From Haladaptatus paucihalophilus DX253 (GTDB taxonomy: Archaea; Halobacteriota; Halobacteria; Halobacteriales; Haladaptataceae), in contig NZ_AQXI01000001.1 of the NCBI RefSeq assembly GCF_000376445.1, positions 1,086,962 through 1,150,961 on the forward strand: a stretch of DNA of 64,000 nt, in the 5' to 3' direction. The number at the start of each line of letters is the position of its first letter. Position 1 is the stretch's first letter. Positions 1 to 64,000 of the stretch are shown in pieces. The translations under genes and the position numbers were made by a program. The notes below the pieces were generated by a model. The model saw nothing but the letters and a program-made list of their open reading frames with translations. It made no database searches and had not been told where the DNA came from.

Positions 1-278
1 GAATCCTCCGTAGTGCGCAGCGTGAGCGCGCCCTCGTCGATGAGGTCGGCGGCGTTGCTGGCGATGATGAAGTCTTCCATGACGTCTTTGAGGATACCTT
101 CGTCCGCGAGCATACGCATCTCGGGGAGGTCGCCTTCGTACTCCGTCGCGGCATCGATAAGGTCTTCAATCGCGCTCGCGGATGGATTCACGACGAGCAT
201 GACGTCGGGGCCTTGATCGATCACCGTCTGAAGGATCTCGTGGACGCTTTGGTTCAAGAGGTTCGATTTTGTTTCCAT
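1..278 (-). CDS. TbsP-like transcriptional regulator (DUF5821 family), 3' part outside window
   Basis: Only the N-terminal 92 or so residues are in the window; the gene runs off the left edge. The protein starts METKSNLLNQSVHEILQTV and continues with a segment that places a bound-state pocket (VMLVVNPSASAIEDLI) ahead of LADEGILKDVMEDFIIASNAADLIDEG. From memory this matches the haloarchaeal TbsP/DUF5821 regulators, which carry a C-terminal winged helix that would lie off-window. The ATG at 276-278 is preceded on the minus strand by an AT-rich TATA-like box at 301-313. Family call is from recall, so moderate confidence. Confidence 0.6.
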   Translation of the reverse strand, partial: METKSNLLNQSVHEILQTVIDQGPDVMLVVNPSASAIEDLIDAATEYEGDLPEMRMLADEGILKDVMEDFIIASNAADLIDEGALTLRTTED

Positions 279-300
279 AGTGAGACGGACGAGATTCATC

Positions 301-313
301 TATTTAATTTTAA
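301..313 (-). promoter_or_regulatory. TATA-like box of the TbsP-like gene
   Basis: The minus strand reads TTAAAATTAAATA here, 23-35 bases before the ATG. That is the usual position for a haloarchaeal TATA box with a very short or absent leader. The rest of 279-613 is AT-rich intergenic DNA in which I see no other gene. Confidence 0.5.
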
Positions 314-613
314 CGTTCGAAATCAACGGAAATCATAGGTTATGTAGTATGAACAATTAGTCAACGTCGTAATTATAACCGGCTATTTTGTATAATACCA
401 CCCTGAAGTCCGAAATCTCTTCAGTGAACGTGAATTTCTGAGCTTCGCCGCGAGAGTGTCCAGAACGCACAATATCGGCCTCTTTTCCGTCCGTCAAGCG
501 TTGCCGAACGACGATAACGGCATAATTCCGTCGAGTAAGACCTAATTACCAATTCCATATTGCGTGAACAGTCCGAAAGAATGAAGTAAGAATGTGAAGT
601 ATCAACATGCGAC

Positions 614-754
614 ATGCGGGATAAAATCCACCAGTGGCTTACGGAACATCCACGGACGATCAGCGCAGCATTCGGCCTCATGTTCGTAACGACTGTCTAT
701 TCCGGAGGAATCTTTTCACCGTTAATAAGCGGTGCGGGCAGCGCAGGTCCCTAA
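614..754 (+). CDS. 46-residue single-span membrane microprotein (DUF7503-like)
   Basis: The product is MRDKIHQWLTEHPRTISAAF followed by a hydrophobic segment and the end SGAGSAGP. The pattern is a charged start, an HPRxI/NPRxI motif, one membrane span (about residues 15-37) and a small glycine-rich tail ending in GP. From memory this is the signature of a family of haloarchaeal microproteins annotated DUF7503; function unknown. The TAA stop at 752-754 overlaps by two bases the TAG stop (751-753) of the convergent CHAT protease gene. A paired function is possible (inference only). Confidence 0.6.
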   Translation: MRDKIHQWLTEHPRTISAAFGLMFVTTVYSGGIFSPLISGAGSAGP

Positions 755-2844
755 TCGAGAAGCGATACTAATTCGGCCGACCAGTACAGCTCACCGTCAA
801 ACACAACCGGTATTTCTGCGTGATGAAGGTAGGATTTGAGTTCATCGGAATGGAGTGAGAATACTGCGTCGTTCCCGGCTAGATATCCCGTATTGCTGCT
901 CTTTAAGTATGGTTGGAAGTAGCCACCGGGCAACCGCTCGGTCATCAAATCACACGACAAATGGAATCTGTCTTCGTCCAGTCGCGTTAACTTTCCAACC
1001 ACTGGGAAGAAGCTAGCACACTGCGTCAACTGGTGTGTCCCGTCGCCGACGACGGCATAATCCTTGTTCATCATGATCCGCCGACGAGCGATTTGGAGCG
1101 CTCGCTGAATGCTGAATCCGTTAATCAACAGCCGTGCAAAGGAAACGCCGACTTTTCCCGCCTGTTTGTTCAGCACCTTGTTGAACGTCACCGCACCCGC
1201 GACGCTCCCTTTTCTGACCAACTCCATTCCCTCGTGGTAGGAGCCACAGGCGTTCAGAAAGAAGGTCTGGACGTTACTCTCCTCGATGCTCGAAACCGGG
1301 AGATTACCGTCCGTACAGCGTAGTCCCGACTCCTCACAGTGACCGATGTAGTGGACGAAATCGCACGGACTTTCGAGCGTCTCGGCGAGTTCGGCGCGCG
1401 AAAGATGTTCACGGACCGTTACGTCGATAGGCAACTCCTCGGACCGCTCCATGTATATCTCTGCCACGTCCTCGTGTTCGTCGCCCATCATCTCGTCGTT
1501 CAGTATCAGCGTCACGTCGATGTCGCCGTTCGACCGGTCGAAGTACTTGAAGCGATTTTCGTAGGCGGTCACGTCGGTCTTGAACACGTCGATGGGAACG
1601 CCGTTCGCCAACCAACCGTGAACCTGTCCCTGTTGTAACTCCGGTTTGACCCGCTCGACCGAGGAAACGGTCTCCGACGCTCGATACGAACCACCGGCGG
1701 CAGCCACTTCCGGTGCTCGTTGCCCATCGCGGTAGAAGTCACCGAGGGAGGCGTCGAGTAGTTCGTCGCGCTCCAACGGGGTCGATTTCGGGAGGTAGAC
1801 GGCGCTCAAATTGGCGAGCAGGTACGGGAGCGCCGAGATGTTCTCCACCGAGGGTTCGACGTACATCGCCAGATGCCACTCGGGGAGGTCGTCGTCGATT
1901 CGCGCGAAATCGAGGAGGTCGTACTCGACGAACTGCTCACCCGGGGTGGCCTCGTAGGTCGCCGCCGCGTCGATGTCGAGTTCGTCCAACAGGGATAGTT
2001 CCGCGAGGTCCCAACTGTGCGGCCCGGCGTTCCGAACGAGACAGTCCAAAAAGAATACCCGTCGAAGCATATCCGCGACCTCGGTTTGATACGACGGAAG
2101 CGAACTGAAGTGATACGTGAAGTTGGTTTCCGGCACCGAGAGCATCGGTGCATCGCGCTCCTCGACGTGAACGTCCGCTTGCAAATAGAAGGCGAGCGGT
2201 GCGGTGACGAACGCCGTCGCCAAGTCGTCGGGAATCCGCATCTCGATTCCACTGTCCTTTCTCTCCTCGCGCACCGGGTCCGGGATGTGTAACTCCTCGC
2301 CGACTTCGAACCGCGGCGGATGTCCGCGGAGGGTCGGATACGACCTGTCCGGGCCGGTCGTCTTGTGCGACGAAGCGGCGTACGAAATCGCGGTCGCTAC
2401 CCCCTCGACGGTCGGCGGGACGGTTATCGTATCGACGGGAACTTCGTGATGGCTCCGAAAGCCGAGCGTAATCGGAATCCGCTCGTGGAAATCGATGATT
2501 AACGTCTCAAAATCGTCAGTTTTGTAGACTCTTGCTGGGCCAGAAAATCGGAGATACGTCTTGATGTTCCCGTGAATATTTGCGAGGTACTCTCCCGTGG
2601 AAAGCTCGAGGGGTTCGGTGTCGTTACCGTGTTTGTACTGCTCCCCCGTCTCGACGTTCGTGATGTTTACCAAACTCGGAGGAAAGGAAAGTCGGGACGC
2701 ACGACCGGAGACCGATACGTCTATCGGACGGTCGATAGCTTTCGCTCCGCCACCGGATTCCCAATCGGACGCACCGATGGTAACGCCGGTTTTCGTCCGG
2801 TCGAACGCACGAACCCCTGTTTCCGTCTCCTCCCATTCGATCAT
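751..2844 (-). CDS. CHAT-domain (caspase-like) cysteine protease, 697 aa
   Basis: The C-terminal third carries the two hallmarks of the CHAT/caspase peptidase fold: a His at the end of a hydrophobic strand (CDFVHYIGHC, His502) and a Cys after the next one (TFFLNACGS, Cys533). These are followed by the typical GSVAGAVTFNKVLN segment and the helix GVSFARLLINGFSIQRALQIARRR. Residues 1-420 are acidic, without a signal peptide or obvious membrane span, and I recognise no domain there; they are likely a sensor or substrate-binding region. CHAT proteases in other prokaryotes act in programmed responses and defence by cleaving partner proteins. No TPRs or effector genes are adjacent. The only close partner is the convergent 46-residue membrane microprotein. 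Catalytic assignment is good; the biological role is unknown. Confidence 0.75.
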   Translation of the reverse strand: MIEWEETETGVRAFDRTKTGVTIGASDWESGGGAKAIDRPIDVSVSGRASRLSFPPSLVNITNVETGEQYKHGNDTEPLELSTGEYLANIHGNIKTYLRFSGPARVYKTDDFETLIIDFHERIPITLGFRSHHEVPVDTITVPPTVEGVATAISYAASSHKTTGPDRSYPTLRGHPPRFEVGEELHIPDPVREERKDSGIEMRIPDDLATAFVTAPLAFYLQADVHVEERDAPMLSVPETNFTYHFSSLPSYQTEVADMLRRVFFLDCLVRNAGPHSWDLAELSLLDELDIDAAATYEATPGEQFVEYDLLDFARIDDDLPEWHLAMYVEPSVENISALPYLLANLSAVYLPKSTPLERDELLDASLGDFYRDGQRAPEVAAAGGSYRASETVSSVERVKPELQQGQVHGWLANGVPIDVFKTDVTAYENRFKYFDRSNGDIDVTLILNDEMMGDEHEDVAEIYMERSEELPIDVTVREHLSRAELAETLESPCDFVHYIGHCEESGLRCTDGNLPVSSIEESNVQTFFLNACGSYHEGMELVRKGSVAGAVTFNKVLNKQAGKVGVSFARLLINGFSIQRALQIARRRIMMNKDYAVVGDGTHQLTQCASFFPVVGKLTRLDEDRFHLSCDLMTERLPGGYFQPYLKSSNTGYLAGNDAVFSLHSDELKSYLHHAEIPVVFDGELYWSAELVSLLD

Positions 2845-2875
2845 ACCGGTAATAGAATCGTTATCTCACTGTTAG

Positions 2876-2884
2876 TTTATATTT
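2876..2884 (-). promoter_or_regulatory. TATA-like box of the CHAT protease gene
   Basis: AAATATAAA on the minus strand, 32-40 bases before the ATG at 2842-2844. It faces away from the glyA promoter, so the two genes diverge from a roughly 105-base region. Confidence 0.45.
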
Positions 2885-2921
2885 CTGTCGGGGATGTATC
2901 CGTACTGTGCGAAAGGTACAC

Positions 2922-2927
2922 TTATAC
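2922..2927 (+). promoter_or_regulatory. TATA-like box of glyA
   Basis: TTATAC lies 24-29 bases before the ATG at 2951. This supports 2951 as the start and a leaderless transcript, rather than the in-frame ATG at 2894, which is upstream of the box. Confidence 0.5.
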
Positions 2928-2950
2928 TCCGTCGTGTCCGGGTGTTTCAC

Positions 2951-4198
2951 ATGGAGTACGACCACATCCGGGCGGTCGACCCGGACGTCGCAGACGCCCT
3001 CGAAGCGGAAGTCGAGCGCGAACGCGACACACTAGAGATGATCGCTAGCGAAAACTTCGTCAGCGAGGCGGTGCTCGAAGCACAGGGGAGCACCCTGACG
3101 AACAAGTATGCGGAAGGCTATCCCGGCGAGCGCTACTACGGCGGTTGTGAGCACATCGATACGGTCGAGAGCCTCGCCATCGAGCGTGCGAAGGAACTCT
3201 GGGGGGCGGAGCACGTCAACGTCCAACCGCACAGCGGGTCGCAAGCGAACATGGGCGTCTACCTCGCCGTCCTCGAACCCGGCGACAAAATCCTCTCGCT
3301 CGACCTGACCCACGGGGGGCACCTGAGCCACGGTCACAAGGTGAACTTCGCCGGAAAGCTCTACGAGGTAGAACAGTACAAAGTGGACCCGGAAACGGGC
3401 TACCTCGACTACGACGAGATATACGAGCACGCGGTCGAGTTCGAACCCGACATCATCGTCTCCGGCTACTCCGCGTACCCGCGGCAGGTCGAATGGGAGC
3501 GGATTCAGGAGGCCGCGGACGCGGCGGACGCGTACCACCTCGCGGACATCGCCCACATCACCGGTCTCGTGGCGGCGGGCGAACACCCGTCCCCGGTCGG
3601 CGTGGCCGATTTCGTCACCGGGTCGACGCACAAGACCATCCGCTCTGGTCGCGGCGGCATCATCATGTGCGACGAGGAGTACGCGGATGCCGTCGATTCG
3701 GCGGTCATCCCCGGTATGCAGGGCGGTCCGCTCATGCACAACATCGCGGGCAAGGCGGTCGGATTCAAGGAGGCGCTCGACCCCGAGTTCGAAGAGTACG
3801 CCGCCCAGACCGTCGAGAACGCGAAGGTACTGGCCGAGACGTTCCAGAACCACGGCTTCGGCCTCGTCTCCGGCGGCACGGATACCCACCTCGTACTCGT
3901 GGACCTGCGCGAATCCCACGAGGACGTGACCGGGAAGGACGCCGAGGAAGCGCTCGAAGACGTCGGCATCGTCCTCAACGCCAACACGGTTCCGGGCGAG
4001 ACGCGCTCGCCCTTCGTCGCCAGCGGCATCCGCGCCGGGACGCCCGCGCTGACGACCCGCGGCTTCGACGCCGACGACATCGAACGCGTCGGCGACCTCA
4101 TCGCGCGCACAATCAATCATATAGACGACGATGACGTGAAAGCGGAAGTCGCCGAAGAAGTGCAGGCGCTTTGCGACGAGAACCCGCTCTACGAGTAA
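2951..4198 (+). CDS. glyA: Serine hydroxymethyltransferase
   Basis: This PLP enzyme interconverts serine and glycine, loading a one-carbon unit on (methano)tetrahydrofolate. The product is 415 aa, a normal length. The start MEYDHIRAVDPD and the motif MIASENFVSEAV are typical. The PLP lysine is Lys228 in VTGSTHKTIRSGRGG, and Asp199 of HLADIAH binds the pyridinium nitrogen. The in-frame ATG at 2894 would add 19 uncharacteristic residues and lies upstream of the TATA box, so 2951 is preferred. folD lies 0.8 kb downstream and the gcv cluster near 38-43 kb, giving the glycine/C1 route. Confidence 0.97.
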   Translation: MEYDHIRAVDPDVADALEAEVERERDTLEMIASENFVSEAVLEAQGSTLTNKYAEGYPGERYYGGCEHIDTVESLAIERAKELWGAEHVNVQPHSGSQANMGVYLAVLEPGDKILSLDLTHGGHLSHGHKVNFAGKLYEVEQYKVDPETGYLDYDEIYEHAVEFEPDIIVSGYSAYPRQVEWERIQEAADAADAYHLADIAHITGLVAAGEHPSPVGVADFVTGSTHKTIRSGRGGIIMCDEEYADAVDSAVIPGMQGGPLMHNIAGKAVGFKEALDPEFEEYAAQTVENAKVLAETFQNHGFGLVSGGTDTHLVLVDLRESHEDVTGKDAEEALEDVGIVLNANTVPGETRSPFVASGIRAGTPALTTRGFDADDIERVGDLIARTINHIDDDDVKAEVAEEVQALCDENPLYE

Positions 4199-4285
4199 CG
4201 CGACTCCCGAAGGACGATTTGCGGCTCTCGGCCGTTTCTTTTTCCCGAGCGACACATCTAATTCGACACGCCGTGAGGTTCGACC

Positions 4286-4456
4286 ATGCCAGAACAACTT
4301 GCAGGCTTCAAAAGTGCCGACATCGTGTTCACCGACGGGACCTCCCTCGCCGACGTGACCGTCGCCATCTACCCGGGGTGGATTCGAATCCAGACCGAGA
4401 CGGCGAACCAGTTCCATCCGCGCGAGCAGGTGGACCGGGTTCAATCGACTCGGTGA
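4286..4456 (+). CDS. Small conserved-looking protein, 56 aa
   Basis: Begins MPEQLAGFKSADIVFTDGTS and ends in REQVDRVQSTR. Codon use is GC3-rich like its neighbours, which supports it being real. The sequence looks like one small beta-rich domain with an aromatic strand (VAIYPGWIRIQTE). It has no cysteines, signal or membrane span. It ends 7 bases before the next ORF on the same strand, so the two are probably co-transcribed. I do not recognise the family. Confidence 0.55.
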   Translation: MPEQLAGFKSADIVFTDGTSLADVTVAIYPGWIRIQTETANQFHPREQVDRVQSTR

Positions 4457-4463
4457 CATACCG

Positions 4464-4922
4464 ATGCCCGACGATTCGGACGTTCTTCGGATGACCGTAC
4501 GCGTAGAAGACGAGAGCGTCGAATACGTCGAACGTGATGACGTAGTTCGCTTTCCGCGTGTTCGCACCGGCGATGAAGTACTGGAGTACGGCACGATGTC
4601 GGTCGAAAGATGGGTCGAATTTCGGGCTACCGAGGCCGCGAAGGATGCCGTCAGAGAGGAACTGGAGAAGCGAGTGAATGGGAAGATTTCCGGAGTCGCT
4701 ATCGGGGTCGGTTCTACCGATGACGGCGCTACGACGGCCGTGAAAATGTACCACCAACGATGGCGGAACACCGACGGCACCGTTACGGAACCGTCGGTTT
4801 CGTTCGACCGGTTGAAAGAACTCACGCCGGAGAAAATCGACGTAACCGCGAAATACCGCGACGAAACGGATTCGTGTTCGGTTCCTGTCGAAATGGACAG
4901 CGAGGAAGCGGAGTTCCTCTGA
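4464..4922 (+). CDS. Uncharacterised acidic protein, 152 aa
   Basis: Starts MPDDSDVLRMTVRVEDESVE 7 bases after the previous gene. It is soluble and acidic with a mixed alpha/beta pattern, including a helix EAAKDAVREELEKRVNGKIS around residues 57-77. There is no zinc motif, signal peptide or membrane span. The third-position bias looks somewhat weaker than in flanking core genes. No family recognised. Confidence 0.5.
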   Translation: MPDDSDVLRMTVRVEDESVEYVERDDVVRFPRVRTGDEVLEYGTMSVERWVEFRATEAAKDAVREELEKRVNGKISGVAIGVGSTDDGATTAVKMYHQRWRNTDGTVTEPSVSFDRLKELTPEKIDVTAKYRDETDSCSVPVEMDSEEAEFL

Positions 4923-5019
4923 CACCAATAGACACAATCGTGCATATATTCGGATTTTAAATCCCAGAAATACGCACGAACCCGAATGTTGAAGGGGCTT
5001 CGAGTCGCATTCTTCGACA

Positions 5020-5913
5020 ATGACGGACATCATCGACGGACGCGCGGTGGCGGAGGGCATTCGAACGGACCTCGGCGAGAGCATCCAGACGCTGAAGGAC
5101 GAGGGTGTGACGCCGGGATTGGCGACGGTCCTCATGAGCGACGACCCCGCGAGCGAGACGTACGTCTCGATGAAACAGCGCGACTGCGAGGAGGTCGGCA
5201 TCAACGGAATTCACATCGAAATCGACCCCGAGGCACCGGCCGAGGAGCTGTACGAAACCATCGACGACCTGAACGAGGACCCCGAGGTACACGGCATCCT
5301 CGTCCAGATGCCCGTTCCCGACCACGTTGATTCACAGCAGGTCCTCCGCGCCATCGACCCGAAAAAGGACGCGGACGGCTTCCACCCGGAGAACGTCGGC
5401 ATGCTCGTGGCGGGCCACCCGCGCTTCAAACCCTGCACGCCCCACGGCGTCCAGAAACTCCTCGAATCGGTGGACGTGGACCCGGAGGGCAAGGACGTCG
5501 TTATCGTCGGCCGGTCGAACATCGTCGGCAAACCGCTGGCGAACCTCCTCATTCAGAAAGCCGAGGGTGGCAACGCGACTGTGACGGTGTGCCACTCGCG
5601 CACCGACGACCTCGCCGCGAAGACCCGCGATGCGGATGTCGTCGTCGCGGCCTGCGGCGTCCCCGAACTCATCGACGGGTCGATGCTCTCCGACGGCGTG
5701 ACCGTCATCGACGTTGGCGTCAACCGCGTGGATGCGGATAACGAGAAGGGCTACGAACTCGTCGGCGACGTGGACTTCGACAGTGCGAAGGAGAAAGCGA
5801 GCGCGATAACGCCCGTTCCGGGCGGCGTCGGCCCGATGACGCGTGCGATGTTGCTCTACAACACGGTGAAAGCCGCCGGAGAACAGGCGGACGTCGAAGT
5901 CGAACTTCCTTAG
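5020..5913 (+). CDS. folD: Bifunctional methylene-THF dehydrogenase / methenyl-THF cyclohydrolase
   Basis: FolD oxidises 5,10-methylene-tetrahydrofolate and hydrolyses the methenyl intermediate to 10-formyl-THF. The 297 aa length is normal. The active-site YVSMK motif is present (Tyr48, Lys52), followed by the substrate motif VQMPVPDHV. The Rossmann NADP-binding segment is VIVGRSNIVGKPLANLL, and the family end motif ITPVPGGVGPMT is intact. Location near glyA fits shared C1 metabolism. Confidence 0.96.
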   Translation: MTDIIDGRAVAEGIRTDLGESIQTLKDEGVTPGLATVLMSDDPASETYVSMKQRDCEEVGINGIHIEIDPEAPAEELYETIDDLNEDPEVHGILVQMPVPDHVDSQQVLRAIDPKKDADGFHPENVGMLVAGHPRFKPCTPHGVQKLLESVDVDPEGKDVVIVGRSNIVGKPLANLLIQKAEGGNATVTVCHSRTDDLAAKTRDADVVVAACGVPELIDGSMLSDGVTVIDVGVNRVDADNEKGYELVGDVDFDSAKEKASAITPVPGGVGPMTRAMLLYNTVKAAGEQADVEVELP

Positions 5914-5933
5914 TCGTCGAAGTACCGGCCCGA

Positions 5934-6650
5934 CTACGCCAATCGAGACAGCGTGTCCCGACTGCTCGCGAGGGCGTCCATATCGTCCTCGTCGAAATAC
6001 CGCGCCAAGTCGCGCGCCGCCGAGACGAGCGCCTCGGCGGTGTCGATATCGACTCCGCCTTCGAGCGCCTGTGCGCGACGGACGTGTTCACCCAAGGTTT
6101 CGAGCGTGTTCCGTCCCTCGCGGTCCACGTCGTGTTCTCTCGCCCACTCGCCCATCTCACCGTGGTATTCTTTGAGCGATTCCGCGTCCGCCAGCCCTCG
6201 CACCTCGTAAATCGACTCCGGGAGGTCGCGGGCGTCCGGGCGTTCACCCTCGTCGGCACCGCGGAGGAGCGAGAAAAAGTATATTTCCTCGTCGTCGGTC
6301 ATCCGCATCGACCGGCTGAACAGTTGTCCGGCGTGTCGGAGCTCGTTCGCCGCGAGGTAGGTGTCGTCGAGCGGGAGGAGTTCGCCCCCGCTGATGAATC
6401 CGCGCTTTCTGACGTACTCGCCCGCCTCGTCGGCCGCCCTGTTTGCGACCTCGCGCGCCGGTTCCCGGTCCAGCGCGTCGCGTATCTCGGCCAGTTCGAG
6501 GGTCGCCGGACTGTCGGTGTGTTGCATCCTGTTTTCGTCCAATCCGACGCTCTGCATGCTCTCGCAGTTCGGACAGGCGACGCTCCCCGTCTCGTAGTAC
6601 GACCACTGGGTCCCGCAGTTTTTACACTCGCGGGTTCCGCGGACTTTCAT
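5934..6650 (-). CDS. TFIIB-type zinc-ribbon protein (DUF7117-like), 238 aa
   Basis: Starts MKVRGTRECKNCGTQWSYYE with an N-terminal zinc ribbon, C9-x2-C12 ... CPNC at about residues 28-31. Acidic helical sequence follows, with SRSMRMTDDEEIYFFSLLRGA in the middle. I recall this as the haloarchaeal DUF7117 family; function unknown. The reading frame stays open upstream to 6848 but the ribbon start fits ATG at 6648-6650. It is convergent with folD with a 20-base gap. Confidence 0.7.
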   Translation of the reverse strand: MKVRGTRECKNCGTQWSYYETGSVACPNCESMQSVGLDENRMQHTDSPATLELAEIRDALDREPAREVANRAADEAGEYVRKRGFISGGELLPLDDTYLAANELRHAGQLFSRSMRMTDDEEIYFFSLLRGADEGERPDARDLPESIYEVRGLADAESLKEYHGEMGEWAREHDVDREGRNTLETLGEHVRRAQALEGGVDIDTAEALVSAARDLARYFDEDDMDALASSRDTLSRLA

Positions 6651-6940
6651 GTCCACCGATTGCGCTTCCGGGGTGAAAACTCTCACGCGCGACCCACCGC
6701 TCCCCTGACTTCGGCTTCCACCGACTTCGCCACCCCGTGGATTTATCAGCGGCGGCGAACTACGTGCAATCACCATGTCGAGTGAAACTCGCTCGGAGGA
6801 TAGAGTAAGTCGCCCCGTCGCGGCTGGTCGAGAAATTCTCGGCCGCACGTACTGCTGATTCTGCGGAGTGTTCGGACAGGTCGAACGAGTCGCCCGTTTC
6901 CGGAGAGACGACAGTCTCTGCCGAGAGCACGGACGACGGC

Positions 6941-7366
6941 GTGTCGCTGACCGTTTTCGGAGAGAAACACGACCTCTCCAGACGCGAGGCCGACCAGTTA
7001 CGCGAGGCGCTCGGTCAGGCGCTGACCGAACGCCGCGAGTTCTTCCGCACGGCCGGGGAGCACCGCGACGACGGGAGCTACGTCGTCTCGCGTCGCGGTG
7101 CCGACTCCGCCGGGCACCGAAAGGTGTTCGAACGGTTCGACGCGCTGGTGGACCTGTACGAGCGACTTCCGGGGACGTTCACGGCCGAGACGGTGGGCGA
7201 ACGGGGACTGACCGGCGGACGACGGCACATACTCGTTCATCACCTCACCGAACATCCCGACTTCGACTGCGAACTCGTCTCCCGGCAACCGCTCACGGCG
7301 CGAAAGGAGAGCGATACCGGCGACGGAAGGACGAACCCTCCCGAGGAGGACGAAGTGGAGAACTGA
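6941..7366 (+). CDS. DUF7528-like protein, N-terminus uncertain
   Basis: From a GTG at 6941 the product is 141 aa, starting VSLTVFGEKHDLSRREADQL, with a DNA-binding-like helical look and a central RYVV-like strand (GSYVVSRRGADSAGHRKVFERF). I recall related haloarchaeal proteins as DUF7528. The frame is open from 6809 to 6941 with no ATG, GTG or TTG. An ATG at 6775, about 30 bases after a TATA-like ATTTATC, gives only 28 codons in another frame. Either GTG 6941 is the start or a frameshift has split the N-terminus. Confidence 0.55.
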   Translation: MSLTVFGEKHDLSRREADQLREALGQALTERREFFRTAGEHRDDGSYVVSRRGADSAGHRKVFERFDALVDLYERLPGTFTAETVGERGLTGGRRHILVHHLTEHPDFDCELVSRQPLTARKESDTGDGRTNPPEEDEVEN

Positions 7367-7414
7367 GTTACCGGGTGGTGAACGCTTTTCGGGATGGACT
7401 GCTTCGTCCCGCGT

Positions 7415-8398
7415 ATGTCACGACAATCAGCGCCGCGACCATCCACGTTCTCCATCGTCGCACGCGACCCGGAACAGGACGCCGTCGGCGTCGCCGTCCA
7501 ATCGAAGTTCGTCAGCGTCGGGAGCGTCGTCCCGTTCGTCAGCGCGGACGCGGGTGCCGTCGCCACCCAAAGCTTCGCCAACGTCGCGTACGGCCCGGAC
7601 GGACACGACCTCCTCCGACGGGGGAAGTCCGCGAAGGAGGTCGTGATGGAACTCACCGGCGCGGACCCGGAGTTCGAGTCGCGGCAACTCGGCGTCGTGA
7701 AATCGCCGGTTGCCATGCGAGACCAGGGTATCGACGACGCGGGGGAGGAGGGTGAAACCATCGCGGCGTTCACGGGCGCGGACTGTTTCGACTACGCGGG
7801 CGACATCCAAGGCGAGCACTACACCGTCCAGGGAAACATCCTCGAAAACCGCGAGACGCTCGAAGCGATGGCGGACGCCTTCGAGGAAACCGAAGGCGGC
7901 CTCCCCGAACGGCTCATCGCCGCGCTCCACGCGGGCAACGACGCCGGTGGCGACAAACGCGGCGAGCAGAGCGCCGCGCTGTACATCGCCAAACCCCAAG
8001 GCGGGTACGAGGGACGCAACGACCGTTGGGTGGACGTGCGCGTGGACGACCACGAGACGCCCATCGACGAACTGGAGCGCGTGTTCAAAATCTACGACGT
8101 GACCCTGCTGGAGCGCGAGGAACCCGACGAAACGCGGGATTTGAGCGACGGCACGGCGGAACAGGTGGCCGAAACCCTCGCCGACCTCGGCTTTTTCGAC
8201 GGCACACCCTCGGGGACGTTCGACGACGACGAACGCGACGCCCTCGAAGACTTCCGGGGGATGAACAACTTCGAGAATCACTCGATTCCCGTGCTGGAGG
8301 ACGCGCTCGCCCGAGGGTGGGACGACGCCGACGGGGACGGCGAGGAGCGGATGGTCGATGCCATCTGGCACGGCCTGTCCCGACTCGACAGAAAATAG
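7415..8398 (+). CDS. DUF1028 family protein with C-terminal peptidoglycan-binding-like domain
   Basis: Residues 8-220 carry the DUF1028 pattern of an Ntn-hydrolase-like fold: STFSIVARDPEQDAVGVAVQSKF, AVATQSFANVAYG and GEQSAALYIAKPQGGY. The C-terminal part, about residues 240-327, resembles the putative peptidoglycan-binding domain often fused to DUF1028 (AETLADLGFFDGTPSGTFDDDERDALEDFRG). In archaea this repeat cannot bind murein and its ligand is unknown. Start taken at ATG 7415; an upstream in-frame ATG at 7394 adds seven residues. Confidence 0.8.
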   Translation: MSRQSAPRPSTFSIVARDPEQDAVGVAVQSKFVSVGSVVPFVSADAGAVATQSFANVAYGPDGHDLLRRGKSAKEVVMELTGADPEFESRQLGVVKSPVAMRDQGIDDAGEEGETIAAFTGADCFDYAGDIQGEHYTVQGNILENRETLEAMADAFEETEGGLPERLIAALHAGNDAGGDKRGEQSAALYIAKPQGGYEGRNDRWVDVRVDDHETPIDELERVFKIYDVTLLEREEPDETRDLSDGTAEQVAETLADLGFFDGTPSGTFDDDERDALEDFRGMNNFENHSIPVLEDALARGWDDADGDGEERMVDAIWHGLSRLDRK

Positions 8399-8484
8399 CG
8401 CGACGAAACCGGGTGGCGGCGTTTCGACCGACGACCGTTATCGCGCCGACACGCATAACCGACAGAACCACGAAACGACGCGAT

Positions 8485-8631
8485 ATGCGCGACGAAGAAG
8501 AGATCCGCGAGCAGTACGAGTTCCTCAAAGAACAGCTCGAAAGCGACGATATGAACCACCAAGGAATCCGAGAGATGTTTACGCACTACAAGCGGGCGTT
8601 GGGGTGGACGCTGGAAGAGGAGTACATCTAA
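8485..8631 (+). CDS. Small charged helical protein, 48 aa
   Basis: The product MRDEEEIREQYEFLKEQLES... ends ALGWTLEEEYI. It is almost all predicted helix, with heptad-like spacing (YEFLKEQLES) suggesting a short coiled coil, and it lacks cysteines. Third positions are GC-rich and the start is a clean ATG with a leader of under 90 bases after the DUF1028 gene. Length and composition match conserved haloarchaeal microproteins, but I cannot name the family. Confidence 0.6.
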   Translation: MRDEEEIREQYEFLKEQLESDDMNHQGIREMFTHYKRALGWTLEEEYI

Positions 8632-8670
8632 CTTTTTTCCATCCGGTTGACGGCAGTTATCGAAATCGTT

Positions 8671-8790
8671 ACCTTTAAGTCATTACGCCGTATTGTTGCA
8701 GTTGACGCTTCGCTTTGGAGGGCCGAAGCGTCAGCGGGGACCAATTCAGGGCGGCAAGCGGTACGCGGGGTCTTTTCGCCCCCGCGTGTT
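8671..8790 (+). ncRNA. Candidate structured RNA: promoter-like box followed by two perfect hairpins
   Basis: The 8632-8942 interval has no credible ORF. It contains CCTTTAAGTC (8670-8679), a TATA-like box. About 25 bases on comes a perfect 10-bp inverted repeat, TGACGCTTCG (8703-8712) with CGAAGCGTCA (8724-8733) around an 11-base loop. A second perfect stem, ACGCGGGG (8763-8770) with CCCCGCGT (8780-8787), follows and runs into a pyrimidine-rich stretch. The order box, start-proximal stem, second stem suggests a small RNA of about 100 bases. No C/D or H/ACA box motif is evident. This is an inference from structure only. Confidence 0.4.
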
Positions 8791-8942
8791 CCGCTTTCCT
8801 TTCGAAAACAAACTCGCAAGCGACTGCTTCGTACAGACCACAGATACCAACGACCAGTCATTTCTCTCGTTCGACCGGAAACAGAGACCGACACCGAACC
8901 GCGCGCCGCGGGCGGACGAAAACGAACGCCGAATCGTAGCGC

Positions 8943-11234
8943 TCAGACGACGGTCAGCGTTTCGGTCATATCGCCGACCGAAAGCTGATACTCGCCCGTA
9001 TCGACGACCAGTTCGCCGCGGGAGAACACGTCGCCGAGGACGGTGGCGAGCGGGAGCACCGTCGAACGAATATCGACGCGAGTCGTCTCGCCCGCGTCGA
9101 GGGAAACGCGCTCGAAGCCGACGACGACCTGCTGTGGGTAGAGCACCTCGCCGTGCTCGCGGGTGCCGTAGACCGGGACGACGGTTTCGCCCGCCCTATC
9201 GCCCGTGTTGTGCACCGAGACGGAGACGGTTAGCTCGTCCGTCGCCGCCTTTTGCGGAAGCTTCGGCGGGCGGACTTCGAGGTTGCCGTACTCGAACTCG
9301 GTGTAGCTCATGCCGTGGCCGAACGGGAACAGCGGCGTCTCGTGTGATTGCGGCGGTTCCGTATTGCCCTCCTCGTTGAACTCGTCGGGCGGGAAGTTGT
9401 TATGGAGGTTGAGCAGTTGACCGGTTCCCTTCGGCCACGTGAACGGTAATCGGCCGCTCGGATTGGCGTCGCCGAACAGGGTGGCGGCGACCGCCGGTCC
9501 CGCCGCGGTTCCGGGCAGATACGCCATCAACGACGCCGAGAGGTGGTCGAACACCGACGTGCCGCGCGGCCGACCGGCCATGATGACGCCCACCGTCGGC
9601 GTTCCCGTCTCCGCCACCGTCTCGACCAGTCGCCGTTGTGCGTCCGGGAGGGCGAGCGTGTCCGTGTCGCCCTGCTCTTCCGCGTACGGTCCCTCGCCGA
9701 GGACGGCGACGACCACATCGGCACACTCCGCCGCCGCGCGGACGTCGTCTTCGTTCGATAACTCGTGCAGTCCGGTGGGGACGTGCGTGACCGACGTGGA
9801 ACCGGGTGCCGCCTCGGAGATGCCGTCGAGAACGGTGGTCGCGGGTGGCTCGATGTCGCCGACGCCCTGCCATCCGAGCGACCAACCGCCCATCTGGTTC
9901 GCCACGCTGTCGGCGCTCGGTCCGGTGACGAGGACCGACCCCGTGTCGGAACCGAGCGGTAGCGTCCCGTCGTTGGTGAGCATGGTCATCGATTCCGTCG
10001 CCACCTCCCGTGCGAGGTCACGGCCCTCGGAGACGACGCCCTCTACTTTCTCGGGTTCGGCGTACGGGTCGTCGAACAACCCGACGTTCTCCTTGAACGC
10101 GAGGATGTTCGTCACCGCCTCGTCGATGCGCTCCATCGAGACGCTTCCCTCGTCGACGAGTTCGATGAGCCGTCGCTGGTAGCCCTCGGCGTCGTCGCCC
10201 TCGATGCTCGCTGCCGGAACCATGTACATGTCGATACCGGCGTTGATTCCCAACCGGGTCGCCTCCTTCAGGTCCTCGGCGAAGCCGTGGACCTTTATCA
10301 TCCGGAAGAAGTCGTGCCAGTCGGAGACGACCATCCCCTCGAAGCCGAGTTGGTCGCGGAGGATGTCGATGAGGAGTTCCTTCGAGGCGTGTGCGGGGAC
10401 GCCGTTCAACGATCCGCTGTTGACCATCACCGTCTCCGCTCCGGCGGTGATTCCCGCGGCGTAGGGCGGGAGGAAGGTACTCGCGAAGGTGCGATAGGGC
10501 AACAGAGCAGACGTGCGGTCGTTCCCGTTCGCCGGTTCCGAGTATCCGGCGAAGTGTTTGACGCTGGCACCGGTTCGCTTGTAGCCGTTCGTCCGCTCCT
10601 CGTATCCCCGGACCTTGGCGGCGACCAACTGGGACGCGAGGTACGGGTCCTCGCTGAATCCCTCGTAGAATCGTCCCCAGCGCGGGTCGCGCTGGAGGTC
10701 GGCGACAGGCGAGAAGTTCCAGTGCGTGCCCGTGACGCGCATCGTCCGACTCGTTATCGACGCCATCTCCTCGGCGGCGTCCGCGTCCCACGCCGCGCCG
10801 ACGCCGTGGTTGTGCGGGAAGATGGTCGCGCCCTGAATGTTGTTGTTGCCGTGAACCGAATCGATGCCGTAGACGAAGGGGACGCCGAGACGGGTGTCCT
10901 CGACCATCGCCTTCTGGCGCACGTTGCTTTCACGAGCCACTTCCTTCGGGTCGAACGACGGCAGATACATGAGCGACCCGGGCTTGTATTTGCGGAGCGC
11001 TTCCGCCGGATTCTCCGACTGAATCTCGCTGGCGGCCATCTGCGTCATCTGTCCCACCTTCTCTTCGAGCGTCATCTCGTCGACGAGGTTCGCCACCCGG
11101 TCGCTGGGCGCGGTCCGACCGGTGGCAACCGCCGATTCACCGATGTACCCCGCGAGGGCCGCTGCCAATGCGATTCCTCCGGAATGCTGCATGAAATCCC
11201 GCCGCGACGAACCATTTGTGGTATCCTTTCGCAT
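8943..11234 (-). CDS. Exported glycoside hydrolase family 3 beta-glucosidase-type enzyme
   Basis: The 763-residue product begins with a twin-arginine signal (SSRRDFMQHSG, then a hydrophobic alanine/glycine stretch to about residue 37), so it is exported folded. The GH3 N-domain shows VPFVYGIDSVHGNNN, WNFSPVADLQRDPRWGR, KHFAGYS and the nucleophile Asp305 in GMVVSDWHDFF. The GH3 C-domain (about residues 420-620) and a fibronectin-III-like end (about 680-763, GETVVPVY...) complete the usual three-domain layout. The closest functional type is a beta-glucosidase or exo-glucanase of the BglX kind; substrate is not decided by sequence. Confidence 0.92.
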   Translation of the reverse strand: MRKDTTNGSSRRDFMQHSGGIALAAALAGYIGESAVATGRTAPSDRVANLVDEMTLEEKVGQMTQMAASEIQSENPAEALRKYKPGSLMYLPSFDPKEVARESNVRQKAMVEDTRLGVPFVYGIDSVHGNNNIQGATIFPHNHGVGAAWDADAAEEMASITSRTMRVTGTHWNFSPVADLQRDPRWGRFYEGFSEDPYLASQLVAAKVRGYEERTNGYKRTGASVKHFAGYSEPANGNDRTSALLPYRTFASTFLPPYAAGITAGAETVMVNSGSLNGVPAHASKELLIDILRDQLGFEGMVVSDWHDFFRMIKVHGFAEDLKEATRLGINAGIDMYMVPAASIEGDDAEGYQRRLIELVDEGSVSMERIDEAVTNILAFKENVGLFDDPYAEPEKVEGVVSEGRDLAREVATESMTMLTNDGTLPLGSDTGSVLVTGPSADSVANQMGGWSLGWQGVGDIEPPATTVLDGISEAAPGSTSVTHVPTGLHELSNEDDVRAAAECADVVVAVLGEGPYAEEQGDTDTLALPDAQRRLVETVAETGTPTVGVIMAGRPRGTSVFDHLSASLMAYLPGTAAGPAVAATLFGDANPSGRLPFTWPKGTGQLLNLHNNFPPDEFNEEGNTEPPQSHETPLFPFGHGMSYTEFEYGNLEVRPPKLPQKAATDELTVSVSVHNTGDRAGETVVPVYGTREHGEVLYPQQVVVGFERVSLDAGETTRVDIRSTVLPLATVLGDVFSRGELVVDTGEYQLSVGDMTETLTVV

Positions 11235-11409
11235 GCTCCGAAACCTGAGAAAGGTGAGTGGATAAAATTTTTTCTCTACAAAATATTAATTTCCCATGAT
11301 TAGATGGATTTTTTGAACAATACCGACTAATCACCACCACACTCGATAAAATGGAGACTACCGATGCCACCCGAAAATCGCTATCGAGGGTGAGCGCGGC
11401 CGATTCAGG

Positions 11410-11688
11410 TCACTCGATTTCGAGCGTGCCGTCCGTGTCGTCTTGCCCTTCCTTCCATTCGAGTTCGAACTCGACGCTGAGTTCGTTTCGTCCGGAGGCC
11501 GAACTCTCCCGTTCGGCCTTCACTTCGAACGACGGGCGGCTCGGCGGGTCGAGCGTCACCGATTGACCGCCTGCAGTCAACGTTATGGCTTCCCCGCCGT
11601 CGAGTTTGTCCGCGACGGTTCGGAGATAGTCGGCGATGTCGCTGCGGCTCTGTGTTTCCTCGGTTTCGAACAGAACTTCTTCTGGCAT
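11410..11688 (-). CDS. amphi-Trp domain protein, 92 aa
   Basis: The product starts MPEEVLFETEETQSRSDIAD and ends in a beta strand ELSVEFELEWKEG. This matches the short amphi-Trp domain: acidic start, the helix IADYLRTVADKLDGG, a strand pair around ITLTAGGQSVTL, and the conserved amphipathic strand with Trp. Function is unknown. The frame is open to 11736 but MPEEVLFE is the family start. A divergent PadR-type gene lies about 120 bases away. Confidence 0.8.
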   Translation of the reverse strand: MPEEVLFETEETQSRSDIADYLRTVADKLDGGEAITLTAGGQSVTLDPPSRPSFEVKAERESSASGRNELSVEFELEWKEGQDDTDGTLEIE

Positions 11689-11808
11689 GGTACTAGAAAC
11701 GACGCGGACGGTGATAAGTCCAATCCCCCGAACCACATCGTGTGCCGACCTCCGAAACTGTCGGAACCGATATCCTTATGGCGAACAGACACATCGGCGA
11801 TATTGACG

Positions 11809-12081
11809 ATGCACGAGTTGACGGGATTTCAGCGGGACATACTGTACGTAATCGCCGGACACGGCGAACCGCACGGGCTTGCGATTCAGGAGGACCTCGA
11901 AGAGTACTACGAGACGGAGGTACACCACGGACGTCTCTACCCGAACCTCGACACGCTCGTCGAGGACGGACTCGTCGAGAAAGGGAAACGGGACAAGCGA
12001 ACGAACTACTACGCCCTGACCGAGCGCGGCCGGGAACACATCGAAGCGCGCCGCAAGTGGGAAGCGCGGTTCATCGACTAA
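11809..12081 (+). CDS. PadR-family winged-helix regulator, 90 aa
   Basis: The sequence MHELTGFQRDILYVIAGHGE is followed by PHGLAIQEDLEEYYETEVHHGRLYPNLDTLVEDGLVEKG. That is the classic PadR helix-turn-helix and wing, with the RLYPxLxxLxxxGL recognition segment. The C-terminal helix is short, as in the haloarchaeal PadR group. The upstream open frame is non-coding in character, so ATG 11809 is taken. The ligand or target is unknown. Confidence 0.88.
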   Translation: MHELTGFQRDILYVIAGHGEPHGLAIQEDLEEYYETEVHHGRLYPNLDTLVEDGLVEKGKRDKRTNYYALTERGREHIEARRKWEARFID

Positions 12082-12092
12082 GCACCGTCGGT

Positions 12093-13337
12093 CTACCAGT
12101 CGGCGTCGTCGCTCTCGCCTGGTGTCGGCGGTTGGACGGCCATCCCGTCGGCGGCCACTGACGAGTCGGGGTCCGTCGGTGAATCCGTTTCTTTCGATTC
12201 CGCGGAATCGTGCGGCGGTTCCGGAAACTCCTCCCCGTCACGGAGATACGTCGGGTCCACCGCCCACGGCTGAATGGGGCTTCCGGTGATGAGTTCCGGG
12301 AGGACGATTTTCACGAAGTGGACGACGAGCACGAGTATCATCGGTCCGAGGAAGATGCCGTACCACCCGAACAGCAGCGGACCGAAGATGTACGCGAGCA
12401 TCACCATCCCCACGTGCAAGTTACGCCCCGAAACGTACGGTCGCAACACGAGGTCAGGGATGGTGTCCACGATGACGAACGAGACGAGCGCGAACACGGC
12501 CGGGAACCAGAGAAGGCCTGGGTCGCGGGCCATCAACGCCTCCGCGCCGATGACGCCGGTCACCGGGAAGTAGACGAGTTTCATCCCGACGACCGGAATC
12601 AGGCTGGCGACGCCCGTCAACAACCCGACGACGGTCGGGTACGGAATTCCTATTCCGGGTGGGGCCGCCATATCGAGGAGGTTGTAGGAGATAGCCCCGA
12701 TGGTCCCCGTCATGAAGGCGTTGAGGATGTTGCCGAAGAAGATGCTGTTGAAGTCAGAATCGACGCGGTGGACGTACGCTTCGAGGACGCCGCCGGTGTC
12801 CGCGAAGGTCCGATGGAACCACCGCGAGAGTTTGTGGTCGTCACGAAGCAGGTAGAACGCGATGGCGATCATCACGAACAGATGCAGGGCGGCGTTCCCG
12901 ACGAAGGCGAGGTATTTGTACGTCGAACCGAACGCCTGCTCGATGAGCTTCGTGTTGTCCGCGTTTTCGAGGAGTTGTTCGGGATTCTGGGCGAGCCTGG
13001 AGATGTCCCCGTACTGCTGTACCGGTTGGGGAAGCGCGCCGAGATTGGCCGTCCGCGCGACCGTCGTCAGTTCGTGAAACGCGATGATGAGGGTGTACGC
13101 GACGAGCAAAATCGCGGGGAGAGCGAGCACGAGTAACGCGACAGCGGCGGCGAGGCTCCGCGGGCGAATCCGTCGCTGGAGCCGCCGATACACCGGCCGC
13201 GTCGCGTAGTAGAGAAACAGACCGAAGACAAACGTCCCGATGAACGAGTAAATGACGAACAGCGCCGCGAGGCCGAGCATCCCACCACCGGCCCACCACG
13301 CCGCACGGGATTTGTCAATGTTCCATCCGGAGACCAT
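12093..13337 (-). CDS. AI-2E/PerM family membrane transporter
   Basis: The 414 aa protein has about seven to eight membrane segments. These start with an N-terminal pair (MLGLAALFVIYSFIGTFVFGLFLYYATRP), and the family's conserved late region is DTIPDLVLRPYVSGRNLHVGMVMLAYIFGPLLFGWYGIFLGPMI. A soluble helical stretch at about residues 95-145 sits between the early and late spans. The acidic, disordered tail of about 60 residues is cytoplasmic in style. AI-2E proteins have been linked to autoinducer or Na+/H+ export; the substrate here is open. Confidence 0.9.
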   Translation of the reverse strand: MVSGWNIDKSRAAWWAGGGMLGLAALFVIYSFIGTFVFGLFLYYATRPVYRRLQRRIRPRSLAAAVALLVLALPAILLVAYTLIIAFHELTTVARTANLGALPQPVQQYGDISRLAQNPEQLLENADNTKLIEQAFGSTYKYLAFVGNAALHLFVMIAIAFYLLRDDHKLSRWFHRTFADTGGVLEAYVHRVDSDFNSIFFGNILNAFMTGTIGAISYNLLDMAAPPGIGIPYPTVVGLLTGVASLIPVVGMKLVYFPVTGVIGAEALMARDPGLLWFPAVFALVSFVIVDTIPDLVLRPYVSGRNLHVGMVMLAYIFGPLLFGWYGIFLGPMILVLVVHFVKIVLPELITGSPIQPWAVDPTYLRDGEEFPEPPHDSAESKETDSPTDPDSSVAADGMAVQPPTPGESDDADW

Positions 13338-13400
13338 ACAACAGAAGTTTGCGGGCCGGGCTTAAAGATTTCGCGCCCGAAACGGAGATAGCAACAACCC

Positions 13401-13406
13401 TTTTAA
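13401..13406 (+). promoter_or_regulatory. TATA-like box before the MgtC/DUF4010 gene
   Basis: TTTTAA begins 30 bases before the GTG at 13431, consistent with a leaderless start at that GTG. Confidence 0.45.
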
Positions 13407-13430
13407 CCGACTACCGGCGTAGTACGGGGA

Positions 13431-14702
13431 GTGTCCGGATTCGAAACCTTGGTCGCGTCGGCTACGTTGGACAGCGATGTCGTCCGTATCGCGCTCGCCG
13501 GAGCGCTCGGTCTCTTCCTCGGGTTGGAGCGCGAATGGTCCCAGAAGTCCGCCGGGATTCGGACGTTCACGCTCATCAGCCTCCTCGGCGCGGCGTTCAC
13601 TATCATTAATAAAGACGTGTTGCTCGCGCTCGGCGGCCTGCTCGTCATCGTCCAAGGGATTCTGCTCGCGGTACAGGGATTGATGGACGACGACGAGGAC
13701 ACCGGCCTGTCGCTCACAACGTCGGTCTCGATGCTCGTTACGTTCGGCGTCGGCGTGCTGGTCGCGGAAGGCTACATCCTCGTCGGCGTCACCGTCGCCG
13801 TCGTCTCGTCGCTCCTGCTCGTGTTGAAGCGCGAACTCCACTCGTTCGCGTGGGGGATGTCACGCGAGGAACTCCGCTCCGCCGCGGAGTTCGCCATCCT
13901 CGCGTTCGTCATCTACCCGCTCCTCCCGCCCGGCGAAGTCGGGTTCGGCGGCGTCACGTTGAGCCCCCGTCTCATCTGGTTGATGGTCGTCACCGTCGCC
14001 GGTATCGGCATCGCGAACTACGCAGTCGTCGAGACGTACGGCGGTCGCGGGATCGCGGTCACCGGCTTTTTCGGCGGGTTGGCGTCCTCGACCGCGGTAG
14101 TCGGCACCATGCTCGACCACGTTCGCCAGCGACCCGAAGCGGCCACCTACGGCGTGGCCGCCATCCTCCTCGCCGACGCCGCGATGGCGCTCCGAAACCT
14201 CGTCATCGCGCTGGCGTTCACCCTGGGCAATCCCGACAAGACGCTTTACGGTGCCATCATCCCGCTCGGAACCATCATCGTCGGCAGCGTCGCCATCGCG
14301 GCCTACACGGCCGACTGGTCGCAGGAGATGGACATCGACTTGGAAAGCCCGTTCTCGCTCGGAAACGCGCTCGGGTTCGGCGCCATCTTCCTGCTCGTCG
14401 TGGTCGGCGGCGCGGTGGCGAAAAGCCAGTTCGGACAGGCCGGATTCTACCTCACCGCGCTCCTCTCCGGACTCGTGTCGAGCGCGGGCGTGACCGCCTC
14501 CGCGGTGACGCTCTACAGCGGCGGGAACCTGAGCCAGCAGACCGCCGTCTTCGGCATCCTGCTCGCAACCGCATCGAGCATCCTCGTCAAGGCGGCGCTG
14601 ACCATCTCCGCACCGAACCGGACGTTCGCCTACCGAATCGCCGTCTGGAGTACGGTGCTGCTCGCCGGGGCGGGGGTCACTGCCATCGCCGCTGTCGTGT
14701 GA
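13431..14702 (+). CDS. MgtC/SapB family membrane protein with DUF4010 C-terminal half
   Basis: 423 aa, almost wholly hydrophobic. The N-terminal third carries the MgtC signature GALGLFLGLEREWSQKSAGIRTFTLISLLGA. The rest matches DUF4010, an array of further membrane spans including ITVTGFFGGLASSTAVVGTM-like and GLVSSAGVTASAVTLY motifs. MgtC proteins modulate magnesium homeostasis or F-type ATPase activity in bacteria; the archaeal role is not established. The start is GTG. Confidence 0.9.
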   Translation: MSGFETLVASATLDSDVVRIALAGALGLFLGLEREWSQKSAGIRTFTLISLLGAAFTIINKDVLLALGGLLVIVQGILLAVQGLMDDDEDTGLSLTTSVSMLVTFGVGVLVAEGYILVGVTVAVVSSLLLVLKRELHSFAWGMSREELRSAAEFAILAFVIYPLLPPGEVGFGGVTLSPRLIWLMVVTVAGIGIANYAVVETYGGRGIAVTGFFGGLASSTAVVGTMLDHVRQRPEAATYGVAAILLADAAMALRNLVIALAFTLGNPDKTLYGAIIPLGTIIVGSVAIAAYTADWSQEMDIDLESPFSLGNALGFGAIFLLVVVGGAVAKSQFGQAGFYLTALLSGLVSSAGVTASAVTLYSGGNLSQQTAVFGILLATASSILVKAALTISAPNRTFAYRIAVWSTVLLAGAGVTAIAAVV

Positions 14703-14717
14703 GGACACACAACGAAC

Positions 14718-14726
14718 TTTTTAAAA
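14718..14726 (+). promoter_or_regulatory. TATA-like box of the aminotransferase gene
   Basis: TTTTTAAAA lies 23-31 bases before the ATG at 14749 and just after the stop of the MgtC gene, indicating an independent promoter. Confidence 0.55.
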
Positions 14727-14748
14727 TGGGGCTATCCGTACCCGCTAC

Positions 14749-16080
14749 ATGGACCGAGAAACGGCCGAGCCACAGGTTCGGGACATGCCGGGCCAAAAAG
14801 CACGAGAATGGGCAGACTACCATCACCAGTTCGCCGCCCCGACGACGTACGTCTACGATTTCGTCTGGGACCTGACCGAAGACGCCGAAGGACCGTTCTG
14901 CACCGACGTGGACGGCAACGTTCTCCTCGATTTTACCAGCCACGTCGCCGCCGCGCCGCTGGGGTACAACAACCCCAAAATCATGGACAAAATCGACGAG
15001 TTCCCGCTCCCCGACCCGACGAAAATCGCCGGACAGGACTTCTACGCCGCGGGCGGGTGGCCGCCGGAGGACCCCGAGTTCCCCGGCCCGACGCAACTGA
15101 TGGAGCGACTCGTCGACGTGACGAGCCACTACGACATGGACACCGTGTTCCTGTCGAACTCCGGCGCGGAAGCCGTCGAGAACGCCATCAAAATCAGCTA
15201 CAACCGCGGCGGCCACCGCGCGTTCAACTTCGACGGCGCGTTCCACGGGCGGACGCTCGGCGCGCTCTCGCTCAACCGCTCGAAAGTCGCCCACCGCAAG
15301 GGCTACCCCGAGATTCCGGGCATCGTGAGCGTTCCGTACTGCTCCTGTGAGGGGCAGTGTGAGTGTGGCTGGAAGACGAACGGACCGGGTGGCAACGTCA
15401 TCGCCGACAAACTCGACCCCGGCCAAGGCGTCATCGACCCCGAAGAGGTCTCCTACATCATCCTCGAACCGGTACAGGGAGAGGGCGGCTATCGCGTCCC
15501 GAACGACGAGTTCATCCGCGACATCGCCGAGATTCAGGACACCTACGACATCAACGTCATCGCCGACGAGATTCAGTCCGGCATGGGTCGGACGGGCGAG
15601 ATGTGGGCAGTGGACCACCTCGACCTCGAACCCGACGTCATCACCAGCGCGAAGGCGCTGCGCGTCGGCGCGACCATCTCGCGCTCGGACGTGTTCCCCG
15701 AGGAGAAGGGCCGACTCTCCTCCACGTGGGGTGCTGGCGACGTGCTCTCGTCGCTCCAAGGAGCGCTCACTATCGACGCGATTCACGAACACAACCTGCT
15801 CACCAACGCCGAGGAGCGCGGCCGACAAACGCGCGAACTCATCGCCGACGCCGCGCCGGAATCCGTGGTCGACGTGCGCGGCCGAGGCCTGATGCTCGCC
15901 GTCGAATTCGACACGAAGGACCGACGCGAAGCGGTCGTCGACGCCGCGCTCTCTCGCGGCCTCCTCACGCTCGGCTGTGGTTACAAGACGCTCCGTCTCC
16001 TCCCGCCGCTCGACGTGACCGAGCGCGAAATCGACCTCGGTGTCAACATCCTGCTCGACGCCATCGAGGACGTCGCGTAA
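14749..16080 (+). CDS. Class III PLP-dependent aminotransferase with a CxCx3CxC insert
   Basis: 443 aa. The PLP lysine is Lys302 in DVITSAKALRVG, with the cofactor aspartate Asp273 in VIADEIQSGMGRTG and the phosphate site SNSGAEAVENAIK. This is the acetylornithine/4-aminobutyrate aminotransferase group; the amine donor is not clear. Unusual are four cysteines at 198, 200, 204 and 206 (YCSCEGQCECGW) in the loop after the PEIPGIVSVPY strand, which could bind zinc or a cluster. It is not in an operon with arginine or GABA genes, so the substrate is left open. Confidence 0.88.
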   Translation: MDRETAEPQVRDMPGQKAREWADYHHQFAAPTTYVYDFVWDLTEDAEGPFCTDVDGNVLLDFTSHVAAAPLGYNNPKIMDKIDEFPLPDPTKIAGQDFYAAGGWPPEDPEFPGPTQLMERLVDVTSHYDMDTVFLSNSGAEAVENAIKISYNRGGHRAFNFDGAFHGRTLGALSLNRSKVAHRKGYPEIPGIVSVPYCSCEGQCECGWKTNGPGGNVIADKLDPGQGVIDPEEVSYIILEPVQGEGGYRVPNDEFIRDIAEIQDTYDINVIADEIQSGMGRTGEMWAVDHLDLEPDVITSAKALRVGATISRSDVFPEEKGRLSSTWGAGDVLSSLQGALTIDAIHEHNLLTNAEERGRQTRELIADAAPESVVDVRGRGLMLAVEFDTKDRREAVVDAALSRGLLTLGCGYKTLRLLPPLDVTEREIDLGVNILLDAIEDVA

Positions 16081-16110
16081 CGCTATGTCCGTCCGTGACG
16101 TTTCTCCCGT

Positions 16111-16761
16111 ATGAGCGTCATGGCAGACCTGTCGATTTCGGGTGAGGAGTTCGTTCTCGGAACCGCCCTGCATACTCACGCCGACGTTCACGTCGAACTG
16201 GAGCGCGTCGTCCCGTCTTCCCAACAGGTACTCCCGTTTTTCTGGGCTATCGGGACCGATTTCGAGACGTTCGAGCGAGACGTGCGTGGCAACCCGAACG
16301 TTCAATCGCTCGTGGCGTTGGACAGGATAGAGGGGCGCGTCCTCTACCGGGCCGAATGGAGCGAGGAAGTCGAGAGTTTCATCCACGGCATCGCGGCGGT
16401 CGGTGCGACCATCCTCGAAGCCACCGGCGACCGAGTCTGGCGGTTCCGACTTCGGTTCCACGACCACGCCGCGCTGTCGGAGTTCCACGACTACTGCGTG
16501 GCCCACGACATCCGTTACACGCTGGACCGGGTCGCGACGGATATCGCGGTCGAACGCGAAGAGTTCGGGCTGACGCAGGAGCAACGCGAGACGCTCGTGT
16601 TGGCCATAGAAGAGGGATACTTCGACGTCCCCCGCGGCGTGACGCTGACCGAACTCGCCGCGGAACTCGGGGTCACACAGCAGTCGGTCTCGGAACGCGT
16701 TCGGCGCGGAACCGGAACCGTACTCGAAGCGGCGCTCCTCGAAGCGGACGGGAATCGATAA
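16111..16761 (+). CDS. Bat-type (bacterio-opsin activator) HTH regulator
   Basis: 216 aa. Residues about 10-150 form the bacterioopsin-activator input domain (FVLGTALHTHADVHVELERVVP ... FFWAIGTDFETFERDV). The C-terminal HTH_10 domain is LTQEQRETLVLAIEEGYFDVPRGVTLTELAAELGVTQQSVSERVRRG. Such proteins are common haloarchaeal one-component regulators. It lies 30 bases downstream of the aminotransferase and could regulate it or be co-transcribed with it. Confidence 0.88.
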   Translation: MSVMADLSISGEEFVLGTALHTHADVHVELERVVPSSQQVLPFFWAIGTDFETFERDVRGNPNVQSLVALDRIEGRVLYRAEWSEEVESFIHGIAAVGATILEATGDRVWRFRLRFHDHAALSEFHDYCVAHDIRYTLDRVATDIAVEREEFGLTQEQRETLVLAIEEGYFDVPRGVTLTELAAELGVTQQSVSERVRRGTGTVLEAALLEADGNR

Positions 16762-16831
16762 CGAACCACGTAAAAGAGGGCTGTAATAACAGGCAATTCT
16801 CTATTTGTCACCCCACACTTTCGACCAGACG

Positions 16832-17185
16832 ATGGTGGAAGCGCCAAACGACCGACGACGGACCGAGGCCACAGCGTCAGTAAATCGTTCGACGACCGTC
16901 AGCGATACGGTGGAGTCTCTCGGGCTTGGAGTTCTCCTTCACATCCCACCGGAGATACACGACGTGTTGGCGGCCGAACCGCGACAGGAAATCGTCGCGT
17001 ACCTGTACCGAATCGAACGGGAGGTGGCCATCGCGGAACTGGCCGACTACCTCGCCGCGGCCGATAGCGAGTTCGACCGTCAGCGCGTGAAAACGAACCT
17101 CTATCACACGCACCTCCCGAAACTCGACACGGCCGAATTTATCCGGTGGAACCGTGAGAGCGGGATGGTGCGGCTCGTCCGTTAG
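16832..17185 (+). CDS. DUF7344-type winged-helix protein
   Basis: The 117 aa product (from ATG 16832; TTG 16805 is an alternative) has a single HTH domain: DVLAAEPRQEIVAYLYRIEREVAIAELADYLAA, followed by the typical VKTNLYHTHLPKLDTAEFIRWNRESGMVRL. I recall this as the DUF7344 group of haloarchaeal regulators. Its stop overlaps the stop of the next gene by four bases in convergent orientation. Confidence 0.75.
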   Translation: MVEAPNDRRRTEATASVNRSTTVSDTVESLGLGVLLHIPPEIHDVLAAEPRQEIVAYLYRIEREVAIAELADYLAAADSEFDRQRVKTNLYHTHLPKLDTAEFIRWNRESGMVRLVR

Positions 17186-17505
17186 AACTGATAGCGGCGC
17201 TCGTCGTCTCGCTGGGGGAACTGGTCTGCGCCCGTCATTTCTTCGAACGTCATTCCCGAGAGATACTCGTCGTACGTGACGTCGTACGCGCTTCGGAGGT
17301 GGAAATCGAGGTTGCCCGTCTCCACCGTCGTCTGAAACAGCATGTGTATCGCACGGCGGACGATCTCCTCGGGGTCGTCGGTGTCGAACGCGGTCCCGAG
17401 CATGGCGAGTTCGTTGCGCGTTTCGCGGTCGAGCGAGACGGAAAATTCCTCGTCAAGCGATGAATAGGCGGTTTGCACGTCGTCCGTCAGGTCGTCCAGA
17501 CTCAT
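17182..17505 (-). CDS. Acidic hypothetical protein, 107 aa
   Basis: MSLDDLTDDVQTAYSSLDEE and SVSLDRETRNELAMLGTAFDTDDPEEIVRRAIHMLFQTTVE suggest a ribbon-helix-helix-like or small helical domain. The C-terminal part (DVTYDEYLSGMTFEEM) is aspartate- and tyrosine-rich. No zinc motif or membrane span. It overlaps the stop of the upstream gene, tail to tail. Family not recognised. Confidence 0.6.
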   Translation of the reverse strand: MSLDDLTDDVQTAYSSLDEEFSVSLDRETRNELAMLGTAFDTDDPEEIVRRAIHMLFQTTVETGNLDFHLRSAYDVTYDEYLSGMTFEEMTGADQFPQRDDERRYQF

Positions 17506-17544
17506 TGCCGTGAGGTTGGTCGGGAGTCGGATACGGCTTTCGTT

Positions 17545-17820
17545 CTAGAAGCGCTCCTCACAGAGCCGACAGACGTCCCTGCTGGCGAAATTACGGGCGT
17601 CACAGTTCGGACAGATGATGTAGTGATACGACTGGGGACTCGACTCGCGCGCCGACCGTTTCCCCCGACTCTCTTGGAGCGACATTCCCATCCCGGCGAG
17701 CATGAACGTCCCACCCATGGCGACCCACACGGACGGACCGCGGGCGAACACGAGCGGTGCCACCGGAACGACGATGATGGCGACACCGATGAGGAAAAGC
17801 GTGGAGGGCCGTACGTGCAT
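17545..17820 (-). CDS. Two-span membrane protein with C-terminal zinc ribbon, 91 aa
   Basis: Start taken at MHVRPSTLFLIG. Two hydrophobic segments (TLFLIGVAIIVVPVAPLVF and VWVAMGGTFMLAGMGMSL) are followed by a basic linker and a C-terminal zinc ribbon, YIICPNCDARNFASRDVCRLCEERF (CxxC-x12-CxxC). An ATG nine codons upstream (17847) is possible. Haloarchaea have many such membrane-anchored ribbons, with unknown role. Confidence 0.7.
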   Translation of the reverse strand: MHVRPSTLFLIGVAIIVVPVAPLVFARGPSVWVAMGGTFMLAGMGMSLQESRGKRSARESSPQSYHYIICPNCDARNFASRDVCRLCEERF

Positions 17821-17964
17821 CTTGCGGAGATTACGACGACCGTGCAATAAGCCTTCAGATTACACTCCGCTGTGCCAAATATTGTCGTGAACCGCACGAT
17901 GACGGGGGGAGTTCACGTTCCGAAAACCGCTAGCGTAAAACGCCTCCGTCCGAAACCGCCACTG

Positions 17965-18870
17965 ATGACCGACACGGCGTGGTCGATTCCCGACATCGAC
18001 GCGGTGCGCGACGCCCTCGTTTCGTGGTACGAGTCCGACCATCGGACGTTCCCGTGGCGCGAGACGGACGACCCCTACGCCATCCTCGTCTCCGAGGTGA
18101 TGAGCCAACAGACGCAACTCGGCCGCGTGGTCACGGCGTGGGAGGCGTTCCTCGACCGCTGGCCGACCGCCGCCGACCTCGCGGACGCGGACCGCTCCGC
18201 TGTCGTGGGATTCTGGACGACCCACAGTTTGGGCTACAACAACCGCGCGAAGTATCTCCACGAGGCGGCGAACCAAGTCGTCTCCGAGTACGACGGCGCG
18301 TTCCCCGAGACGCCGGACGAACTCCAGAACTTGCAGGGCGTCGGACCGTATACCGCCAACGCCGTCGCCTCGTTCGCGTTCAACGACGGGGACGCCGTGG
18401 TCGATACCAACGTCAAGCGCGTCCTCTATCGGGCGTTCGACGTACCGGACGACGATGCCGCCTTCGAGGAGGCCGCGAGCGAACTCATGCCCGACGGGGA
18501 ATCGCGCGTCTGGAACAACGCCGTCATGGAACTCGGCGGGGTGGCGTGCGAGAAGACGCCCTCCTGTGACACCGCGGGCTGCCCGTGGCGCGAGTGGTGT
18601 CACGCCTACGAGACGGGCGACTTTACCGCCCCGGACGTCCCCACGCAACCCAAATTCGAAGGCTCGCGGCGACAGATGCGCGGCCGCGTCGTCTCGATTC
18701 TGAAGGAGTACGACGAACTCCCGCTCTCGAAACTCGGCCCCCGCGTCCGCATCGATTACGGCGGCGACTACGGCGAGGAGTGGCTCCGTGAGTTGTGTTC
18801 GGATTTGGCAGACGACGGGTTGGTTGAGGTGGAGGAGCAAGACGAGTGGGTCGCGCGACTCAGACGGTAG
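17965..18870 (+). CDS. mutY: A/G-specific adenine glycosylase
   Basis: MutY removes adenine mispaired with 8-oxoguanine. The product is 301 aa from ATG 17965. Catalytic Glu44 lies in LVSEVMSQQTQL, and Asp147 in the HhH-GPD motif VGPYTANAVASFAFNDGDAVVDTNVKRVL. The [4Fe-4S] ligands are Cys195, 201, 206 and 212 (CEKTPSCDTAGCPWREWC). The MutT-like C-terminal domain of bacterial MutY is reduced to a winged-helix-like end, as in haloarchaea. Upstream in-frame codons from 17872 are not conserved in style. Confidence 0.95.
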   Translation: MTDTAWSIPDIDAVRDALVSWYESDHRTFPWRETDDPYAILVSEVMSQQTQLGRVVTAWEAFLDRWPTAADLADADRSAVVGFWTTHSLGYNNRAKYLHEAANQVVSEYDGAFPETPDELQNLQGVGPYTANAVASFAFNDGDAVVDTNVKRVLYRAFDVPDDDAAFEEAASELMPDGESRVWNNAVMELGGVACEKTPSCDTAGCPWREWCHAYETGDFTAPDVPTQPKFEGSRRQMRGRVVSILKEYDELPLSKLGPRVRIDYGGDYGEEWLRELCSDLADDGLVEVEEQDEWVARLRR

Positions 18871-19657
18871 GGTCGCGCTTCTCGATGATTTCTCGGAGGA
18901 TAGACTCGGCGTCCCGAAACGTCGCTTCGTCCTCGAATTGCAACCGCTCCGGCGGGTCGTAGACCAGCGACATCGCGCTCATCAGCGCCCGTCCGACCGC
19001 CCCCGGAATCGGGTTCGGTTGCCACGTGAGCGAGAGCGTTCGTTCGTCCTCGTTCGCGCGCACTGTTTCGAGATTCGACAGGCCGTAGCAGCCGCGGGTC
19101 CGAAGGCGTCCGCCTTCCACGCAGAGGGACGTGCCGGAGATGGAATAGTTTCGACCATCGCCGGTCCACTCGACGCGCGTTTTCTCCGGCAGGACGCAAG
19201 CCCGGTGCTTCGCCAGCGCATCGTCCACCGCATCGACGAACGACTCGTCGGGCGCGTTCAGCCAGCAGAGCGAGTGGTGTGGCACGGCGAAAAAGAGCCA
19301 CTCGTCGTCGATGGTGAGCACCACGGTATGGAGGAAGAAGGCGCCGCTGTCGCCGTCTTCGAGCGACCACAGGTCGCGGAATTCGGCGCTGGCGTCCGGG
19401 AGGGAAGCGTGATACCACGCGCCCGGATGCTCGTCATCGACCCACGAGAGCGAGTCGCGCACCGCGTTCCACGTCGTTCGACAGCGCGGCGCGTCCGGGA
19501 GGTCCATCTCCAGTTCGTCGTGGTCGATGCCGACGTAGCCGTCGGTGGCGCGGTCGAGTGCGAGTTCGAAAATCGCACCCGCCGACCCGTGGAAGTCGGC
19601 AGCCGTCAGCGTGTGGGAGGGTTCGAAGGTCGTCGTGTCTGGGGGATTCGCGGCCAT
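18860..19657 (-). CDS. Uncharacterised acidic protein, 265 aa
   Basis: Starts MAANPPDTTTFEPSHTLTAAD and ends REIIEKRDPTV. It is soluble, rich in Asp/Glu and aromatic residues, with strands such as WLFFAVPHHSLCWLNAPD and SLTWQPNPIPGAVGRALMSAMSLVYD. Four scattered cysteines do not form a zinc motif. No recognised domain. It overlaps the 3' end of mutY by 11 bases in convergent orientation. Probably conserved only in Halobacteria. Confidence 0.65.
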   Translation of the reverse strand: MAANPPDTTTFEPSHTLTAADFHGSAGAIFELALDRATDGYVGIDHDELEMDLPDAPRCRTTWNAVRDSLSWVDDEHPGAWYHASLPDASAEFRDLWSLEDGDSGAFFLHTVVLTIDDEWLFFAVPHHSLCWLNAPDESFVDAVDDALAKHRACVLPEKTRVEWTGDGRNYSISGTSLCVEGGRLRTRGCYGLSNLETVRANEDERTLSLTWQPNPIPGAVGRALMSAMSLVYDPPERLQFEDEATFRDAESILREIIEKRDPTV

Positions 19658-19723
19658 CGTTCGGAACCTCGACACGGACGTTCGCCGACAACGTATTTCG
19701 CTCTGGCGCACCCATGTCATGGT

Positions 19724-20305
19724 ATGACGAACCAACCTCGGGTCGTGGCCATCTGCGGCAGTCTCAACGAGAAGAGCACCACCCGGGTCGCGCTGCAAAA
19801 CGCGCTCGTCGGGGTGGAATCGGAGGGCGGGACCGGCGAACTGCTCGACTTGCGCGAGTTCGACCTGCCGCTGTTCGACCCCTCGAACCGGGACGCTGGC
19901 GACGCCGCGGAACTGAAACGTCGCGTGCGCGAGGCGGACGCGGTCATCCTCGGGACGCCGGTGTACCACGGGTCGTACTCCTCGCCGCTGAAGACCGCGC
20001 TCGATTACTGCGGGTTCGACGAGTTCGAGGGGAAAACGGTCGGCTTGCTCGCGGTGGCTGGCGGACGATTTCCCATCACGGCGATGGACCACCTCCGGTC
20101 GGTCTGTCGGGCGCTGGACGCGTGGGTGCTCCCCTACGAGGCCGCGATACCGCGCTCGCACAGCGCGGTGGTGAACGGCGCGTTCACCGACGCGGAGTTG
20201 GAAAGCCGGGTCGTCGCGCTCGGGCGACAGATCGTCCTGTACGCGAACATCGAACCCTGCCCGGAGAGTTTCGAGAGCGGGGAAAATATCGGCGCGGTCG
20301 ATTGA
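19724..20305 (+). CDS. NADPH-dependent FMN reductase family protein
   Basis: 193 aa. The flavodoxin-like fold is clear: the FMN phosphate loop is AICGSLNEKSTTRVAL, the second motif GTPVYHGSYSSPLKTALDY and the third VAGGRFPITAMDHLRSV. Such proteins reduce FMN or quinones using NAD(P)H. It starts 66 bases from the divergent 265-residue gene and is 41 bases upstream of tdk. Confidence 0.9.
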   Translation: MTNQPRVVAICGSLNEKSTTRVALQNALVGVESEGGTGELLDLREFDLPLFDPSNRDAGDAAELKRRVREADAVILGTPVYHGSYSSPLKTALDYCGFDEFEGKTVGLLAVAGGRFPITAMDHLRSVCRALDAWVLPYEAAIPRSHSAVVNGAFTDAELESRVVALGRQIVLYANIEPCPESFESGENIGAVD

Positions 20306-20346
20306 ATGAGCAATCCTTTTGCCGTCGGATTGAGCGCCATTCGAGC

Positions 20347-20934
20347 ATGCACAAAATCACGAACAGCGGGTGGGTCGAGGTCATCACCGGCTGTATGTTC
20401 TCCGGGAAGACGGAGGAGCTACTTCGGCGGCTTCGTCGCGCCGAAATCGCGGGGCAAGAGGTGGCGGTGTTCAAGCCCGCGCTGGACGACCGCTACGGCG
20501 AGGATACCGTCGGCTCGCACGACGGCAGTTCGTGGGAAGCGACCGTCGTCGAACCGGACGACGACGGCGTGTGGTCGATTCCCGACGGGTTGAACGGCGA
20601 ACAGGTCGTCGCCATCGACGAGGCCAACTTCTTCTCCGAGGAACTCGTCTCGGTCTGTGAATTTCTCGCGGAGGACGGGCGACGCGTCGTCGTCAGCGGG
20701 ACCGACCAGACGTTCCGCGGCGAACCGTTCGACCCGGTTCCGCAACTCATCGCGCTGGCGGAGTACGTCGAGAAACTACAGGCAATCTGTGCGACGTGCG
20801 GCGAACCCGCGACGCGAAATCAGCGTCTCATCGACGGCGAACCGGCGCACGTGGACGACCCGACGATTCTGGTCGGGGCACAGGAGTCCTACGAAGCGCG
20901 GTGTCGGAACTGTCATACCCTTCGGAGCGAGTAG
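20347..20934 (+). CDS. tdk: Thymidine kinase
   Basis: 195 aa type II thymidine kinase, salvaging thymidine to dTMP. Walker A is GCMFSGKT (residues 15-22), the catalytic/Walker B segment VVAIDEANFF (Asp91, Glu92) and the lasso/substrate region GTDQTFRGEPF. The structural zinc is held by Cys148, Cys151, Cys186 and Cys189 (CATC ... CRNC). It ends 8 bases before the Yip1-like gene. Confidence 0.96.
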   Translation: MHKITNSGWVEVITGCMFSGKTEELLRRLRRAEIAGQEVAVFKPALDDRYGEDTVGSHDGSSWEATVVEPDDDGVWSIPDGLNGEQVVAIDEANFFSEELVSVCEFLAEDGRRVVVSGTDQTFRGEPFDPVPQLIALAEYVEKLQAICATCGEPATRNQRLIDGEPAHVDDPTILVGAQESYEARCRNCHTLRSE

Positions 20935-20942
20935 AGGGAACC

Positions 20943-21554
20943 GTGACGCAGTGGGTCGAAAATCCGACCGGTGGACGCGACCGCGGACCGCAGGCTATCG
21001 TCCGCGCGTGGATAGAGGTTCTCGTGCGGCCGCGCCGCTTTTTCCGAACCGGCGTCGCGCCGGGCGACCAAGCCCCGGGAATGGTGTTCGGCGTCCTCGT
21101 AACGCTGATAGAGGTCGCAACGCGGATGGCGACCGGCGACTTGACAGTCGGCACCATCGCGGGAGGACCGCTCCTCACGAAACTCCTCGCGCTGGCGTTG
21201 GTCGGATTGTTCATCGCGCCCGCCGTCCTCCACCTGACGGCGGCGTTACAGACGGTCATCCTGATGCTGCTCGTTCCCGAACGCGGCGGCATCAGTGAGA
21301 CGGTACAGGTCCTCGGGTACGCGGTCGCACCCTGCCTGTTGGCCGGACTTCCCATCCCGGAGCTACGTGCAGCCTGTACGGTCTACGGGGCCGTCCTGCT
21401 CGTCATCGGGATGCGCGAAGTTCACAACACGTCCTACCTCCGCGCAGCGGTCGTGGGCGCGCTCCCGGCCGCAGTCGTGTTCGGCTACGGTTTCGGCGGG
21501 TTCCGCGCCCTCGTGGTCGCGGTTCCCGGATTGGCGAGCGCCGTCCCGTGGTAA
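20943..21554 (+). CDS. Yip1-domain membrane protein
   Basis: 203 aa from a GTG at 20943, directly after tdk. The start VTQWVENPTGGRDRGPQAIV and the motif VRAWIEVLVRPRRFFRTGVAPGDQAPGMVFGVLV are typical of haloarchaeal Yip1 proteins, followed by four to five membrane spans. The spacing suggests an operon with tdk. Its role in archaea is not known. Confidence 0.85.
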   Translation: MTQWVENPTGGRDRGPQAIVRAWIEVLVRPRRFFRTGVAPGDQAPGMVFGVLVTLIEVATRMATGDLTVGTIAGGPLLTKLLALALVGLFIAPAVLHLTAALQTVILMLLVPERGGISETVQVLGYAVAPCLLAGLPIPELRAACTVYGAVLLVIGMREVHNTSYLRAAVVGALPAAVVFGYGFGGFRALVVAVPGLASAVPW

Positions 21555-21581
21555 TTAAGGGACGGAAGCCGTATCGACGGT

Positions 21582-21845
21582 ATGCTCAACCTACGGCTGG
21601 ACGATTTTATGGTCGAACTGAAGGACGGTTCGCTGAAGAACGTCGGTCCGACGAACAAGAAAGCGACGGCGAAGCTGTTCGACGTGGAATCGGCGGAAGC
21701 ACGGGAGTTCGGCGACAAGCGCGTGAAACTGGTGTTCGAGGACGAGGACGGCAACGAGGTGCAAGTCTCGCTGTTTCCCGAGGACGTTAGAAAGATAGCG
21801 GCGGACATCGAGCGACTGGAAGACGACAGCCCCGTCTTCGAATAG
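21582..21845 (+). CDS. Small acidic protein, 87 aa
   Basis: MLNLRLDDFMVELKDGSLKN ... ends ERLEDDSPVFE. A compact beta-rich N-terminal half and a C-terminal helix PEDVRKIAADIERLED; no cysteines or membrane span. GC-rich third positions and a 27-base gap after the Yip1 gene support expression with it. Family unrecognised, though the sequence looks conserved. Confidence 0.65.
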   Translation: MLNLRLDDFMVELKDGSLKNVGPTNKKATAKLFDVESAEAREFGDKRVKLVFEDEDGNEVQVSLFPEDVRKIAADIERLEDDSPVFE

Positions 21846-21954
21846 CGACGGAACGGACGGCCATCCGACCGTCCGGCTCATCGTGTACTATCTTTTCGGC
21901 TCGTTAGGGGACAAATAATAATATCGTGGTAGATAGTAGCATGGTGCGACTCAC

Positions 21955-22197
21955 ATGTCCATGATTACCGATTCGAACGACGTGGACGGCGACGAGACGC
22001 ATCTCTCGTCCCCCCACTCGTTCGTCTCCTCGATACGCTTTATCGGCTTCTGGGCGGCGGTCATGCTGCCGTTCCTCTACGTGCCGCTCCTCGTCAATGG
22101 GCTCGACACAGTCGGTCAACAACAGACGTTTTTCCTGCTGCTGCTGTTGAACGTGGTGGCGCTCGTCTTCGGCCACCGACACCGCGAACGGGACTGA
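21955..22197 (+). CDS. Two-span membrane protein, 80 aa
   Basis: A polar 25-residue start is followed by SIRFIGFWAAVMLPFLYVPLLVNG and QQQTFFLLLLLNVVALVFGHRH, two clear membrane helices, and a basic end. Nothing else identifies it. An AT-rich segment (AAATAATAATATCG, 21915-21928) just before it could hold its promoter. Confidence 0.6.
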   Translation: MSMITDSNDVDGDETHLSSPHSFVSSIRFIGFWAAVMLPFLYVPLLVNGLDTVGQQQTFFLLLLLNVVALVFGHRHRERD

Positions 22198-22263
22198 CGA
22201 ACCCGTAGGATGTTGTTGCATGGTAGCAATACACAGTGTCACGTGATTAGACGGAGTATAACT

Positions 22264-22458
22264 ATGGCTTTCATCGTCGAAGTCGTGGGCATGTCCCAGT
22301 CAGCCATGCGCATTGGTTGCCCGCACTGTGGCTCGGCAGCGAACGTGGACCTCGGCCGTCGAAGACGCGTCGAAGCGTCGTCCGACGACGACCAGTTGAA
22401 GGGGAAACTCGTTCACTGTCATCACTGCGGCGACGACTTTTCGTTCTATTACTACTAA
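22264..22458 (+). CDS. Small zinc-ribbon protein, 64 aa
   Basis: Two CxxC pairs, IGCPHCGS and VHCHHCGD, separated by an acidic/basic linker form a single zinc ribbon. The ATG at 22264 has a GGAG at 22253-22256 seven bases upstream, which is why I prefer it to the in-frame ATGs at 22210 and 22291. The C-terminus FSFYYY is aromatic. Function unknown; such ribbons often join protein complexes. Confidence 0.6.
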   Translation: MAFIVEVVGMSQSAMRIGCPHCGSAANVDLGRRRRVEASSDDDQLKGKLVHCHHCGDDFSFYYY

Positions 22459-22729
22459 GCCGACAGGTGGCGCACGGTCGGTCGCGTCGCGTTCGGCGTT
22501 CCAAACAGTATGAATAATAATTTCGAACAACGAACGGCTCCATCCGTTACAGTACGTTCGTTCTCGAATCCACAAGTTGATTTTATATTTAAAAATATTG
22601 TTTGAATAATGTTTCTTCAACCAGCCCATTGCACGGACCTCCGGGTCGGTCGGCCCGGCGTGACGGGCCGAGAACGGCGTCGGGAATTCGACAACCGTTT
22701 TAGGCCGGGACTATTCTTTGCCAGTATAA

Positions 22730-24826
22730 ATGGGTAACTGCGTCATTTGCGGGACGCCTGCTGACGGCCCGATTTGTTCGAGCCACGAGCAGGACGTTCT
22801 CTTTGAATTCGAAGGTAGCAGCCCGGAACAGCTCACCTCGGGACGATTTTACAAAGGTACCGTAGACGGCTTCGCCGATTTCGGCGTCTTCATCGACATC
22901 GGAAACCACGTAACCGGATTGCTTCACAAGAGCGAGCTCGACCGCAGACTGGAGAGTCTGGATTGGGACCAAGGCGACACCGTGTACGTGGAGGTCATCG
23001 GCGTGCGCGACAACGGCAACGTCGACCTCAGCTGGTCGATCCGCCAATCGGAACGCGAGTTCCGCGGCAAACTCATCCAAGACGGGACCGACGTTCACCT
23101 CCCGAACGAGGACGCGGGCGACGACGCGGAGCGAACCGAAGACTCGTCCGCCGCTGACGAATCCGACTCCGAGTCGAAATCCGAGTCGAAATCCGAATCG
23201 AACGCCGAACCGAAATCCGAACCCACGCCCGAACGCTCGTCGGACCCGTCGGCGACGACCGACGGCTCCGGGAACGCGGTCGGAAGCGCCACGGTGTCCT
23301 CCCAGATGGAGGTTCCCGAACGCGTCGCCATCGAAACGCTGGGCGACCGCGTTGGCGACCGCGTTCGAATCGAAGGCGAAATCGTCAGCACGAGCCAGAC
23401 GAGCGGCCCGACGGTGTTCGAACTCCGCGACGAGACCGCCGTCGTCGACTGTGCCGCCTTCAAGGAGGCTGGCGTTCGCGCCTACCCCGAAGTCGATACG
23501 GGCGACATCGCCCGACTGACCGGCGAGGTCGAACTCCGGAACAACGAACTCCAAGTCGAGACGGAACAGCTCGACGCGCTCACCGAGGACGAGAAAGCCA
23601 CCGTCGAAGGCCGACTGGCGAAGGCGCTCGAAGACGAAGCCCGCCCGGCCGACGTCGAACCGCTCGCCGACGACGCCGCGGTCGAGGCGATTCACGAGGA
23701 CATCCGCGACGCCGCAAGTACGATTCGCCGCGCGGTCATCGAGTCCCGCCCCGTCATCGTCCGGCACAACGCGAGTGCGGAAGGCTACGTCGCCGGTGCG
23801 GCCATCGAACGCGCCGTCCTCCCGCTCGTGCGCGACGAACACGCACGAAGCGACGCCCAGTACCACTACTTCGACCGCCGACCGCTCGAAGACGGGTTCT
23901 ACGACATGCAGGACGCGACGAAGGACGCGACCATGATGCTCGACAACCGCGAGCGCCACGACGAGAAACTCCCCCTCTTCGTCCTCGTGGACGCCGGAAG
24001 CACCGTCGAATCGAGCGACGGACTCTCGCTCCTCGACATCTACGGCGCGCCCCACGTCGTCATCGACACACACTACCCGGACGACGACGTCGCCGAAACC
24101 GCGGATAGCGTCGTCAATCCGTACCTCGGTGAGTCGGGCGACAGCGTAACGGCGGGCGTCCTCGGTGCGAACGTCGCGGCCTACGTCAACGACGAGGTGC
24201 GCGACGACGTGTCCCACCTCCCGGCGGTCAGCTACTGGGAGGACACCCCGAGCGAGTACGTCGAACTCGCGACGGACGCGGGCTACGACGAGGCCCACGT
24301 CACCGCGCTCCGCGAGGCGGTCGCGCTGGAAGCCTACTACCAGTCCTACGAGGACAAACGCGAACTCATCACCGACCTCCTCTTCGAGCACGCGAAGCGC
24401 GACCTCGCCGAACACGTCAGCGAGCAGTTCCGCAAGAAGCTCGAAAACGAACTCGACACCGCGGAGCCGAACCTCACGGTCCGCGGCGCGAACGGCGTCA
24501 CCTTCACCGTCCTCGACACGGACGCCTACACCCACCGCTTCGACTTCCCGTCGTCGTCGGTCCTCCTCGACGCGCTCCACCGCCGCGACATGACCGGCCA
24601 GCCCGGCAGCCAGAACGTCACCCTCGGACTGGCGGACGACGAAGTTCACATCCGAAGCGACGGTGCCATCAACGTCCGCGACATCGCGGATTCGGTGCGC
24701 GACCGCGCGCCGGAAGCCGGAATCGTCCCCGTCGGCACCCGCGACGGCAAGTTCGAATTCCTCCGCGGCGAGCGCGATGAGGCGCTCGATGCGGTCATCG
24801 AAGCCGTCAGTGCAGAGCTGAACTAA
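22730..24826 (+). CDS. Zinc finger-S1-OB-DHH protein, RecJ/Cdc45-like with degenerate active site
   Basis: 698 aa. Order: zinc-binding start (C4-x2-C7-x8-C16-x2-H19), S1 domain (about 34-108, GRFYKGTVDGFADFGVFIDIG), an acidic linker rich in SE/SK repeats (about 125-185), an OB-fold (about 200-285), then a DHH-type phosphoesterase region (about 320-690). The catalytic motifs are altered. Motif I reads RHNASAEGY (His346 without the usual aspartates) and the DHH triad reads DTH (446-448). This suggests a nuclease-dead RecJ-like or Cdc45-like scaffold rather than an exonuclease. It has its own promoter region upstream (22459-22729, AT-rich). Confidence 0.82.
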   Translation: MGNCVICGTPADGPICSSHEQDVLFEFEGSSPEQLTSGRFYKGTVDGFADFGVFIDIGNHVTGLLHKSELDRRLESLDWDQGDTVYVEVIGVRDNGNVDLSWSIRQSEREFRGKLIQDGTDVHLPNEDAGDDAERTEDSSAADESDSESKSESKSESNAEPKSEPTPERSSDPSATTDGSGNAVGSATVSSQMEVPERVAIETLGDRVGDRVRIEGEIVSTSQTSGPTVFELRDETAVVDCAAFKEAGVRAYPEVDTGDIARLTGEVELRNNELQVETEQLDALTEDEKATVEGRLAKALEDEARPADVEPLADDAAVEAIHEDIRDAASTIRRAVIESRPVIVRHNASAEGYVAGAAIERAVLPLVRDEHARSDAQYHYFDRRPLEDGFYDMQDATKDATMMLDNRERHDEKLPLFVLVDAGSTVESSDGLSLLDIYGAPHVVIDTHYPDDDVAETADSVVNPYLGESGDSVTAGVLGANVAAYVNDEVRDDVSHLPAVSYWEDTPSEYVELATDAGYDEAHVTALREAVALEAYYQSYEDKRELITDLLFEHAKRDLAEHVSEQFRKKLENELDTAEPNLTVRGANGVTFTVLDTDAYTHRFDFPSSSVLLDALHRRDMTGQPGSQNVTLGLADDEVHIRSDGAINVRDIADSVRDRAPEAGIVPVGTRDGKFEFLRGERDEALDAVIEAVSAELN

Positions 24827-24969
24827 GGAACCGCCGGTTCGCGCGGACGTTCGTCTCTTCATCTTTCTCTTTCTGCCCTCACCTCCTCGATCACCACCGT
24901 TCCCTTCGTCCACCACGGAATCGGTCGTAGACGACACGCTTATCCGGCGGAATCGACGATTACGTAGCA

Positions 24970-26631
24970 ATGAGTACCGAGACGCCGGACGCCACGGAGA
25001 CGGAGGCGTTCGAGCAGGTTTGCGAGGAGCTGATAGACCGCATCCTCGCGGGCGACGTGGAGCGCGACGACGTGGAGAGCGCCAAACTCGACGCCTGTTC
25101 GGAGTACTCGTCGCCGAAAGTGCCGAAGAACTCCGAGATTCTCGATCACGCGCCGGACGAGCGCCGCGAGGAACTGGAAGCCGTGTTGCGGCGCAAACCC
25201 GTCAGAACCGCGTCGGGCGTCTCACCCATCGCCATCATGACCAGCCCCGAGCAGTGCCCGCACGGGAAATGTCTCTACTGTCCCGGCGGTCCGTCCTCGG
25301 AGTTCTCCTCCTCCCAGAGCTACACCGGTCACGAACCCGCGGCGGCGCGAGGCGTGCAAAACGATTACGATCCGTACGGGCAGGTCACGCTCCGCTTGGA
25401 ACAACTGCGACAGATCGGTCACCCCGTCGATAAGGTCGAACTCATCCTGATGGGCGGGACGATGACCGCCCGGAGCCACGACTATCAGGAGTGGTTCGTC
25501 AAGCGCGCGCTGGAGGCGATGAACGACTACGACGTAGACAAGGAACCCGAACCGGCGGAGGGGGAAAGCTTCGCCCAGAATCCCGACGAGTACGAGTTCA
25601 AATATCTGGAGGACGTCATCGCGGAGAACGAGACGGGCGACATCCGCAACATCGGGACGACGTTCGAGACGAAGCCGGACTGGTGTGACCCCGAGCAGAT
25701 AAACCGGATGCTCGAGTTGGGCGGGACGAAGGTCGAAGTCGGCGTCCAGACCACCTTCGAGCGCATCAACCGCGAGATGCACCGCGGCCACGGCGCACAA
25801 GCGTCCATCGAAGCCAATCAGCGCCTCCGAGACTCGGCGTTCAAGGTCGGCTTCCACATGATGCCCGGCCAACCCGGCATGTCGAAGGAGATGTGCGTCG
25901 AGGACTTCCGTCGAATCTTCGAGGACGAGAAGTGGAAGCCGGACTACCTCAAAATCTATCCCACGCTGGTCGTCCGCGGCACCGCGACCTACGACTGGTG
26001 GTACAAGGGCGAGTACGAACCGCTCCGCAACGAGGAGGCCGCGGAACTCGTCGCGGAAATCAAGTCGATGATTCCGAAGTACGTCCGCCTCCAGCGCGTC
26101 CAACGCGACATCCCGGCGGACTTCATCGACGGCGGCGTGTGGAAGTCCAACCTCCGACAACTCGCCCGCCAGCGGATGGAAGAACACGGCTGGACGTGCG
26201 ACTGCATCCGCTGCCGCGAGGTCGGCATGAACGACGAAGAACCCGAGAACGTCGAACTCGACGTGATGACCTACGAGGCCGCGGGCGGCACGGAGCACTT
26301 CATCAGCTTCGAAGATTTTGACAAGAATCTCCTGCTCGGCTTCTGTCGCCTTCGCTTCCCCGGCGACCCGGTACGCCGCGAACTCGACAACGCCGCCGTC
26401 GTCCGCGAACTTCACGTCTACGGCAGCGAGGTCGGCGTCGGCGCGGCGAGCGAGGAAACCCAGCACCAACACCGCGGCTACGGGCGGAAGCTGATGGCAA
26501 AGGCCGAGGAAATCGCCGCCGACGCGGGCTACGACAAGGTGAGCGTCATCTCCGGCATCGGCGCGCGGGAGTACTACCGGAACAAGTTGGGCTACCACCA
26601 GGACGGCCCGTACGTCAGCAAGCAGGTGTAG
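24970..26631 (+). CDS. elp3: Archaeal Elp3, tRNA U34 carboxymethyltransferase
   Basis: 553 aa radical-SAM/GNAT enzyme that makes cm5U at the tRNA wobble position. The cluster motif CPHGKCLYCPGGP sits at about residues 93-105 and the helical SAM core continues to about 400. The C-terminal GNAT domain (LRFPGDPVRRELDNAAVVRELHVYGSEV ... HRGYGRKLMAKAEEIA) provides acetyl-CoA. The length and domain order match archaeal Elp3, which works without the rest of the Elongator complex. Confidence 0.95.
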   Translation: MSTETPDATETEAFEQVCEELIDRILAGDVERDDVESAKLDACSEYSSPKVPKNSEILDHAPDERREELEAVLRRKPVRTASGVSPIAIMTSPEQCPHGKCLYCPGGPSSEFSSSQSYTGHEPAAARGVQNDYDPYGQVTLRLEQLRQIGHPVDKVELILMGGTMTARSHDYQEWFVKRALEAMNDYDVDKEPEPAEGESFAQNPDEYEFKYLEDVIAENETGDIRNIGTTFETKPDWCDPEQINRMLELGGTKVEVGVQTTFERINREMHRGHGAQASIEANQRLRDSAFKVGFHMMPGQPGMSKEMCVEDFRRIFEDEKWKPDYLKIYPTLVVRGTATYDWWYKGEYEPLRNEEAAELVAEIKSMIPKYVRLQRVQRDIPADFIDGGVWKSNLRQLARQRMEEHGWTCDCIRCREVGMNDEEPENVELDVMTYEAAGGTEHFISFEDFDKNLLLGFCRLRFPGDPVRRELDNAAVVRELHVYGSEVGVGAASEETQHQHRGYGRKLMAKAEEIAADAGYDKVSVISGIGAREYYRNKLGYHQDGPYVSKQV

Positions 26632-27067
26632 TCGCCCGGAACGAGACGCTTTGCGCCTCGCTGTCGTTTTCGATGCGTCAAAAATGGACCCTCGTCCAGC
26701 CACGTCGTTCGTCGGTGGCGACGACCGCCTAAAGAGCGGCGCGAGTTGCACAGATTTATAACCGAGAAGAAAAAAGGGATAAACGCCAGTATGCGACGCT
26801 TTTCTCGTCGTGTGTTGGCAACAACTGGGACTGTGCGCTTCGTCGCGTGGGAACTGGTCGGACCCACATTGGCTTCCGGAAGCCACCACCCACCCGTCTC
26901 GCCTCTCGCCGTCTTCCACCTTCGCAAGTCAAAACCGAAACGTCGTCTCCTATCGAAACACTATCTTCTTCGAGAGCGGTCTCGTTCCGCGTCGTAACTC
27001 GAACGTCAGCGACAGCGCTCGGTTTCGAAGAGAATCGGAAAATTGGGCTTGTTTATTCGTCCTTTGT

Positions 27068-27131
27068 GAAGACGAAAACTAACCGGGATGAGTCGAGCGG
27101 TGCGAGACGATTCCCCGTAGTTTTCGTCTTC
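27068..27131. repeat. Perfect 14-bp inverted repeat, extendable by a second stem
   Basis: GAAGACGAAAACTA (27068-27081) is exactly complementary to TAGTTTTCGTCTTC (27118-27131) across 36 bases. Inside, CGGG (27084-27087) can pair with CCCG (27114-27117). This may be a structured RNA or a transcript end; no gene overlaps it. Confidence 0.5.
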
Positions 27132-27150
27132 AGCGAGAACGAAAACGAAG

Positions 27151-27181
27151 GGCAGGCGATTCGTGAAGTGAATCGCCTGCC
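27151..27181 (-). terminator. Hairpin terminator of the aldehyde dehydrogenase gene
   Basis: A perfect 12-bp stem, GGCAGGCGATTC (27151-27162) with GAATCGCCTGCC (27170-27181) and a 7-base loop, lies 8 bases beyond the stop at 27189. On the minus strand it is followed by TTCGTTTTCGTT, a U-rich tail. Confidence 0.65.
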
Positions 27182-27188
27182 GGTTCGT

Positions 27189-28724
27189 TTACTCGTCCTC
27201 GGTCTTAATGTCCGCCGAGAGGCCCTGTGCCATCTCGATGTCCTTCGAGTTGTTGAGCGTCCACGCCGTTCGCTCGGTGACCGCCTCGATGGCTTCGCGG
27301 GCGCTCGGGTAGCCGTTGCCGGACTTCTTCACGCCGCCGAACGGCAACTGGACCTCCGCGCCGATGCACGGGAGGTTGCCGTAGGCGAGGCCGATCTCCG
27401 CGTTGTCGCGGAAGTAGTTGACCTGTCGGTAGTCCTCGCTGATGATGGCTCCGGCCAGTCCGTAGGGCGTGTCGTTGTGGATTTCGACTGCCTCTTCGAT
27501 GTCACCCGAGTAACTCATCAGGGCGACGTGCGGGCCGAACACTTCCTCGTGGATGCAGCGCAGGTCGGGACTGTAGTCGATTTCGTAAACGAACGGACCG
27601 ACCCAGAATCCCTTCTCGTGGTCGTCCGGGATTTCGTCGTCGTCGAGTTCCTCGCGGTCGACGAGCACGTTCGCGCCCTCGTCCTTGGCGAGTTGGTTGT
27701 ACTTGCCGAACTTCTCGACCTGCTCCTCGTTGACCATCGGTCCCATGAAGGTGTTCTCGTCGAGCGGGTCGCCGACGGAGACTTCCTTCGCGGTTGCGAC
27801 GTAGCGCTCCTTGAACTCGTCGTAGACGTCCTCGTGGACGATGAGGCGCTCGGAGGAGACACAACGCTGGCCCGTCGTCTTGAACGAGGACATGATGGCG
27901 CTGTGAACGGCGACGTCGAGGTCCGCGTTCTCGGTGACGACGATGCCGTTCTTGCCACCCATCTCACAGGCCGCGAGTTTTCCGGGTTCGCCGCCGACTT
28001 TGCCCGCGATTTTGTGACCGACTTCCGAGGAACCGGTGAACAGCACGGTGTCCACACGCTCGTCCTCGACGATGGCGTTTCCGGCGTCGCCGAAGCCTTG
28101 GACCATGTTGAACACGCCGTCCGGGATGCCCGCGTCCTCGAACATCTCGGCGATTATCTGCCCACACCACGGCGTCTGCTCGGCCGGTTTCCAGACGACG
28201 GTGTTCCCTTCGACCAACGCGAGGGCCATGTGCCAGAACGGAATGGCGACCGGGAAGTTCCACGGGGTGATGCAACCGATGATGCCGCGCGGCTTGCGGC
28301 GCATGTAGGCGTCCTTGCTCGGAATCTCGCTCGGTACGAGGTCGCCGTGCGGGTGACGGGCGTTGCCCGCGGCCCACTCGACCATGTGCGCGGCTTCAAC
28401 GACGTCGGCCTTCCCTTCGGAAATCTCCTTCCCACATTCCTTCGTGATGACTTCGCCGAGTTCGTCCGTTCGCTCTCGGAGTTCGTGGTAGATGTCCCAG
28501 AGGTACTCCGCGCGGTTAACGTACGAAAGGTCGCGCCACTCCTCTTTCGCCTCCTCCGCGGCGTCGAGGGCGGTCTGGACGTCCTCGGGTGTCCCGCGCT
28601 GGAACTCGCCGAGCGACTCCTTCGTCGCCGGGTTGACGCTCTCGAACGTCTCTTCGCCCGCGCCGTCGTGCCACTCGCCGCCGATGTAGTGGCTGTAAAC
28701 CTGCTCGCTGGCTTGTTGACTCAT
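27189..28724 (-). CDS. NAD(P)+-dependent aldehyde dehydrogenase
   Basis: 511 aa. The catalytic nucleophile is Cys288 in FKTTGQRCVSSERL and the general base Glu254 in CEMGGKNG. Asn156 in TPWNFPVAIP and the NAD-binding segment FTGSSEVGHKI are intact. Family resemblance is to the class 1/2 and alpha-aminoadipic/piperideine-type ALDHs; the aldehyde is not determined. The upstream in-frame ATG at 28769 lacks conservation, so MSQQASEQVY at 28724 is used. A hairpin terminator follows the stop. Confidence 0.93.
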   Translation of the reverse strand: MSQQASEQVYSHYIGGEWHDGAGEETFESVNPATKESLGEFQRGTPEDVQTALDAAEEAKEEWRDLSYVNRAEYLWDIYHELRERTDELGEVITKECGKEISEGKADVVEAAHMVEWAAGNARHPHGDLVPSEIPSKDAYMRRKPRGIIGCITPWNFPVAIPFWHMALALVEGNTVVWKPAEQTPWCGQIIAEMFEDAGIPDGVFNMVQGFGDAGNAIVEDERVDTVLFTGSSEVGHKIAGKVGGEPGKLAACEMGGKNGIVVTENADLDVAVHSAIMSSFKTTGQRCVSSERLIVHEDVYDEFKERYVATAKEVSVGDPLDENTFMGPMVNEEQVEKFGKYNQLAKDEGANVLVDREELDDDEIPDDHEKGFWVGPFVYEIDYSPDLRCIHEEVFGPHVALMSYSGDIEEAVEIHNDTPYGLAGAIISEDYRQVNYFRDNAEIGLAYGNLPCIGAEVQLPFGGVKKSGNGYPSAREAIEAVTERTAWTLNNSKDIEMAQGLSADIKTEDE

Positions 28725-28800
28725 ATCTTCGAGAAGAACTCGGACGGGTACGCTAAAAAAGACTCCCAATTCCTAACGAACGAAGCGGGTTTTATCGGCC

Positions 28801-28832
28801 CGATGTGATAACCGGCGGCGACCATCACATCG
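28801..28832. repeat. Perfect 9-bp inverted repeat between cupin and ALDH genes
   Basis: CGATGTGAT (28801-28809) and ATCACATCG (28824-28832) are separated by 14 bases. It lies 76 bases upstream of the ALDH start and downstream of the cupin stop. It could be an operator for ALDH or an end-of-transcript hairpin; a T-run follows only on the plus strand. Confidence 0.4.
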
Positions 28833-28914
28833 TATTTTTCCTCTCTTCCTTCCCCGAAGTTTCTCTCTTCCTTCCGACTCGTTTTTCCACTATTCGTCTC
28901 CCCGTTTCGTTCCG

Positions 28915-29418
28915 CTACTCGTCTTCCCCTTCCCAGTACCCGACTTCGGCATCGAGCGGGAAGTACCCGGCCAACGTTCGACCCTCGTGGTCCCCCGGTG
29001 CCGACCCCGCGAACACGCCGAACTTCCCCGAGTCGGGATACACCGAAACGTCGGGTTCGCGCATGGTCGAGAAACAGAGGTAGCGAAGTTCGTCGTCGGA
29101 ATCGTTGACGACCCGACGGGCGTACTCCTCGCCGACTGGAAACGCGACGTAATCTCCCGCTTCGAGGCTTGTCTCCTCGTCTTCTGTTCGGAGCGTTCCG
29201 TTCCCGTCGAGGACGAAAATCGCCTCCTCGTTGCCGGTGTGGTAGTGATACGGCCACGATTTTTTGCCCGGCGGAAGTTCGTAGAGGCTACACCCCAACT
29301 GTTCGCCGCCAGCCATCGCTCCGAGTCGTTTTCGGCGCGCGTGAAAATCCTGGCCGTGTGATTTTTCCTCCCAATCGAGATTCGACTCGTTGATAATTCG
29401 CGGTCGCTCGTCGGTCAT
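28915..29418 (-). CDS. Cupin-domain protein, 167 aa
   Basis: Single-domain cupin: motif 1 is KSWPYHYHTGNEEAIFVLDGNG (metal-binding HxH...E pattern) and motif 2 GDYVAFPVGEEYARRVVNDSDDELRYLCFSTM. The start MTDERPRIINESNLDWEEK fits the haloarchaeal group. The ligand is unknown; proteins of this type sense or bind small anionic sugars. It lies upstream of ALDH on the same strand, 190 bases apart, so not clearly co-transcribed. Confidence 0.85.
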   Translation of the reverse strand: MTDERPRIINESNLDWEEKSHGQDFHARRKRLGAMAGGEQLGCSLYELPPGKKSWPYHYHTGNEEAIFVLDGNGTLRTEDEETSLEAGDYVAFPVGEEYARRVVNDSDDELRYLCFSTMREPDVSVYPDSGKFGVFAGSAPGDHEGRTLAGYFPLDAEVGYWEGEDE

Positions 29419-29497
29419 ATCCGTCCGCTCGCGGAGTGCGAACAAGAAGGCACCGGCGAGCGATCATCTGGTTTCCCGTTCAAGTACTGGCGAGCGA

Positions 29498-30325
29498 TTA
29501 GCTGGCTTCCCGTTCTTCCCTGTCTTCCGTCTCGGCGAGCTTTTCGATCTCCCCCTTCGCGCTGGCGGCGTCGAAATCGTGGTCGGGGCGGATGTTCACG
29601 AAGTCGAGGAACTCGCGGGCAGCGAGGAGTTCTTCGGCCGTGTAATGCTCCCGGGCGGGTACCACGGCGTCACGAGCACCGATGAGCGGCGTGAGCGAGG
29701 CGAGCGCACAGGCGAGGTCGTACGACCTCGCCTCGTCGATTCGCTCCCCGTTCACGCTGGTCGCATCGATGAAATATATCTCTCCGTTCGCAACGAGGAC
29801 GTTTTCGCCGCGCAGGTCGCCGTGTGCGAGGTTGTTTTCGTGCATGCGCGACAGCGCCGCGAACAGGTTCGGAGCGTACGCGCGAACTTCCGTCTCGGGC
29901 ATCTGCTCGAACGTCTCGAAGTCCGGCAGGTACTCCATCACTAACACGCCGAGGTCGTCGTATTCGAACGACTCTATCGGTGCCGGGACGTTCAGCCCGA
30001 TTTCGCGCATCTTCCGCGTGGCTTCCAATTCGTGTTCGGCCATCTCCTCCGGCCCGGCGAAGTGCTCGAAGAACCCCTCGGTGCCGCTGGTGAACGCGCC
30101 GAGGTTTCGGGCGCTGGTGAACAGCGCGTGCACGAGCGAGTTCTGCCCCGTGGTTATCTTGACGAACCACTCGTCGTCCACGACGCACGGCGTCGAGAGC
30201 CAGTTATCCGCGTCGATGAACTCGACGCGAACTTCCTCGCGGTCGTACCGCTCCGCAATCTCCCGAATGACCGCCTCGATGCGCGGCCACTCTATCGTGC
30301 CACGAACCAGTCGCCGAATACCCAT
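29498..30325 (-). CDS. RIO/Bud32-like atypical protein kinase
   Basis: 275 aa. Kinase-like features are Lys56 (WFVKITTG), the catalytic loop AHGDLRGENVLV (Asp170, Asn175) and the metal Asp187 in IYFIDATS. An N-terminal extension precedes the kinase fold. The pattern HGDLRxEN, shorter than in Bud32, is typical of haloarchaeal RIO-type or phosphotransferase-like kinases. The frame is open to 30433; MGIRRLVRGT at 30325 is preferred. It diverges from the acyl-CoA dehydrogenase across the hairpin array. Confidence 0.78.
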   Translation of the reverse strand: MGIRRLVRGTIEWPRIEAVIREIAERYDREEVRVEFIDADNWLSTPCVVDDEWFVKITTGQNSLVHALFTSARNLGAFTSGTEGFFEHFAGPEEMAEHELEATRKMREIGLNVPAPIESFEYDDLGVLVMEYLPDFETFEQMPETEVRAYAPNLFAALSRMHENNLAHGDLRGENVLVANGEIYFIDATSVNGERIDEARSYDLACALASLTPLIGARDAVVPAREHYTAEELLAAREFLDFVNIRPDHDFDAASAKGEIEKLAETEDREEREAS

Positions 30326-30390
30326 CGGGGGTTGGTTAGTCCCCCCCATTGATAAAGTCACTCGCTGCACGAGACCCTTCCCTTGTGCTT

Positions 30391-30602
30391 CGGTGTCCCC
30401 ACTAACGGAGTGAGTGGGGGCTCGCAACGGCAACGCCGTTGCGGTGGTCCCGTGAACGAAGTGAGCGGGACCTCGCTACAGCTACGCTGTAGCGGTGTCT
30501 CCGCGAGTGGAACGAGCGGAGGCTCGAAGCAACGTACGTTGCTTCGGTGTCTTCAGGAGCGGAGCGACTGAAGGCTCGCCATGTCGAAGACATGGCGGTG
30601 TC
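30391..30602. repeat. Four tandem 51-52 bp units, each with two perfect but different hairpins
   Basis: The anchor CGGTGTC (one copy CGGTGGTC) recurs at 30391, 30442, 30493, 30545 and 30596. A second anchor CTCG recurs at 30421, 30472, 30523 and 30575. Between them lie alternating stems. Type A pairs are 30397-30403/30413-30419, 30447-30452/30466-30471, 30499-30504/30516-30521 and 30551-30556/30568-30573. Type B pairs are 30424-30431/30435-30442, 30475-30482/30486-30493, 30526-30535/30536-30545 and 30578-30585/30589-30596. Every stem has a different sequence but keeps pairing, while the loops and anchors are similar. It occupies the divergent region between the kinase and acyl-CoA dehydrogenase genes, ending at the latter's TATA box. 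Function unknown. Confidence 0.9.
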
Positions 30603-30632
30603 TTTATAGCCAAACCCGCGCAAAAATTGCGC
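30603..30632 (+). promoter_or_regulatory. TATA box and operator-like palindrome of the acyl-CoA dehydrogenase gene
   Basis: TTTATA (30603-30608) is 25-30 bases before the ATG at 30633. Between them, GCGCAAAAATTGCGC (30618-30632) is a perfect 6+6 palindrome ending at the start codon, where transcription would begin. A repressor site is a reasonable inference. Confidence 0.5.
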
Positions 30633-31775
30633 ATGGATTTCAACCTTCCCGGCGAACACAAGATGGTGCGGGACACCGTTCGGGAGTTCTGTGACGAGGA
30701 AATCGAACCGATTGCACAGGAGATAGAGACCGAACACCGATTCCCCGCGGAGATTTTCGACGAACTCGCCGCTCTCGACATGATGGGCGTTCCCGTCAGC
30801 GAGGAGTACGGCGGACTGGGCGGCGACCAGTTGATGTACGCCCTCGTCGCAGAGGAACTGGGTCGCGTGTCCGGGTCCATCGGCCTCTCGTATGCTGCGC
30901 ACATCTCGCTGGCGTCGAAACCAATCGAGATGTTCGGCACCGAAGAACAGAAAGAGAGGTGGCTGACGCCGCTCGCGGAGGGCGAATACCTCGGCTCGTG
31001 GGCGCTCACCGAACCCGGCTCCGGCTCCGACGCCAGCGACATGGACACCACCGCGGAGAAGGACGGCGACGAGTGGGTCATCAACGGCACGAAGCAGTTC
31101 ATCACGAACGCCAGCGTCGCGGGAAGCGTCCTCGTGAAGGCCGTCACGGACTCCGACGCGGGCTACGGCGGCATCTCGACGTTCATCGTGGACCCCGAAG
31201 AGGACGACGGCTTCGAGGTCACGACCGTCTGGGACAAGATGGGACTGAACGCCTCGCCCACCTGTGAAATCCAGTTCACCGACTGCCGCGTTCCCGAGGA
31301 CCGACTGCTCGGCGAGGAGGGCGACGGCTGGGAACAGACGAAGAAGACCCTCGACGGCGGCAGAATTAGCATCGCCGCGCTCTCAACCGGCATCGCGCAG
31401 GGTGCCTACGAGGCGGCCCACGAGTACAGTCAGGAGCGCGAGCAGTTCGGGAAGCCCATCTCGAAGTTCGACGCCATCCGCAACAAAATCGTGGACATGG
31501 ACCGCAAAATCGAGCGCTCGCGCCTGCTGACCCACAAAGCGGCGTGCAAGTACGACGAAGGCTACTCCGTCTCCCACGAGAGCGCGCTGGCGAAACTCGA
31601 CGCCAGCGAGTCCGCGCGGAAGGTCTCGGAAGACGCCGTACAGGTTCTCGGCGGCTACGGCTACACCGAGGATTTCGCCCCGCAGCGGTTCCTCCGCGAC
31701 GCGAAACTGATGGAAATCGGCGAGGGTACCAGCGAGATTCAGCACCTCGTTATCGGGCGCGAGCTGGGACTGTAA
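30633..31775 (+). CDS. Acyl-CoA dehydrogenase
   Basis: 380 aa FAD enzyme that introduces the alpha-beta double bond in acyl-CoA. Signatures are ALTEPGSGSDASDM (FAD/substrate), ITNASVAGSV, and the C-terminal QVLGGYGYTEDFAPQRFLRDAKLMEIGEGTSEIQ with the catalytic base at Glu364. Chain specificity (short, medium or branched) is not decided. The start at 30633 is set by the TATA box; the upstream ORF extension through the hairpin array is not coding. Confidence 0.95.
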   Translation: MDFNLPGEHKMVRDTVREFCDEEIEPIAQEIETEHRFPAEIFDELAALDMMGVPVSEEYGGLGGDQLMYALVAEELGRVSGSIGLSYAAHISLASKPIEMFGTEEQKERWLTPLAEGEYLGSWALTEPGSGSDASDMDTTAEKDGDEWVINGTKQFITNASVAGSVLVKAVTDSDAGYGGISTFIVDPEEDDGFEVTTVWDKMGLNASPTCEIQFTDCRVPEDRLLGEEGDGWEQTKKTLDGGRISIAALSTGIAQGAYEAAHEYSQEREQFGKPISKFDAIRNKIVDMDRKIERSRLLTHKAACKYDEGYSVSHESALAKLDASESARKVSEDAVQVLGGYGYTEDFAPQRFLRDAKLMEIGEGTSEIQHLVIGRELGL

Positions 31776-31813
31776 GTCGCGCAAAAGAATCTTCGTCGGA
31801 AGCTGTTTTTACT

Positions 31814-31888
31814 CTACCAGACTCCCCACGAGAGCATCGTCCAGACGCCGACCACGAGGACGATGAGCGACACCAATCGCTGGAGCAT
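31814..31888 (-). CDS. Possible 24-residue membrane peptide
   Basis: MLQRLVSLIVLVVGVWTMLSWGVW is one hydrophobic helix. Upstream on this strand lies a 19-base tandem duplication that contains GGAGA motifs. It follows another small hydrophobic ORF on the same strand. Too short for a confident call, but the composition (all codons used, membrane span, stop directly after) is not random-looking. Confidence 0.35.
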   Translation of the reverse strand: MLQRLVSLIVLVVGVWTMLSWGVW

Positions 31889-31913
31889 GTTGCGCGTATC
31901 GCTGAACTCGATG

Positions 31914-31951
31914 TCTCCTTTCGCGCCGTATCTCTCCTTTCGCGCCGTATC
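31914..31951. repeat. Exact 19-bp tandem duplication
   Basis: The 19-base block starting TCTCCTTTCGCGCCGTATC is repeated back to back (31914-31932, 31933-31951). As 19 is not a multiple of three it cannot lie inside a conserved reading frame; it sits in the leader of the small membrane peptide ORF. Confidence 0.85.
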
Positions 31952-31967
31952 GCACTCGCATCTGGTG

Positions 31968-32081
31968 TCACGCCATCGCACGGGGTTTCAACACGTTCAA
32001 CGCGCCGATGGCGACGAAGACGACCACGAAGAGGGTGAAGAATTCGGGAGGCATATCGCCACGATTCTCGTTTCGAGGCAT
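31968..32081 (-). CDS. Small single-span membrane protein, 37 aa
   Basis: MPRNENRGDMPPEFFTLFVV is followed by VFVAIGALNVLKPRAMA: a polar start, one membrane helix and a basic end. An internal ATG at 32054 would give 28 residues. Codons are GC3-rich in the helix. Possibly an operon with the 24-residue peptide downstream and upstream cobalamin gene on the same strand. Confidence 0.45.
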   Translation of the reverse strand: MPRNENRGDMPPEFFTLFVVVFVAIGALNVLKPRAMA

Positions 32082-32146
32082 AATCTTGTGAGTGGATTGA
32101 ACACTCTTTCGTGTGAATATCGGACGTGGTAGTAAAAGAAGGTCCG

Positions 32147-32680
32147 TCAGTACGACGGGCTCTCTTCGCGCTCCCCGTCGCGTTTGTTCACGACGCGGGC
32201 GAAGATGAACAGCGCGTCCGAAAGCCGATTCAGGTAGGTGACGGCGGCGTCGTTGATGTCCTGTTCGCTCGCCAGCGCGACGGCCCGGCGCTCGGCACGG
32301 CGGCAGACGGCGCGGGCGTGGTGGAGGTTCGCCCCGGATTCGCCCCCGCCGGGGAGGATGAACGAGGTGAGCGGGTCCAGCTCTTCGTCGTAGGCGTCCA
32401 TCCACGATTCGAGGAGGTCGGCGTGCTCGTCTTTCACCTGTGGGTCGTCCTCGTCGGGGTCCGGGTTGGCGAAGTCGGCCTGCACGATGTGGAGGTGGTT
32501 CTGGATTTCGCGGAGGTGGTCGTCCACGTCGTCGTGGCCTGTCGGTCGGCAGCGACCGACGAGGGCGTTCAGTTCGTCCACCGTGCCGTAGGCTTCGATT
32601 CGCGGGTCGGCTTTCGAGACGCGGGACATGTCTTGCAGGTCCGTCTGGCCCGCATCGCCGCGTCCGGTGTATATCTTCAT
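32147..32680 (-). CDS. Cob(I)alamin adenosyltransferase (PduO type)
   Basis: 177 aa. It transfers adenosine from ATP to cobalamin, making coenzyme B12. Diagnostic motifs are the start MKIYTGRGDAGQTDLQD, RIEAYGTVDELNALVG, SFILPGGGESGANLHHARAVCRRAERRAV and YLNRLSDALFIFAR. Its start overlaps the stop of the glutaredoxin-like gene by four bases, so the two are translated from one transcript. Confidence 0.94.
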   Translation of the reverse strand: MKIYTGRGDAGQTDLQDMSRVSKADPRIEAYGTVDELNALVGRCRPTGHDDVDDHLREIQNHLHIVQADFANPDPDEDDPQVKDEHADLLESWMDAYDEELDPLTSFILPGGGESGANLHHARAVCRRAERRAVALASEQDINDAAVTYLNRLSDALFIFARVVNKRDGEREESPSY

Positions 32681-32919
32681 GCGAGCGACTGCTCCACGTA
32701 CTGGACGATTTTGTCGCTTTCGGCCATCATAACGCCCGAATTCTCGTTCACGAGGACGGGAACGGCGCGCTGACCGCTGACGCGTTTGACCTCGTTTCGA
32801 TCCGAATGGAGCGGCTCGACCCACTCGGTTTCGTACGCGATGTCGGCGTCGTCGAGCGCGTCGTGCACCTTCTCACAGAACGGACAGCCGTCGAGCGAGT
32901 ACAGGGTTATCGAACTCAT
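32677..32919 (-). CDS. Glutaredoxin/GST N-terminal-type thioredoxin-fold protein, 80 aa
   Basis: MSSITLYSLDGCPFCEKVHD carries the redox CPFC motif (Cys12, Cys15), and AVPVLVNENSGVMMAESDKIVQYVEQ the cis-Pro and substrate-binding segment. It is likely a low-molecular-weight thiol (gamma-glutamylcysteine in haloarchaea) or protein disulphide reductant. It precedes and overlaps the cobalamin adenosyltransferase gene. Confidence 0.9.
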   Translation of the reverse strand: MSSITLYSLDGCPFCEKVHDALDDADIAYETEWVEPLHSDRNEVKRVSGQRAVPVLVNENSGVMMAESDKIVQYVEQSLA

Positions 32920-32951
32920 ACGCGAGCAATGGAACGCGAGCGTAAAGTAAG

Positions 32952-33008
32952 CTATCGTCGCGGAGTGAACGACCCTATCGTTGCGGAGTGGACTATCGTT
33001 GCGGAGTG
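32952..33008. repeat. Three copies of a 16-base motif upstream of divergent genes
   Basis: CTATCGTYGCGGAGTG occurs at 32952-32967, 32975-32990 and 32993-33008. The gaps are 7 and 2 bases. The copies lie between the glutaredoxin-like gene (minus) and the flavin-binding oxidase gene (plus), so could be regulator sites or a slipped repeat. Confidence 0.7.
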
Positions 33009-33047
33009 GCGGATACCTCTTTGCCCATCCGTGTCGTATGTCCGTCG

Positions 33048-33533
33048 ATGGTGGGGAACGACGTCGAGGAGTTCGACTCCCATCGGAGTCGGCCACGGAC
33101 CGAACAGGGCTATGGCATTCCCGACGAGGAGGCGGGGATGCTCTCGTGGACGTTCGTGCGCGAGCAGATGGCGAACGACGAGTACTACTGGATTTGCACG
33201 AATCGACCGGACGGCCACCCTCACGCCCGCCCCGTGTGGGGCGTCTGGGTCGATAACACCGTTCATTGCGGCGGCGGAGAACGGACGCGCTGGGTTCGAA
33301 ATCTCCAGTTGGATTCCAGAATCGTCGTCCATCGGGAGAGTGGTGAAGCGGTCGTCATCATCGAAGGCACCGCGGAGCGCGTCACCGATACGGACCTCGA
33401 AGACAGACTCGATTCGGCCTATCAAGGAAAATACGGGATTCACCACGGAGCGCCGTTCTTCACGGTGCAACCGGAGACCGTCTACGCGTGGAGCGACTAC
33501 CCGAACGACGCCACGAAGTGGCAGTTCGGATAG
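33048..33533 (+). CDS. Pyridoxamine 5'-phosphate oxidase-like flavoprotein
   Basis: 161 aa split-barrel flavin-binding fold: YYWICTNRPDGHPHARPVWGVWVDNTVHCGGG, then LDSRIVVHRESGEAVVIIEGTAERV and AYQGKYGIHHGAPFFTVQPETVYAW. These proteins reduce or bind F420/FMN; many haloarchaeal members are uncharacterised. ATG 33048 gives the conserved start; the frame runs upstream through the 16-base repeats but is not coding there. Confidence 0.85.
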   Translation: MVGNDVEEFDSHRSRPRTEQGYGIPDEEAGMLSWTFVREQMANDEYYWICTNRPDGHPHARPVWGVWVDNTVHCGGGERTRWVRNLQLDSRIVVHRESGEAVVIIEGTAERVTDTDLEDRLDSAYQGKYGIHHGAPFFTVQPETVYAWSDYPNDATKWQFG

Positions 33534-33674
33534 TTCCGGGAACAGTCGTGAGTTCGGAGGCCGTCATATTTCCAGAGATGGTTGTGAAATGGGAGGGGGA
33601 ATATCGAGGTGAGTTGTCGGGAGAAGTTGTTGATTTGTCGAGAGGAGTTGTCGATTTCAGAGATGGTCGTCCGA

Positions 33675-33695
33675 CACCCCACGTTGCCGCTGTAA
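33675..33695 (-). repeat. ORB-like repeat, reverse orientation
   Basis: On the minus strand it reads TTACAGCGGCAACGTGGGGT plus G, matching the forward copies. It marks the far side of the origin region, 540 bases from the forward group. Confidence 0.75.
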
Positions 33696-34238
33696 GAGGG
33701 CGGTAGAGGGGGAGTGTGGTGTGAATCGTCGTGGATCGTCGTGAAATATCGATTCGAATGTTGGACGAATAGATATAAGATTGACGGATGGCGTGCTGAT
33801 GAAATAGTAACGATGACAACCAGTTGTGACCGGGAGGATGATGTGACGATGGGGATGATGCGACGATGGTGTGACGTCGGGAGGACGGCGGCACCGATGA
33901 ACGGTGACGAGACTAATGAGCACAGTTCGATGAACACCGTACTACTCGATGTTCGACGAACACCATACTGCTCGGTGCACGCAATTCCTGCTACAGTGAG
34001 AACAATAGAACTAAATAGCCAATCTCCTAACTGCACCGCAGAAGAGTCGCAAACCATAGGGAGCGACTCGGTCGCGTTCTTACTCCAGCGGAAATTCCAC
34101 ATCACTCAGAGCGAATGGTTGTGAGACTCGGAACGAGAGAAAGTGGTTTTTCGCCCTTTTAATCACTCTACTTCTCCGTTTTTCGTTTATCGGTGCACGA
34201 ACACACCCCTCCTTCCCGTCCACCCCACACCCCCCAAC

Positions 34239-34455
34239 TTACAGCGGCAACACGGGGTGTCTCAGTGCCAATCCAAATCCACACATATTTAAACAAAGCC
34301 GGACTTTACAACGGCAATGCGGTGTCCTCTCGTCGCTTGTGGACGGCCGTTACAGCGGCAATCCGGTGTCGTTACAACGGCAACGAGGGGTTAGGAATAA
34401 GCCATAGAACCGTTCTACTGTCGGTATACTAAATTTACAGCGGCAATGAGGAGGT
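34239..34455 (+). repeat. Five forward ORB-like repeats
   Basis: Each begins TTACA[AG]CGGCAA and continues with a G-rich tail (ACGGGGTG, TGCGGTGT, TCCGGTGT, CGAGGGGT, TGAGGAGG). They resemble archaeal origin recognition boxes, a half-dyad followed by a G-run bound by Orc1/Cdc6. The last copy (34435-34455) ends four bases before the TATA box of the orc gene, so the initiator may control its own transcription. Confidence 0.75.
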
Positions 34456-34458
34456 ACG

Positions 34459-34468
34459 TTTATATAAT
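34459..34468 (+). promoter_or_regulatory. TATA box of orc1/cdc6
   Basis: TTTATATAAT, 25-34 bases before ATG 34493, implying a leaderless transcript; it abuts the last ORB-like repeat. Confidence 0.7.
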
Positions 34469-34492
34469 CTCTCCCGACATACGATTCTATAG

Positions 34493-35722
34493 ATGTCCGA
34501 GTCAGTGGACTATTTCGGAGACGATACGGCAATCTTCAACGACAAGGAGCTTCTGCAAGTCTCACACCTCCCCGACGGCGACCGAATCATCGGCCGTGAA
34601 GACGAACTGCGACGGCTCGGTACCGCGCTCCGTCCCGCGCTGAACGGGAACACCCCCAACAACATCTTTCTCTACGGGAAGACCGGCACCGGAAAATCCC
34701 TCTGCACGAAATTCATCAGCCGCCAGATGATGCAACGCGCCGGTCGAAACGACGTCAACGCGGGTTTCGCCTACATCGACTGCCTGCAGGATTCGACCGA
34801 GACGCAGGTCGTCCAATCCATCGCCGCGCAACTCAACGACGAGGAACGGAGCGGGACGACCATTCCCGAGCAGGGAATCAGTACCTCGATGTACTACAAC
34901 CGACTGTGGACCGTCCTCGAAAGCATGTACGACGTCGCCATCATCATCCTCGACGAGGTGGACAAACTCGAAGGAATCGGCGACAAGAGCGGCGACACCG
35001 CCGGGGATAACCTCCTGATGAATCTCTCGCGCGCGAACGAGGCCGGGAAGATAGACGACTGTAACCTCGGCGTCATCGGCATCTCGAACAAGATACGGTA
35101 CAAGGACGAACTGAACGAGCGCGTGAAAAGCAGCCTCTGTGAACGCGATTACGTCTTTCCGCCGTACGACGCCACGCAACTCCGAGAAATCCTCGAATCG
35201 CGGCGCGACGCCTTCGTCGATGGCGTCCTCGAAACTGACGTAATTCCGAAGGTCGCCGCGCTGGCGGCACGAGAACACGGCGACGCCCGCAAAGCGATAG
35301 ACGTACTCCGGTTCGCTGGCGAAGTCGCGGAAGAGGAACGCGAATCGGTGGTCCGGGACGAACACGTCGACGTCGCACAGGACCGCGAAGGAGCGAACCG
35401 CATCTCGGAGCTCATCTCCAAGCAGCCACCGCACGCGCGCTACGTGCTGCTCGCGCTCGCCTCGCAGGTCCAACAGTCGAACGAGGAGGACCCCGAGATT
35501 CCGAACAAAGTCGTCCAGCACTCCTACCGCCAAATCTGTGAACAGATGGACTCCGAACCCCTGAAGGAACGACGCGTCAGGGATTTGCTCACCGAGTTGG
35601 AGTTCCTCGACCTCATCAAACAGGACCAGCGAGGACGCGGGAGGGGAAAGGGCAAACACACGGTAAACAGCCTGTACGACGAGCCAAAACTGGTCATTCA
35701 GGCGTGTCAGAACGATTTTTGA
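34493..35722 (+). CDS. orc1: Orc1/Cdc6 replication initiator
   Basis: 409 aa AAA+ protein. Walker A is YGKTGTGKS (residues 61-69), Walker B IIILDEVDKLE (Asp154, Glu155), sensor-1 GVIGISNK and the sensor-2 region RFAGEVAEEERE. A C-terminal winged helix (about 310-400, SYRQICEQM ... RVRDLLTELEFLDLIKQDQRGRGRGK) binds ORB DNA. It is encoded directly next to its own ORB-like repeats. Which of the several haloarchaeal Orc types it is cannot be told from here. Confidence 0.96.
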   Translation: MSESVDYFGDDTAIFNDKELLQVSHLPDGDRIIGREDELRRLGTALRPALNGNTPNNIFLYGKTGTGKSLCTKFISRQMMQRAGRNDVNAGFAYIDCLQDSTETQVVQSIAAQLNDEERSGTTIPEQGISTSMYYNRLWTVLESMYDVAIIILDEVDKLEGIGDKSGDTAGDNLLMNLSRANEAGKIDDCNLGVIGISNKIRYKDELNERVKSSLCERDYVFPPYDATQLREILESRRDAFVDGVLETDVIPKVAALAAREHGDARKAIDVLRFAGEVAEEERESVVRDEHVDVAQDREGANRISELISKQPPHARYVLLALASQVQQSNEEDPEIPNKVVQHSYRQICEQMDSEPLKERRVRDLLTELEFLDLIKQDQRGRGRGKGKHTVNSLYDEPKLVIQACQNDF

Positions 35723-35738
35723 GGCGCAAGCGCGCCCG

Positions 35739-35879
35739 ATGACTCATCGGAACGAACGACGAATTCGGCGGACGATCGATGATACTCCGGTCGATGACAT
35801 TCCGGATTTGGCCGATGCTTCGATAGCTCGTATCGAACGCCGCGTCACGACCGAATACGCGCGGAACACCGGTACGTGA
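35739..35879 (+). CDS. Possible 46-residue protein after orc1
   Basis: MTHRNERRIRRTIDDTPVDD then IPDLADASIARIERRVTTEYARNTGT. The helix-forming, charged pattern resembles haloarchaeal microproteins, but codon bias is weak. It starts 17 bases after the orc1 stop. Low confidence; could be non-coding. Confidence 0.33.
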   Translation: MTHRNERRIRRTIDDTPVDDIPDLADASIARIERRVTTEYARNTGT

Positions 35880-36016
35880 GGCATGCGTGAGGCAAGAATG
35901 CAGCGTCCGGCCGTGTCCGACCCCGATCATTTTGTATCGTGCTATGTGGTTTATTTCTCGTGAGGGTACCGGATACCCAGCCACGGTTTGATACCATCTC
36001 GCGTCGAACGGCTATC

Positions 36017-37021
36017 ATGACCCGCGCCCAGGAGTTAGTCGAGTATCTCGCGGGGGTCGACTCGCTCGCGGTCGTCTGCCACGACAACCCCGACCCGGAC
36101 TGCATCGCCAGTGCGCTCGCGCTCTCGATCATCGCCGAGTCGAGCGGTGTCGACACCGTAGAACTCTTCTACGGGGGTGCGATTTCCCACCAGCAGAACC
36201 GGGCGTTCGTCAACCTGCTTCACGTCGAGTTGGACCACCTCGATACGTTCGACCCCGAGGAGTTCGACCGCGTTGCCTTCGTCGACCACTCGACACCGGC
36301 GGGACATACGGAACTCGACTCAGTGAAACCCGATATCGTCATCGACCACCACTCCACGGAGAACCCGACAGCCGAGTTCGTCGACGTGCGCAAGGATTAC
36401 GGCGCGACCGCGACCATCCTCATCGAGTATTTGCGCGACCTCGACATCGGAGTCAATGTTCAACTCGGGTCGGCGCTGTTGTTCGCCCTCCATCGGGAAC
36501 GGATCGACTTCATCCGTAATCCGACGCCCCACGAGTACGAGGCCGCACTCTACGTCTGTCGGGATGCGGACCTCGACCTGCTCGAAGAGCTGTACGGTGC
36601 GGCGTTTTCCCCGGCGACGGTCGACGCGATCGGCGAGGCGATTCGCAATCGCGTCCAACGAGGGGCGACGCTCGCCACTTCGGCCGGGCGAACGAGCGAG
36701 CGCGACGCGCTCGCTCAAGCCGCGGACTACCTCCTCAACGTCGAAGGGGTAGATACGGTGCTCGTGTTCGGCGTCGTCAACGGGTCCGTGGAGATGAGTG
36801 CGCGGTCCATCGACCCCCGGGTTCACGCGGGCAACGTCCTCCAGCAGGCGTTCGGCGACGTCGGAAGCGCGGGTGGCCACGCTGACATGGCCGGGGCACA
36901 GATTCCGCTCGGCCTGTTCGCCGATTCGGATGCCGACGACGAGAAGCTCGTCCAGTTCGCGTCCCGGCGCGTGTTACACCGGTTTTTCGACGCCCTGCAT
37001 CTCGAACGCGGGGAGGACTAG
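36017..37021 (+). CDS. DHH-family phosphoesterase, intact active site
   Basis: 334 aa. All motifs are present: DNPDPDCIAS (motif I), VDHS (II), VIDHHSTENP (DHH, III), and the DHHA1-type end with VHAGNVLQQAFGDVGSAGGHADMAGAQIP. Such archaeal enzymes act on short oligonucleotides or cyclic dinucleotide products (nanoRNase/pAp-phosphatase type). The contrast with the degenerate DHH protein at 22.7 kb is notable. ATG 36017 fits the family start; the frame extends to 35939. Confidence 0.92.
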   Translation: MTRAQELVEYLAGVDSLAVVCHDNPDPDCIASALALSIIAESSGVDTVELFYGGAISHQQNRAFVNLLHVELDHLDTFDPEEFDRVAFVDHSTPAGHTELDSVKPDIVIDHHSTENPTAEFVDVRKDYGATATILIEYLRDLDIGVNVQLGSALLFALHRERIDFIRNPTPHEYEAALYVCRDADLDLLEELYGAAFSPATVDAIGEAIRNRVQRGATLATSAGRTSERDALAQAADYLLNVEGVDTVLVFGVVNGSVEMSARSIDPRVHAGNVLQQAFGDVGSAGGHADMAGAQIPLGLFADSDADDEKLVQFASRRVLHRFFDALHLERGED

Positions 37022-37069
37022 CCGGGTGAAACCAGTATCTTCAACTTCGTCAGTCACGGAGAAGCACGT

Positions 37070-37237
37070 ATGAGCCTCGAAATGCAGCACGACTGCCCGG
37101 AGTGCGGAAGCGAACAGACGTTCTGGCGGAGCGCGAGCACGAACCTCCACCTCGGCGAGAAGACGAAGTGGCGCTGCTCGGAATGTGATTTCGGACTCGT
37201 CCGCATCGACGGCGACATCGACTCCGCGTCGGCATAA
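37070..37237 (+). CDS. Zinc beta-ribbon protein (DUF7838-like), 55 aa
   Basis: MSLEMQHDCPECGSEQTFWR ... KWRCSECDFGLVRIDGDID: two CxxC knuckles flank the conserved STNLHLGEKTKW segment. I recall this as the haloarchaeal DUF7838 putative zinc-ribbon family. It starts 48 bases after the DHH gene, so possibly co-transcribed. Confidence 0.78.
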   Translation: MSLEMQHDCPECGSEQTFWRSASTNLHLGEKTKWRCSECDFGLVRIDGDIDSASA

Positions 37238-37296
37238 TTCGGCCCGAATCTCGATTTTCGCACCGATTTCTCCCCGTTCAGTGGCGACTCTCCTCA

Positions 37297-37348
37297 TCGG
37301 TCGAAAGAGAATTTCCTCTCGGTCGAAAGAGAATTTCCTCTCGGTCGA
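37297..37348. repeat. 22-bp tandem repeat, 2.4 copies
   Basis: The block beginning TCGGTCGAAAGAGAATTTCC is repeated exactly at 37297-37318 and 37319-37340, with eight bases of a third copy. It lies in the 320-base gene-free interval 37238-37557, which otherwise holds only two small hairpins. Confidence 0.85.
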
Positions 37349-37462
37349 GGAATCCAATTTTCACACGCGGCGGTGGTTCACACTGATGACTCATGCTGGT
37401 GGCTCGCGCTGATGAGCAACCGCTCCACTTTGTGATGGCGTCCAGCCCAGCGAGGCCCCGCC

Positions 37463-37499
37463 CTCCCGCTTAACGGGAGCTCACCGCTGAACGACGGTG
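37463..37499. repeat. Two adjacent hairpins
   Basis: CTCCCG/CGGGAG (37463-37468, 37474-37479) is followed by CACCG/CGGTG (37482-37486, 37495-37499). They could terminate transcripts or be remnants of a mobile element end, but no transposase fragment is visible. The second has the loop CTGAACGA and the tail CGGTGT, loosely like the 30.4-kb array. Confidence 0.35.
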
Positions 37500-37557
37500 T
37501 TCCACGTCGCTCGGCTCGTAACTGATAAACTGAATTCAGATATACGAAATCGGCGTT

Positions 37558-38025
37558 TCACGCCAACACCGCCGATACGATTCGCGTCAGTGGGAGCCAC
37601 GATACGCGACGAACACGGTCGGGTCGTCCATGGCCGTCGGCGGCGACGAGTTCAGTCAACGTCGCTAGCGCGGACGGGAGGGTATCGAGTTCCAGATAGT
37701 CGACGACAGTGTACGGAACCCACACCAAATCGAACGTCCGGTCGAGTTCGATGTCGGGGAGCGCACCCACGCGAAAGGTCGCCGACGATTTCTCGCGTGC
37801 ACGGTCGAGCATCGCCGCGTTCGGGTCGATACCAAGCACGTCGAAGCCGGACCGCTGGAGCAGTCGGCTGTGATTGCCGGTGCCACAGCCGACGGCGAGT
37901 GCCGAACCGCCGTCGTTTCCGTGCTCCCGGAAGCGGTCGAGGACGAACTCGACTTCAGCCTCGTAGTCCTTGTGTTGGTAGAGAATATCGTAAGCGCGCG
38001 GGTTTCGGTAGAGTGCTTGGTCCAT
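37558..38025 (-). pseudogene. Truncated class I SAM methyltransferase
   Basis: 155 aa: MDQALYRNPRAYDILYQHKD, then the SAM motif ALAVGCGTGNHSRLLQRSGFDVLGIDPN and VWVPYTVVDYLELDTLPSALATLTELV. Related enzymes run to about 240 residues; here after LVAADG the frame changes to an arginine-rich tail (HGRPDRVRRVSW) and stops. A short fragment in another frame (MDDPTVFVAYRGSH) looks like residual methyltransferase sequence. A broken or shortened gene is likely. Confidence 0.55.
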
Positions 38026-38101
38026 CCGTTACATTTGGAATTCTCTCCTCGGCTGGTATAGTTATCAATCCGACAGATTCGACTGCACGAGAAATGATTT
38101 G

Positions 38102-38578
38102 CTACCGTTCGCAGACCATGGACGCGTTGTACTGTCCAACCTGCCTTCCGTCGTCGTAGAGCTTAACCTGCAATTGTCCGGCGAGAGGGGCCGTTCCCAC
38201 GGGTCGCCCGAAGCCACTCACATTCTCCCCGTCCAATACCGACGACCGGGCTTCGAACAGTCGGCTACTGTCCAGCGTCACGTCGAGGTTCGAGACGTTC
38301 GCGGTCGCATTCCACTGCGTCATGACGATGACCTCCCTGTCGTCCCGGTGCATCGTCGGTCGAACGGCGACGATGCTACCGTCCTTCGTTTCGTTCGTGA
38401 CGGTACAGGTTTTCGTCGGGAGTGTCGTCGTGGAAGTAGTACGGTTCGAAACCACGGTGTCGACCGTCGTTCGACTGGTCGGAGCGTGAGTCGTCGAAGA
38501 CGGGTCAGTGGCCATGCCGTTACAGCCAGCGAGAAGCAAGAGGAGGACGAGACAAAACGGTTTCAGGATTTCGTTCAC
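38102..38578 (-). CDS. Putative lipoprotein, 158 aa
   Basis: A short charged start, hydrophobic KPFCLVLLLLLAGCNG and a lipobox LAGC (Cys19) indicate lipid anchoring after signal-peptidase cleavage. The mature part has a Thr/Ser-rich linker (about 25-55) and a beta-rich domain (TCTVTNETKDGSIVAVRPTM ... VTLDSSRLF). Function unknown; likely cell-surface. Confidence 0.7.
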   Translation of the reverse strand: MNEILKPFCLVLLLLLAGCNGMATDPSSTTHAPTSRTTVDTVVSNRTTSTTTLPTKTCTVTNETKDGSIVAVRPTMHRDDREVIVMTQWNATANVSNLDVTLDSSRLFEARSSVLDGENVSGFGRPVGTAPLAGQLQVKLYDDGRQVGQYNASMVCER

Positions 38579-38664
38579 CTCTCAACCGAGGTGGAAACGA
38601 ACGATACGCGTTGTGATACGTGACGACGCCGGACCGACTTGTGATACGAAGCGAGTCGAGGGAA

Positions 38665-40086
38665 TTAGTCGTCCAGCGAGTGCCAGGAGAGGCGGAGGTT
38701 CCGCGCGGCGCTCGCTTGGTCGATGCGCTTCGCGGTCGTCTTTTGCGGTGCGGCTTCGAGCGTCTCGTCGTCCTCCGCGATGACGGCGTTGAACGCGTCC
38801 GCGAGTTCGTCCAGCGTCTCGCGGTTTTCTATCTCCGTCGGTTCGGTCATCAGGGCCTCGGAGACGATTTCGGGCCACTTCGTCGTTGGCGGATGGACAC
38901 CGTAGTCGAGCATCCGTTTCGCCACGTCGGCGGCGTCTTGGTCGCCCGCGCTGGCGACGAACTCGTGATGGAAGGGGGAGAACGGCACGTCGTACTCTAT
39001 CTGCGAGGCGAGGTAATTCGCGTTGAGGACCGCCTTCGCGCTGGCGTCCGAGAGGCCTTCGTCGCCGAGGCGGGCGATGTATGCGTAGGTCTTGATCAAC
39101 ACGAGCCAGTTGCCCGTGAAGCCGTGGACCTTCCCGATGGTTCGCTCGGGGTCGAACCGCTCGTACGTTCCGTTCATCTTCTTGACCCGCGGTGCGGGCA
39201 GGAACTCTGCCAGCTTTTCGCGGACGCCGATGGGTCCGGCACCGGGGCCGCCGCCGCCGTGCGGCGTGGCGAACGTCTTGTGGACGTTGTAGTGCATGAT
39301 GTCGAAGCCCATGTCGCCGGGGCGGGCGCGTCCGAGCAAGGCGTTCAGGTTCGCCCCGTCGTAGTAGAGCAGGCCGCCCGCTTCGTGGACGATTTCGGCG
39401 ATTCGTTCGATATCGCGCTCGAACAACCCGAGCGTGTTGGGGTTCGTGAGCATGAACAGCGCGGTGCTGTCACCGACCGCGGCTTCCAAGGCTTCGATAT
39501 CGACGCGGCCGTCGTCCGCGCTCGGGAGTTCGACCACGTCGTACCCGCCGAGCGCCGCGCTCGCGGGATTGGTTCCGTGGGCGCTGTCCGGGACGATGAT
39601 TTCCGTCCGCTGGTCGCCCTCACCGTTCGCCTCGTGGAAGGCTTTCGCCACGAGGATGCCGGTAAACTCGCCCGCCGCGCCCGCCGGGGGTTGGAGGCTG
39701 ACCGCATCCATCCCGCCGATTCGGGCGAGGTAGTCCTGCAATCCGTAGAGGAGTTCGAGGGTGCCCTGCACGCTCCCCTCGGAGCGGTCGGGATGGACAC
39801 TCGCGCCGGGGAGCGCCGCCACGTCCTCGGTGAACTTCGGATTGTACTTCATCGTACAGGAACCGAGCGGGTACGGTCCGCTGTCGATGCCGTAGTTCAT
39901 CTGGCTCAACCGGGTGTAGTGGCGCGCCAGTTCGGGTTCGGACAGTTCGGGCAGGTCGAGACTGTCGCGGGTCAACTCGTCGGGGAGCGCGGCCTCGATT
40001 TCGACCTCAGCGCCGTCCTTCTCGGAAAGGAGGGGCTCGTACAGGTCGTCCTCGTCGTGTTCCCACTTCGCTTGTGTATAGTTCAT
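38665..40086 (-). CDS. gcvPB: Glycine dehydrogenase (decarboxylating) subunit 2
   Basis: 473 aa beta half of the split P-protein, which decarboxylates glycine. The PLP lysine is Lys270 in MHYNVHKTFATPHGGGGPG, and the substrate motif PLGSCTMKYNP is present. Its ATG overlaps the gcvPA stop (ATGA, one base), so the two subunits are translationally coupled. Confidence 0.96.
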   Translation of the reverse strand: MNYTQAKWEHDEDDLYEPLLSEKDGAEVEIEAALPDELTRDSLDLPELSEPELARHYTRLSQMNYGIDSGPYPLGSCTMKYNPKFTEDVAALPGASVHPDRSEGSVQGTLELLYGLQDYLARIGGMDAVSLQPPAGAAGEFTGILVAKAFHEANGEGDQRTEIIVPDSAHGTNPASAALGGYDVVELPSADDGRVDIEALEAAVGDSTALFMLTNPNTLGLFERDIERIAEIVHEAGGLLYYDGANLNALLGRARPGDMGFDIMHYNVHKTFATPHGGGGPGAGPIGVREKLAEFLPAPRVKKMNGTYERFDPERTIGKVHGFTGNWLVLIKTYAYIARLGDEGLSDASAKAVLNANYLASQIEYDVPFSPFHHEFVASAGDQDAADVAKRMLDYGVHPPTTKWPEIVSEALMTEPTEIENRETLDELADAFNAVIAEDDETLEAAPQKTTAKRIDQASAARNLRLSWHSLDD

Positions 40087-41426
40087 CAGATGGCCACCTC
40101 CGCAAACAGCGTGACGAACTCATCGACGGCGTGTTCGTTCACGTCGGTCACGCAGACCTGTACCTCGTGTTCGCCGACTTCGTGCACCGCGAAGCCGCGC
40201 TCCTCCAGATCCGCGACGATGGGGGGTGCGGGTTGGTCGGTGTGGGCGACGAATTCGCGGAAGTGGTGTCTGTCGTTGACCGGTGCCTGAACGCCGCTGA
40301 TGTCGTCCAGTCGCTGGGCGAGGTCGTCGGCCATCGTGACGCACTTTTCGGCCAGTTCGACCAACCCGGACGCGCCGAGGTACGCGATGTGGATGGCGGT
40401 TCGGAGGGCGACCCACGCCTGATTCGTACAGATGTTCGAGGTCGCACGCTCCCGGCGGATGTGCTGTTCGCGCGTCTGGAGCGTGAGCGTGAAAGCCCGG
40501 TTGCCGTCGCCGTCTTCGCTGACGCCGACGAGTCGGCCCGGGACCTGTCGGACGAACTCCTCGCGCGTGGCGAACAGTCCGAGACCCATACCGTAACTCG
40601 TCGGGAGGCCGAGCGCGGCCGCGTCGCCGACGACGATATCGGCACCCACCGCGGCGGGTTCCTGCAGTAGCGCCAGCGCTACGGGGTCGGTGCCGAGGCA
40701 GAACAGCGCGTCGTTGTCGTGTGCGAGGTCGCCGATTTCGGCGAGGTTCTCCTCGATGGTCCCCCGAGTCGTCGGGTTTTCGGCGTAGACGAGGACGGTC
40801 TCCTCGTCGATGGTCTCGGCGAGGGAGTCGATATCGGCGTTCGCGTCGTCCGTCGCGTACTCGTCCACGACGAGGCCCGGTCCGTCGGTGTAGTTTTCGA
40901 GGACGCTCCGGCGTTCGGGGAGGATAGAATCGGGGACGAGGACGCGGTTTCCGCTGGTCTGCCGGACGCGCGCGGCGAGCAGCGCCGACTCGGCCAACGC
41001 GGTTGCGTGGTCGTACATCGAAGCGTTGGCGATTTCGAGGCCGGTCAACTCGACCAGCATCGACTGATACTCGAACAGCGCCTGCAGGAACCCCTGCGTG
41101 ACTTCGGGTTGATACTGCGTGTACGAGGTCAGGAACTCCGATCGGTCCGCCAGGTGGTCCACCAGCGAGGGGACGTAGTGGCTGTAGTGGCCGCGACCCA
41201 GGAACTCCGTCAGGGTTCGGTTCTCGCCGAGCGTTCGCTGTAACTCTCGGCGGGTCGCCTGTTCGGTGCGCTTTTCGATGCCGAACTCGCCGTCGAAGCG
41301 AACCGGTTCGGGGATGTCGAAGAGGTCCTCGACGCTCTCGACGCCGACCGCATCGAGCATCGCCGCCGTCTCCTCGGCCGTGTGCGGTGCGTACGGGCTT
41401 CCCGTACTCGCCTTGCCTCCGGTCAT
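40086..41426 (-). CDS. gcvPA: Glycine dehydrogenase (decarboxylating) subunit 1
   Basis: 446 aa alpha half of the P-protein. Typical segments are [57 protein letters not shown] and [14 protein letters not shown]-like CATATTAAAA (minus strand, 41451-41460), 25-34 bases before the start, gives the gcvPA-gcvPB pair its own promoter, separate from gcvT-gcvH. Confidence 0.95.
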
Positions 41427-41450
41427 TGCCTTCGGCTAGGGAGCGCACCC

Positions 41451-41460
41451 TTTTAATATG
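41451..41460 (-). promoter_or_regulatory. TATA box of gcvPA-gcvPB
   Basis: CATATTAAAA on the minus strand, at the expected distance from ATG 41426. The interval 41427-41706 is otherwise gene-free apart from inverted repeats at 41587-41643. Confidence 0.55.
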
Positions 41461-41586
41461 GGAGGAAAGCGTTCGCGCGAGTTGCACATCCGTGTACATA
41501 TTTGTGGCGTCGCCGCGACGAGAGGCGGAAAAGTATGCACGGAAACGCAAACTACTTGGTATCCTTCCCGGTTAGTTATTCGGGTT

Positions 41587-41643
41587 CCGCCGACGGCGGT
41601 CGCCCCGATTCTCCGTCGGCGGCGCCCGAATTACCGTCGGCGG
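41587..41643. repeat. Inverted/direct CCGTCGGCGG repeats between gcvH and gcvPA
   Basis: CCGCCGACGG (41587-41596) is inverted relative to CCGTCGGCGG at 41613-41622 and 41634-41643. Either downstream copy can pair with the first as a 10-bp stem. They lie 60-120 bases after the gcvH stop and may end the gcvT-gcvH transcript or form an alternative-hairpin switch ahead of gcvPA. Confidence 0.5.
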
Positions 41644-41706
41644 TCGCTCCGCTCTCGTCGTGAGGTAGTGCAGAAGAAAAACATCGAAACGGCTGCCGCC
41701 GAAACG

Positions 41707-42090
41707 CTACTCGATCTGCTCGCGGTACTCGTCCGCGGAGAGCAGGTCGTCCAGTTCACTCTCGTCGTCGAGTTCGACTTCGAGCATCCATCCGTCGCCG
41801 AACGGGTCGTCGTTGACGAGTTCCGGCGTATTCTCCAACTCGTCGTTGACGGCCGTGACGGTGCCCGAGACGGGCGAGTAGAGGTCGGAAACCGCTTTGA
41901 TGCTCTCGACGACGCCGAGGTTGCCTTCCTGTTCGAGTTCGTCGCCCTCCGACGGGAGTTCGACGAACACCACGTCGCCCAGTTCGTCCTGCGCGAAGTC
42001 GGTGATGCCGATTTTTCCGGTTCCGTCGTTCACTGCCACCCATTCGTGCGATTCAAGATAGTTCCGGTCTTCTGGTACTTCGAAGCTCAT
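41707..42090 (-). CDS. gcvH: Glycine cleavage H protein
   Basis: 127 aa lipoyl carrier that shuttles the aminomethyl group between P, T and L proteins. Lipoylation Lys65 lies in [18 protein letters not shown]. Its start overlaps the gcvT stop by four bases, so it is coupled to gcvT. Confidence 0.97.
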
Positions 42091-43184
42091 TGTTTGTCTT
42101 TCAGAAACGGTGTGCTCTCAATCTTTGCCTTTTTCGACTGCCCGCGCACCATCACGCGGATGACGGTTCCGGGGTCGGCGTAGTCCGTCGGAACGTACCC
42201 CAATCCGATGGGTTCGCTAAGCGTCGGACTCATGGTCCCGCTCGTGACCGTCCCGATGATGGTGTCTTCGGTGCTCGTGATGTCGTAACCGTGTCGGGGG
42301 ACGCCCCTGTCCACGAGTCGGAAACCGACGAACGTCTCCTCGACGCCCTCCTCTTTCACGCGTTCGAGCGCATCACGGCCCACGAATTCGGTATCGAGTT
42401 TCACCGTGAAACCGACTTTGGCCTCGTAGGGGTTCCGCGGGTCGTCCTCGTAGTCGAAATCCTGTCCCGACAGGAGATAGCCCATCTCGGTCCGAAGGGT
42501 GTCGCGCGCGCCGAGTCCACAGGGCTGGCAGTCGAACGCGTCCCAAACGGTTTCCGCCTCGTCCGACGGCAGGATGAGTTCGAATCCGTCTTCACCCGTG
42601 TAACCGGTGCGGGCGACCCAGCACCGAACGCCCGCGACGCTCGCGTACATCGCTTCGAACTTCGAGAGGTCGGCGACCGACTCGTCCGCGGCCTCGTTCA
42701 CGGCGTCGGCGGCGTCCGGGCCTTGGACCGCGTACATCGCGTAGTCGTCCGTCGCGTTGCGGATTTCCGCGTCCATATCCCATTCGCTACGGAATCGCTT
42801 CCAGCGGTCGTGCATCATCTCGTCGTGACCGGCGTTCGGGATGAACAGGAACTCCGCGTCGTCGTCCTCCGAAAGTCGGTAGACAACGGTGTCGTCGATG
42901 ATGACGCCGTCCTCGTCGGTGATCATCGCGTACTGGGAGTCGCCGGGAGACAATTGGGTCACGTCGTTCGTCGTCAGTCGTTGCATGAGGCGCTCGGCAT
43001 CGGGTCCGCTGACCTCTATTTCCCCCATGTGGGAGACGTCGAAGATGCCGACGGAGTGCCGGACGCTCTCGTGTTCTTGCTTTATCGAATCGAACTCGAC
43101 GGGCATATCCCAGCCGCCGAACTCGGTGAACGTCGCGCCCCGCTCGTCGTGTCGGTCGCGCAACGGCGGTTTCCGAAGGGGCAT
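42087..43184 (-). CDS. gcvT: Glycine cleavage T protein (aminomethyltransferase)
   Basis: 365 aa. It releases ammonia from the H-bound intermediate and forms methylene-THF. Signatures are [54 protein letters not shown], and the folate-binding end [22 protein letters not shown]. First gene of the cluster gcvT-gcvH-(gap)-gcvPA-gcvPB; no L-protein gene is in the window. Confidence 0.96.
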
Positions 43185-43225
43185 ACCCGAACCCTCGAAG
43201 CGTAGTAAGTAATGCTTTGTTTTCT

Positions 43226-43244
43226 CCCCCGCGCCTGACGGGGG
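43226..43244. promoter_or_regulatory. Hairpin upstream of gcvT
   Basis: CCCCCG (43226-43231) and CGGGGG (43239-43244) form a 6-bp stem with a 7-base loop, 42-60 bases ahead of the gcvT start and 30 bases after the AbrB-type gene stop. It is either the end of that transcript or a gcvT leader element. Confidence 0.35.
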
Positions 43245-43272
43245 CGATTCAGGACCACACTCAGTGACGTTC

Positions 43273-43440
43273 TCACGCCGGTTCGACGACGATTTGGCCG
43301 TCCCGCTTCTTGAAGACGAGTCGGTCGCCTTCCTGTACCTCCTCGCCCGCTTCCTCGAACTCCTCTCGAACGGCCTTGATGAGGCTGATTCGCCAACGTT
43401 GCGTCACGGTCGTCGTCCCGAGTATCTGTTCGGACGTCAT
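43273..43440 (-). CDS. AbrB/SpoVT-type DNA-binding protein, 55 aa
   Basis: MTSEQILGTTTVTQRWRISL ... EVQEGDRLVFKKRDGQIVVEPA fits the swapped-hairpin AbrB fold: a strand-loop with WRISLIKAVREEF and a second strand LVFKKRDGQIVV. These proteins act as antitoxins or transition-state regulators. No toxin gene is next to it on this strand; the divergent 150-residue gene is the obvious partner candidate. The ORF is short but complete. Confidence 0.75.
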   Translation of the reverse strand: MTSEQILGTTTVTQRWRISLIKAVREEFEEAGEEVQEGDRLVFKKRDGQIVVEPA

Positions 43441-43488
43441 CTACTCCCCCCAAAACAATCGGTACCGTTATGGATTCTTAGCTATTTC

Positions 43489-43500
43489 GACTATATAGTC
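43489..43500. promoter_or_regulatory. 12-bp palindrome GACTATATAGTC in a divergent promoter
   Basis: Perfect palindrome with a second GACTATA eight bases further (43507-43513), between the AbrB-type gene and the 150-residue gene. It overlaps the likely TATA region, so an autoregulatory operator for the AbrB-type protein is plausible. Confidence 0.45.
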
Positions 43501-43504
43501 ACAT

Positions 43505-43957
43505 ATGACTATAATGACACAAGAGCGAATCCGCGAGATACACGAGCGGGACGCGAAGAGTATCCTCGTCCGGGGATGGGAATCACCGCTCGAACCGCCC
43601 GATACCGTCGTGACGTTCGATGCCGGATTCGTCGCAACGTATCGCGGCGACTGTCCGTATCTCCCGCTCTACGTCACAACGCCTACCACGGACGGTCGAA
43701 CGAGACAGCGGTTCGGCACGCGAACCCTGCTGGATGCCATCGACTACGTAGCGGAGGTGCTCCGTGACGACGGGTTCGACGGTCTCTGGCTCCGGCAGCA
43801 CCCGCATCTCGTGGATTGCTTGCACGCGGTTCGCGTCGGCGCGCTTGAGAGACGGCTAGCCGACATCGCCGCGGATACGGGGACGACACTGGTGACGTGG
43901 ACGGACGCGACGACGACCGCCAACGATGCGGTTTACGACGACACCGTTGAGTCCTAA
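43505..43957 (+). CDS. Uncharacterised protein, 150 aa
   Basis: MTIMTQERIREIHERDAKSI ... a beta-rich core (DTVVTFDAGFVATYRGDCPYLPLYVTTP) and a helical end with the segment ALERRLADIAADTGTTLVTWTDA. Single domain, soluble, acidic. Divergent from the AbrB-type gene, so a regulator-target pair is possible. Stop overlaps the next (convergent) gene by four bases. Confidence 0.6.
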   Translation: MTIMTQERIREIHERDAKSILVRGWESPLEPPDTVVTFDAGFVATYRGDCPYLPLYVTTPTTDGRTRQRFGTRTLLDAIDYVAEVLRDDGFDGLWLRQHPHLVDCLHAVRVGALERRLADIAADTGTTLVTWTDATTTANDAVYDDTVES

Positions 43958-44127
43958 AGCCGGGCGAACAGTTTCGACGGGTCGCCATCGACGTCGGTGC
44001 TCTCACACGCGGGGCACTGGAGACAAAACGACCAGTCGAGCGGCGTCGTCTCCGCGTCCGAGACACGGGTGGCGAGGTCGAGAAGCAACACGAACGAATC
44101 GGAGTGACCACAGTTCTGGCAATTCAT
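43954..44127 (-). CDS. Small zinc-ribbon protein, 57 aa
   Basis: MNCQNCGHSDSFVLLLDLAT ... FCLQCPACESTDVDGDP: two CxxC motifs 34 residues apart form one ribbon. The frame runs upstream to 44256, but the ribbon starts at this ATG. Convergent with and overlapping the 150-residue gene. Confidence 0.6.
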   Translation of the reverse strand: MNCQNCGHSDSFVLLLDLATRVSDAETTPLDWSFCLQCPACESTDVDGDPSKLFARL

Positions 44128-44300
44128 GGGTAGCGAGCCGACTGGTGGATTCACGTTGTCGGCCAGCCAGAAGTGGTCCCGTTTCGCTACTTGAACGTTC
44201 GGACCGCCGGGAAGAAGGAAGTGGTGTTCGATGTTCAACAACTGGGAACCGGACATCGGTATTTTTTGCCACGGAATTGTTGGTAGGCCTGTACTTTCGC

Positions 44301-45062
44301 ATGACCCCCAATCACGACAGACGGACGATGTTGAAGGCGGCTGGGGCGTTGGCCCTCGGGACGTCTTTCAGTGGCTATCTCGCGCTCGGTCAACCCGATT
44401 CGAACGACGACGATTCCGAGGCGGACGTCACCGTGACCGTCGGCAGGAACGGAAACCTCGGGTTCGAACCCCGAGACGTCACGATACTCCCCGGAATGAC
44501 GGTGGAGTGGGTGTGGAACTCCGACACCCACAACATCTACGTGGACGACCAACCCGAGGGCGGGAACTGGCAGGGGACGCCCGGCAAAGTATCGAAGGTG
44601 TACGATGACGGTTATCGCTACGCCCACACCTTCGACGTACTCGGCAGGTACGAGTACTACTGCGCCCCGCACAAGGCGGCGGGGGCGACCGGGTCGGTCA
44701 CGGTCGCCGAATCGAAGGACGGCGACGACGCGAAACCGCCGGAAAACCACGCGACGAAAGCCGACCTTCCGGTCGAAGTCGGTCCCGACGGGAACCTCGA
44801 ATTCGCGCCCGGCACGGACCGTCCGCTCGCCGTCCCCGTCGGAACGGAAGTCACCTTCGTCTGGAAATCGGACGGCAACAATCTCGTCGTTGACGAGCAA
44901 CCCGACGGCGCGAACTGGCGGGGAACGCCCGGTGGGCCGAGCAGTCTCTACGACGAGGGGTACGAGTACAGCCACACCTTCGACGTTCCGGGGTTCTACA
45001 AATTCCACAGCGCACCGTACGAGAGCGCGGGAATGGTCGGGAGAATATACATCACGGAGTAG
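44301..45062 (+). CDS. Exported tandem halocyanin-type cupredoxin with a degenerate second copper site
   Basis: 253 aa with a Tat-like signal (NHDRRTMLKAAGALALGTS). Two plastocyanin-like domains follow. In the first, ligands His77, Cys121 and His124 are present but the fourth (Met) position is Ala129. In the second, His is replaced by Asn193, Cys by Ser237 and His by Tyr240, while Met245 is kept. The first can hold a three-ligand type 1 copper; the second probably cannot. It would act outside the cell, in electron transfer or as a structural module. Confidence 0.85.
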   Translation: MTPNHDRRTMLKAAGALALGTSFSGYLALGQPDSNDDDSEADVTVTVGRNGNLGFEPRDVTILPGMTVEWVWNSDTHNIYVDDQPEGGNWQGTPGKVSKVYDDGYRYAHTFDVLGRYEYYCAPHKAAGATGSVTVAESKDGDDAKPPENHATKADLPVEVGPDGNLEFAPGTDRPLAVPVGTEVTFVWKSDGNNLVVDEQPDGANWRGTPGGPSSLYDEGYEYSHTFDVPGFYKFHSAPYESAGMVGRIYITE

Positions 45063-45096
45063 GGTTTCGGCGTTCAGCTCGATCTTACCCGTCGCG

Positions 45097-46788
45097 CTAG
45101 TCGTCGCTGGGGGAGAAATCGAGGCCGTACTCGGCGACGCGGGCGCGCCAGAACTCCTCGTAGGCCTCGTTCTCGGGGTCGTCGCGAACGGTGCTCCGAC
45201 CGGTGTCAACGCGGTCGAGTTTGAGGTCCACCTCTTCGAGGAGTCGTTCGCCGATGTCGTCGCTGATGACGCCGGAGTGGGTGGCGTCCATGATGGCGCT
45301 CTTTTCCTGTTTGAGGACGCGGCGTTCGCCGACGAGGAGTTCCTCGCGTCGGAGTTCGGGGTTCTCCCGAAGCAGGCGGGAGATGGCCGTGTTCAGGTCT
45401 TCCTTTTCGTGTCTGTACTCGCCGCGGAAGTCCTCGTACACGTCCGTGGGGAGGTCGCCGCGGTCGTGGAGGCGTTCGGCGGCGTCGAGCGCTGAATCGA
45501 CGGCGCGAGCGCGCCCGAGGAGGAGTTCGTACAGTTCCTCGGTTTCGGTTCGCGTGACGATATCGAGGCGGTCGAGGAGGTTGCTCATCGTCAGCCCTTG
45601 GACGACGAGGCTGAACGCCGCGACGCCGAACACCATCGACCGGAGTTCCGAGATGTTCGGGAAGTCGCCCGGAAGTCCGAGCACCAGCGCGATCGGAATG
45701 GAGGCGTGCAGACCGCCCCAGACCATCACGTGCTGGTAGGAGAACGGGATGTCGCGCCGACTGAACCGGTTGACAGCGGCGGTGAACGGGTAGACTGTGA
45801 GCGCGCGGACGAAGATGGCGAGGACGATGGCGATGGCGATGAGTTGCCAGTTGTCCACCATCTGGTGGATAGGCGTCTTCGCACCGATGAGGACGAAGAT
45901 GAGCGTGTTGACGAGGAACGCGGCGGTGTCCCACGTGTTGAACACCGAAATCTTCGTCTGGGGGCTCATTGCGTACTCCGCGCCGCGGTTGCCGATGAGC
46001 AGTCCCGCGGTGACGGTTGCGATGACGCCGCTGACGTGGAAGTAGTGTTCCGCGAGGAGGAAACTGCCGTAGGCGAGGATGAGCGTGAGGACGATTTCGG
46101 TCATGTGCTCGTCCAGATTGACCATGACGCGGTAGATGAGGTACCCCGCGGCGAGGCCGACGAGGAGCCCACCGAGACTGGCGACGACGATTTCGAGTCC
46201 CGTCTCGGCGATGACCTCCGGCGAGATGAGTTCCGAGAGGTCCGTGTTCGGGGGCGTCTGGCTGATCAACGCGAACAGCGCGGAGAAGACGACGACGCCC
46301 ACGCCGTCGTTGAGGAGGCTTTCGCCCTCGACCAACACCGACAGTCGTTCGGGCGCGCCGAGTTCTTCGAAGAGCGCGAGCACCGATACGGGGTCGGTCG
46401 GGAGGATCATCGCGGCGAACAGCGTGGCGAGCAGGAGCGGATAGCCGAACGCGTAGTGGCCTAGCACGCCGAGAACCAGAATCGAGACGATGAGTCCGGG
46501 GACGGCGAGAACGAGCACCGGGACGAGATTTTCACGAAAGCTGTCGAGGTCGGTCGTCGCCGCGCCTTCGAACAGAAGCGGCGGCAAGAGTACGAGGAGA
46601 ATGAGGTCGTGTGTCAGCGTGATGTCGATGTTGATACCGAGTATCGAAACGGCGAGTCCGGCGAGGAGGAGGGCGATGGTGTACGGAAACCGTCCGACCT
46701 TGGCGACGAAGATACCCACGCTCGCTGCGATGATGAAGACTTCGAGGAGATTGATGAGTCCGGCGGTGATTCCAGTCGGCGCGACCAT
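45097..46788 (-). CDS. Na+(K+)/H+ antiporter, CPA1 family
   Basis: 563 aa with about 12-13 membrane spans and a cytoplasmic tail of about 150 residues. Transport motifs are MILPTDPVSVLALFEELGAPERLSVLVEGESLLNDGVGVVVF and the early FEGAATTDLDSFREN. These antiporters extrude sodium in salt-loving cells. ATG 46788 (MVAPTGITAG) is the start; the upstream frame to 46866 is non-conserved. Confidence 0.93.
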   Translation of the reverse strand: MVAPTGITAGLINLLEVFIIAASVGIFVAKVGRFPYTIALLLAGLAVSILGINIDITLTHDLILLVLLPPLLFEGAATTDLDSFRENLVPVLVLAVPGLIVSILVLGVLGHYAFGYPLLLATLFAAMILPTDPVSVLALFEELGAPERLSVLVEGESLLNDGVGVVVFSALFALISQTPPNTDLSELISPEVIAETGLEIVVASLGGLLVGLAAGYLIYRVMVNLDEHMTEIVLTLILAYGSFLLAEHYFHVSGVIATVTAGLLIGNRGAEYAMSPQTKISVFNTWDTAAFLVNTLIFVLIGAKTPIHQMVDNWQLIAIAIVLAIFVRALTVYPFTAAVNRFSRRDIPFSYQHVMVWGGLHASIPIALVLGLPGDFPNISELRSMVFGVAAFSLVVQGLTMSNLLDRLDIVTRTETEELYELLLGRARAVDSALDAAERLHDRGDLPTDVYEDFRGEYRHEKEDLNTAISRLLRENPELRREELLVGERRVLKQEKSAIMDATHSGVISDDIGERLLEEVDLKLDRVDTGRSTVRDDPENEAYEEFWRARVAEYGLDFSPSDD

Positions 46789-46964
46789 GGGCGAGAATTT
46801 GTCGTAGCGAGGGATAAACCGCGTGGTGTAATCGCGGGGAGAAGTTACATAGGGCTTCGTTCGCACCGGTGGTGAGCGTCGTCACTCGGGGATGATCGTC
46901 GATGAACGCCGTCACTCGCGGTCCGAGGTGCACACGAGAGAAGGGGACCAATTGAAAGTGGGAA

Positions 46965-48545
46965 TTACTGGTATTCCGTGATGGTCACGGTGTAGCTACC
47001 CGACCCGCTGTAGGAGTCGACGTCGATTTGGAGATCCGTCGACGTGTCGGGGCTGTCGATGGTGACCGTTTCCTGACTGTTCGTGGTGGTGGACGAGTAG
47101 TCGTAGCTGCTCGGGCTCGCGGCGCTCGTCGTCCCCGTGTTGAGGTAGAGGTCGAAGTCGGCGCTGCTCGGTCCGTCGAGTTCCACGACGATTTGGCTCG
47201 GGCTGCTGTACTCCCACGACCACGTGTAGTCGTCGTAGTCGGAGTAATCCGAGAGCGACCCGCTGACCGAATCGGTCGTGGAGTCGCTGCCGCCGCCACC
47301 ACCACCGCCACCGCCGCTACCGGGCTGGGTAGTGACGGCGTTGTAGGCATCGACGCGGCCGCTGCCCTGTTCGTCCGAGGACAGGCCCATATCGACGGCC
47401 GTGTTCTTGAGGTGGCTTCGGAGTTCCGAGTTGGTGAGGTCCCACTGCGAGAGCGTCAGTCCGGCGACACCGGAGACGACGGGCGTCGCCATCGAGGTAC
47501 CGGAGAGCTTCTCGTAGGAACCGCGCGTCTCGGTGGTCGTCGAGAGGATGTCCACACCGGGCGCGCAGAGTTCGACCTTGCTGCCGTACTGCGAGAAGGA
47601 GGCGAGGTTGCCGTTCGAGTCGATGGCCGAGACGGCGAGACACTCGCTGTAGCCCGCCGGGTACGAGACGCTGCCGGAGCCGTCGTTACCCGCCGCACAG
47701 GCGATAAAGACGCCGTTGTTGGACGCGTAGGTGACCGCGTTCTTCATCGTGCTCGTGTAGCCACCGCCACCGAGGGACATGTTGATGACGTCGGCACCCT
47801 GGTCCGCGGCCCAGCGGATGGCGTCCGCGATATCGGACGTGGAACCGCTGCCGCCCTCGTCGAGGGCGCGGCCGTTGATGAGCGAGGAGTTACCCTGCCC
47901 GGCGACGCCGGTACCGTTGTCGATGACACCGGCCGCGATGCCGGAAACGTGGGTCGCGTGGTACTCGTCCTGCGGCACGTCCGGGTACGGGTCGCTGTCA
48001 CTGTCGGCGAAGTCCTTGCCCGGGTTGGATTTGTAGTTCGCCGCCAGGTCGGGGTGGTCGTACTGTGCGCCGGTGTCGATGACGGCGATGGTGACGTCCG
48101 AACTGCCGAGCGTCGTGTCCCACGCGGAGTCGGAGTTGACCATCTGCGGCGCGTACTGCTGGCCGAACTTGGGGTCGTCCGGCGTGAGAAGCGCTTCGTG
48201 CGTCGAGTTCTCCTCTGCGTATTTGATTCCTTCGCGCTGCTCGATAGCGTCGATGAAACTCTGTCGCGCGGAGTCGGGCATCGCGCTCGGAAGCTCGACC
48301 GCAACGTAGCGAAGGTGTTCGTTCTTGTGGACGACGTTGACGTCCATCGGTGCGTTCTGCATGACGGCCTGCTCGATGTCACCGTGACCCGCCGAAACAC
48401 CGACCAAGATTTCGTCTTCTTTCGGTCCCGGATTACGACCCGGCGTCGCCGCCGTAACGCCACTCAGGGCCGCTGCAGCACCGACCGCACCAGTTGCTTT
48501 GAGGAATGTTCGTCTGTCAAACCGCGATGTGTTGTCGTCTGCCAT
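46965..48545 (-). CDS. Halolysin-like exported subtilase with PPC domain
   Basis: 526 aa. Tat signal RFDRRTFLKATGA, prodomain (about 40-120), then the S8 catalytic triad Asp157 (VIDTGAQYDHPD), His196 (HATHVSGI) and Ser351 (GTSMATP). A glycine/serine linker (about 410-425) leads to a C-terminal PPC-like domain ending GSYTVTITEY. The layout matches secreted haloarchaeal proteases. An in-frame ATG eight codons upstream is less likely because it precedes the Tat motif further. Confidence 0.95.
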   Translation of the reverse strand: MADDNTSRFDRRTFLKATGAVGAAAALSGVTAATPGRNPGPKEDEILVGVSAGHGDIEQAVMQNAPMDVNVVHKNEHLRYVAVELPSAMPDSARQSFIDAIEQREGIKYAEENSTHEALLTPDDPKFGQQYAPQMVNSDSAWDTTLGSSDVTIAVIDTGAQYDHPDLAANYKSNPGKDFADSDSDPYPDVPQDEYHATHVSGIAAGVIDNGTGVAGQGNSSLINGRALDEGGSGSTSDIADAIRWAADQGADVINMSLGGGGYTSTMKNAVTYASNNGVFIACAAGNDGSGSVSYPAGYSECLAVSAIDSNGNLASFSQYGSKVELCAPGVDILSTTTETRGSYEKLSGTSMATPVVSGVAGLTLSQWDLTNSELRSHLKNTAVDMGLSSDEQGSGRVDAYNAVTTQPGSGGGGGGGGGSDSTTDSVSGSLSDYSDYDDYTWSWEYSSPSQIVVELDGPSSADFDLYLNTGTTSAASPSSYDYSSTTTNSQETVTIDSPDTSTDLQIDVDSYSGSGSYTVTITEYQ

Positions 48546-48571
48546 ACGGCAGGTTAACGAAGTTCGCACAC

Positions 48572-48582
48572 ATATTTAAATT
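48572..48582 (-). promoter_or_regulatory. TATA box of the halolysin gene
   Basis: ATTTAAATATG on the minus strand, 27-37 bases before ATG 48545, in an AT-rich upstream region. Confidence 0.6.
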
Positions 48583-48705
48583 TTATTCATTTAGAATGCT
48601 GAAATCTGCATCCCCAAAGTAATAAATGAATACAAAATTCTTGAGAACTAATAAATAGTAACGATTCATACAACATAGGAATACCGACAAAACCACGGAA
48701 ACGGA

Positions 48706-49242
48706 GTGGACGACGAACGAATCGCCACCGCTATGTCCCGCTATCGTTTAGCTCGGAGCATGAGCGGCGGCTTGCGGTCTCTCCACGAGGAAGACGACGA
48801 CGCACACGACCGAACCGTGGCCCTTTTCGTCGACGGTCCGAACGTGCTCCGGGACGACTTCGATGTCGATTTGGACGACGTACGGACCGCCGGACGGCAG
48901 CTTGGCCAACTCGCGACGACTCGTCTCTATCTAGACGAGCACGCGACACCGGGACTGATTCAGGCGGCGGAAGCGCGCGGATTCGAAGTCGTCATCACGA
49001 GCGGCGACGTCGACGTGAAACTCGCCATCGACGCGACCGAACTCGCGCTCGACGAGCGCGTTGACGTCCTCGCCATCGCGTCCAGAGACACAGATTTCAA
49101 ACCCGTTCTCGAAAAGGCGGCGCGAAACGGCGTTCGCACGGTCGCCATCGCGCCCGGCGAGTACGGACGGTCCGACGCCCTCCAGAACGCGGCCCACGAG
49201 GCGTTCGTCATCGAAGACGAGGAAGCGAACGCGACCGAATGA
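48706..49242 (+). CDS. NYN-domain (PIN-like) nuclease-type protein
   Basis: 178 aa. The NYN domain is evident: VALFVDGPNVLRDDFDVDLDD (catalytic Asp), GDVDVKLAIDATE and VDVLAIASRDTDFKPVLEKAARNGVRTVAI. The start is GTG at 48706; ATG 48733 (MSRYRLARSM) is an alternative. NYN proteins cut or bind RNA; the LabA-like group is common in Halobacteria. Confidence 0.88.
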   Translation: MDDERIATAMSRYRLARSMSGGLRSLHEEDDDAHDRTVALFVDGPNVLRDDFDVDLDDVRTAGRQLGQLATTRLYLDEHATPGLIQAAEARGFEVVITSGDVDVKLAIDATELALDERVDVLAIASRDTDFKPVLEKAARNGVRTVAIAPGEYGRSDALQNAAHEAFVIEDEEANATE

Positions 49243-49300
49243 CGAACCGAGCGCGGCGGCGAACCACGGGCGTTTTTTCCGTGGAACCCAAGGAGGACGT

Positions 49301-50149
49301 ATGAACGACCTCGGGACGCCGGTACTCGACGACCACCTTCATCTGGACCCCGACCACGGACGCGGCCTCGAAGCGGTCAAAGACTTCGCGCGGAGCGGCG
49401 GCACGCACCTGCTCGTCGTCAACAAACCGTCGTGGCTGCTCGGCGTCGAAGCCGAATCGGGCGACGATTTCCGAACCGTCTTCGACACGACGGTCGACGT
49501 CGTGGAGCGCGCGAACGACATCCTCCGCGGGCGTGCGTGGCCCGTCCTCGGCGTTCATCCGGGATTGGTCTCGAAGCTCGTGGACGACCGGGATTTCTCG
49601 CCCGCGGGTGCGCGCGACCTGATGCAGGCCGGACTCGAAGTCGCGGCCGAATACGTCGCGGACGGGAAGGCAGTCGCCCTGAAATCGGGGCGGCCGCACT
49701 ACGACGTGACCGACGAGGTGTGGTCGGCCTCGAACGCCGTCCTCCGCCGCGCGCTGGAACTGGGTGCAGAAACGGGTTGTGCCGTTCAACTGCACACCGA
49801 GGCGACGGACGACCTGACGGAGGTGGGTGAGTGGGCGGAATCGGTCGGATTGCCGTCGGAACACGTCGTCAAACACTACGCGGGCGGCGAACTGGCGGGC
49901 GTAACGCCGAGCGTGATGAGCGACAAGGACCGCCTCGAACGTGCCGTCGAGCGCGGTGAACCGTTCCTGATGGAGACGGACTTCATCGACGACCCCGACC
50001 GCCCCGGCGCTGTGATGGGACCCAAGACGGTGCCGCGTCGCGTCTCGTGGATGCAAGAGCAGGGATACGACGAGGCGATACGAACCGCGCACGTCTCGAC
50101 GCCGGAACTCGTGTACGGGCTGGACACCGAAGCGACGCTCTCGGACTGA
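49301..50149 (+). CDS. TatD-family metal-dependent hydrolase
   Basis: 282 aa amidohydrolase-like barrel: DDHLHLDPDHGRG (metal HxH), GVHPGLV, GKAVALKSGRPHYD, VQLHTEATD, KHYAGGELAG and METDFIDDPDRP. A perfect AGGAGG (49291-49296) lies four bases before ATG 49301, unusually strong for this genome. TatD enzymes are DNases or deacylases; substrate unknown. Confidence 0.9.
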   Translation: MNDLGTPVLDDHLHLDPDHGRGLEAVKDFARSGGTHLLVVNKPSWLLGVEAESGDDFRTVFDTTVDVVERANDILRGRAWPVLGVHPGLVSKLVDDRDFSPAGARDLMQAGLEVAAEYVADGKAVALKSGRPHYDVTDEVWSASNAVLRRALELGAETGCAVQLHTEATDDLTEVGEWAESVGLPSEHVVKHYAGGELAGVTPSVMSDKDRLERAVERGEPFLMETDFIDDPDRPGAVMGPKTVPRRVSWMQEQGYDEAIRTAHVSTPELVYGLDTEATLSD

Positions 50150-50356
50150 GACTCCCTCCGAACGTCTCTTTCACCGATATTTGTGTCGAACGGATAGAAA
50201 TTGGCGCTTCGTCCCGTTCCGGCCGAGCGATGGGGTATGAAGGCCACTACCGGCCGCACCGCCACGTTCATATCAGCTTTTCGGCCGTTTCAAACCCCCA
50301 CACCCTCCTCAGGCCGCCTCGGAGGATTTATGAATCGTGCTACGCACGGAAGAGGT

Positions 50357-50938
50357 ATGAGCGCTCCTCCAGAGGAGTTCTACTCCGAAGAACGCTGGCA
50401 GAACTGGCTGGACAGAATCAGGGACGAGGACATCGATCCCGAAAACGAGGATTCCGCGCGCCTCCTGCTCAACCTGCAGGACGACGTGGCTATCGCCGTC
50501 GCCAAAATCGTCACCGCGTACGACGACGAGGACATCGACGAGGAGACGGCCCTCTCGGAACTCACGGACATCCGCGAGACCGTCCTCGGTGAGGTCGATT
50601 TCGAGGACGAAGAGAAAGCGATGCTCATCGACGGCGTCCAGACGAGTCTCCTCTGCGTGTTTTACGCCGCGGAGGAGTACGTCGCGCACGGACCCGCCGA
50701 GGAGGCACCTGTGGAGGAGTACATCCGCGAAGCCGAAAAAGCCGAATCGGCCGAAGATTTGGACTCGGCGCTCGGTCTCGTCGCGGCGGGTGGAACGCGC
50801 ATTTTCGCCGGTGACGAACTCGACATATCGGTGATGGAAGAGATGGAGTACGGACTCGTTACGGAGTGGGCAAACGGCCTGGACAGCATTCAGAGCGCGA
50901 TGAGCGACCCGGAACTCGTCGAGGAAGACGACGAGTAA
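50357..50938 (+). CDS. DUF2150 family protein
   Basis: 193 aa, MSAPPEEFYSEERWQNWLDR ... with conserved SARLLLNLQDDVAIAVAKIVTAYDDEDIDEETALSEL, AMLIDGVQTSLLCVFYAAEEYV and LVTEWANGLDSIQSAMSDPE. All-helical, very acidic haloarchaeal protein of unknown function. The upstream frame to 50201 is non-coding. Confidence 0.85.
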   Translation: MSAPPEEFYSEERWQNWLDRIRDEDIDPENEDSARLLLNLQDDVAIAVAKIVTAYDDEDIDEETALSELTDIRETVLGEVDFEDEEKAMLIDGVQTSLLCVFYAAEEYVAHGPAEEAPVEEYIREAEKAESAEDLDSALGLVAAGGTRIFAGDELDISVMEEMEYGLVTEWANGLDSIQSAMSDPELVEEDDE

Positions 50939-50982
50939 TCGAGTAACAGGTTTTTTATCCTTTTCCCGTATCTGTCCCATCC

Positions 50983-53472
50983 ATGACGTTCCGGTCTGAC
51001 GACCGTGGCGTGACGGTACAGGTCGGAACGATTCTCCTGTTCGCCACGCTCGTCGTCGCCATGTCGCTGTATCAGGCGACTGCCATCCCGAGCCAAAATC
51101 AGACGGTCGAATTCCGACATAACGAGCGGGTGCAGGGCCAGATGCAGGACGTGCGCAACGCCATCGTTCGAACGGGTGCGACCGGAACGGGACAGCCGAC
51201 ATCGGTAACGCTCGGGACGCAGTACCCCGGACACGTTCTCTTCGTCAATCCGCCACCGGCGTCGGGGTCGCTTCGAACCGCGAAACTGGGGTCCACCACC
51301 ATCGAACACCTCAGCGCCACCGATTCGGAGACGCGCGATTACTTCGACGGCGGCGGCCACTCGTTTTCGACGCGAGCGCTCGTCTACGCGCCGAACTACG
51401 ACCAGTACGCCAACGCGCCCGACACGGTGTACGAGAACACCGTCGTCTACAACCGGGGTCGCGACGGAAACGCGACGCTGACCGACCAGCAACTCGTCCA
51501 CGGCACGCGGATAACGCTCGTCACGGTCAACGGAAGCCTCTCTCGCACCCAGTCCGGCACGGTGAGTCTCGACCCGCACGCGCTCAGTCCATCGACCACG
51601 ATGACGCGGACGATTTCGGTGCAGTCGGACGGTAACGACCCGGTGATACGGATTCCGACGACGCTCGGCGTGGCGAAATGGACGCGGTTGCTCGCGGACC
51701 AGCGATACGTACAGAGCGTCGGGTCGGGGGCGGACGGGACGGTCGCGGTGACGCTCAAGGGGCGAGAGAACGGCACGAACGTCACCTACGACCTTCGGAT
51801 GGCCGCGGTCGGCGTCGGGTCGAACACGACGGAAACGAACGCGACCTACATCACCAACGTCAGTCCGAAAACGGAGACGGTCAACGGAACGACGACGCTC
51901 GTCGCGGAGGTGCGCGACCGGTACAACAACCCCGTGAGTGGGGTCACGGTAACGTCGAGCGACGGGGGGCGTACCGAGACGACGAACGAACAGGGTCGGG
52001 TGCGCTTCGAGTACGAGGCGAGCGAACCCGGAACGGAAACGGTGACGCTCTCCATCGACGACAACGGCGCGGAGCGCGAGCGGGTTTCGTTCCGTATCGA
52101 GACGGCGAGCGGCGGCACCGGAAGCGGTGGCGGCGGCACCTACGACGTAGAGTGGGTCGATGCGGCCGGATTGGATTGCACGCACGACGCGAACGGCTAT
52201 CCGACGGTGTGTACGCTGGACCGAAGCGCGACTTCGACGCACACCCTGACGGCGAACGTCACCTACGGCGGCGAACCCGTGACGGACACGACCGTGGATT
52301 TCGGCCTGAACCGAACGGGCGTCGTCAGCACGTCTTCGAAGGAAGCGACGACGGGCGACCACGGGGAGGTCCAAGTGTCCATCGACGACAGTTCCACGGG
52401 GGACGTGAAACTCCTCGCCGCGAGCGGCGGGGACGCGGATTCGGTCGTCGTTCACGTCGTCCAGTCCGGAGCGATGCCGGAAATCGTCTACAACGGGGAC
52501 GCGGCGGCGACGAGGGGCTACCGGAACAGCGGGCCGAAATCGGGCGTCGTCTTCAGCGTCACGAACGAACGTCCGGAGGGCGCGACGCTCACGGACGTTC
52601 ACGTCGAGCCGCACGATAGCACCATCGACGCGCTGAGCGACCCGTCGTACGGGACGGGAATCTACGAGAGCGAACTGTACGTCAGCGCACAGCGGGACGG
52701 CGCGAGCGACATCGGAAACGGCGTGTCGCTCCCGACGACCATCGACATCGACAGCGACGGGCAGAATCTGGGCCCGCCGTTCCGGCAGAACCCGATAATC
52801 GGCGGAAACAACGGAACCGCGACGTTCTATCTCTACCAGTTCGAGCGCAACGGCACCCCGGTCGAGATGGCGAACGAACCGGTGGACGTCACGCTGACGT
52901 TCGAGAACCACGACCCCGTATCGTTCACGTTGGATGCGAACGACGGTGGAAACGGCGGTGGTGGCGGGGAGCAAACGACGGCGTACCCGGATGCATTCAA
53001 CGACGGGGACGGAGCGCTGGAATACGGAGAGGACCCCTCGATACCGCCATCGAATCCCGAGGGTGGTCTCGAAGGGTTTGGCAACCTGGATGTCGATTCG
53101 AACGATAACCAAGTCGCCGCACTCCGCGAATACTACCGACATCCGGACGGTTTCGAGATGAGCATCGGCGTTTCGGTCTCGGGTATCGAATCGCGGAATC
53201 ACCACACGCTCGTTCTCGGCGATTACCGGACGAGTGGAGGAGGGAGCCACGAGGTTTCCGTGACACCCGTGAACGAGAACGGTGACCCCCTCGGCGGAAG
53301 CTATACGCTGTCCGAGTCGAGCACGACGACACGGAGAATCGACCTCCCGCAAGCGGTCGTCGAGTACGTAAACGACAACGGGACGCTCTATCTGGTCTTC
53401 GAAGACCGCAACAGCAATCAGGACGAGCGGCTCCGGATCGACTACCTCTCGGTCGAATCTTCCGACGACTGA
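50983..53472 (+). CDS. Large secreted surface protein with type IV pilin-like start and Ig-like domains
   Basis: 829 aa. The start DDRGVTVQVGTILLFATLVVAMSLYQATAIP resembles the class III signal and first helix of archaeal pilin/archaellin-like proteins. A long beta-rich body follows with Ig-like repeats (about 290-370 and 420-475), a Gly-rich linker (about 650-660) and a C-terminal lectin-like module (about 690-820, including RTSGGGSHEVSVTPVNENGD). Many N-x-S/T sequons suggest glycosylation. It may be an adhesin or minor pilin-like surface protein. The family name is not certain. Confidence 0.7.
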   Translation: MTFRSDDRGVTVQVGTILLFATLVVAMSLYQATAIPSQNQTVEFRHNERVQGQMQDVRNAIVRTGATGTGQPTSVTLGTQYPGHVLFVNPPPASGSLRTAKLGSTTIEHLSATDSETRDYFDGGGHSFSTRALVYAPNYDQYANAPDTVYENTVVYNRGRDGNATLTDQQLVHGTRITLVTVNGSLSRTQSGTVSLDPHALSPSTTMTRTISVQSDGNDPVIRIPTTLGVAKWTRLLADQRYVQSVGSGADGTVAVTLKGRENGTNVTYDLRMAAVGVGSNTTETNATYITNVSPKTETVNGTTTLVAEVRDRYNNPVSGVTVTSSDGGRTETTNEQGRVRFEYEASEPGTETVTLSIDDNGAERERVSFRIETASGGTGSGGGGTYDVEWVDAAGLDCTHDANGYPTVCTLDRSATSTHTLTANVTYGGEPVTDTTVDFGLNRTGVVSTSSKEATTGDHGEVQVSIDDSSTGDVKLLAASGGDADSVVVHVVQSGAMPEIVYNGDAAATRGYRNSGPKSGVVFSVTNERPEGATLTDVHVEPHDSTIDALSDPSYGTGIYESELYVSAQRDGASDIGNGVSLPTTIDIDSDGQNLGPPFRQNPIIGGNNGTATFYLYQFERNGTPVEMANEPVDVTLTFENHDPVSFTLDANDGGNGGGGGEQTTAYPDAFNDGDGALEYGEDPSIPPSNPEGGLEGFGNLDVDSNDNQVAALREYYRHPDGFEMSIGVSVSGIESRNHHTLVLGDYRTSGGGSHEVSVTPVNENGDPLGGSYTLSESSTTTRRIDLPQAVVEYVNDNGTLYLVFEDRNSNQDERLRIDYLSVESSDD

Positions 53473-53488
53473 CTCGGTTTCGACGCCT

Positions 53489-53518
53489 GTCGATAGTTCT
53501 ATCGACAAACCCTTATAC
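53489..53518 (+). promoter_or_regulatory. Palindrome plus TATA box of HMG-CoA synthase
   Basis: GTCGATAG-TT-CTATCGAC (53489-53506), a perfect 8+8 palindrome, lies six bases upstream of TTATAC (53513-53518), which is 26-31 bases before ATG 53544. The position is that of an operator overlapping the B-recognition element. ATGCAAGA also occurs twice (53525-53532, 53536-53543) next to the start. Confidence 0.5.
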
Positions 53519-53543
53519 CATGTTATGCAAGATTGATGCAAGA

Positions 53544-54881
53544 ATGACAGCCGTCGGTATCGACGCCATCGAAATTTGGACGGGCAAGCTGAAACTCGAC
53601 CTCCCCGAGACGTTCGCACCGGTCAAGGACGAAGACCCGGAGAAGTACACGAAAGGGCTCGGACTGTACGCCAGTTCGTTCCCCGACTCCTACGAGGACA
53701 TCGTGACGATGGGCGCGAACGCGGCCCATCGACTGATGGAGCGCAAGGGGTTGACGCCGGACGACATCGGCCGCATCGACGTGGCGACCGAGAGCGCGTT
53801 CGACAACTCCAAGCCCGTTTCGACGTACATCGCGGGCTGCCTCGAACAGGTGTACGACGGTGACTTCCACCACGCGAACAAGGGCGAGCGCAAGTTCGCC
53901 TGCATCGCCGGAACCCAGAGTCTGGACGACGCCTACAACTGGATCAAGGCGGGTCGCAACCGCGGGCGCTCGGCGCTCGTCATCGCAACCGACACCGCGC
54001 TGTACGCCCGCGGCGACCCCGGCGAGGCGACGCAGGGTGCGGGTGCCGTGGCGATGCTCATCAGCGAGGATCCGTCCATCGTCGAACTCTCGACCGAACA
54101 GGGCTACGGGTCGGCCGACGAGACCGACTTCCTCAAGCCCAACCAGCAGTTCCCCAGCGTGGACGGCAAGCGCTCCATGCAGGTCTACCTCGCTCGCATG
54201 CGCGAGGCGCTGGAGGACTTCGAGCGCGCCGGTGGGGAGACCCACCCCGGCGATTACGTCTTCGGCCCGTACCACACGCCGTTCCCCGGAATGGTCCGCA
54301 AGGCGGGGCTGTTCGCCTTCCGTCACACCATCCGTGACACGGACATCGAGGAGGAACTCGCCGCCGAAATCGGCCGCCAGCCCCGCGAGGACGACTACGA
54401 CGACCGCGAGGCGTTCGAGGAGGCCATCCGCGGGTACATGGACGACCTCAAGGCGACCGATCAGTATCAGGAGTGGTACGCGAACACCATCGACCCGACG
54501 CTCCGCATCTCGCGCGAGGTCGGCAACTGGTACACCGGCTCGGTTCACATCGCCCGCGCCTCGGCGCTCCAGTACGCCGCCGAAAACGACATGGAGATGA
54601 CGGGCAAGAAACTTCTCGTCGGCTCCTACGGCAGCGGCGCACAGGCCGAAATCCACGCCGAAACCGTCCAAGAGGGCTGGGAAGAGGAACTCGACCAGCT
54701 CTCCATCGACGAGCAGATTCGAAACCGTCACGACCTCACCTACGAGGAGTACGAGCAGGTCCACGACCGCCACAACCACGACAAGCGCGTCGAACTCGAA
54801 GACTTCACGGAACCCGAAAACGAGTTCGTCTTCGTCGGCCGCGGAGACATGGACGAGCGAACGTACGAATACGTCGAATAA
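53544..54881 (+). CDS. Hydroxymethylglutaryl-CoA synthase
   Basis: 445 aa. It condenses acetyl-CoA with acetoacetyl-CoA, the entry to the mevalonate pathway for archaeal isoprenoid lipids. Catalytic Cys120 is in RKFACIAGTQSLDD, Glu83 in VATESAFDNSKP and His244 in GPYHTPFPGMV. The TATA box position fixes ATG 53544. The last codons (tac gtc gaa taa) are the first copy of a 28-bp tandem repeat. Confidence 0.95.
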   Translation: MTAVGIDAIEIWTGKLKLDLPETFAPVKDEDPEKYTKGLGLYASSFPDSYEDIVTMGANAAHRLMERKGLTPDDIGRIDVATESAFDNSKPVSTYIAGCLEQVYDGDFHHANKGERKFACIAGTQSLDDAYNWIKAGRNRGRSALVIATDTALYARGDPGEATQGAGAVAMLISEDPSIVELSTEQGYGSADETDFLKPNQQFPSVDGKRSMQVYLARMREALEDFERAGGETHPGDYVFGPYHTPFPGMVRKAGLFAFRHTIRDTDIEEELAAEIGRQPREDDYDDREAFEEAIRGYMDDLKATDQYQEWYANTIDPTLRISREVGNWYTGSVHIARASALQYAAENDMEMTGKKLLVGSYGSGAQAEIHAETVQEGWEEELDQLSIDEQIRNRHDLTYEEYEQVHDRHNHDKRVELEDFTEPENEFVFVGRGDMDERTYEYVE

Positions 54882-54968
54882 GACGACGACGCGCCGGTAC
54901 GTCGAATAAGACGACGACGCACCGGTACGTCGAATAAGACGACGACGCACCGGTACGTCGAATAACCC
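54870..54968. repeat. 28-bp tandem repeat that begins with the stop codon of HMG-CoA synthase
   Basis: Copies start at 54870, 54898 and 54926, with a partial fourth at 54954. Each begins TACGTCGAATAA and continues with a run of GAC/GAC units. The first copy supplies the gene's last three codons and stop; the others lie beyond. The copies differ at one base (GCGCC vs GCACC). Confidence 0.9.
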
Positions 54969-55105
54969 GACGACACGCGGTTTTGTCCCGTTCTATTTTC
55001 CGACGACCTTCCGCCAACAAACGATTTAACCGCGTCGCACCCGTCCGTGCGACTACACGACACGCGCCCGACGGTGAACCACAAGCCGACGCGACCACCA
55101 TCGAA

Positions 55106-56068
55106 ATGACCGAAACAGAGCCGACACACGCGGCGGACGAACTGCCCGAGACCATCGGAACCGAATCCGAGGACGACGTGGACCCGACGGACGCGTTCGC
55201 GGTCCTCGGAAACGAAGTCCGGATGGCCGCGCTCCGCGCCCTGCTGGACGCCGAGGCGGAGGGAGAGGAGACGCTCGCCTTTTCGGAGCTGTTTGAGGCG
55301 ACGTCCGCGGACAACACGGCGGGCTTTTCCTACCATCTCCGGCAACTGACCGAGCATTTCGTCCGGAAGACGGACGGTGGCTACACCCTCACCTACGCCG
55401 GGCGGGAAATCGCGCGGGCGATTCGCGCCGGGACGTACACGGACAGCGTGGATTTCGACCCCATCGCGGTGGACGACCCGTGTCCCTTCTGCGGGGAGGA
55501 GCGACTGGCGGCCCACGGCGAGGACAACTACGTCGTCGTCGAGTGCCGGGCGTGCGAGCGGCCGACGCTCACGCTCCCGTTCCCACCCGGCGGGCATCGG
55601 GCACACGACCCCGAGGGGCTTCTCCCGGCGTTCGACCGCCACCACCGACACCGCCTCTCGCTGATGGCCGACGGCGTGTGCCCCGAGTGCAGCGCACCGG
55701 CGAATGCCCACGTCGGATACCACGACGCCGACGGGGACGGTGACGAACCCGCGGACCGAGCGGAAGGCGTCCGCCGCCCGCAAGCCCGATTCGACTGCGA
55801 GCGCTGTGGCTGTCGGCTCCGCTCGCCCGTGACGCTCGCGGTGCTGGAACACCCGGCGGTCATCGCGTTCTACCACCGGCACGGCATCGACGTGCGCGAG
55901 CGCCCCGTCTGGAACGTCGGCGACGAGTGGCGGGAACGCGTCGTCTCGGAGGACCCGTGGTGCGTGCGCGTTTCGACGGAGGTCGGCAGCGACGCGCTCG
56001 CGCTGTTCGTCGCGGAAAATCTGGAGGTCGTGACGGTGCGGGAATCGACGGGGCAACAGGCCTCGTAA
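55106..56068 (+). CDS. Winged-helix regulator with DUF7351/zinc region
   Basis: 320 aa. An N-terminal ArsR-like HTH (DAFAVLGNEVRMAALRALLDAE ... GFSYHLRQLTEHFVRKTDGGYTLTYAGREIARAI) precedes a cysteine-rich region with four CxxC pairs (CPFC, CRAC, CPEC, CERC) and a C-terminal domain. I recall the haloarchaeal DUF7351 architecture. Upstream frame to 54983 is inside the tandem-repeat flank and not used. Confidence 0.8.
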   Translation: MTETEPTHAADELPETIGTESEDDVDPTDAFAVLGNEVRMAALRALLDAEAEGEETLAFSELFEATSADNTAGFSYHLRQLTEHFVRKTDGGYTLTYAGREIARAIRAGTYTDSVDFDPIAVDDPCPFCGEERLAAHGEDNYVVVECRACERPTLTLPFPPGGHRAHDPEGLLPAFDRHHRHRLSLMADGVCPECSAPANAHVGYHDADGDGDEPADRAEGVRRPQARFDCERCGCRLRSPVTLAVLEHPAVIAFYHRHGIDVRERPVWNVGDEWRERVVSEDPWCVRVSTEVGSDALALFVAENLEVVTVRESTGQQAS

Positions 56069-56105
56069 CCGCGTCACGACGGTTCTACGACATCTACTGG
56101 CGATT

Positions 56106-56855
56106 CTACGACGCCTGCTCGTCTAGCAGGTCGAGCGAATCGAGTGTATCCCGCCGAGCGTCGGCGTCGAGCGCCCGGTACGTGGGTGCGACGGTCGCAA
56201 CGGAAATCTCCTCGGGCGCGAGCGGACCGTCCTCGGCATCCGCGAGCGCCGACAGGGCGAGTTCGATTCCGGACTGCACCGAGCTTTGAGGGTCGTAGTT
56301 CGCTTCGAGGTACTCCCGAACCGTGTCGTCGTTCGCGCCGATAGCGGTTGCCCGCCACTCGTGGGGCGTGCCGGACGGGTCAGTTTCGAAGAGCCGCGGT
56401 TTCGGGTCCTCGTCGGCGGTGGTGGGTTCGACGCCCCCCACCAACAGCGCCGCGCCGAACGGACGCGCGCCGCCCTGCTGGGTGAACTCCTGCACGTGGT
56501 CGGTGACGGCCTTGGTGAATGGTTCGACGCCGATGGGTTCGCCGTAGCGCAGGCGGTCGGTCTGGGCGCGGCGGCGGCCGAAGTCCACGAGTCGGCGGGC
56601 GTCGGCGACGTGCCCCGCGCTGACGACGCCGAGGTGGTCGTCTATCTTGTGGAGTTTCTCGATGCCGTCGGCTTCGAGGAGGGGCGAGCGAACGTGTTTT
56701 CTCGCGGCCAGAACGACGCCATCGCGGGTGCGGACGCCGACGCTGACACTCCCGCGACGCACCGCTTCGCGGGCGTACTCGACCTGATACAGGCGGCCGT
56801 CGGGAGAGAAAATGTTCGTCCCCCGGTCGTAGGCCTGCTGTTGTCCTCCGTTCAT
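56106..56855 (-). CDS. psmA: 20S proteasome alpha subunit
   Basis: 249 aa. The alpha-ring signature NIFSPDGRLYQVEYAREAVRRGS is intact, giving the gate-forming N-terminus; the core continues GVVLAARKHVRSPLLE. It overlaps psmB by four bases, so both ring types come from one transcript. The C-terminal tail is shorter and less acidic than in typical haloarchaeal alpha subunits, as judged from memory. Confidence 0.93.
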   Translation of the reverse strand: MNGGQQQAYDRGTNIFSPDGRLYQVEYAREAVRRGSVSVGVRTRDGVVLAARKHVRSPLLEADGIEKLHKIDDHLGVVSAGHVADARRLVDFGRRRAQTDRLRYGEPIGVEPFTKAVTDHVQEFTQQGGARPFGAALLVGGVEPTTADEDPKPRLFETDPSGTPHEWRATAIGANDDTVREYLEANYDPQSSVQSGIELALSALADAEDGPLAPEEISVATVAPTYRALDADARRDTLDSLDLLDEQAS

Positions 56856-57469
56856 GCCGCCACCTCCGAGAACGCGTCGTAGCCACGGATTTCGACGCCA
56901 TCCGCGGAGACGGTTGCGACGGTCAGGCCGTTGCCGCTGGCCGTGTCGCGTTCGATGGCGCTCTCGATGGCGTTGGCCGCGACGCGACGGGCGACGTCCG
57001 TCGGAAGGTTCGGTTCGAATTCGCGTTCGAGGACGCCGTAAGCGAGTTGCATCCCGCTGCCGCTGGCGTGATAGTCGGCTTCCATGACGCCGCCCGCCGT
57101 GTCGAGGTCGTAGACGTGCGGGCCGGTTCTATCGACGCCGCCGAGGGTCGGCTGGGCACCCCGGTACGGTCCCTCGCGCAGGAGGGTCCCGGCGAGCGTC
57201 GAGAGCGCGGCCATGTCGATGGGTTCGCCCCGGCGCGTCTCGTAGAGGGAAGCTTCGGCGCGGAGCGTGCGGATGTATGACTGCAGGTCGCCGACGCCAC
57301 CGGCCATCGTCAGCGCGGCGGTCGGGTGAACCCCCTGCACCTTTTGGACGGCCTTGTTCGTGACGAAGCGACCGCCGAGGCTGGCCCGGCGGTCCGCGGC
57401 GAGAAGCACTTCGTCGTCGGTCGTCAGCGCGACCGTCGTCGTTCCGGTCTTCACTATCGTATCGGACAT
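56852..57469 (-). CDS. psmB: 20S proteasome beta subunit (short propeptide)
   Basis: 205 aa. The N-terminal threonine protease motif TTTVAL follows a nine-residue propeptide (cut after Gly9 to free Thr10). Lys and Asp of the active site lie in DEVLLAADRRASLGGRFV and KAVQKVQG. Known haloarchaeal beta subunits (e.g. Haloferax) have longer propeptides, so this may be a paralogue. It is the first gene of the psmB-psmA operon. Confidence 0.93.
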   Translation of the reverse strand: MSDTIVKTGTTTVALTTDDEVLLAADRRASLGGRFVTNKAVQKVQGVHPTAALTMAGGVGDLQSYIRTLRAEASLYETRRGEPIDMAALSTLAGTLLREGPYRGAQPTLGGVDRTGPHVYDLDTAGGVMEADYHASGSGMQLAYGVLEREFEPNLPTDVARRVAANAIESAIERDTASGNGLTVATVSADGVEIRGYDAFSEVAA

Positions 57470-57517
57470 GGAGAAAGGAAGGGGGTGACGACGGAAAAGT
57501 GTTAGCTAAAATAGATT

Positions 57518-57820
57518 TTAGCTCGTGTCGGCCAGTTCCCATTCGAGCATCTCGTTGACGTCGCCGGACAGCGGCCCTTCGACGAGCGTCCGGAACGCCC
57601 CCCGTCCCGCGAGCGTTCGGAGGTGGCCGACGAACTCGCGCCACTCGGCGGCGCAGTCGGCGTGGAGGTACCAGCGATTGACGGTCGGACGGTGCTCGGG
57701 GGGACGACGGTCGGGCGGCGCGATTCTGACGCAATCGGTCGGATGGTCGATGTTTTCGGCACACCACGGACATATCGACTGGTGCACATCGCTCCCACCC
57801 CGTGATTCCTCTGCGCTCAT
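57518..57820 (-). CDS. Putative zinc-binding protein, 100 aa
   Basis: SICPWCAENIDHPTDCVRIAP forms a CxxC-x10-C/H site; the rest is helical and acidic (AEWREFVGHLRTLAG, LEWELADTS). Start uncertain (ATGs at 57868, 57838 and 57820 are all in frame). It is 49 bases downstream of psmB on the same strand but in the far direction, so it is likely separate. Confidence 0.55.
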   Translation of the reverse strand: MSAEESRGGSDVHQSICPWCAENIDHPTDCVRIAPPDRRPPEHRPTVNRWYLHADCAAEWREFVGHLRTLAGRGAFRTLVEGPLSGDVNEMLEWELADTS

Positions 57821-57928
57821 TACCACATATGGACACATCTGTAATGGTTCAACTCTGGCCTTCACCACGCCATCCTTTATGATGTCACGGACGCGTCACA
57901 GTCAGATTGAAGAACTGAATCCCGACTG

Positions 57929-58636
57929 TCACGGCGCGAGTTCGCGCATGGCGTCCAGCATGGTTTCCTTCTCGCAGTCCGTGACGGCGAGCGAAAAGCC
58001 GTCCAGTTGGGCCATCTTCGGCGCGTAGTCCCAGAGTTCGTCACGGTCGATGCCGTGGAGGACGACCGCGTTCGGCGTCGGGGTGACGACGCGCATGGCG
58101 ACCAGCGGCGATTCCCCGCGCGTGACGTTCGTGAAGACGAGCGCGCGGTTCGTGCTCTGGCCGTAGAGGCGATAGAACTCCTCGCTGGAGAGGCGGGTGA
58201 TGGCCTCGATGCTGTCGATGACGGTGTGTCCGGTGATGCCCGCCGAGGTTCCCTGTGCGAGTTCCGTCGCGTCGATTGCGTCGTAGAACTCGGGGAGCGG
58301 GACGCTCGTCGGATACTCGCGCAAGTCGTTGACGATGGTGCTGTCGAACCCGGCCGAAAGGACGCGGGCGTACTGGCGGATGCGGTCGCCGCCGCGCTGT
58401 TCGTCGATATCGAGGAGCGCCGTGACGGTCCGGCGGACCACGCCGATGCCCGGATTCTCGCGGCGACCGCTCTCGTAGTCGGAGATGACCGACGAGGACA
58501 CGTCGAGGTAGTCGGCGAGTGCGGTCTGGGACACGTCGAAGTCGGTGCGCCACTTGCGGAGCGTCGCTCCGGGGTCGTCGCTCAGCGTGATTTCACCCGC
58601 GATTTGCTCGGCGAGCGTCCGGCGCGCATCTGTCAT
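57929..58636 (-). CDS. XRE-type HTH regulator with a C-terminal sensor domain
   Basis: 235 aa. Residues about 25-78 form an XRE helix-turn-helix (WRTDFDVSQTALADYLDVSSSVISDYESGRRENPGIG). The C-terminal part (about 90-235) has AITRLSSEEFYRLYGQSTNRALVFTNVTRGESPLVAMRVV. It resembles the archaeal COG1709-type regulators. Target unknown. Confidence 0.85.
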   Translation of the reverse strand: MTDARRTLAEQIAGEITLSDDPGATLRKWRTDFDVSQTALADYLDVSSSVISDYESGRRENPGIGVVRRTVTALLDIDEQRGGDRIRQYARVLSAGFDSTIVNDLREYPTSVPLPEFYDAIDATELAQGTSAGITGHTVIDSIEAITRLSSEEFYRLYGQSTNRALVFTNVTRGESPLVAMRVVTPTPNAVVLHGIDRDELWDYAPKMAQLDGFSLAVTDCEKETMLDAMRELAP

Positions 58637-58915
58637 GTCTTCGCATGTGGGAGAGGTCCCGAAAAGCGTATCGAAACCGGCCTTCGACGGGCGTCGAAAT
58701 ACAGGTCACGAACCGTTAGGCGTCGTGGACCGCATCAGTCGCCACGAACCCCGTCGTCAATGAGGGAATACCGTTCTAAGCGAGCCCTCATCGGACACAA
58801 CTCCGAACCTGTCACGCCGCGTTTGTTTGCTAACGATTGCCATCCGAAAGTACGCCCGGCCTACGACGACGGTTCCCACCAAACTACTTTCTTGGACGCT
58901 GTTGTCCATCGTTCG

Positions 58916-59527
58916 ATGCCATCGACGGTGGTACACGTTGCGGTGGGGGCCTTACTCGCCACGTCACTGCTCGCCGAACAGTTCGACACGCGGGCGGCGG
59001 TCATCGTGCTCGCCGCCGCCGCGTTTCCCGACCTCGACACGCTGGTGGGGTTCTGGGTTCAGGGGGGACACCGCGCGGTGTTTCACAACCTACTCATACC
59101 GACGGTCATCGGAATCGTCCTGCTCGCCGACTTGCTGGGGAAGAACCGAATCGGACGACGATGGGGGGCCTACGGCGTCCGCGTCGCGTGGGTGAGTCTC
59201 TTCGCCTTCGTCGTCGCTGGAATCGGTCTCGACCTCGTTAAGAACGGCGTGAACGTGTTCTATCCGATTCACGACCAGTTCTACAGCGTCTCCGGGAAAC
59301 TCAGCGTCTCGAACAAACACGGAATCGTCCAGACGTTCCTCGAACCGCACGCCCGAGGGACGACGCACACGACCCACTACGATACCGGGTTCGACCTCGC
59401 GCAGGGACCCGACCCGCGGAACGAAGAGCGCGTGTTCCCCATCGTGCGAAGCGGGCGACAACTGCTCCTCGGCGCGATGAGTTTCGGAATCTTCGGCTTT
59501 CGGGTCTGGGAATCGCGCAAAGAGTAA
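58916..59527 (+). CDS. YdjM/DUF457-type membrane protein
   Basis: 203 aa, four to five membrane spans. The conserved HVAVGALLATSLL, FPDLDTLVGFWVQGGHRAVFHN (putative metal-binding H and D) and LDLVKNGVNVFYPIHDQFYS are diagnostic of the YdjM-type metal-dependent hydrolase-like family. Its function is not settled. The 280 bases upstream (58637-58915) show no gene. Confidence 0.8.
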   Translation: MPSTVVHVAVGALLATSLLAEQFDTRAAVIVLAAAAFPDLDTLVGFWVQGGHRAVFHNLLIPTVIGIVLLADLLGKNRIGRRWGAYGVRVAWVSLFAFVVAGIGLDLVKNGVNVFYPIHDQFYSVSGKLSVSNKHGIVQTFLEPHARGTTHTTHYDTGFDLAQGPDPRNEERVFPIVRSGRQLLLGAMSFGIFGFRVWESRKE

Positions 59528-59551
59528 GGCACCCTCGCACCGACAGGGGGT

Positions 59552-60037
59552 ATGGAGATTCGACCCTACGAGACGAGCGACGCCGACGAGTTCTGGGAGC
59601 TAAAGCGCGCCTTCGAGCTCGGACTCGGCGCGGGGACCGGCGGCGACGACAAGGCCGAGGTGTACGAGGGGAAACTGACCGAGGAGTACCGCGAGCGGTA
59701 CCTCGACTGGGTGGAGCGATGTGTCGGCGACGACGAGCGGTGCGTTACCGTCGCCGACGCGGGCGACGGACTGGCGGGCTACGTCTTCGTCCTCCCCGAG
59801 GAACTGGCGTTCATCTGGGACGCCGCCGTCCTCAACGAGATTTACGTCCGCCCGGCCCACCGCGGGACGGGCGTCGCCGACGAGTTGATGGACGCCGCCG
59901 TCTCGCTCGCGGCCGACCAGACCCTCCCGCTCGACCGACTCGTCCTCGACGTGGACCGCGAAAACGACCGCGCCGGGGCGTTCTACGAGCGCCACGGCTT
60001 CGAGCACTGGGGGGAAATGGTCGCCAAAAAGCTGTAG
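59552..60037 (+). CDS. GNAT N-acetyltransferase
   Basis: 161 aa. The acetyl-CoA motif is NEIYVRPAHRGTGVADELMDAAVSLA, with DVDRENDRAGAFYERHGFEHWG as the C-terminal beta/alpha signature. The substrate is unknown. It is 24 bases downstream of the membrane protein gene. Confidence 0.88.
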   Translation: MEIRPYETSDADEFWELKRAFELGLGAGTGGDDKAEVYEGKLTEEYRERYLDWVERCVGDDERCVTVADAGDGLAGYVFVLPEELAFIWDAAVLNEIYVRPAHRGTGVADELMDAAVSLAADQTLPLDRLVLDVDRENDRAGAFYERHGFEHWGEMVAKKL

Positions 60038-60056
60038 GCGACCGTCAGCTACCCCC

Positions 60057-60611
60057 TCACACCGTTCGCTCGCACCAGTCCTCACGAAGCAGCCCGTACT
60101 GCACCATATCGCGGTGCGCGCCGTCGACGAACATGTACTTTCGACGGCGACCTTCCTTCCTGAATCCGAGGGATTCGAGCAGACCGCGGGAGGCGTCGTT
60201 GAAGTCGTACGCCTCCGCACCCACCGCGGGAGCGTCGTACGTTCGAAAGGCGTAGTCGATGACGAGCGAGACGGCTTCCGTGCCGTACCCCTCTCCGTGA
60301 ACCGACGGGACCAACCAGTAGCCGAGTTCGGGGCGTTTGTAGTCGGCGTCCGTCACGTTCACCTGTCCGATTCGCGTCACCTCGCATTCGTCTGGACCGC
60401 CCGAACCGGCATCGGCCCCGTCGAGACAGACGAGAAACCGGTCCGCGTCGTCCTCTCGAAGCTCCGCGACTCGCCGCCGATTCAGAACGGGATTCCCCAT
60501 CGGGTGGCGAATCTCTCGGTTCGCTAACGCGCGTTGAACGAACGGAATATCCTCCTCCTCGACAGTCCTGAGCGTGACCCGCTCGCCGCTCCGAACGCGT
60601 GCTCCCGGCAT
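60057..60611 (-). CDS. RimJ/RimL-type GNAT acetyltransferase
   Basis: 184 aa: VTLRTVEEEDIPFVQRALANREIRHPMG, GYWLVPSVHGEGYGTEAVSLVIDYAF and DFNDASRGLLESLGFRKEGRRRKYM. The RimJ/L group acetylates protein N-termini or small molecules. Convergent with the previous GNAT gene. Confidence 0.88.
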   Translation of the reverse strand: MPGARVRSGERVTLRTVEEEDIPFVQRALANREIRHPMGNPVLNRRRVAELREDDADRFLVCLDGADAGSGGPDECEVTRIGQVNVTDADYKRPELGYWLVPSVHGEGYGTEAVSLVIDYAFRTYDAPAVGAEAYDFNDASRGLLESLGFRKEGRRRKYMFVDGAHRDMVQYGLLREDWCERTV

Positions 60612-60675
60612 GGCGTTGGCTTCGGCGAAACGGAACCTATAGCTTGTGAACGCCGGGCCGGTGAGAAATCGGCCG

Positions 60676-60903
60676 TCAGTCGTGCGTGAACACCATCGTT
60701 CGCCCCGCTTCCCGGACGACGCAGAACCGCATCGAACCGGTCGGTTGAAAGCTGTGAGCGGGTTTTTCCGTGATGAACACCTCGGCGAACGGGTCGTCGC
60801 ACGCCGGACAGGCGACGTCGCCGCGGTTTTCGAACAGGGAACTGTGTCCGGCGTCCGTCTTCAGCTTCAGGCGGTGGCGAACCGCGTGCACGTCGAACGT
60901 CAC
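60676..60903 (-). CDS. DUF7385-like zinc-ribbon protein, 75 aa
   Basis: Begins GTG (VTFDVHAVRHRLKLKTDAGH) and contains a single ACPAC knuckle plus a Cys in FCVVRE. I recall this as the haloarchaeal DUF7385 group. The GTG overlaps the GNAT gene's stop (GTGA), so it is translated together with that gene. Confidence 0.75.
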   Translation of the reverse strand: MTFDVHAVRHRLKLKTDAGHSSLFENRGDVACPACDDPFAEVFITEKPAHSFQPTGSMRFCVVREAGRTMVFTHD

Positions 60904-61499
60904 GCGTTCGTCGCCTCCCGATACTGCTCCCGCGTGATGGTGTAGCGATGCATGTCGGCTATTTCGTCGTCCATCGGAACCCAATTCCGAAGCAGGCAAT
61001 CGTGTCGGCCGCCGTGCGCTTCGACGTACTTCTCGATGGCCCGACGGGAGTTCTCGTTCCCGACGTTGTGGCCGACCGTGGCGAGTTCGAGGTCGAGGCG
61101 GTCGAAGGTCACTTTCAGCAGCGCCGCCGCCCGTTCGCCGGAGTAGCCCCGTCCCCAGAAGCGCTTTCCGAGGAGGAGACCGAAACGGGCGGTCCGGCGC
61201 TCCCACTCGGGGAACAGAAACGTCGTTCCGGCTAGTTCGTCCGCATGCGGTTCCCCGTCATCCGGGCGAATCGCGTACGCGGCGGACGTTCCGTCCGACC
61301 ATCGTTCGTCGGCGTTCGTTATCAGCTCCCGCGGCTCGTTCACCGTCCGATAGGGGGACTGAGGAACGTGTTCGAACACCTCGCTCACACCCGGTCCGGA
61401 GAACAGGTCGTAGAGTTCGTGCGGCGTGACGTTCTCACGGCACATCCGTTCCAGCACCAACCGCTCCGTCTCGATGCGCTCGGGAAAGAGCTCGGTCAC
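60900..61499 (-). CDS. GNAT acetyltransferase, tandem paralogue B
   Basis: 199 aa from a GTG at 61499: TELFPERIETERLVLERMCRENVTPHELY, GKRFWGRGYSGERAAALLKVTFDRLDLELATVGHNVGNENSRRAIEKYVEAHGG. Very like its upstream neighbour (shared GRGYSGERA and SRRAIEKYVEAHGG), so a recent local duplication. Coupled to both neighbours by four-base overlaps. Confidence 0.88.
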   Translation of the reverse strand: MTELFPERIETERLVLERMCRENVTPHELYDLFSGPGVSEVFEHVPQSPYRTVNEPRELITNADERWSDGTSAAYAIRPDDGEPHADELAGTTFLFPEWERRTARFGLLLGKRFWGRGYSGERAAALLKVTFDRLDLELATVGHNVGNENSRRAIEKYVEAHGGRHDCLLRNWVPMDDEIADMHRYTITREQYREATNA

Positions 61500-62101
61500 G
61501 ACGTCTCCTCCGCGCGACTCGCTTCCCACTGTTCGCGCGTCACGGTGAATCGGTGGGAGTCGCGCACGTCGTCGCCGTCCGGCCGCCGGTTCCGGAGAAT
61601 GCCGTCGTACTGGCCGCCGTGCGCTTCGACGTACTTCTCGATGGCGCGGCGGGACTTCTCGTTGCCCGCGAGGTGTTCGATTGCGACGAGTTCCAGGTCG
61701 AGGCGGTCGAACGCCAGTTCCATGAGCACACCGGCGCGTTCGCCGGAGTAGCCGCGACCCCAGAACGGCTTTCGGAGCCACAAACCGAGCGCGCCGGTGC
61801 GGCGGTCCCAATCGATGTTCAACCCGGTCGTCCCGGCGATTTCGCCCGCGCCGTCTTCTCCGTCTTTGGGCCTGATGACGTACTCCGCGCCGGTCGCCTC
61901 GTTTCTGTTTTTCTCCGCCCAGTCGATGAACTCAGCCGTCTGCTTCGGTGTCGCGTGCGGGTCCCACGACAGGTGTTCCGTTATCTCGTCGATGTGCGGC
62001 GCGTCGTGGGCCGTGTGCTGATACAGTTCGAACACGTCCACGTTCTCGTGGGTGATGGCTTCCAGCACGAGACGGTCCGTCTCGATTCGCTCCGGGAACA
62101 T
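61496..62101 (-). CDS. GNAT acetyltransferase, tandem paralogue A
   Basis: 201 aa: MFPERIETDRLVLEAITHENVDVFELYQHTAHDAP, LRKPFWGRGYSGERAGVLMELAFDRLDLELVAIEHLAGNEKSRRAIEKYVEAHGGQY. The family is the RimJ/L-like GNATs. First gene of a three-gene overlapping operon A-B-DUF7385. The frame upstream to 62227 is not conserved. Confidence 0.88.
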   Translation of the reverse strand: MFPERIETDRLVLEAITHENVDVFELYQHTAHDAPHIDEITEHLSWDPHATPKQTAEFIDWAEKNRNEATGAEYVIRPKDGEDGAGEIAGTTGLNIDWDRRTGALGLWLRKPFWGRGYSGERAGVLMELAFDRLDLELVAIEHLAGNEKSRRAIEKYVEAHGGQYDGILRNRRPDGDDVRDSHRFTVTREQWEASRAEETS

Positions 62102-62263
62102 AGTTCGAAGGAAACGACAATCCGAGAAAAGGTTTCGGTGAGTGTGAGGTATCCCTGCACGGTACGAAAACTCCGGCACTGCGGGGAGATGACCAACGTG
62201 CAGGGTCAGAGTCGTGTGTTTGCACATCTCACAGAGTTCCTAATCATCTTGGACTCGTAGCGA

Positions 62264-63001
62264 ATGTACATGACCCGCCAACAGCCGCCCCGGTCGGGTG
62301 CGGTCGAACTGGTCTTCTCACTCCACGACGAGCGATGTTTCTTCATCGCCGCGTCCGAGCGCACGGGTGGCGAGTTCATCGGTGAGCGGGCGGTTCATCG
62401 GGCGGACGGGAACATGCTCGAATTCTTCACCGTTCGGGGCGTGAGACCCGCAACCGTGCTCGACGTCGCCGCCGACCTTCCGATGGTTCGGGAGGCCAGA
62501 GTCGTGAGCGAGCATTCCGACTCGACGTTGATGGAATTCGTGGTCAGCGGCCCGTGCGTGGCCGCGACGTTGGCGGATACGGACGCCGTGATACGGGACG
62601 TGCGGGCCGACGACGGCAACGCACGAATCGTCGCGGACGTTTCGCCACACGGCGACGTCAGAAAGGTTGTAGACCGGGTGTTCGAACGCCACGAGGGTGC
62701 TCGACTCCTGTCCAAGCGAACGCTCGGGGATACCATTCCGGGCCTCTCGAACACGTCACACAACGCACACCTGACGGCGGATTTGACGGACAAGCAACTC
62801 GCGGCGGTGGAGGTCGCAACGCGGGAAGGATACTTTTCGTGGCCCCGCGAGAGCACCGCCGCCGAGTGTGCGACGGTGATGGGCGTCTCCCAACCGACCT
62901 TCAGCCAACACCTCTGGACGGGACTGGAGAAATTGCTTCGCTCCCTGTTCGAAACCGACGAAGAAGTATCGGACGACAGCTTGGTGAATGATACCATATA
63001 G
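62264..63001 (+). CDS. Bat-type HTH regulator
   Basis: 245 aa: input domain with GAVELVFSLHDERCFFIAASERTGGEF and HTH_10 DKQLAAVEVATREGYFSWPRESTAAECATVMGVSQPTFSQHLWTGLEKLL. It diverges from the GNAT operon, so could control it. Start at 62264 or the ATG at 62270 (MTRQQ). Confidence 0.85.
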   Translation: MYMTRQQPPRSGAVELVFSLHDERCFFIAASERTGGEFIGERAVHRADGNMLEFFTVRGVRPATVLDVAADLPMVREARVVSEHSDSTLMEFVVSGPCVAATLADTDAVIRDVRADDGNARIVADVSPHGDVRKVVDRVFERHEGARLLSKRTLGDTIPGLSNTSHNAHLTADLTDKQLAAVEVATREGYFSWPRESTAAECATVMGVSQPTFSQHLWTGLEKLLRSLFETDEEVSDDSLVNDTI

Positions 63002-63103
63002 CGAACCGTTCAACATAGGCGACGCCGTGAGGTGGCTCCGCTCCCAGACTACACTACCGAGACCGACGCTTCGACCAAGAGTATCGAGTCGGTCGATTCA
63101 ACG

Positions 63104-63364
63104 ATGCATGCTACGAATCCACACCGCGAATCCATGAACCGACCGCACGGTAGCGAATCGATCAGCCAACACGTCGTATTCGAGGTGGCCGAGCAGGCGA
63201 ACGTACAACCGAACGAACTCCCGCCGTTGTACGATTTCATCGACCCCGACGCACTCGATACGGTGGTCGCCAGCAATCCCGACCTCGAACTGTCGTTTTC
63301 GTTCGCCGGATACAGGGTGACAATCGACGGCGAGGATTCGATTCAGGTCCGAGAGGACGACTGA
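63104..63364 (+). CDS. HalOD1-output-domain-type protein, 86 aa
   Basis: The C-terminal part SISQHVVFEVAEQANVQPNELPPLYDFIDPDALDTVVASNPDLELSFSFAGYRVTIDGEDS is the HalOD1 pattern (IDPDAL plus YxVTIDG). ATG 63104 is preferred to the GTG 72 bases upstream. Such proteins are short output modules of haloarchaeal regulatory circuits. It follows the bat-type regulator, 102 bases apart. Confidence 0.75.
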   Translation: MHATNPHRESMNRPHGSESISQHVVFEVAEQANVQPNELPPLYDFIDPDALDTVVASNPDLELSFSFAGYRVTIDGEDSIQVREDD

Positions 63365-63578
63365 CGGGAGCGCACCAATAGGCCGTTCTTCGTTCACCGC
63401 TTTTCACTGTTGTCTTACCCCGTGGAGCGGCGCGAATCGCGGCTTCGGATATCCATCGTTTCGGCCGTCCATCGCTTTTGCTCGCTCGTCGTTTCGGCCG
63501 TTCGTCGCCGTTCAAGTGGCGAGAAACGTCGAGTTCGAATCGGTCGAAATCGCCGCTGCGGTGCTCGGGTTCGAATCG

Positions 63579-64000
63579 TTAGGTTTCGGTGTGGGCTTCC
63601 TTCCGACTCGTCATCTCCTCGGGGTGGAGGTGGTAGAAGTCGAACGTCACTTCCCGCGAGTCGCGCTCGAACAGGTCCACAATCGGGATAGCGACCCGTT
63701 GCATCCCCCGCGTCACCTCCGAGTCGATGTCCGCCTTCGCCACCTCGTCTAACCTTCCGGTGACGACCACGCTCTTCCACCCGTCGTCCGTGTGGTCGTA
63801 GGTGACGAACGTGACCGGGCGGTCAACGACCTCCGTTTTCTCGCTCCCCGGACCGAGCGCGAGACGGAAATAGAAGTGCGTCTCGGCCGCGTCGTAGCCG
63901 TACGACACAGGCACCGAGTACGGCGATTCATCGATACCAGACGGGAACGAGATGACGCCTGTTCCGCCGCTCGTGAGAAACTCGTCCCGCTCTTCGTCGT
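63579..64000 (-). CDS. Pyridoxamine 5'-phosphate oxidase-like flavoprotein, 5' end outside window
   Basis: Partial: the start is beyond the right edge. The visible part includes DEFLTSGGTGVISFPSGIDESPYSVPVSYGYDAAETHFYFRLALG and VVDRPVTFVTYDHTDDGWKSVVVTGRLDEVA, the split-barrel flavin-binding pattern. The C-terminus is HLHPEEMTSRKEAHTET. It is the second such family member in the window. Confidence 0.8.
   Translation of the reverse strand, partial: DEERDEFLTSGGTGVISFPSGIDESPYSVPVSYGYDAAETHFYFRLALGPGSEKTEVVDRPVTFVTYDHTDDGWKSVVVTGRLDEVAKADIDSEVTRGMQRVAIPIVDLFERDSREVTFDFYHLHPEEMTSRKEAHTET

Follow-up and report, generated by a model that had tools for sequence, protein, structure and literature searches.

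A two-hairpin element downstream of a 48-residue gene

The window, by which we mean the whole 64-kb stretch of DNA that was analysed, contains a candidate small RNA gene on the + strand between a 48-residue gene and a GH3 gene, the latter lying on the - strand. The features of this region are as follows.

8485-8631, + strand: upstream 48-residue gene, a conserved neighbour (homologue at most 400 nt upstream on the same strand at 142 of 215 loci; no Pfam family)
8667-8679, + strand: BRE-like CGTTA and TATA-like TTTAAG, putative core promoter (peaks CGnTA and TTTAA in 193 non-redundant homologues)
8700-8803, + strand: small RNA gene with predicted start (8700-8703) and predicted end (homologues in 90 of 99 relatives)
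8703-8733, + strand: hairpin 1, 10-bp perfect stem, loop 8713-8723 (invariant in 96 of 96 BLAST copies; compensatory changes in L236 and L238)
8716-8729, + strand: TGGAGGGCCGAAGC, loop and 3' arm, recurring elsewhere, proposed target-pairing segment (matches of the 13-mer GGAGGGCCGAAGC)
8734-8755, + strand: linker GCGGGGACCAATTCAGGGCGGC, of which GCGGGGACC is invariant and the remainder mostly kept (comparison of homologues)
8756-8796, + strand: hairpin 2, structure kept, sequence not (165 distinct versions)
8794-8803, + strand: pyrimidine tract CTTTCCTTTC, possible end signal (pyrimidine-rich tails after hairpin 2 in most homologues shown)

The sequence-only reading had proposed a small RNA here, and the parts it named were found in place. 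The promoter-like TTTAAG lies at 8674-8679 (+ strand). The perfect 10-bp stem is formed by 8703-8712 with 8724-8733 around an 11-nt loop (8713-8723), and the perfect 8-bp stem 30 bases further on by 8763-8770 with 8780-8787 around a 9-nt loop; beyond a small bulge, an outer helix, AAGCGG/CCGCTT (8756-8761 with 8791-8796), lengthens the second stem. The pyrimidine-rich stretch expected after it is present as CTTTCCTTTC at 8794-8803, and the RNA probably ends a little beyond 8790, at about 8803.

The two stems had been called unlikely by chance, and they were: none of 3000 dinucleotide shuffles of 8671-8790 contained both, and a stem of at least 10 bp arose in 4 of them. Both stems were present in 5 of the 3194 overlapping 120-nt windows of the 64 kb, and these came from two places. 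The other place, at about 27061-27220, has perfect stems of at least 10 bp and at least 8 bp within 120 nt. Folded as RNA, 8696-8805 gave -52.2 kcal/mol against a shuffled mean of -42.0 (z -2.75), and 1 of 200 shuffles was equally good.

Six mechanical ORFs of at least 20 aa overlap 8640-8800. No conserved reading frame is possible, because the homologues differ from each other by single bases in the loop and vary in the length of hairpin 2.

Conservation and distribution of the element

In a BLASTN search with 8660-8830, 95 of 99 relatives gave matches at E values up to 1, and strong homologues were found in 90 of the 99, representing 14 of 17 families. The nine genomes with no match or only matches with E above 0.2 make up the whole sample of families f2, f10 and f12. 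The strong homologues number 96, six genomes having two each, and every one matches CGCTTCG(1-4 bases)TGGAGGGCCGAAGCGTCAGCGGGGACC, so that 34 specified bases in hairpin 1 and its flank are common to all 96 copies. A scan of named genomes for the near-identical pattern gave at least 119 stretches, which match the pattern by selection; the hosts among the matches listed include Halorubrum, Haloferax, Halorussus, Natrialba, Natrinema, Haloarcula, Halococcus, Halarchaeum and Haloquadratum. Most genomes carry one or two copies. In the family of G058, the pattern was present in 170 of 170 genomes, with two or more copies in 148.

The phylum was searched with a model of 17 pairs only (R1), since hairpin 2 was not aligned by MAFFT. 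With strict filters, 392 genomes gave 80 matches, all within the order of the window; among the 20 non-matching genomes listed (292 more were not listed), one belongs to the order and 19 lie outside it. The pattern occurred in 2 of 72,556 plasmid records; viral contigs held no exact match to it and phage records no match.

The search of Rfam with Infernal that had been suggested as a check returned no family for the RNA. With Rfam 15, the only match in the whole window was RF03001 at 6789-6841, away from the two-hairpin element, and permissive settings on 8500-8950 gave only ar35 (13.3 bits against the 45 needed, E 4.1). The RF03001 match, leuA-Halobacteria RNA (61 bits, + strand), precedes a DUF7528 gene (6941-7366) and not leuA.

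Judging from these homologues, the element is almost certainly a stand-alone conserved non-coding RNA gene that runs through most of the sampled families of Halobacteriales.

Promoter, hairpins and gene neighbourhood in homologues

The sequence TTTA or TTAA begins 31-32 nt upstream of CGCTTCG in 202 of 214 homologues. The main upstream information peaks in the 193 non-redundant homologues were CGnTA and then TTTAA, which we take to be the haloarchaeal BRE and TATA box. Transcription would start no more than 3 nt from where hairpin 1 begins. The element has promoter elements of its own and no conserved reading frame (indels occur in the core and in hairpin 2), as expected of an intergenic sRNA.

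The frozen part consists of hairpin 1 and nine linker bases; the first bases of the loop vary in letter and number. In diverged copies the pairs of hairpin 1 were preserved, with CUUCG/CGAAG replaced by CUCCG/CGGAG and CUCUG/CAGAG; the sources are plasmid pHLAC01 of Halorubrum lacusprofundi and G144. Firm two-sided pair changes were found at columns 8-24 (two sequences) and 9-23 (one sequence) of the alignment, from which rows L100 and L111, identical to L001 and L011, were omitted. Two of the four two-sided changes come from L237, a row with a deletion, and may be due to misregister.

Hairpin 2 is conserved in another way. All of its 165 distinct sequences fold, with 7 to 23 pairs (median 18); as RNA, the + strand was more stable in 103 and the - strand in 59 of the 165. 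Stem conservation in relatives, the check named beforehand, was thus run and passed, hairpin 1 being invariant and hairpin 2 always folding.

The perfect 10-bp inverted repeat, in one or two copies in most genomes, could also be a DNA element (a protein-binding or recombination site) and not an RNA. The fixed spacing to BRE and TATA, the refolding of hairpin 2 in every version and the compensatory changes in hairpin 1 speak against a DNA element and make it extremely improbable. The comparison of homologues (their occurrence, promoter spacing and compensatory changes) supports the original proposal, a small RNA that carries two stems and an end signal and is served by a promoter of its own. 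What the alignments show is a predicted two-hairpin RNA with a frozen 5' hairpin and linker, a promoter at a fixed distance and a 3' hairpin kept in structure only.

According to a heuristic assignment at 203 loci, 107 have the next downstream gene on the opposite strand, 72 have it on the same strand, and 24 have no gene called. Since the strand of the downstream gene varies between loci, the RNA does not act as the leader of a single gene. A riboswitch or mRNA leader was likewise rejected, as no single kind of gene follows on the same strand.

Guide RNAs were also considered. C/D box guides carry a C box (RUGAUGA) and a D box (CUGA), and inspection by eye found neither string within 8700-8803. 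H/ACA guides are marked by a pseudouridylation pocket in their hairpins and by a 3' ACA; the stem of hairpin 1 is perfect, and there is no ACA between hairpin 2 and the pyrimidine tract. Both classes were rejected. A pseudoknot between UUGG of the loop and CCAA of the linker was rejected by eye, because copies with CCTAC or TCTGG break the pairing.

Diverged copies of the RNA (L235, L236 on pHLAC01, L237, L238, L172 and L239) occur on a plasmid and elsewhere. Beside those in L235, L236, L237 and L172 there is, by sequence likeness, a divergently oriented gene for a phrog_35116-like protein, complete or in part; the pHLAC01 copies have two TRAM-domain genes nearby, and the L239 copy is followed by a transposase-like gene (identified by eye). 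A fixed module of plasmid-type copy and phrog_35116 protein was rejected on the basis of six other plasmids carrying that protein, on which TTGGAGGGCC, with one mismatch allowed, was absent within 700 nt of it.

Recurrence of the loop and 3' arm outside the RNA

The exact 13-mer GGAGGGCCGAAGC had 114 matches in 40 genomes, compared to 6 for the reversed control. Thirty-eight of these belong to the RNA itself, which 37 genomes carry, one of them twice, and the 76 extra matches fall at 63 places: 64 matches in the family of the window (24 genomes), 7 in G029 and 5 in 15 other genomes. The neighbouring 13-mer CAGCGGGGACCAA was matched 38 times across these 40 genomes, all but twice within the RNA. 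Outside the RNA, the 22-mer TGGAGGGCCGAAGCGTCAGCGG with up to 3 mismatches matched at 26 sites in the 99 genomes, compared to 8 for the control; some of these 26 are to be expected by chance. In 26 genomes of other families, TGGAGGGCCGAAG with at most one mismatch gave 165 matches, of which about 39 fall in the RNA, while the control gave 111; this is no clear excess. Loose 13-mer matches within the 64-kb window were at the chance level (38 against 36.8 expected). At the recurrence sites, Rfam gave no match in 16 loci, and no tRNA was found in 12 loci. Tandem arrays of the motif or of close variants lie between genes in L278, L289, L316, L336 and L364, with units spaced by 18 to 54 bp.

The gene context was classified with a codon-usage gene caller at 59 loci, comprising 57 of the 63 places of the exact 13-mer and two from the 22-mer search; L288 was submitted without having the exact motif. 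At 49 of the 59 loci, the first gene downstream is antisense, with its 3' end towards the motif, in 47 of them at a distance of no more than 275 nt. These 49 loci comprise 31 convergent pairs, 17 tandem pairs and one without another gene called. At the remaining 10 loci the motif lies between sense genes (3), between divergent genes (2) or inside a gene (3), or could not be resolved (2). Stop codons within 6 nt of the motif belong to antisense genes at 9 loci (five of them one 97-aa protein family) and to sense genes at none. The strand bias in tandem pairs is 17 to 3 as called and about 9 to 3 without the HVO_1552 group; the latter is the informative comparison, because 8 of the 17 belong to that group, in which the convergent gene was missed by the caller.

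Among the adjoining genes, the HVO_1552-like group accounts for 22 loci, the 97-aa family for 5, and the Pfam families DUF6293 and DUF7344 for 4 and 2, respectively. Inspection by eye added an MMPL-like transporter (3 loci) and single genes such as those for FtsZ and cytochrome P450. Twenty further loci, selected from the one-mismatch matches listed in other families, give a less distinct picture. The 3' end of an antisense gene adjoins the site in 7 of these (two more than 300 nt off), 6 lie between sense genes, 4 inside genes and 3 elsewhere. Five of the six between sense genes are one site conserved in five Haloferax genomes (CGCTTCGGCCCTCCACC; L482 and L484-L487); it follows one sense gene at 175-226 nt and precedes another at about 355-361 nt. 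In three f15 genomes, a common site follows the stop codon of a polysaccharide-deacetylase-like gene (by eye) at 8-16 nt, and in L360 the site lies 17 nt beyond the stop of such a gene.

A housekeeping RNA-protein particle, with a protein reading hairpin 1 and the linker and with the GGAGGGCCGAAGC copies as its same-sense sites or as unrelated sequences, would explain why 30-odd bases are invariant even in families with few extra sites, and the Haloferax site stands in sense orientation between genes. Lsm proteins bind UUU-type RNA stretches, and the UUU found in the hairpin 2 loop of 138 of the 165 versions could suit such a protein. The particle would not account for a motif that is mostly antisense to a gene with a nearby stop at the 59 classified loci, nor for the lack of recurrence of the equally frozen neighbouring 13-mer, and we regard it as somewhat unlikely.

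The complement near HVO_1552-like genes

The HVO_1552-like gene encodes a membrane-anchored HTH regulator; the copy in the same genome lies near G000:C1:1680887, outside the window. Loci of this gene were chosen by protein search (69 + 26 genomes) and not by motif. Of 70 loci submitted, 66 could be scored; L401, L403 and the second paralogues L438-L445 are not included. We counted a complement score of at least 11 within 250 nt of the stop codon. At syntenic loci, in which a convergent SDTH phosphoesterase-like gene follows, the complement was present in 33 of 38, compared to 1 for the reversed control and 0 for the same-sense control. At non-syntenic loci it was present in 2 of 28, and the same-sense control also gave 2.

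Syntenic loci with the complement amount to 26 of 27 in the family of the window and 7 of 11 outside it. The latter come from f4, f7, f9, f13 and f14, the f14 match being to a different 11-nt segment. The syntenic misses are L376 (with a run of N), L399, L400, L408 and L428. The site is also missing in four genomes that lack the RNA (L393, L406, L410 and L411), to which little weight can be given because three of them have other neighbours there. Ahead of the site, in the first 100 nt after the stop codon, the loci L365-L392 contain a block like CTAAAACGnGTTTTTGAGCTTACGGGA...TATTTGAT, which could be the promoter of another RNA or a structure of the 3' UTR.

Cofolded with the RNA of the window, the site of the same genome gave a net -20.0 kcal/mol, below all of 400 random 80-mers (lowest -18.6). 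Four of six sites from other genomes also beat all 400 random pieces; the sites of L394 and L377 were beaten by 7 and 26 of the 400, respectively.

These loci also bear on an independent 3'-end motif (a terminator, processing or repeat element) of one family, whose match to the RNA would reflect common origin or convergence. The excess of sites is mainly confined to the family of the window, tandem arrays with units of 18 to 54 bp exist, and many unrelated genes adjoin sites, all in keeping with such a motif. However, the complement is kept at HVO_1552-like loci of five other families, and the match covers exactly the loop and 3' arm. Such a motif is quite unlikely in our estimation.

A possible mode of action

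The RNA gene may encode a trans-acting antisense regulator of 3' sites, a proposal that we consider evenly balanced. Base pairing with these sites as its way of working is a tentative reading, slightly less secure, its standing being lowered by the weak one-mismatch result in the 26 genomes of other families. Against pairing, the extra sites lie mainly in the family of the window, whereas the RNA is frozen throughout the order, and the conserved Haloferax site lies between two sense genes. In families with the frozen core but few sites, the RNA may have a single gene, a protein or both as its partner.

If pairing occurs, GCCCUCC(A) in a target RNA would first bind the loop (UGGAGGGC) as its toehold. 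The target would then free the 3' arm (CGAAGCGUC) by displacing the 5' arm, with pairing possibly extending into GCGGGG. At some sites, a part of the 5' arm is followed by the loop complement (UGACGCUUCGGCCCUCC, for example in L291-L294 and L404), so that such a target could displace the 5' arm. Target pairing, as proposed, would keep the loop and 3' arm frozen, and the 5' arm would be frozen to match the 3' arm. Of hairpin 2, folding alone would be required, as a terminator or stabiliser. The best-supported target would be the 3' region of the HVO_1552-like gene, the strand of which is not proven because the site lies between convergent genes. Control of mRNA stability would, in our view, be the most likely effect of such pairing.

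GGAGG in the loop could also mimic a Shine-Dalgarno sequence and bind the 3' end of 16S rRNA, the RNA then acting on ribosomes. Only five pairs would form with the anti-Shine-Dalgarno sequence, the flanking loop bases do not fit, and the arms and linker are left unexplained. Ribosome association of other sRNAs of H. volcanii, described in the parts of PMC6104027 and PMC12482152 used here, is in its favour; overall we consider a role of this kind very unlikely.

In its fullest form, the antisense proposal is of an old haloarchaeal RNA that invades many 3' UTRs from its loop toehold, at single or tandem sites after stop codons, with plasmid copies as decoys or rival regulators; this full version is doubtful. 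If the 3' UTR sites are genuine, they would show by what rule an archaeal sRNA picks out its mRNAs, a largely open matter.

Comparison with known haloarchaeal RNAs

In a literature search we found no paper tied to the two-hairpin RNA. It may be listed without a name in published sRNA tables, for instance among the 22 conserved haloarchaeal itsRNAs for which no function is given in the part of PMC7002113 used here. By sequence, it looks like an old regulator outside Rfam. The leuA-Halobacteria RNA (RF03001) is also a structured haloarchaeal RNA; its Rfam type is cis-regulatory, and it does not match the two-hairpin RNA. The comparisons below follow those parts of the cited papers that were used.

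IG1.7/htsf242 of H. volcanii is a small structured intergenic RNA, the deletion of which reportedly costs fitness in low salt (PMC6104027). It lies 605 kb from htsf_359 (PMC3956466), and its identity with the two-hairpin RNA was considered because the two copies in G127 are similarly spaced. This identity is somewhat disfavoured: the spacing differs in other Haloferax genomes, and the predicted product of IG1.7/htsf242 ends in five cytidines (PMC6104027), whereas the Haloferax copies of the two-hairpin RNA compared here have no such run.

sRNA132 of Haloferax volcanii is an intergenic RNA of two stems and a single-stranded linker; it has a promoter of its own, and a 3' UTR target has been proposed for it (PMC6560208). 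Its layout and proposed target resemble those of the two-hairpin RNA, but sRNA132 is reported only in Haloferax in the part of that paper used here, whereas the two-hairpin RNA occurs in 14 of the 17 families sampled. Compared by description, the two are unlikely to be identical.

HVO_2908s and H3.2 are intergenic sRNAs common to vesicles of H. volcanii and Halobacterium salinarum (PMC10927574); as described, they are common to two haloarchaeal families, like the two-hairpin RNA. Three sRNAs of the H. volcanii deletion collection, H225.2R, htsf_359 and hts10, have counterparts in 12 to 19 further haloarchaeal genomes (PMC3956466). By description they are widely conserved in the same way, and one of them may be the Haloferax copy of the two-hairpin RNA. 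In that collection, 22 of 27 sRNAs are confined to the species (PMC3956466). The two-hairpin RNA, with its frozen core in 14 of 17 sampled families, is the opposite of these, and its role is accessible to deletion in laboratory haloarchaea.

Follow-up and report, generated by a model that had tools for sequence, protein, structure and literature searches.

The array at positions 30395-30598 of the window (the whole stretch of 64,000 nucleotides from Haladaptatus paucihalophilus DX253 analysed in this work) is probably made up of tandem copies of a palindromic insertion element of haloarchaea, about 51 bp long and constituted by two hairpins, A and B, and one pyrimidine. Between its two promoters, the array would be mostly tolerated passenger DNA. 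This reading integrates the architecture of the array, its history in sister species, the dispersal of the unit among haloarchaea and its in-frame presence in protein genes.

The array comprises four units of 50-51 bp, each with one joining base, located at 30395-30444, 30446-30495, 30497-30547 and 30549-30598, with a spacing of 51, 51 and 52 bp. Read 5' to 3' on the + strand, every unit displays hairpin A, directly followed by hairpin B and then by a T. Hairpin A has the form GTC-N5, GA, 2 bp, a purine-rich 3-nt loop, 2 bp, GA and N5-GGC (8 + 2 bp paired), except in unit 1, where TA replaces the first GA; hairpin B has the form TCG-N7, a loop of 3-4 nt and N7-CGG (10 bp). On the + strand, the A hairpins lie at 30395-30421 (unit 1, GTCCCCAC TA AC GGA GT GA GTGGGGGC), 30446-30472 (unit 2, with the base variant GGT..ACC), 30497-30523 (unit 3, whose homologue is a unit of sister species G004 with both-sided changes) and 30549-30575 (unit 4), and the B hairpins at 30422-30444 (unit 1, TCGCAACGGC AAC GCCGTTGCGG), 30473-30495 (unit 2), 30524-30547 (unit 3, with a 4-nt loop) and 30576-30598 (unit 4, CCATGTC..GACATGG, in which the same pair is C-G or A-T in sister species). 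The pentamer CGGTG ahead of unit 1 (30391-30395, + strand), proposed as a target or junction sequence CGGYG from flank statistics and an empty site in PurA, recurs on the same strand at 30442-30446, 30493-30497, 30545-30549 and 30596-30600.

Standard pairs occupied 80/80 stem cells of the four units, and both-sided changes between units were found at 14 of the 20 pairs, a combination of pairing and changes equalled by none of 500 shuffles. These results confirm the preliminary description of four tandem units of 51-52 bp with eight stems, in which sequence drifts while pairing is kept. The RNA fold of the array reached -125.5 kcal/mol on the + strand (z -7.6) and -105.9 kcal/mol on the - strand (z -8.8), in both cases unmatched by any shuffle. 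The anchors CGGTGTC and CTCG, initially considered as fixed, do recur, but they belong to the stems, with GTC opposite GGC and TCG opposite CGG (the T-G wobbles pair on the + strand only), and unit 2 reads CGGTGGTC instead of CGGTGTC; similarly, the stems were described as perfectly paired, and while all pair cells are indeed standard, the A stems hold a 2x2 internal loop. A CRISPR, with identical repeats and unique spacers, was rejected as in that description, because the stems differ between units and spacers are absent, and no curated Rfam family matched 30200-30800 up to E 1, in agreement with the earlier view that this is no known riboswitch. Elsewhere in the window, TRF reported a 28 bp tandem repeat of 3.8 copies at 54870-54974 and a 22 bp tandem repeat of 2.6 copies at 37291-37348.

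The array is flanked by a RIO-like kinase gene (29498-30325, - strand) and an acyl-CoA dehydrogenase gene (30633-31775, + strand), with the promoters previously assigned to them: the dehydrogenase TATA box, TTTATA, lies at 30603-30608 on the + strand, 27 bp ahead of the ATG at 30633, as recognized from the sequence and from sister loci, and the TATA-like box of the kinase, TTTATCA, at 30350-30356 on the - strand, 28 bp ahead of the ATG at 30325, as recognized from the sequence. Given these distances, leaderless transcripts are expected for both genes, and the array, located upstream of the two, would thus be outside both of them. The kinase-dehydrogenase gap was compared in nine Haladaptatus genomes, with units parsed or judged by eye: four units are present in our genome, four plus a remnant in G004, four in G003, two in G005, about 2-3 in G008 and 1-2 in G006, the latter gap (L108) carrying approximately 450 bp of additional DNA ahead of the remnant units. 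The gap of G001 holds one A hairpin, which is reversed, and those of G002 and G007 hold no units and read GCTTCGCTGTCTTTATAG, similar in sequence to our own junction GCTTCGGTGTC; the dehydrogenase TATA region is intact in the species without the array or with the single reversed A hairpin. As G002 and G007 are nested in the kinase tree, the simplest history is that of an ancestral array with later losses; by parsimony, the array would have occupied this locus since the ancestor of the genus, which could hint at some use. Between species, homologous hairpins differed mostly by paired changes: double changes that kept the pair, changes to or from a wobble and broken pairs numbered 40, 14 and 13, respectively, in the A hairpins and 28, 9 and 15 in the B hairpins, in comparisons that are not independent of one another.

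A covariance model built from the four array units revealed that the unit is a dispersed repeat, present also inside proteins, and not special to this divergent promoter as had been supposed. Scoring covered the best 101 candidates of each genome, which makes the counts lower bounds: at least 36 matches (E < 0.005) were obtained in our genome, every one on the main chromosome, and matches were present in at least 52 of 59 haloarchaeal genomes, the richest with at least 91. The intergenic copies of our genome occupy unrelated sites in mixed orientation, with no consistent relation to the orientation of neighbouring genes, according to rough gene calls. The commonest B stem is TCAGAGC, and its exact pattern was present only in haloarchaeal records of a genome collection in which 84,980 species are represented by one genome each. 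Among 134 matches, 97.2% of cells were paired compared with 75.4% in shuffles, and both-sided changes occurred at 19 of the 20 pairs, in an alignment of related sequences that was fitted to the model and is biased towards the structure of that model. A model-free check of A-type hairpins with tandem GA identified a GNA triloop in 58 of 70; further, with one pair of the pattern left free, 36 of 41 copies were complementary compared with 14.4 expected, and none of 20000 shuffles was as high. Conserved wobbles were found at A pair 2 (105/121) and B pair 1 (99/124). The anchor pattern GGCTCG..CGGTG alone was not enriched genome-wide (67 matches versus 75 in the control), in contrast to the subset with paired stems; viral contigs lacked exact matches to two patterns of the family. 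The preliminary description had anticipated that such a search might yield either homologous copies with preserved pairing or decayed copies of a mobile element. Many homologous copies were recovered, most with pairing preserved; the units elsewhere do largely appear as copies of a mobile element, but these are not simply decayed, since most are still paired.

Other arrangements were also observed. At about locus position 1500 of L014/L055 (G000:C1, near 610,285), a unit and several hairpins lie directly 5' of a tRNA-Gln(TTG)-like gene. Longer composites occur at L004, L008, L032, L071, L081, L093, L136, L150, L155, L163 and L170, in the order of a leading hairpin ending in GCGAG, A, B with TCAGAGC, TGGATGAG and a tail near AATCGGTTGGGGAGG; these may represent either the element from which the unit derives or a multicopy RNA in its own right.

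Copies within protein genes are particularly informative. In our genome, PurA and PheT each contain an in-frame unit, and a DUF62-like gene contains an A hairpin in frame (product names judged from the sequences); the encoded insert is a peptide of 16-17 residues, VSxSEAxGGS... The PurA insert comprises 16 residues in our species and 13 in G004, is absent from PurA of the seven other sister species as judged by match length, and falls in a gap against 4m0g. The empty site of G001, TTCGGCGTCGAG, contains CGGCGTC, and alignment of TTC GGC GTC GAG in G001 with GGC GTC..GAC GGC GTC GAA in our species shows that GGCGTC borders the insert on either side. The PurA copy of G004 lost its B hairpin after insertion, a single case which suggests that pairing is needed for the spread of the element and not for the host. 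Among the sister species, the PheT insert is found only in our species and G004 (L184/L185), at one insertion site with differing hairpins, suggesting rapid turnover at that site.

A pattern search of 392 genomes identified 41 copies in 33 genomes. Thirty loci were read, and 21 of these lie in open coding frames, all 21 on the + strand and in phase 0; TrpA (L209, L210) escaped the coding score and is outside these 21. Pfam names at the coding loci include NAD kinase, EtfA, iPGM, ABC transporter ATPase, GATase, aconitase, OTCase, MetRS and a flavoprotein of the succinate dehydrogenase type; enzymes holding an in-frame unit include PurA, PheT, TrpA, EtfA, aconitase, ornithine carbamoyltransferase and methionyl-tRNA synthetase. 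Comparison of one OTCase (L230) with 1pvv left a 17-residue gap, and the annotated CDSs of three plasmid records include the unit in identical phase. The peptide VSxSxAxGGS was found in 11 variants, part of it being fixed by the search pattern itself. As both free bases of the pair are second codon positions, pairing is visible in the proteins as linked residues (VSASEAS, VSGSEAT, VSVSEAN), namely the couples A-S, G-T and V-N. Two P-type ATPases (L233, L234) carry, beside a normal B hairpin, an in-frame A hairpin variant without the GA internal loop, such as GTCTCCGGC..GCCGGAGGC.

The boundaries of the unit are equally regular. In 68 isolated units, the left flank showed C at -4 in 52, G at -3 in 53 and G at -2 in 43, that is, mostly CGGY ahead of GTC, and the right flank after CGG was mostly Y followed by G in 67 of the 68; CGGYG is also the joint between array units. 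The match of the outer Y between left and right was weak (Fisher p 0.03). From these sequences we infer insertion at CGGYG and restoration of this pentamer: the element would insert at CGGYG and itself end in CGGYG, so that every insertion would restore the target and different family members could stack in tandem and in register, which would account for neighbouring units sharing the same frame with unrelated stems. Spread would occur as a folded single strand, either ssDNA or RNA, with the hairpin shape and anchors recognized by a putative enzyme of the host or of a mobile element; this kind of recognition would be in keeping with a shape that is conserved while the sequence is free to vary, with the fixed polarity of the strand, and with the tandem GA mismatches and GNA triloops. 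Alternatively, a mutational process could keep the stems paired. A serious possibility, although somewhat less likely than not, is the complete scheme of a selfish palindromic element that regenerates its pentamer target, builds tandem arrays of unrelated members, moves as a folded single strand by means of a non-Y1 enzyme and, through in-frame insertion, has extended core enzymes by extra peptides throughout an archaeal order.

Other explanations have to be weighed against the insertion element. Hairpins of ssDNA are compatible with tandem GA mismatches and GNA triloops, as illustrated by d(GCGAAGC), which would be in accordance with REPs, or with terminal parts or relics of IS200/IS605-type elements (PATEs), moved by a Y1 transposase; moreover, Haloquadratum contains PATEs that are heterogeneous palindromes lacking terminal inverted repeats and target duplication, some measuring only 52 bp (PMC3119063). 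Nevertheless, no Y1_Tnp was found in our genome, its three TnpB loci contain no unit, and Y1_Tnp and unit copy number (counted as at least values) were uncorrelated across 59 genomes (rho -0.05); this origin is unlikely, and membership in PATE/IS200-IS605 was rejected on these grounds. Remaking of the hairpins in place by replication template switching (quasipalindrome correction), with little transposition, would explain why adjoining units have wholly different stems that are still paired and why the PheT inserts of two close species differ at one site, and the flank of L090 (match 1501-1550) repeats the A 5' arm (CGTTCTCGCG) for 10 bases directly 3' of the element, in a single case. However, fixed anchors, a fixed length of 51 bp, a B sequence, TCAGAGC, common to many unlinked sites, and whole-unit in-frame insertions all need copying, which makes this process rather improbable; matching of flank and stem is not general, and copying of the host flank by the stems was rejected as a general rule.

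A functional role of the structure was considered as well, either at this locus or in trans. A cis-regulatory structure in the divergent promoter, formed as RNA or as a cruciform, with hairpins that buffer supercoiling or insulate the promoters, would be consistent with eight perfect stems that stop at the TATA box, and with units retained in six of the nine sister species with pairing mostly intact. It appears quite unlikely, considering that the dehydrogenase TATA region is intact in the two species without the array and in the one with a lone reversed A hairpin, that units also occur within coding genes and, in either orientation, at intergenic sites with no relation to one another, and that neither of the expected transcripts would include the array; a reading as a local structural switch is unsupported, with the array absent or reduced in three of the nine species. 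A multicopy family of structured noncoding RNA, whose + strand transcript with U-G wobbles and GNA loops would bind a protein or act in trans, would agree with conserved wobbles that pair on one strand only (A pair 2 and B pair 1), with the stronger RNA fold of the + strand and with the longer composites sharing a conserved tail. This is very improbable in view of the lack of Rfam matches, the copies in frame in coding genes, most copies sharing no promoter or tail, and the decay of structure after insertion in PurA of G004; besides, the wobbles could equally mark one strand of ssDNA.

In-frame selfish palindromes have so far been chiefly a matter of Rickettsia. If the insertion-element reading is true, a 51-bp archaeal element in central enzymes would imply that the in-frame strategy arose elsewhere too, odd insertions in haloarchaeal proteins would be explained, and cultured haloarchaea would provide a workable system to find the mobilising enzyme. 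Furthermore, strong covariation can flag a mobile hairpin rather than a functional RNA.

A literature search, mostly outside subscription papers, yielded no account of an element of this kind from haloarchaea, and several known systems offer points of comparison. REPs have been described (PMC3733652) as extragenic and mostly tagged with GTAG or CGTC; the haloarchaeal unit resembles the REP/RAYT system in being a short dispersed palindrome, frequently clustered, and differs from it, as described there, in its anchors (GTC/GGC and TCG/CGG), its many copies in genes and the absence of a Y1 protein, so that membership, with neither that tag nor an extragenic position, was rejected. The SMRs of Haloquadratum are likewise small mobile repeats without a known transposase, but they measure 80-110 bp, have inverted termini, and SMR-A prefers insertion into PATEs. 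PATEs and the unit described here are both haloarchaeal, short, heterogeneous and palindromic, without terminal inverted repeats, and some PATEs are of about the same length; PATE ends match IS605-type elements, in contrast to the lack of a Y1 transposase and of units at TnpB loci in our genome, and in-frame insertion is not among the PATE features in the available part of their description. Rickettsia palindromic elements (RPEs) are palindromic, dispersed, and in frame in unrelated metabolic genes, where they encode a conserved, tolerated peptide (PMC10969869); the haloarchaeal unit is also palindromic, dispersed and in frame in unrelated protein genes, in a single phase and strand, and encodes a conserved peptide. 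RPEs are about 150 bp long, compared with 50-51 bp in most haloarchaeal copies, and the latter differ in their two hairpins, tandem arrays and paired stem variation. By this analogy, the haloarchaeal unit would work like a Rickettsia palindromic element, and in form it resembles the PATEs of haloarchaea.
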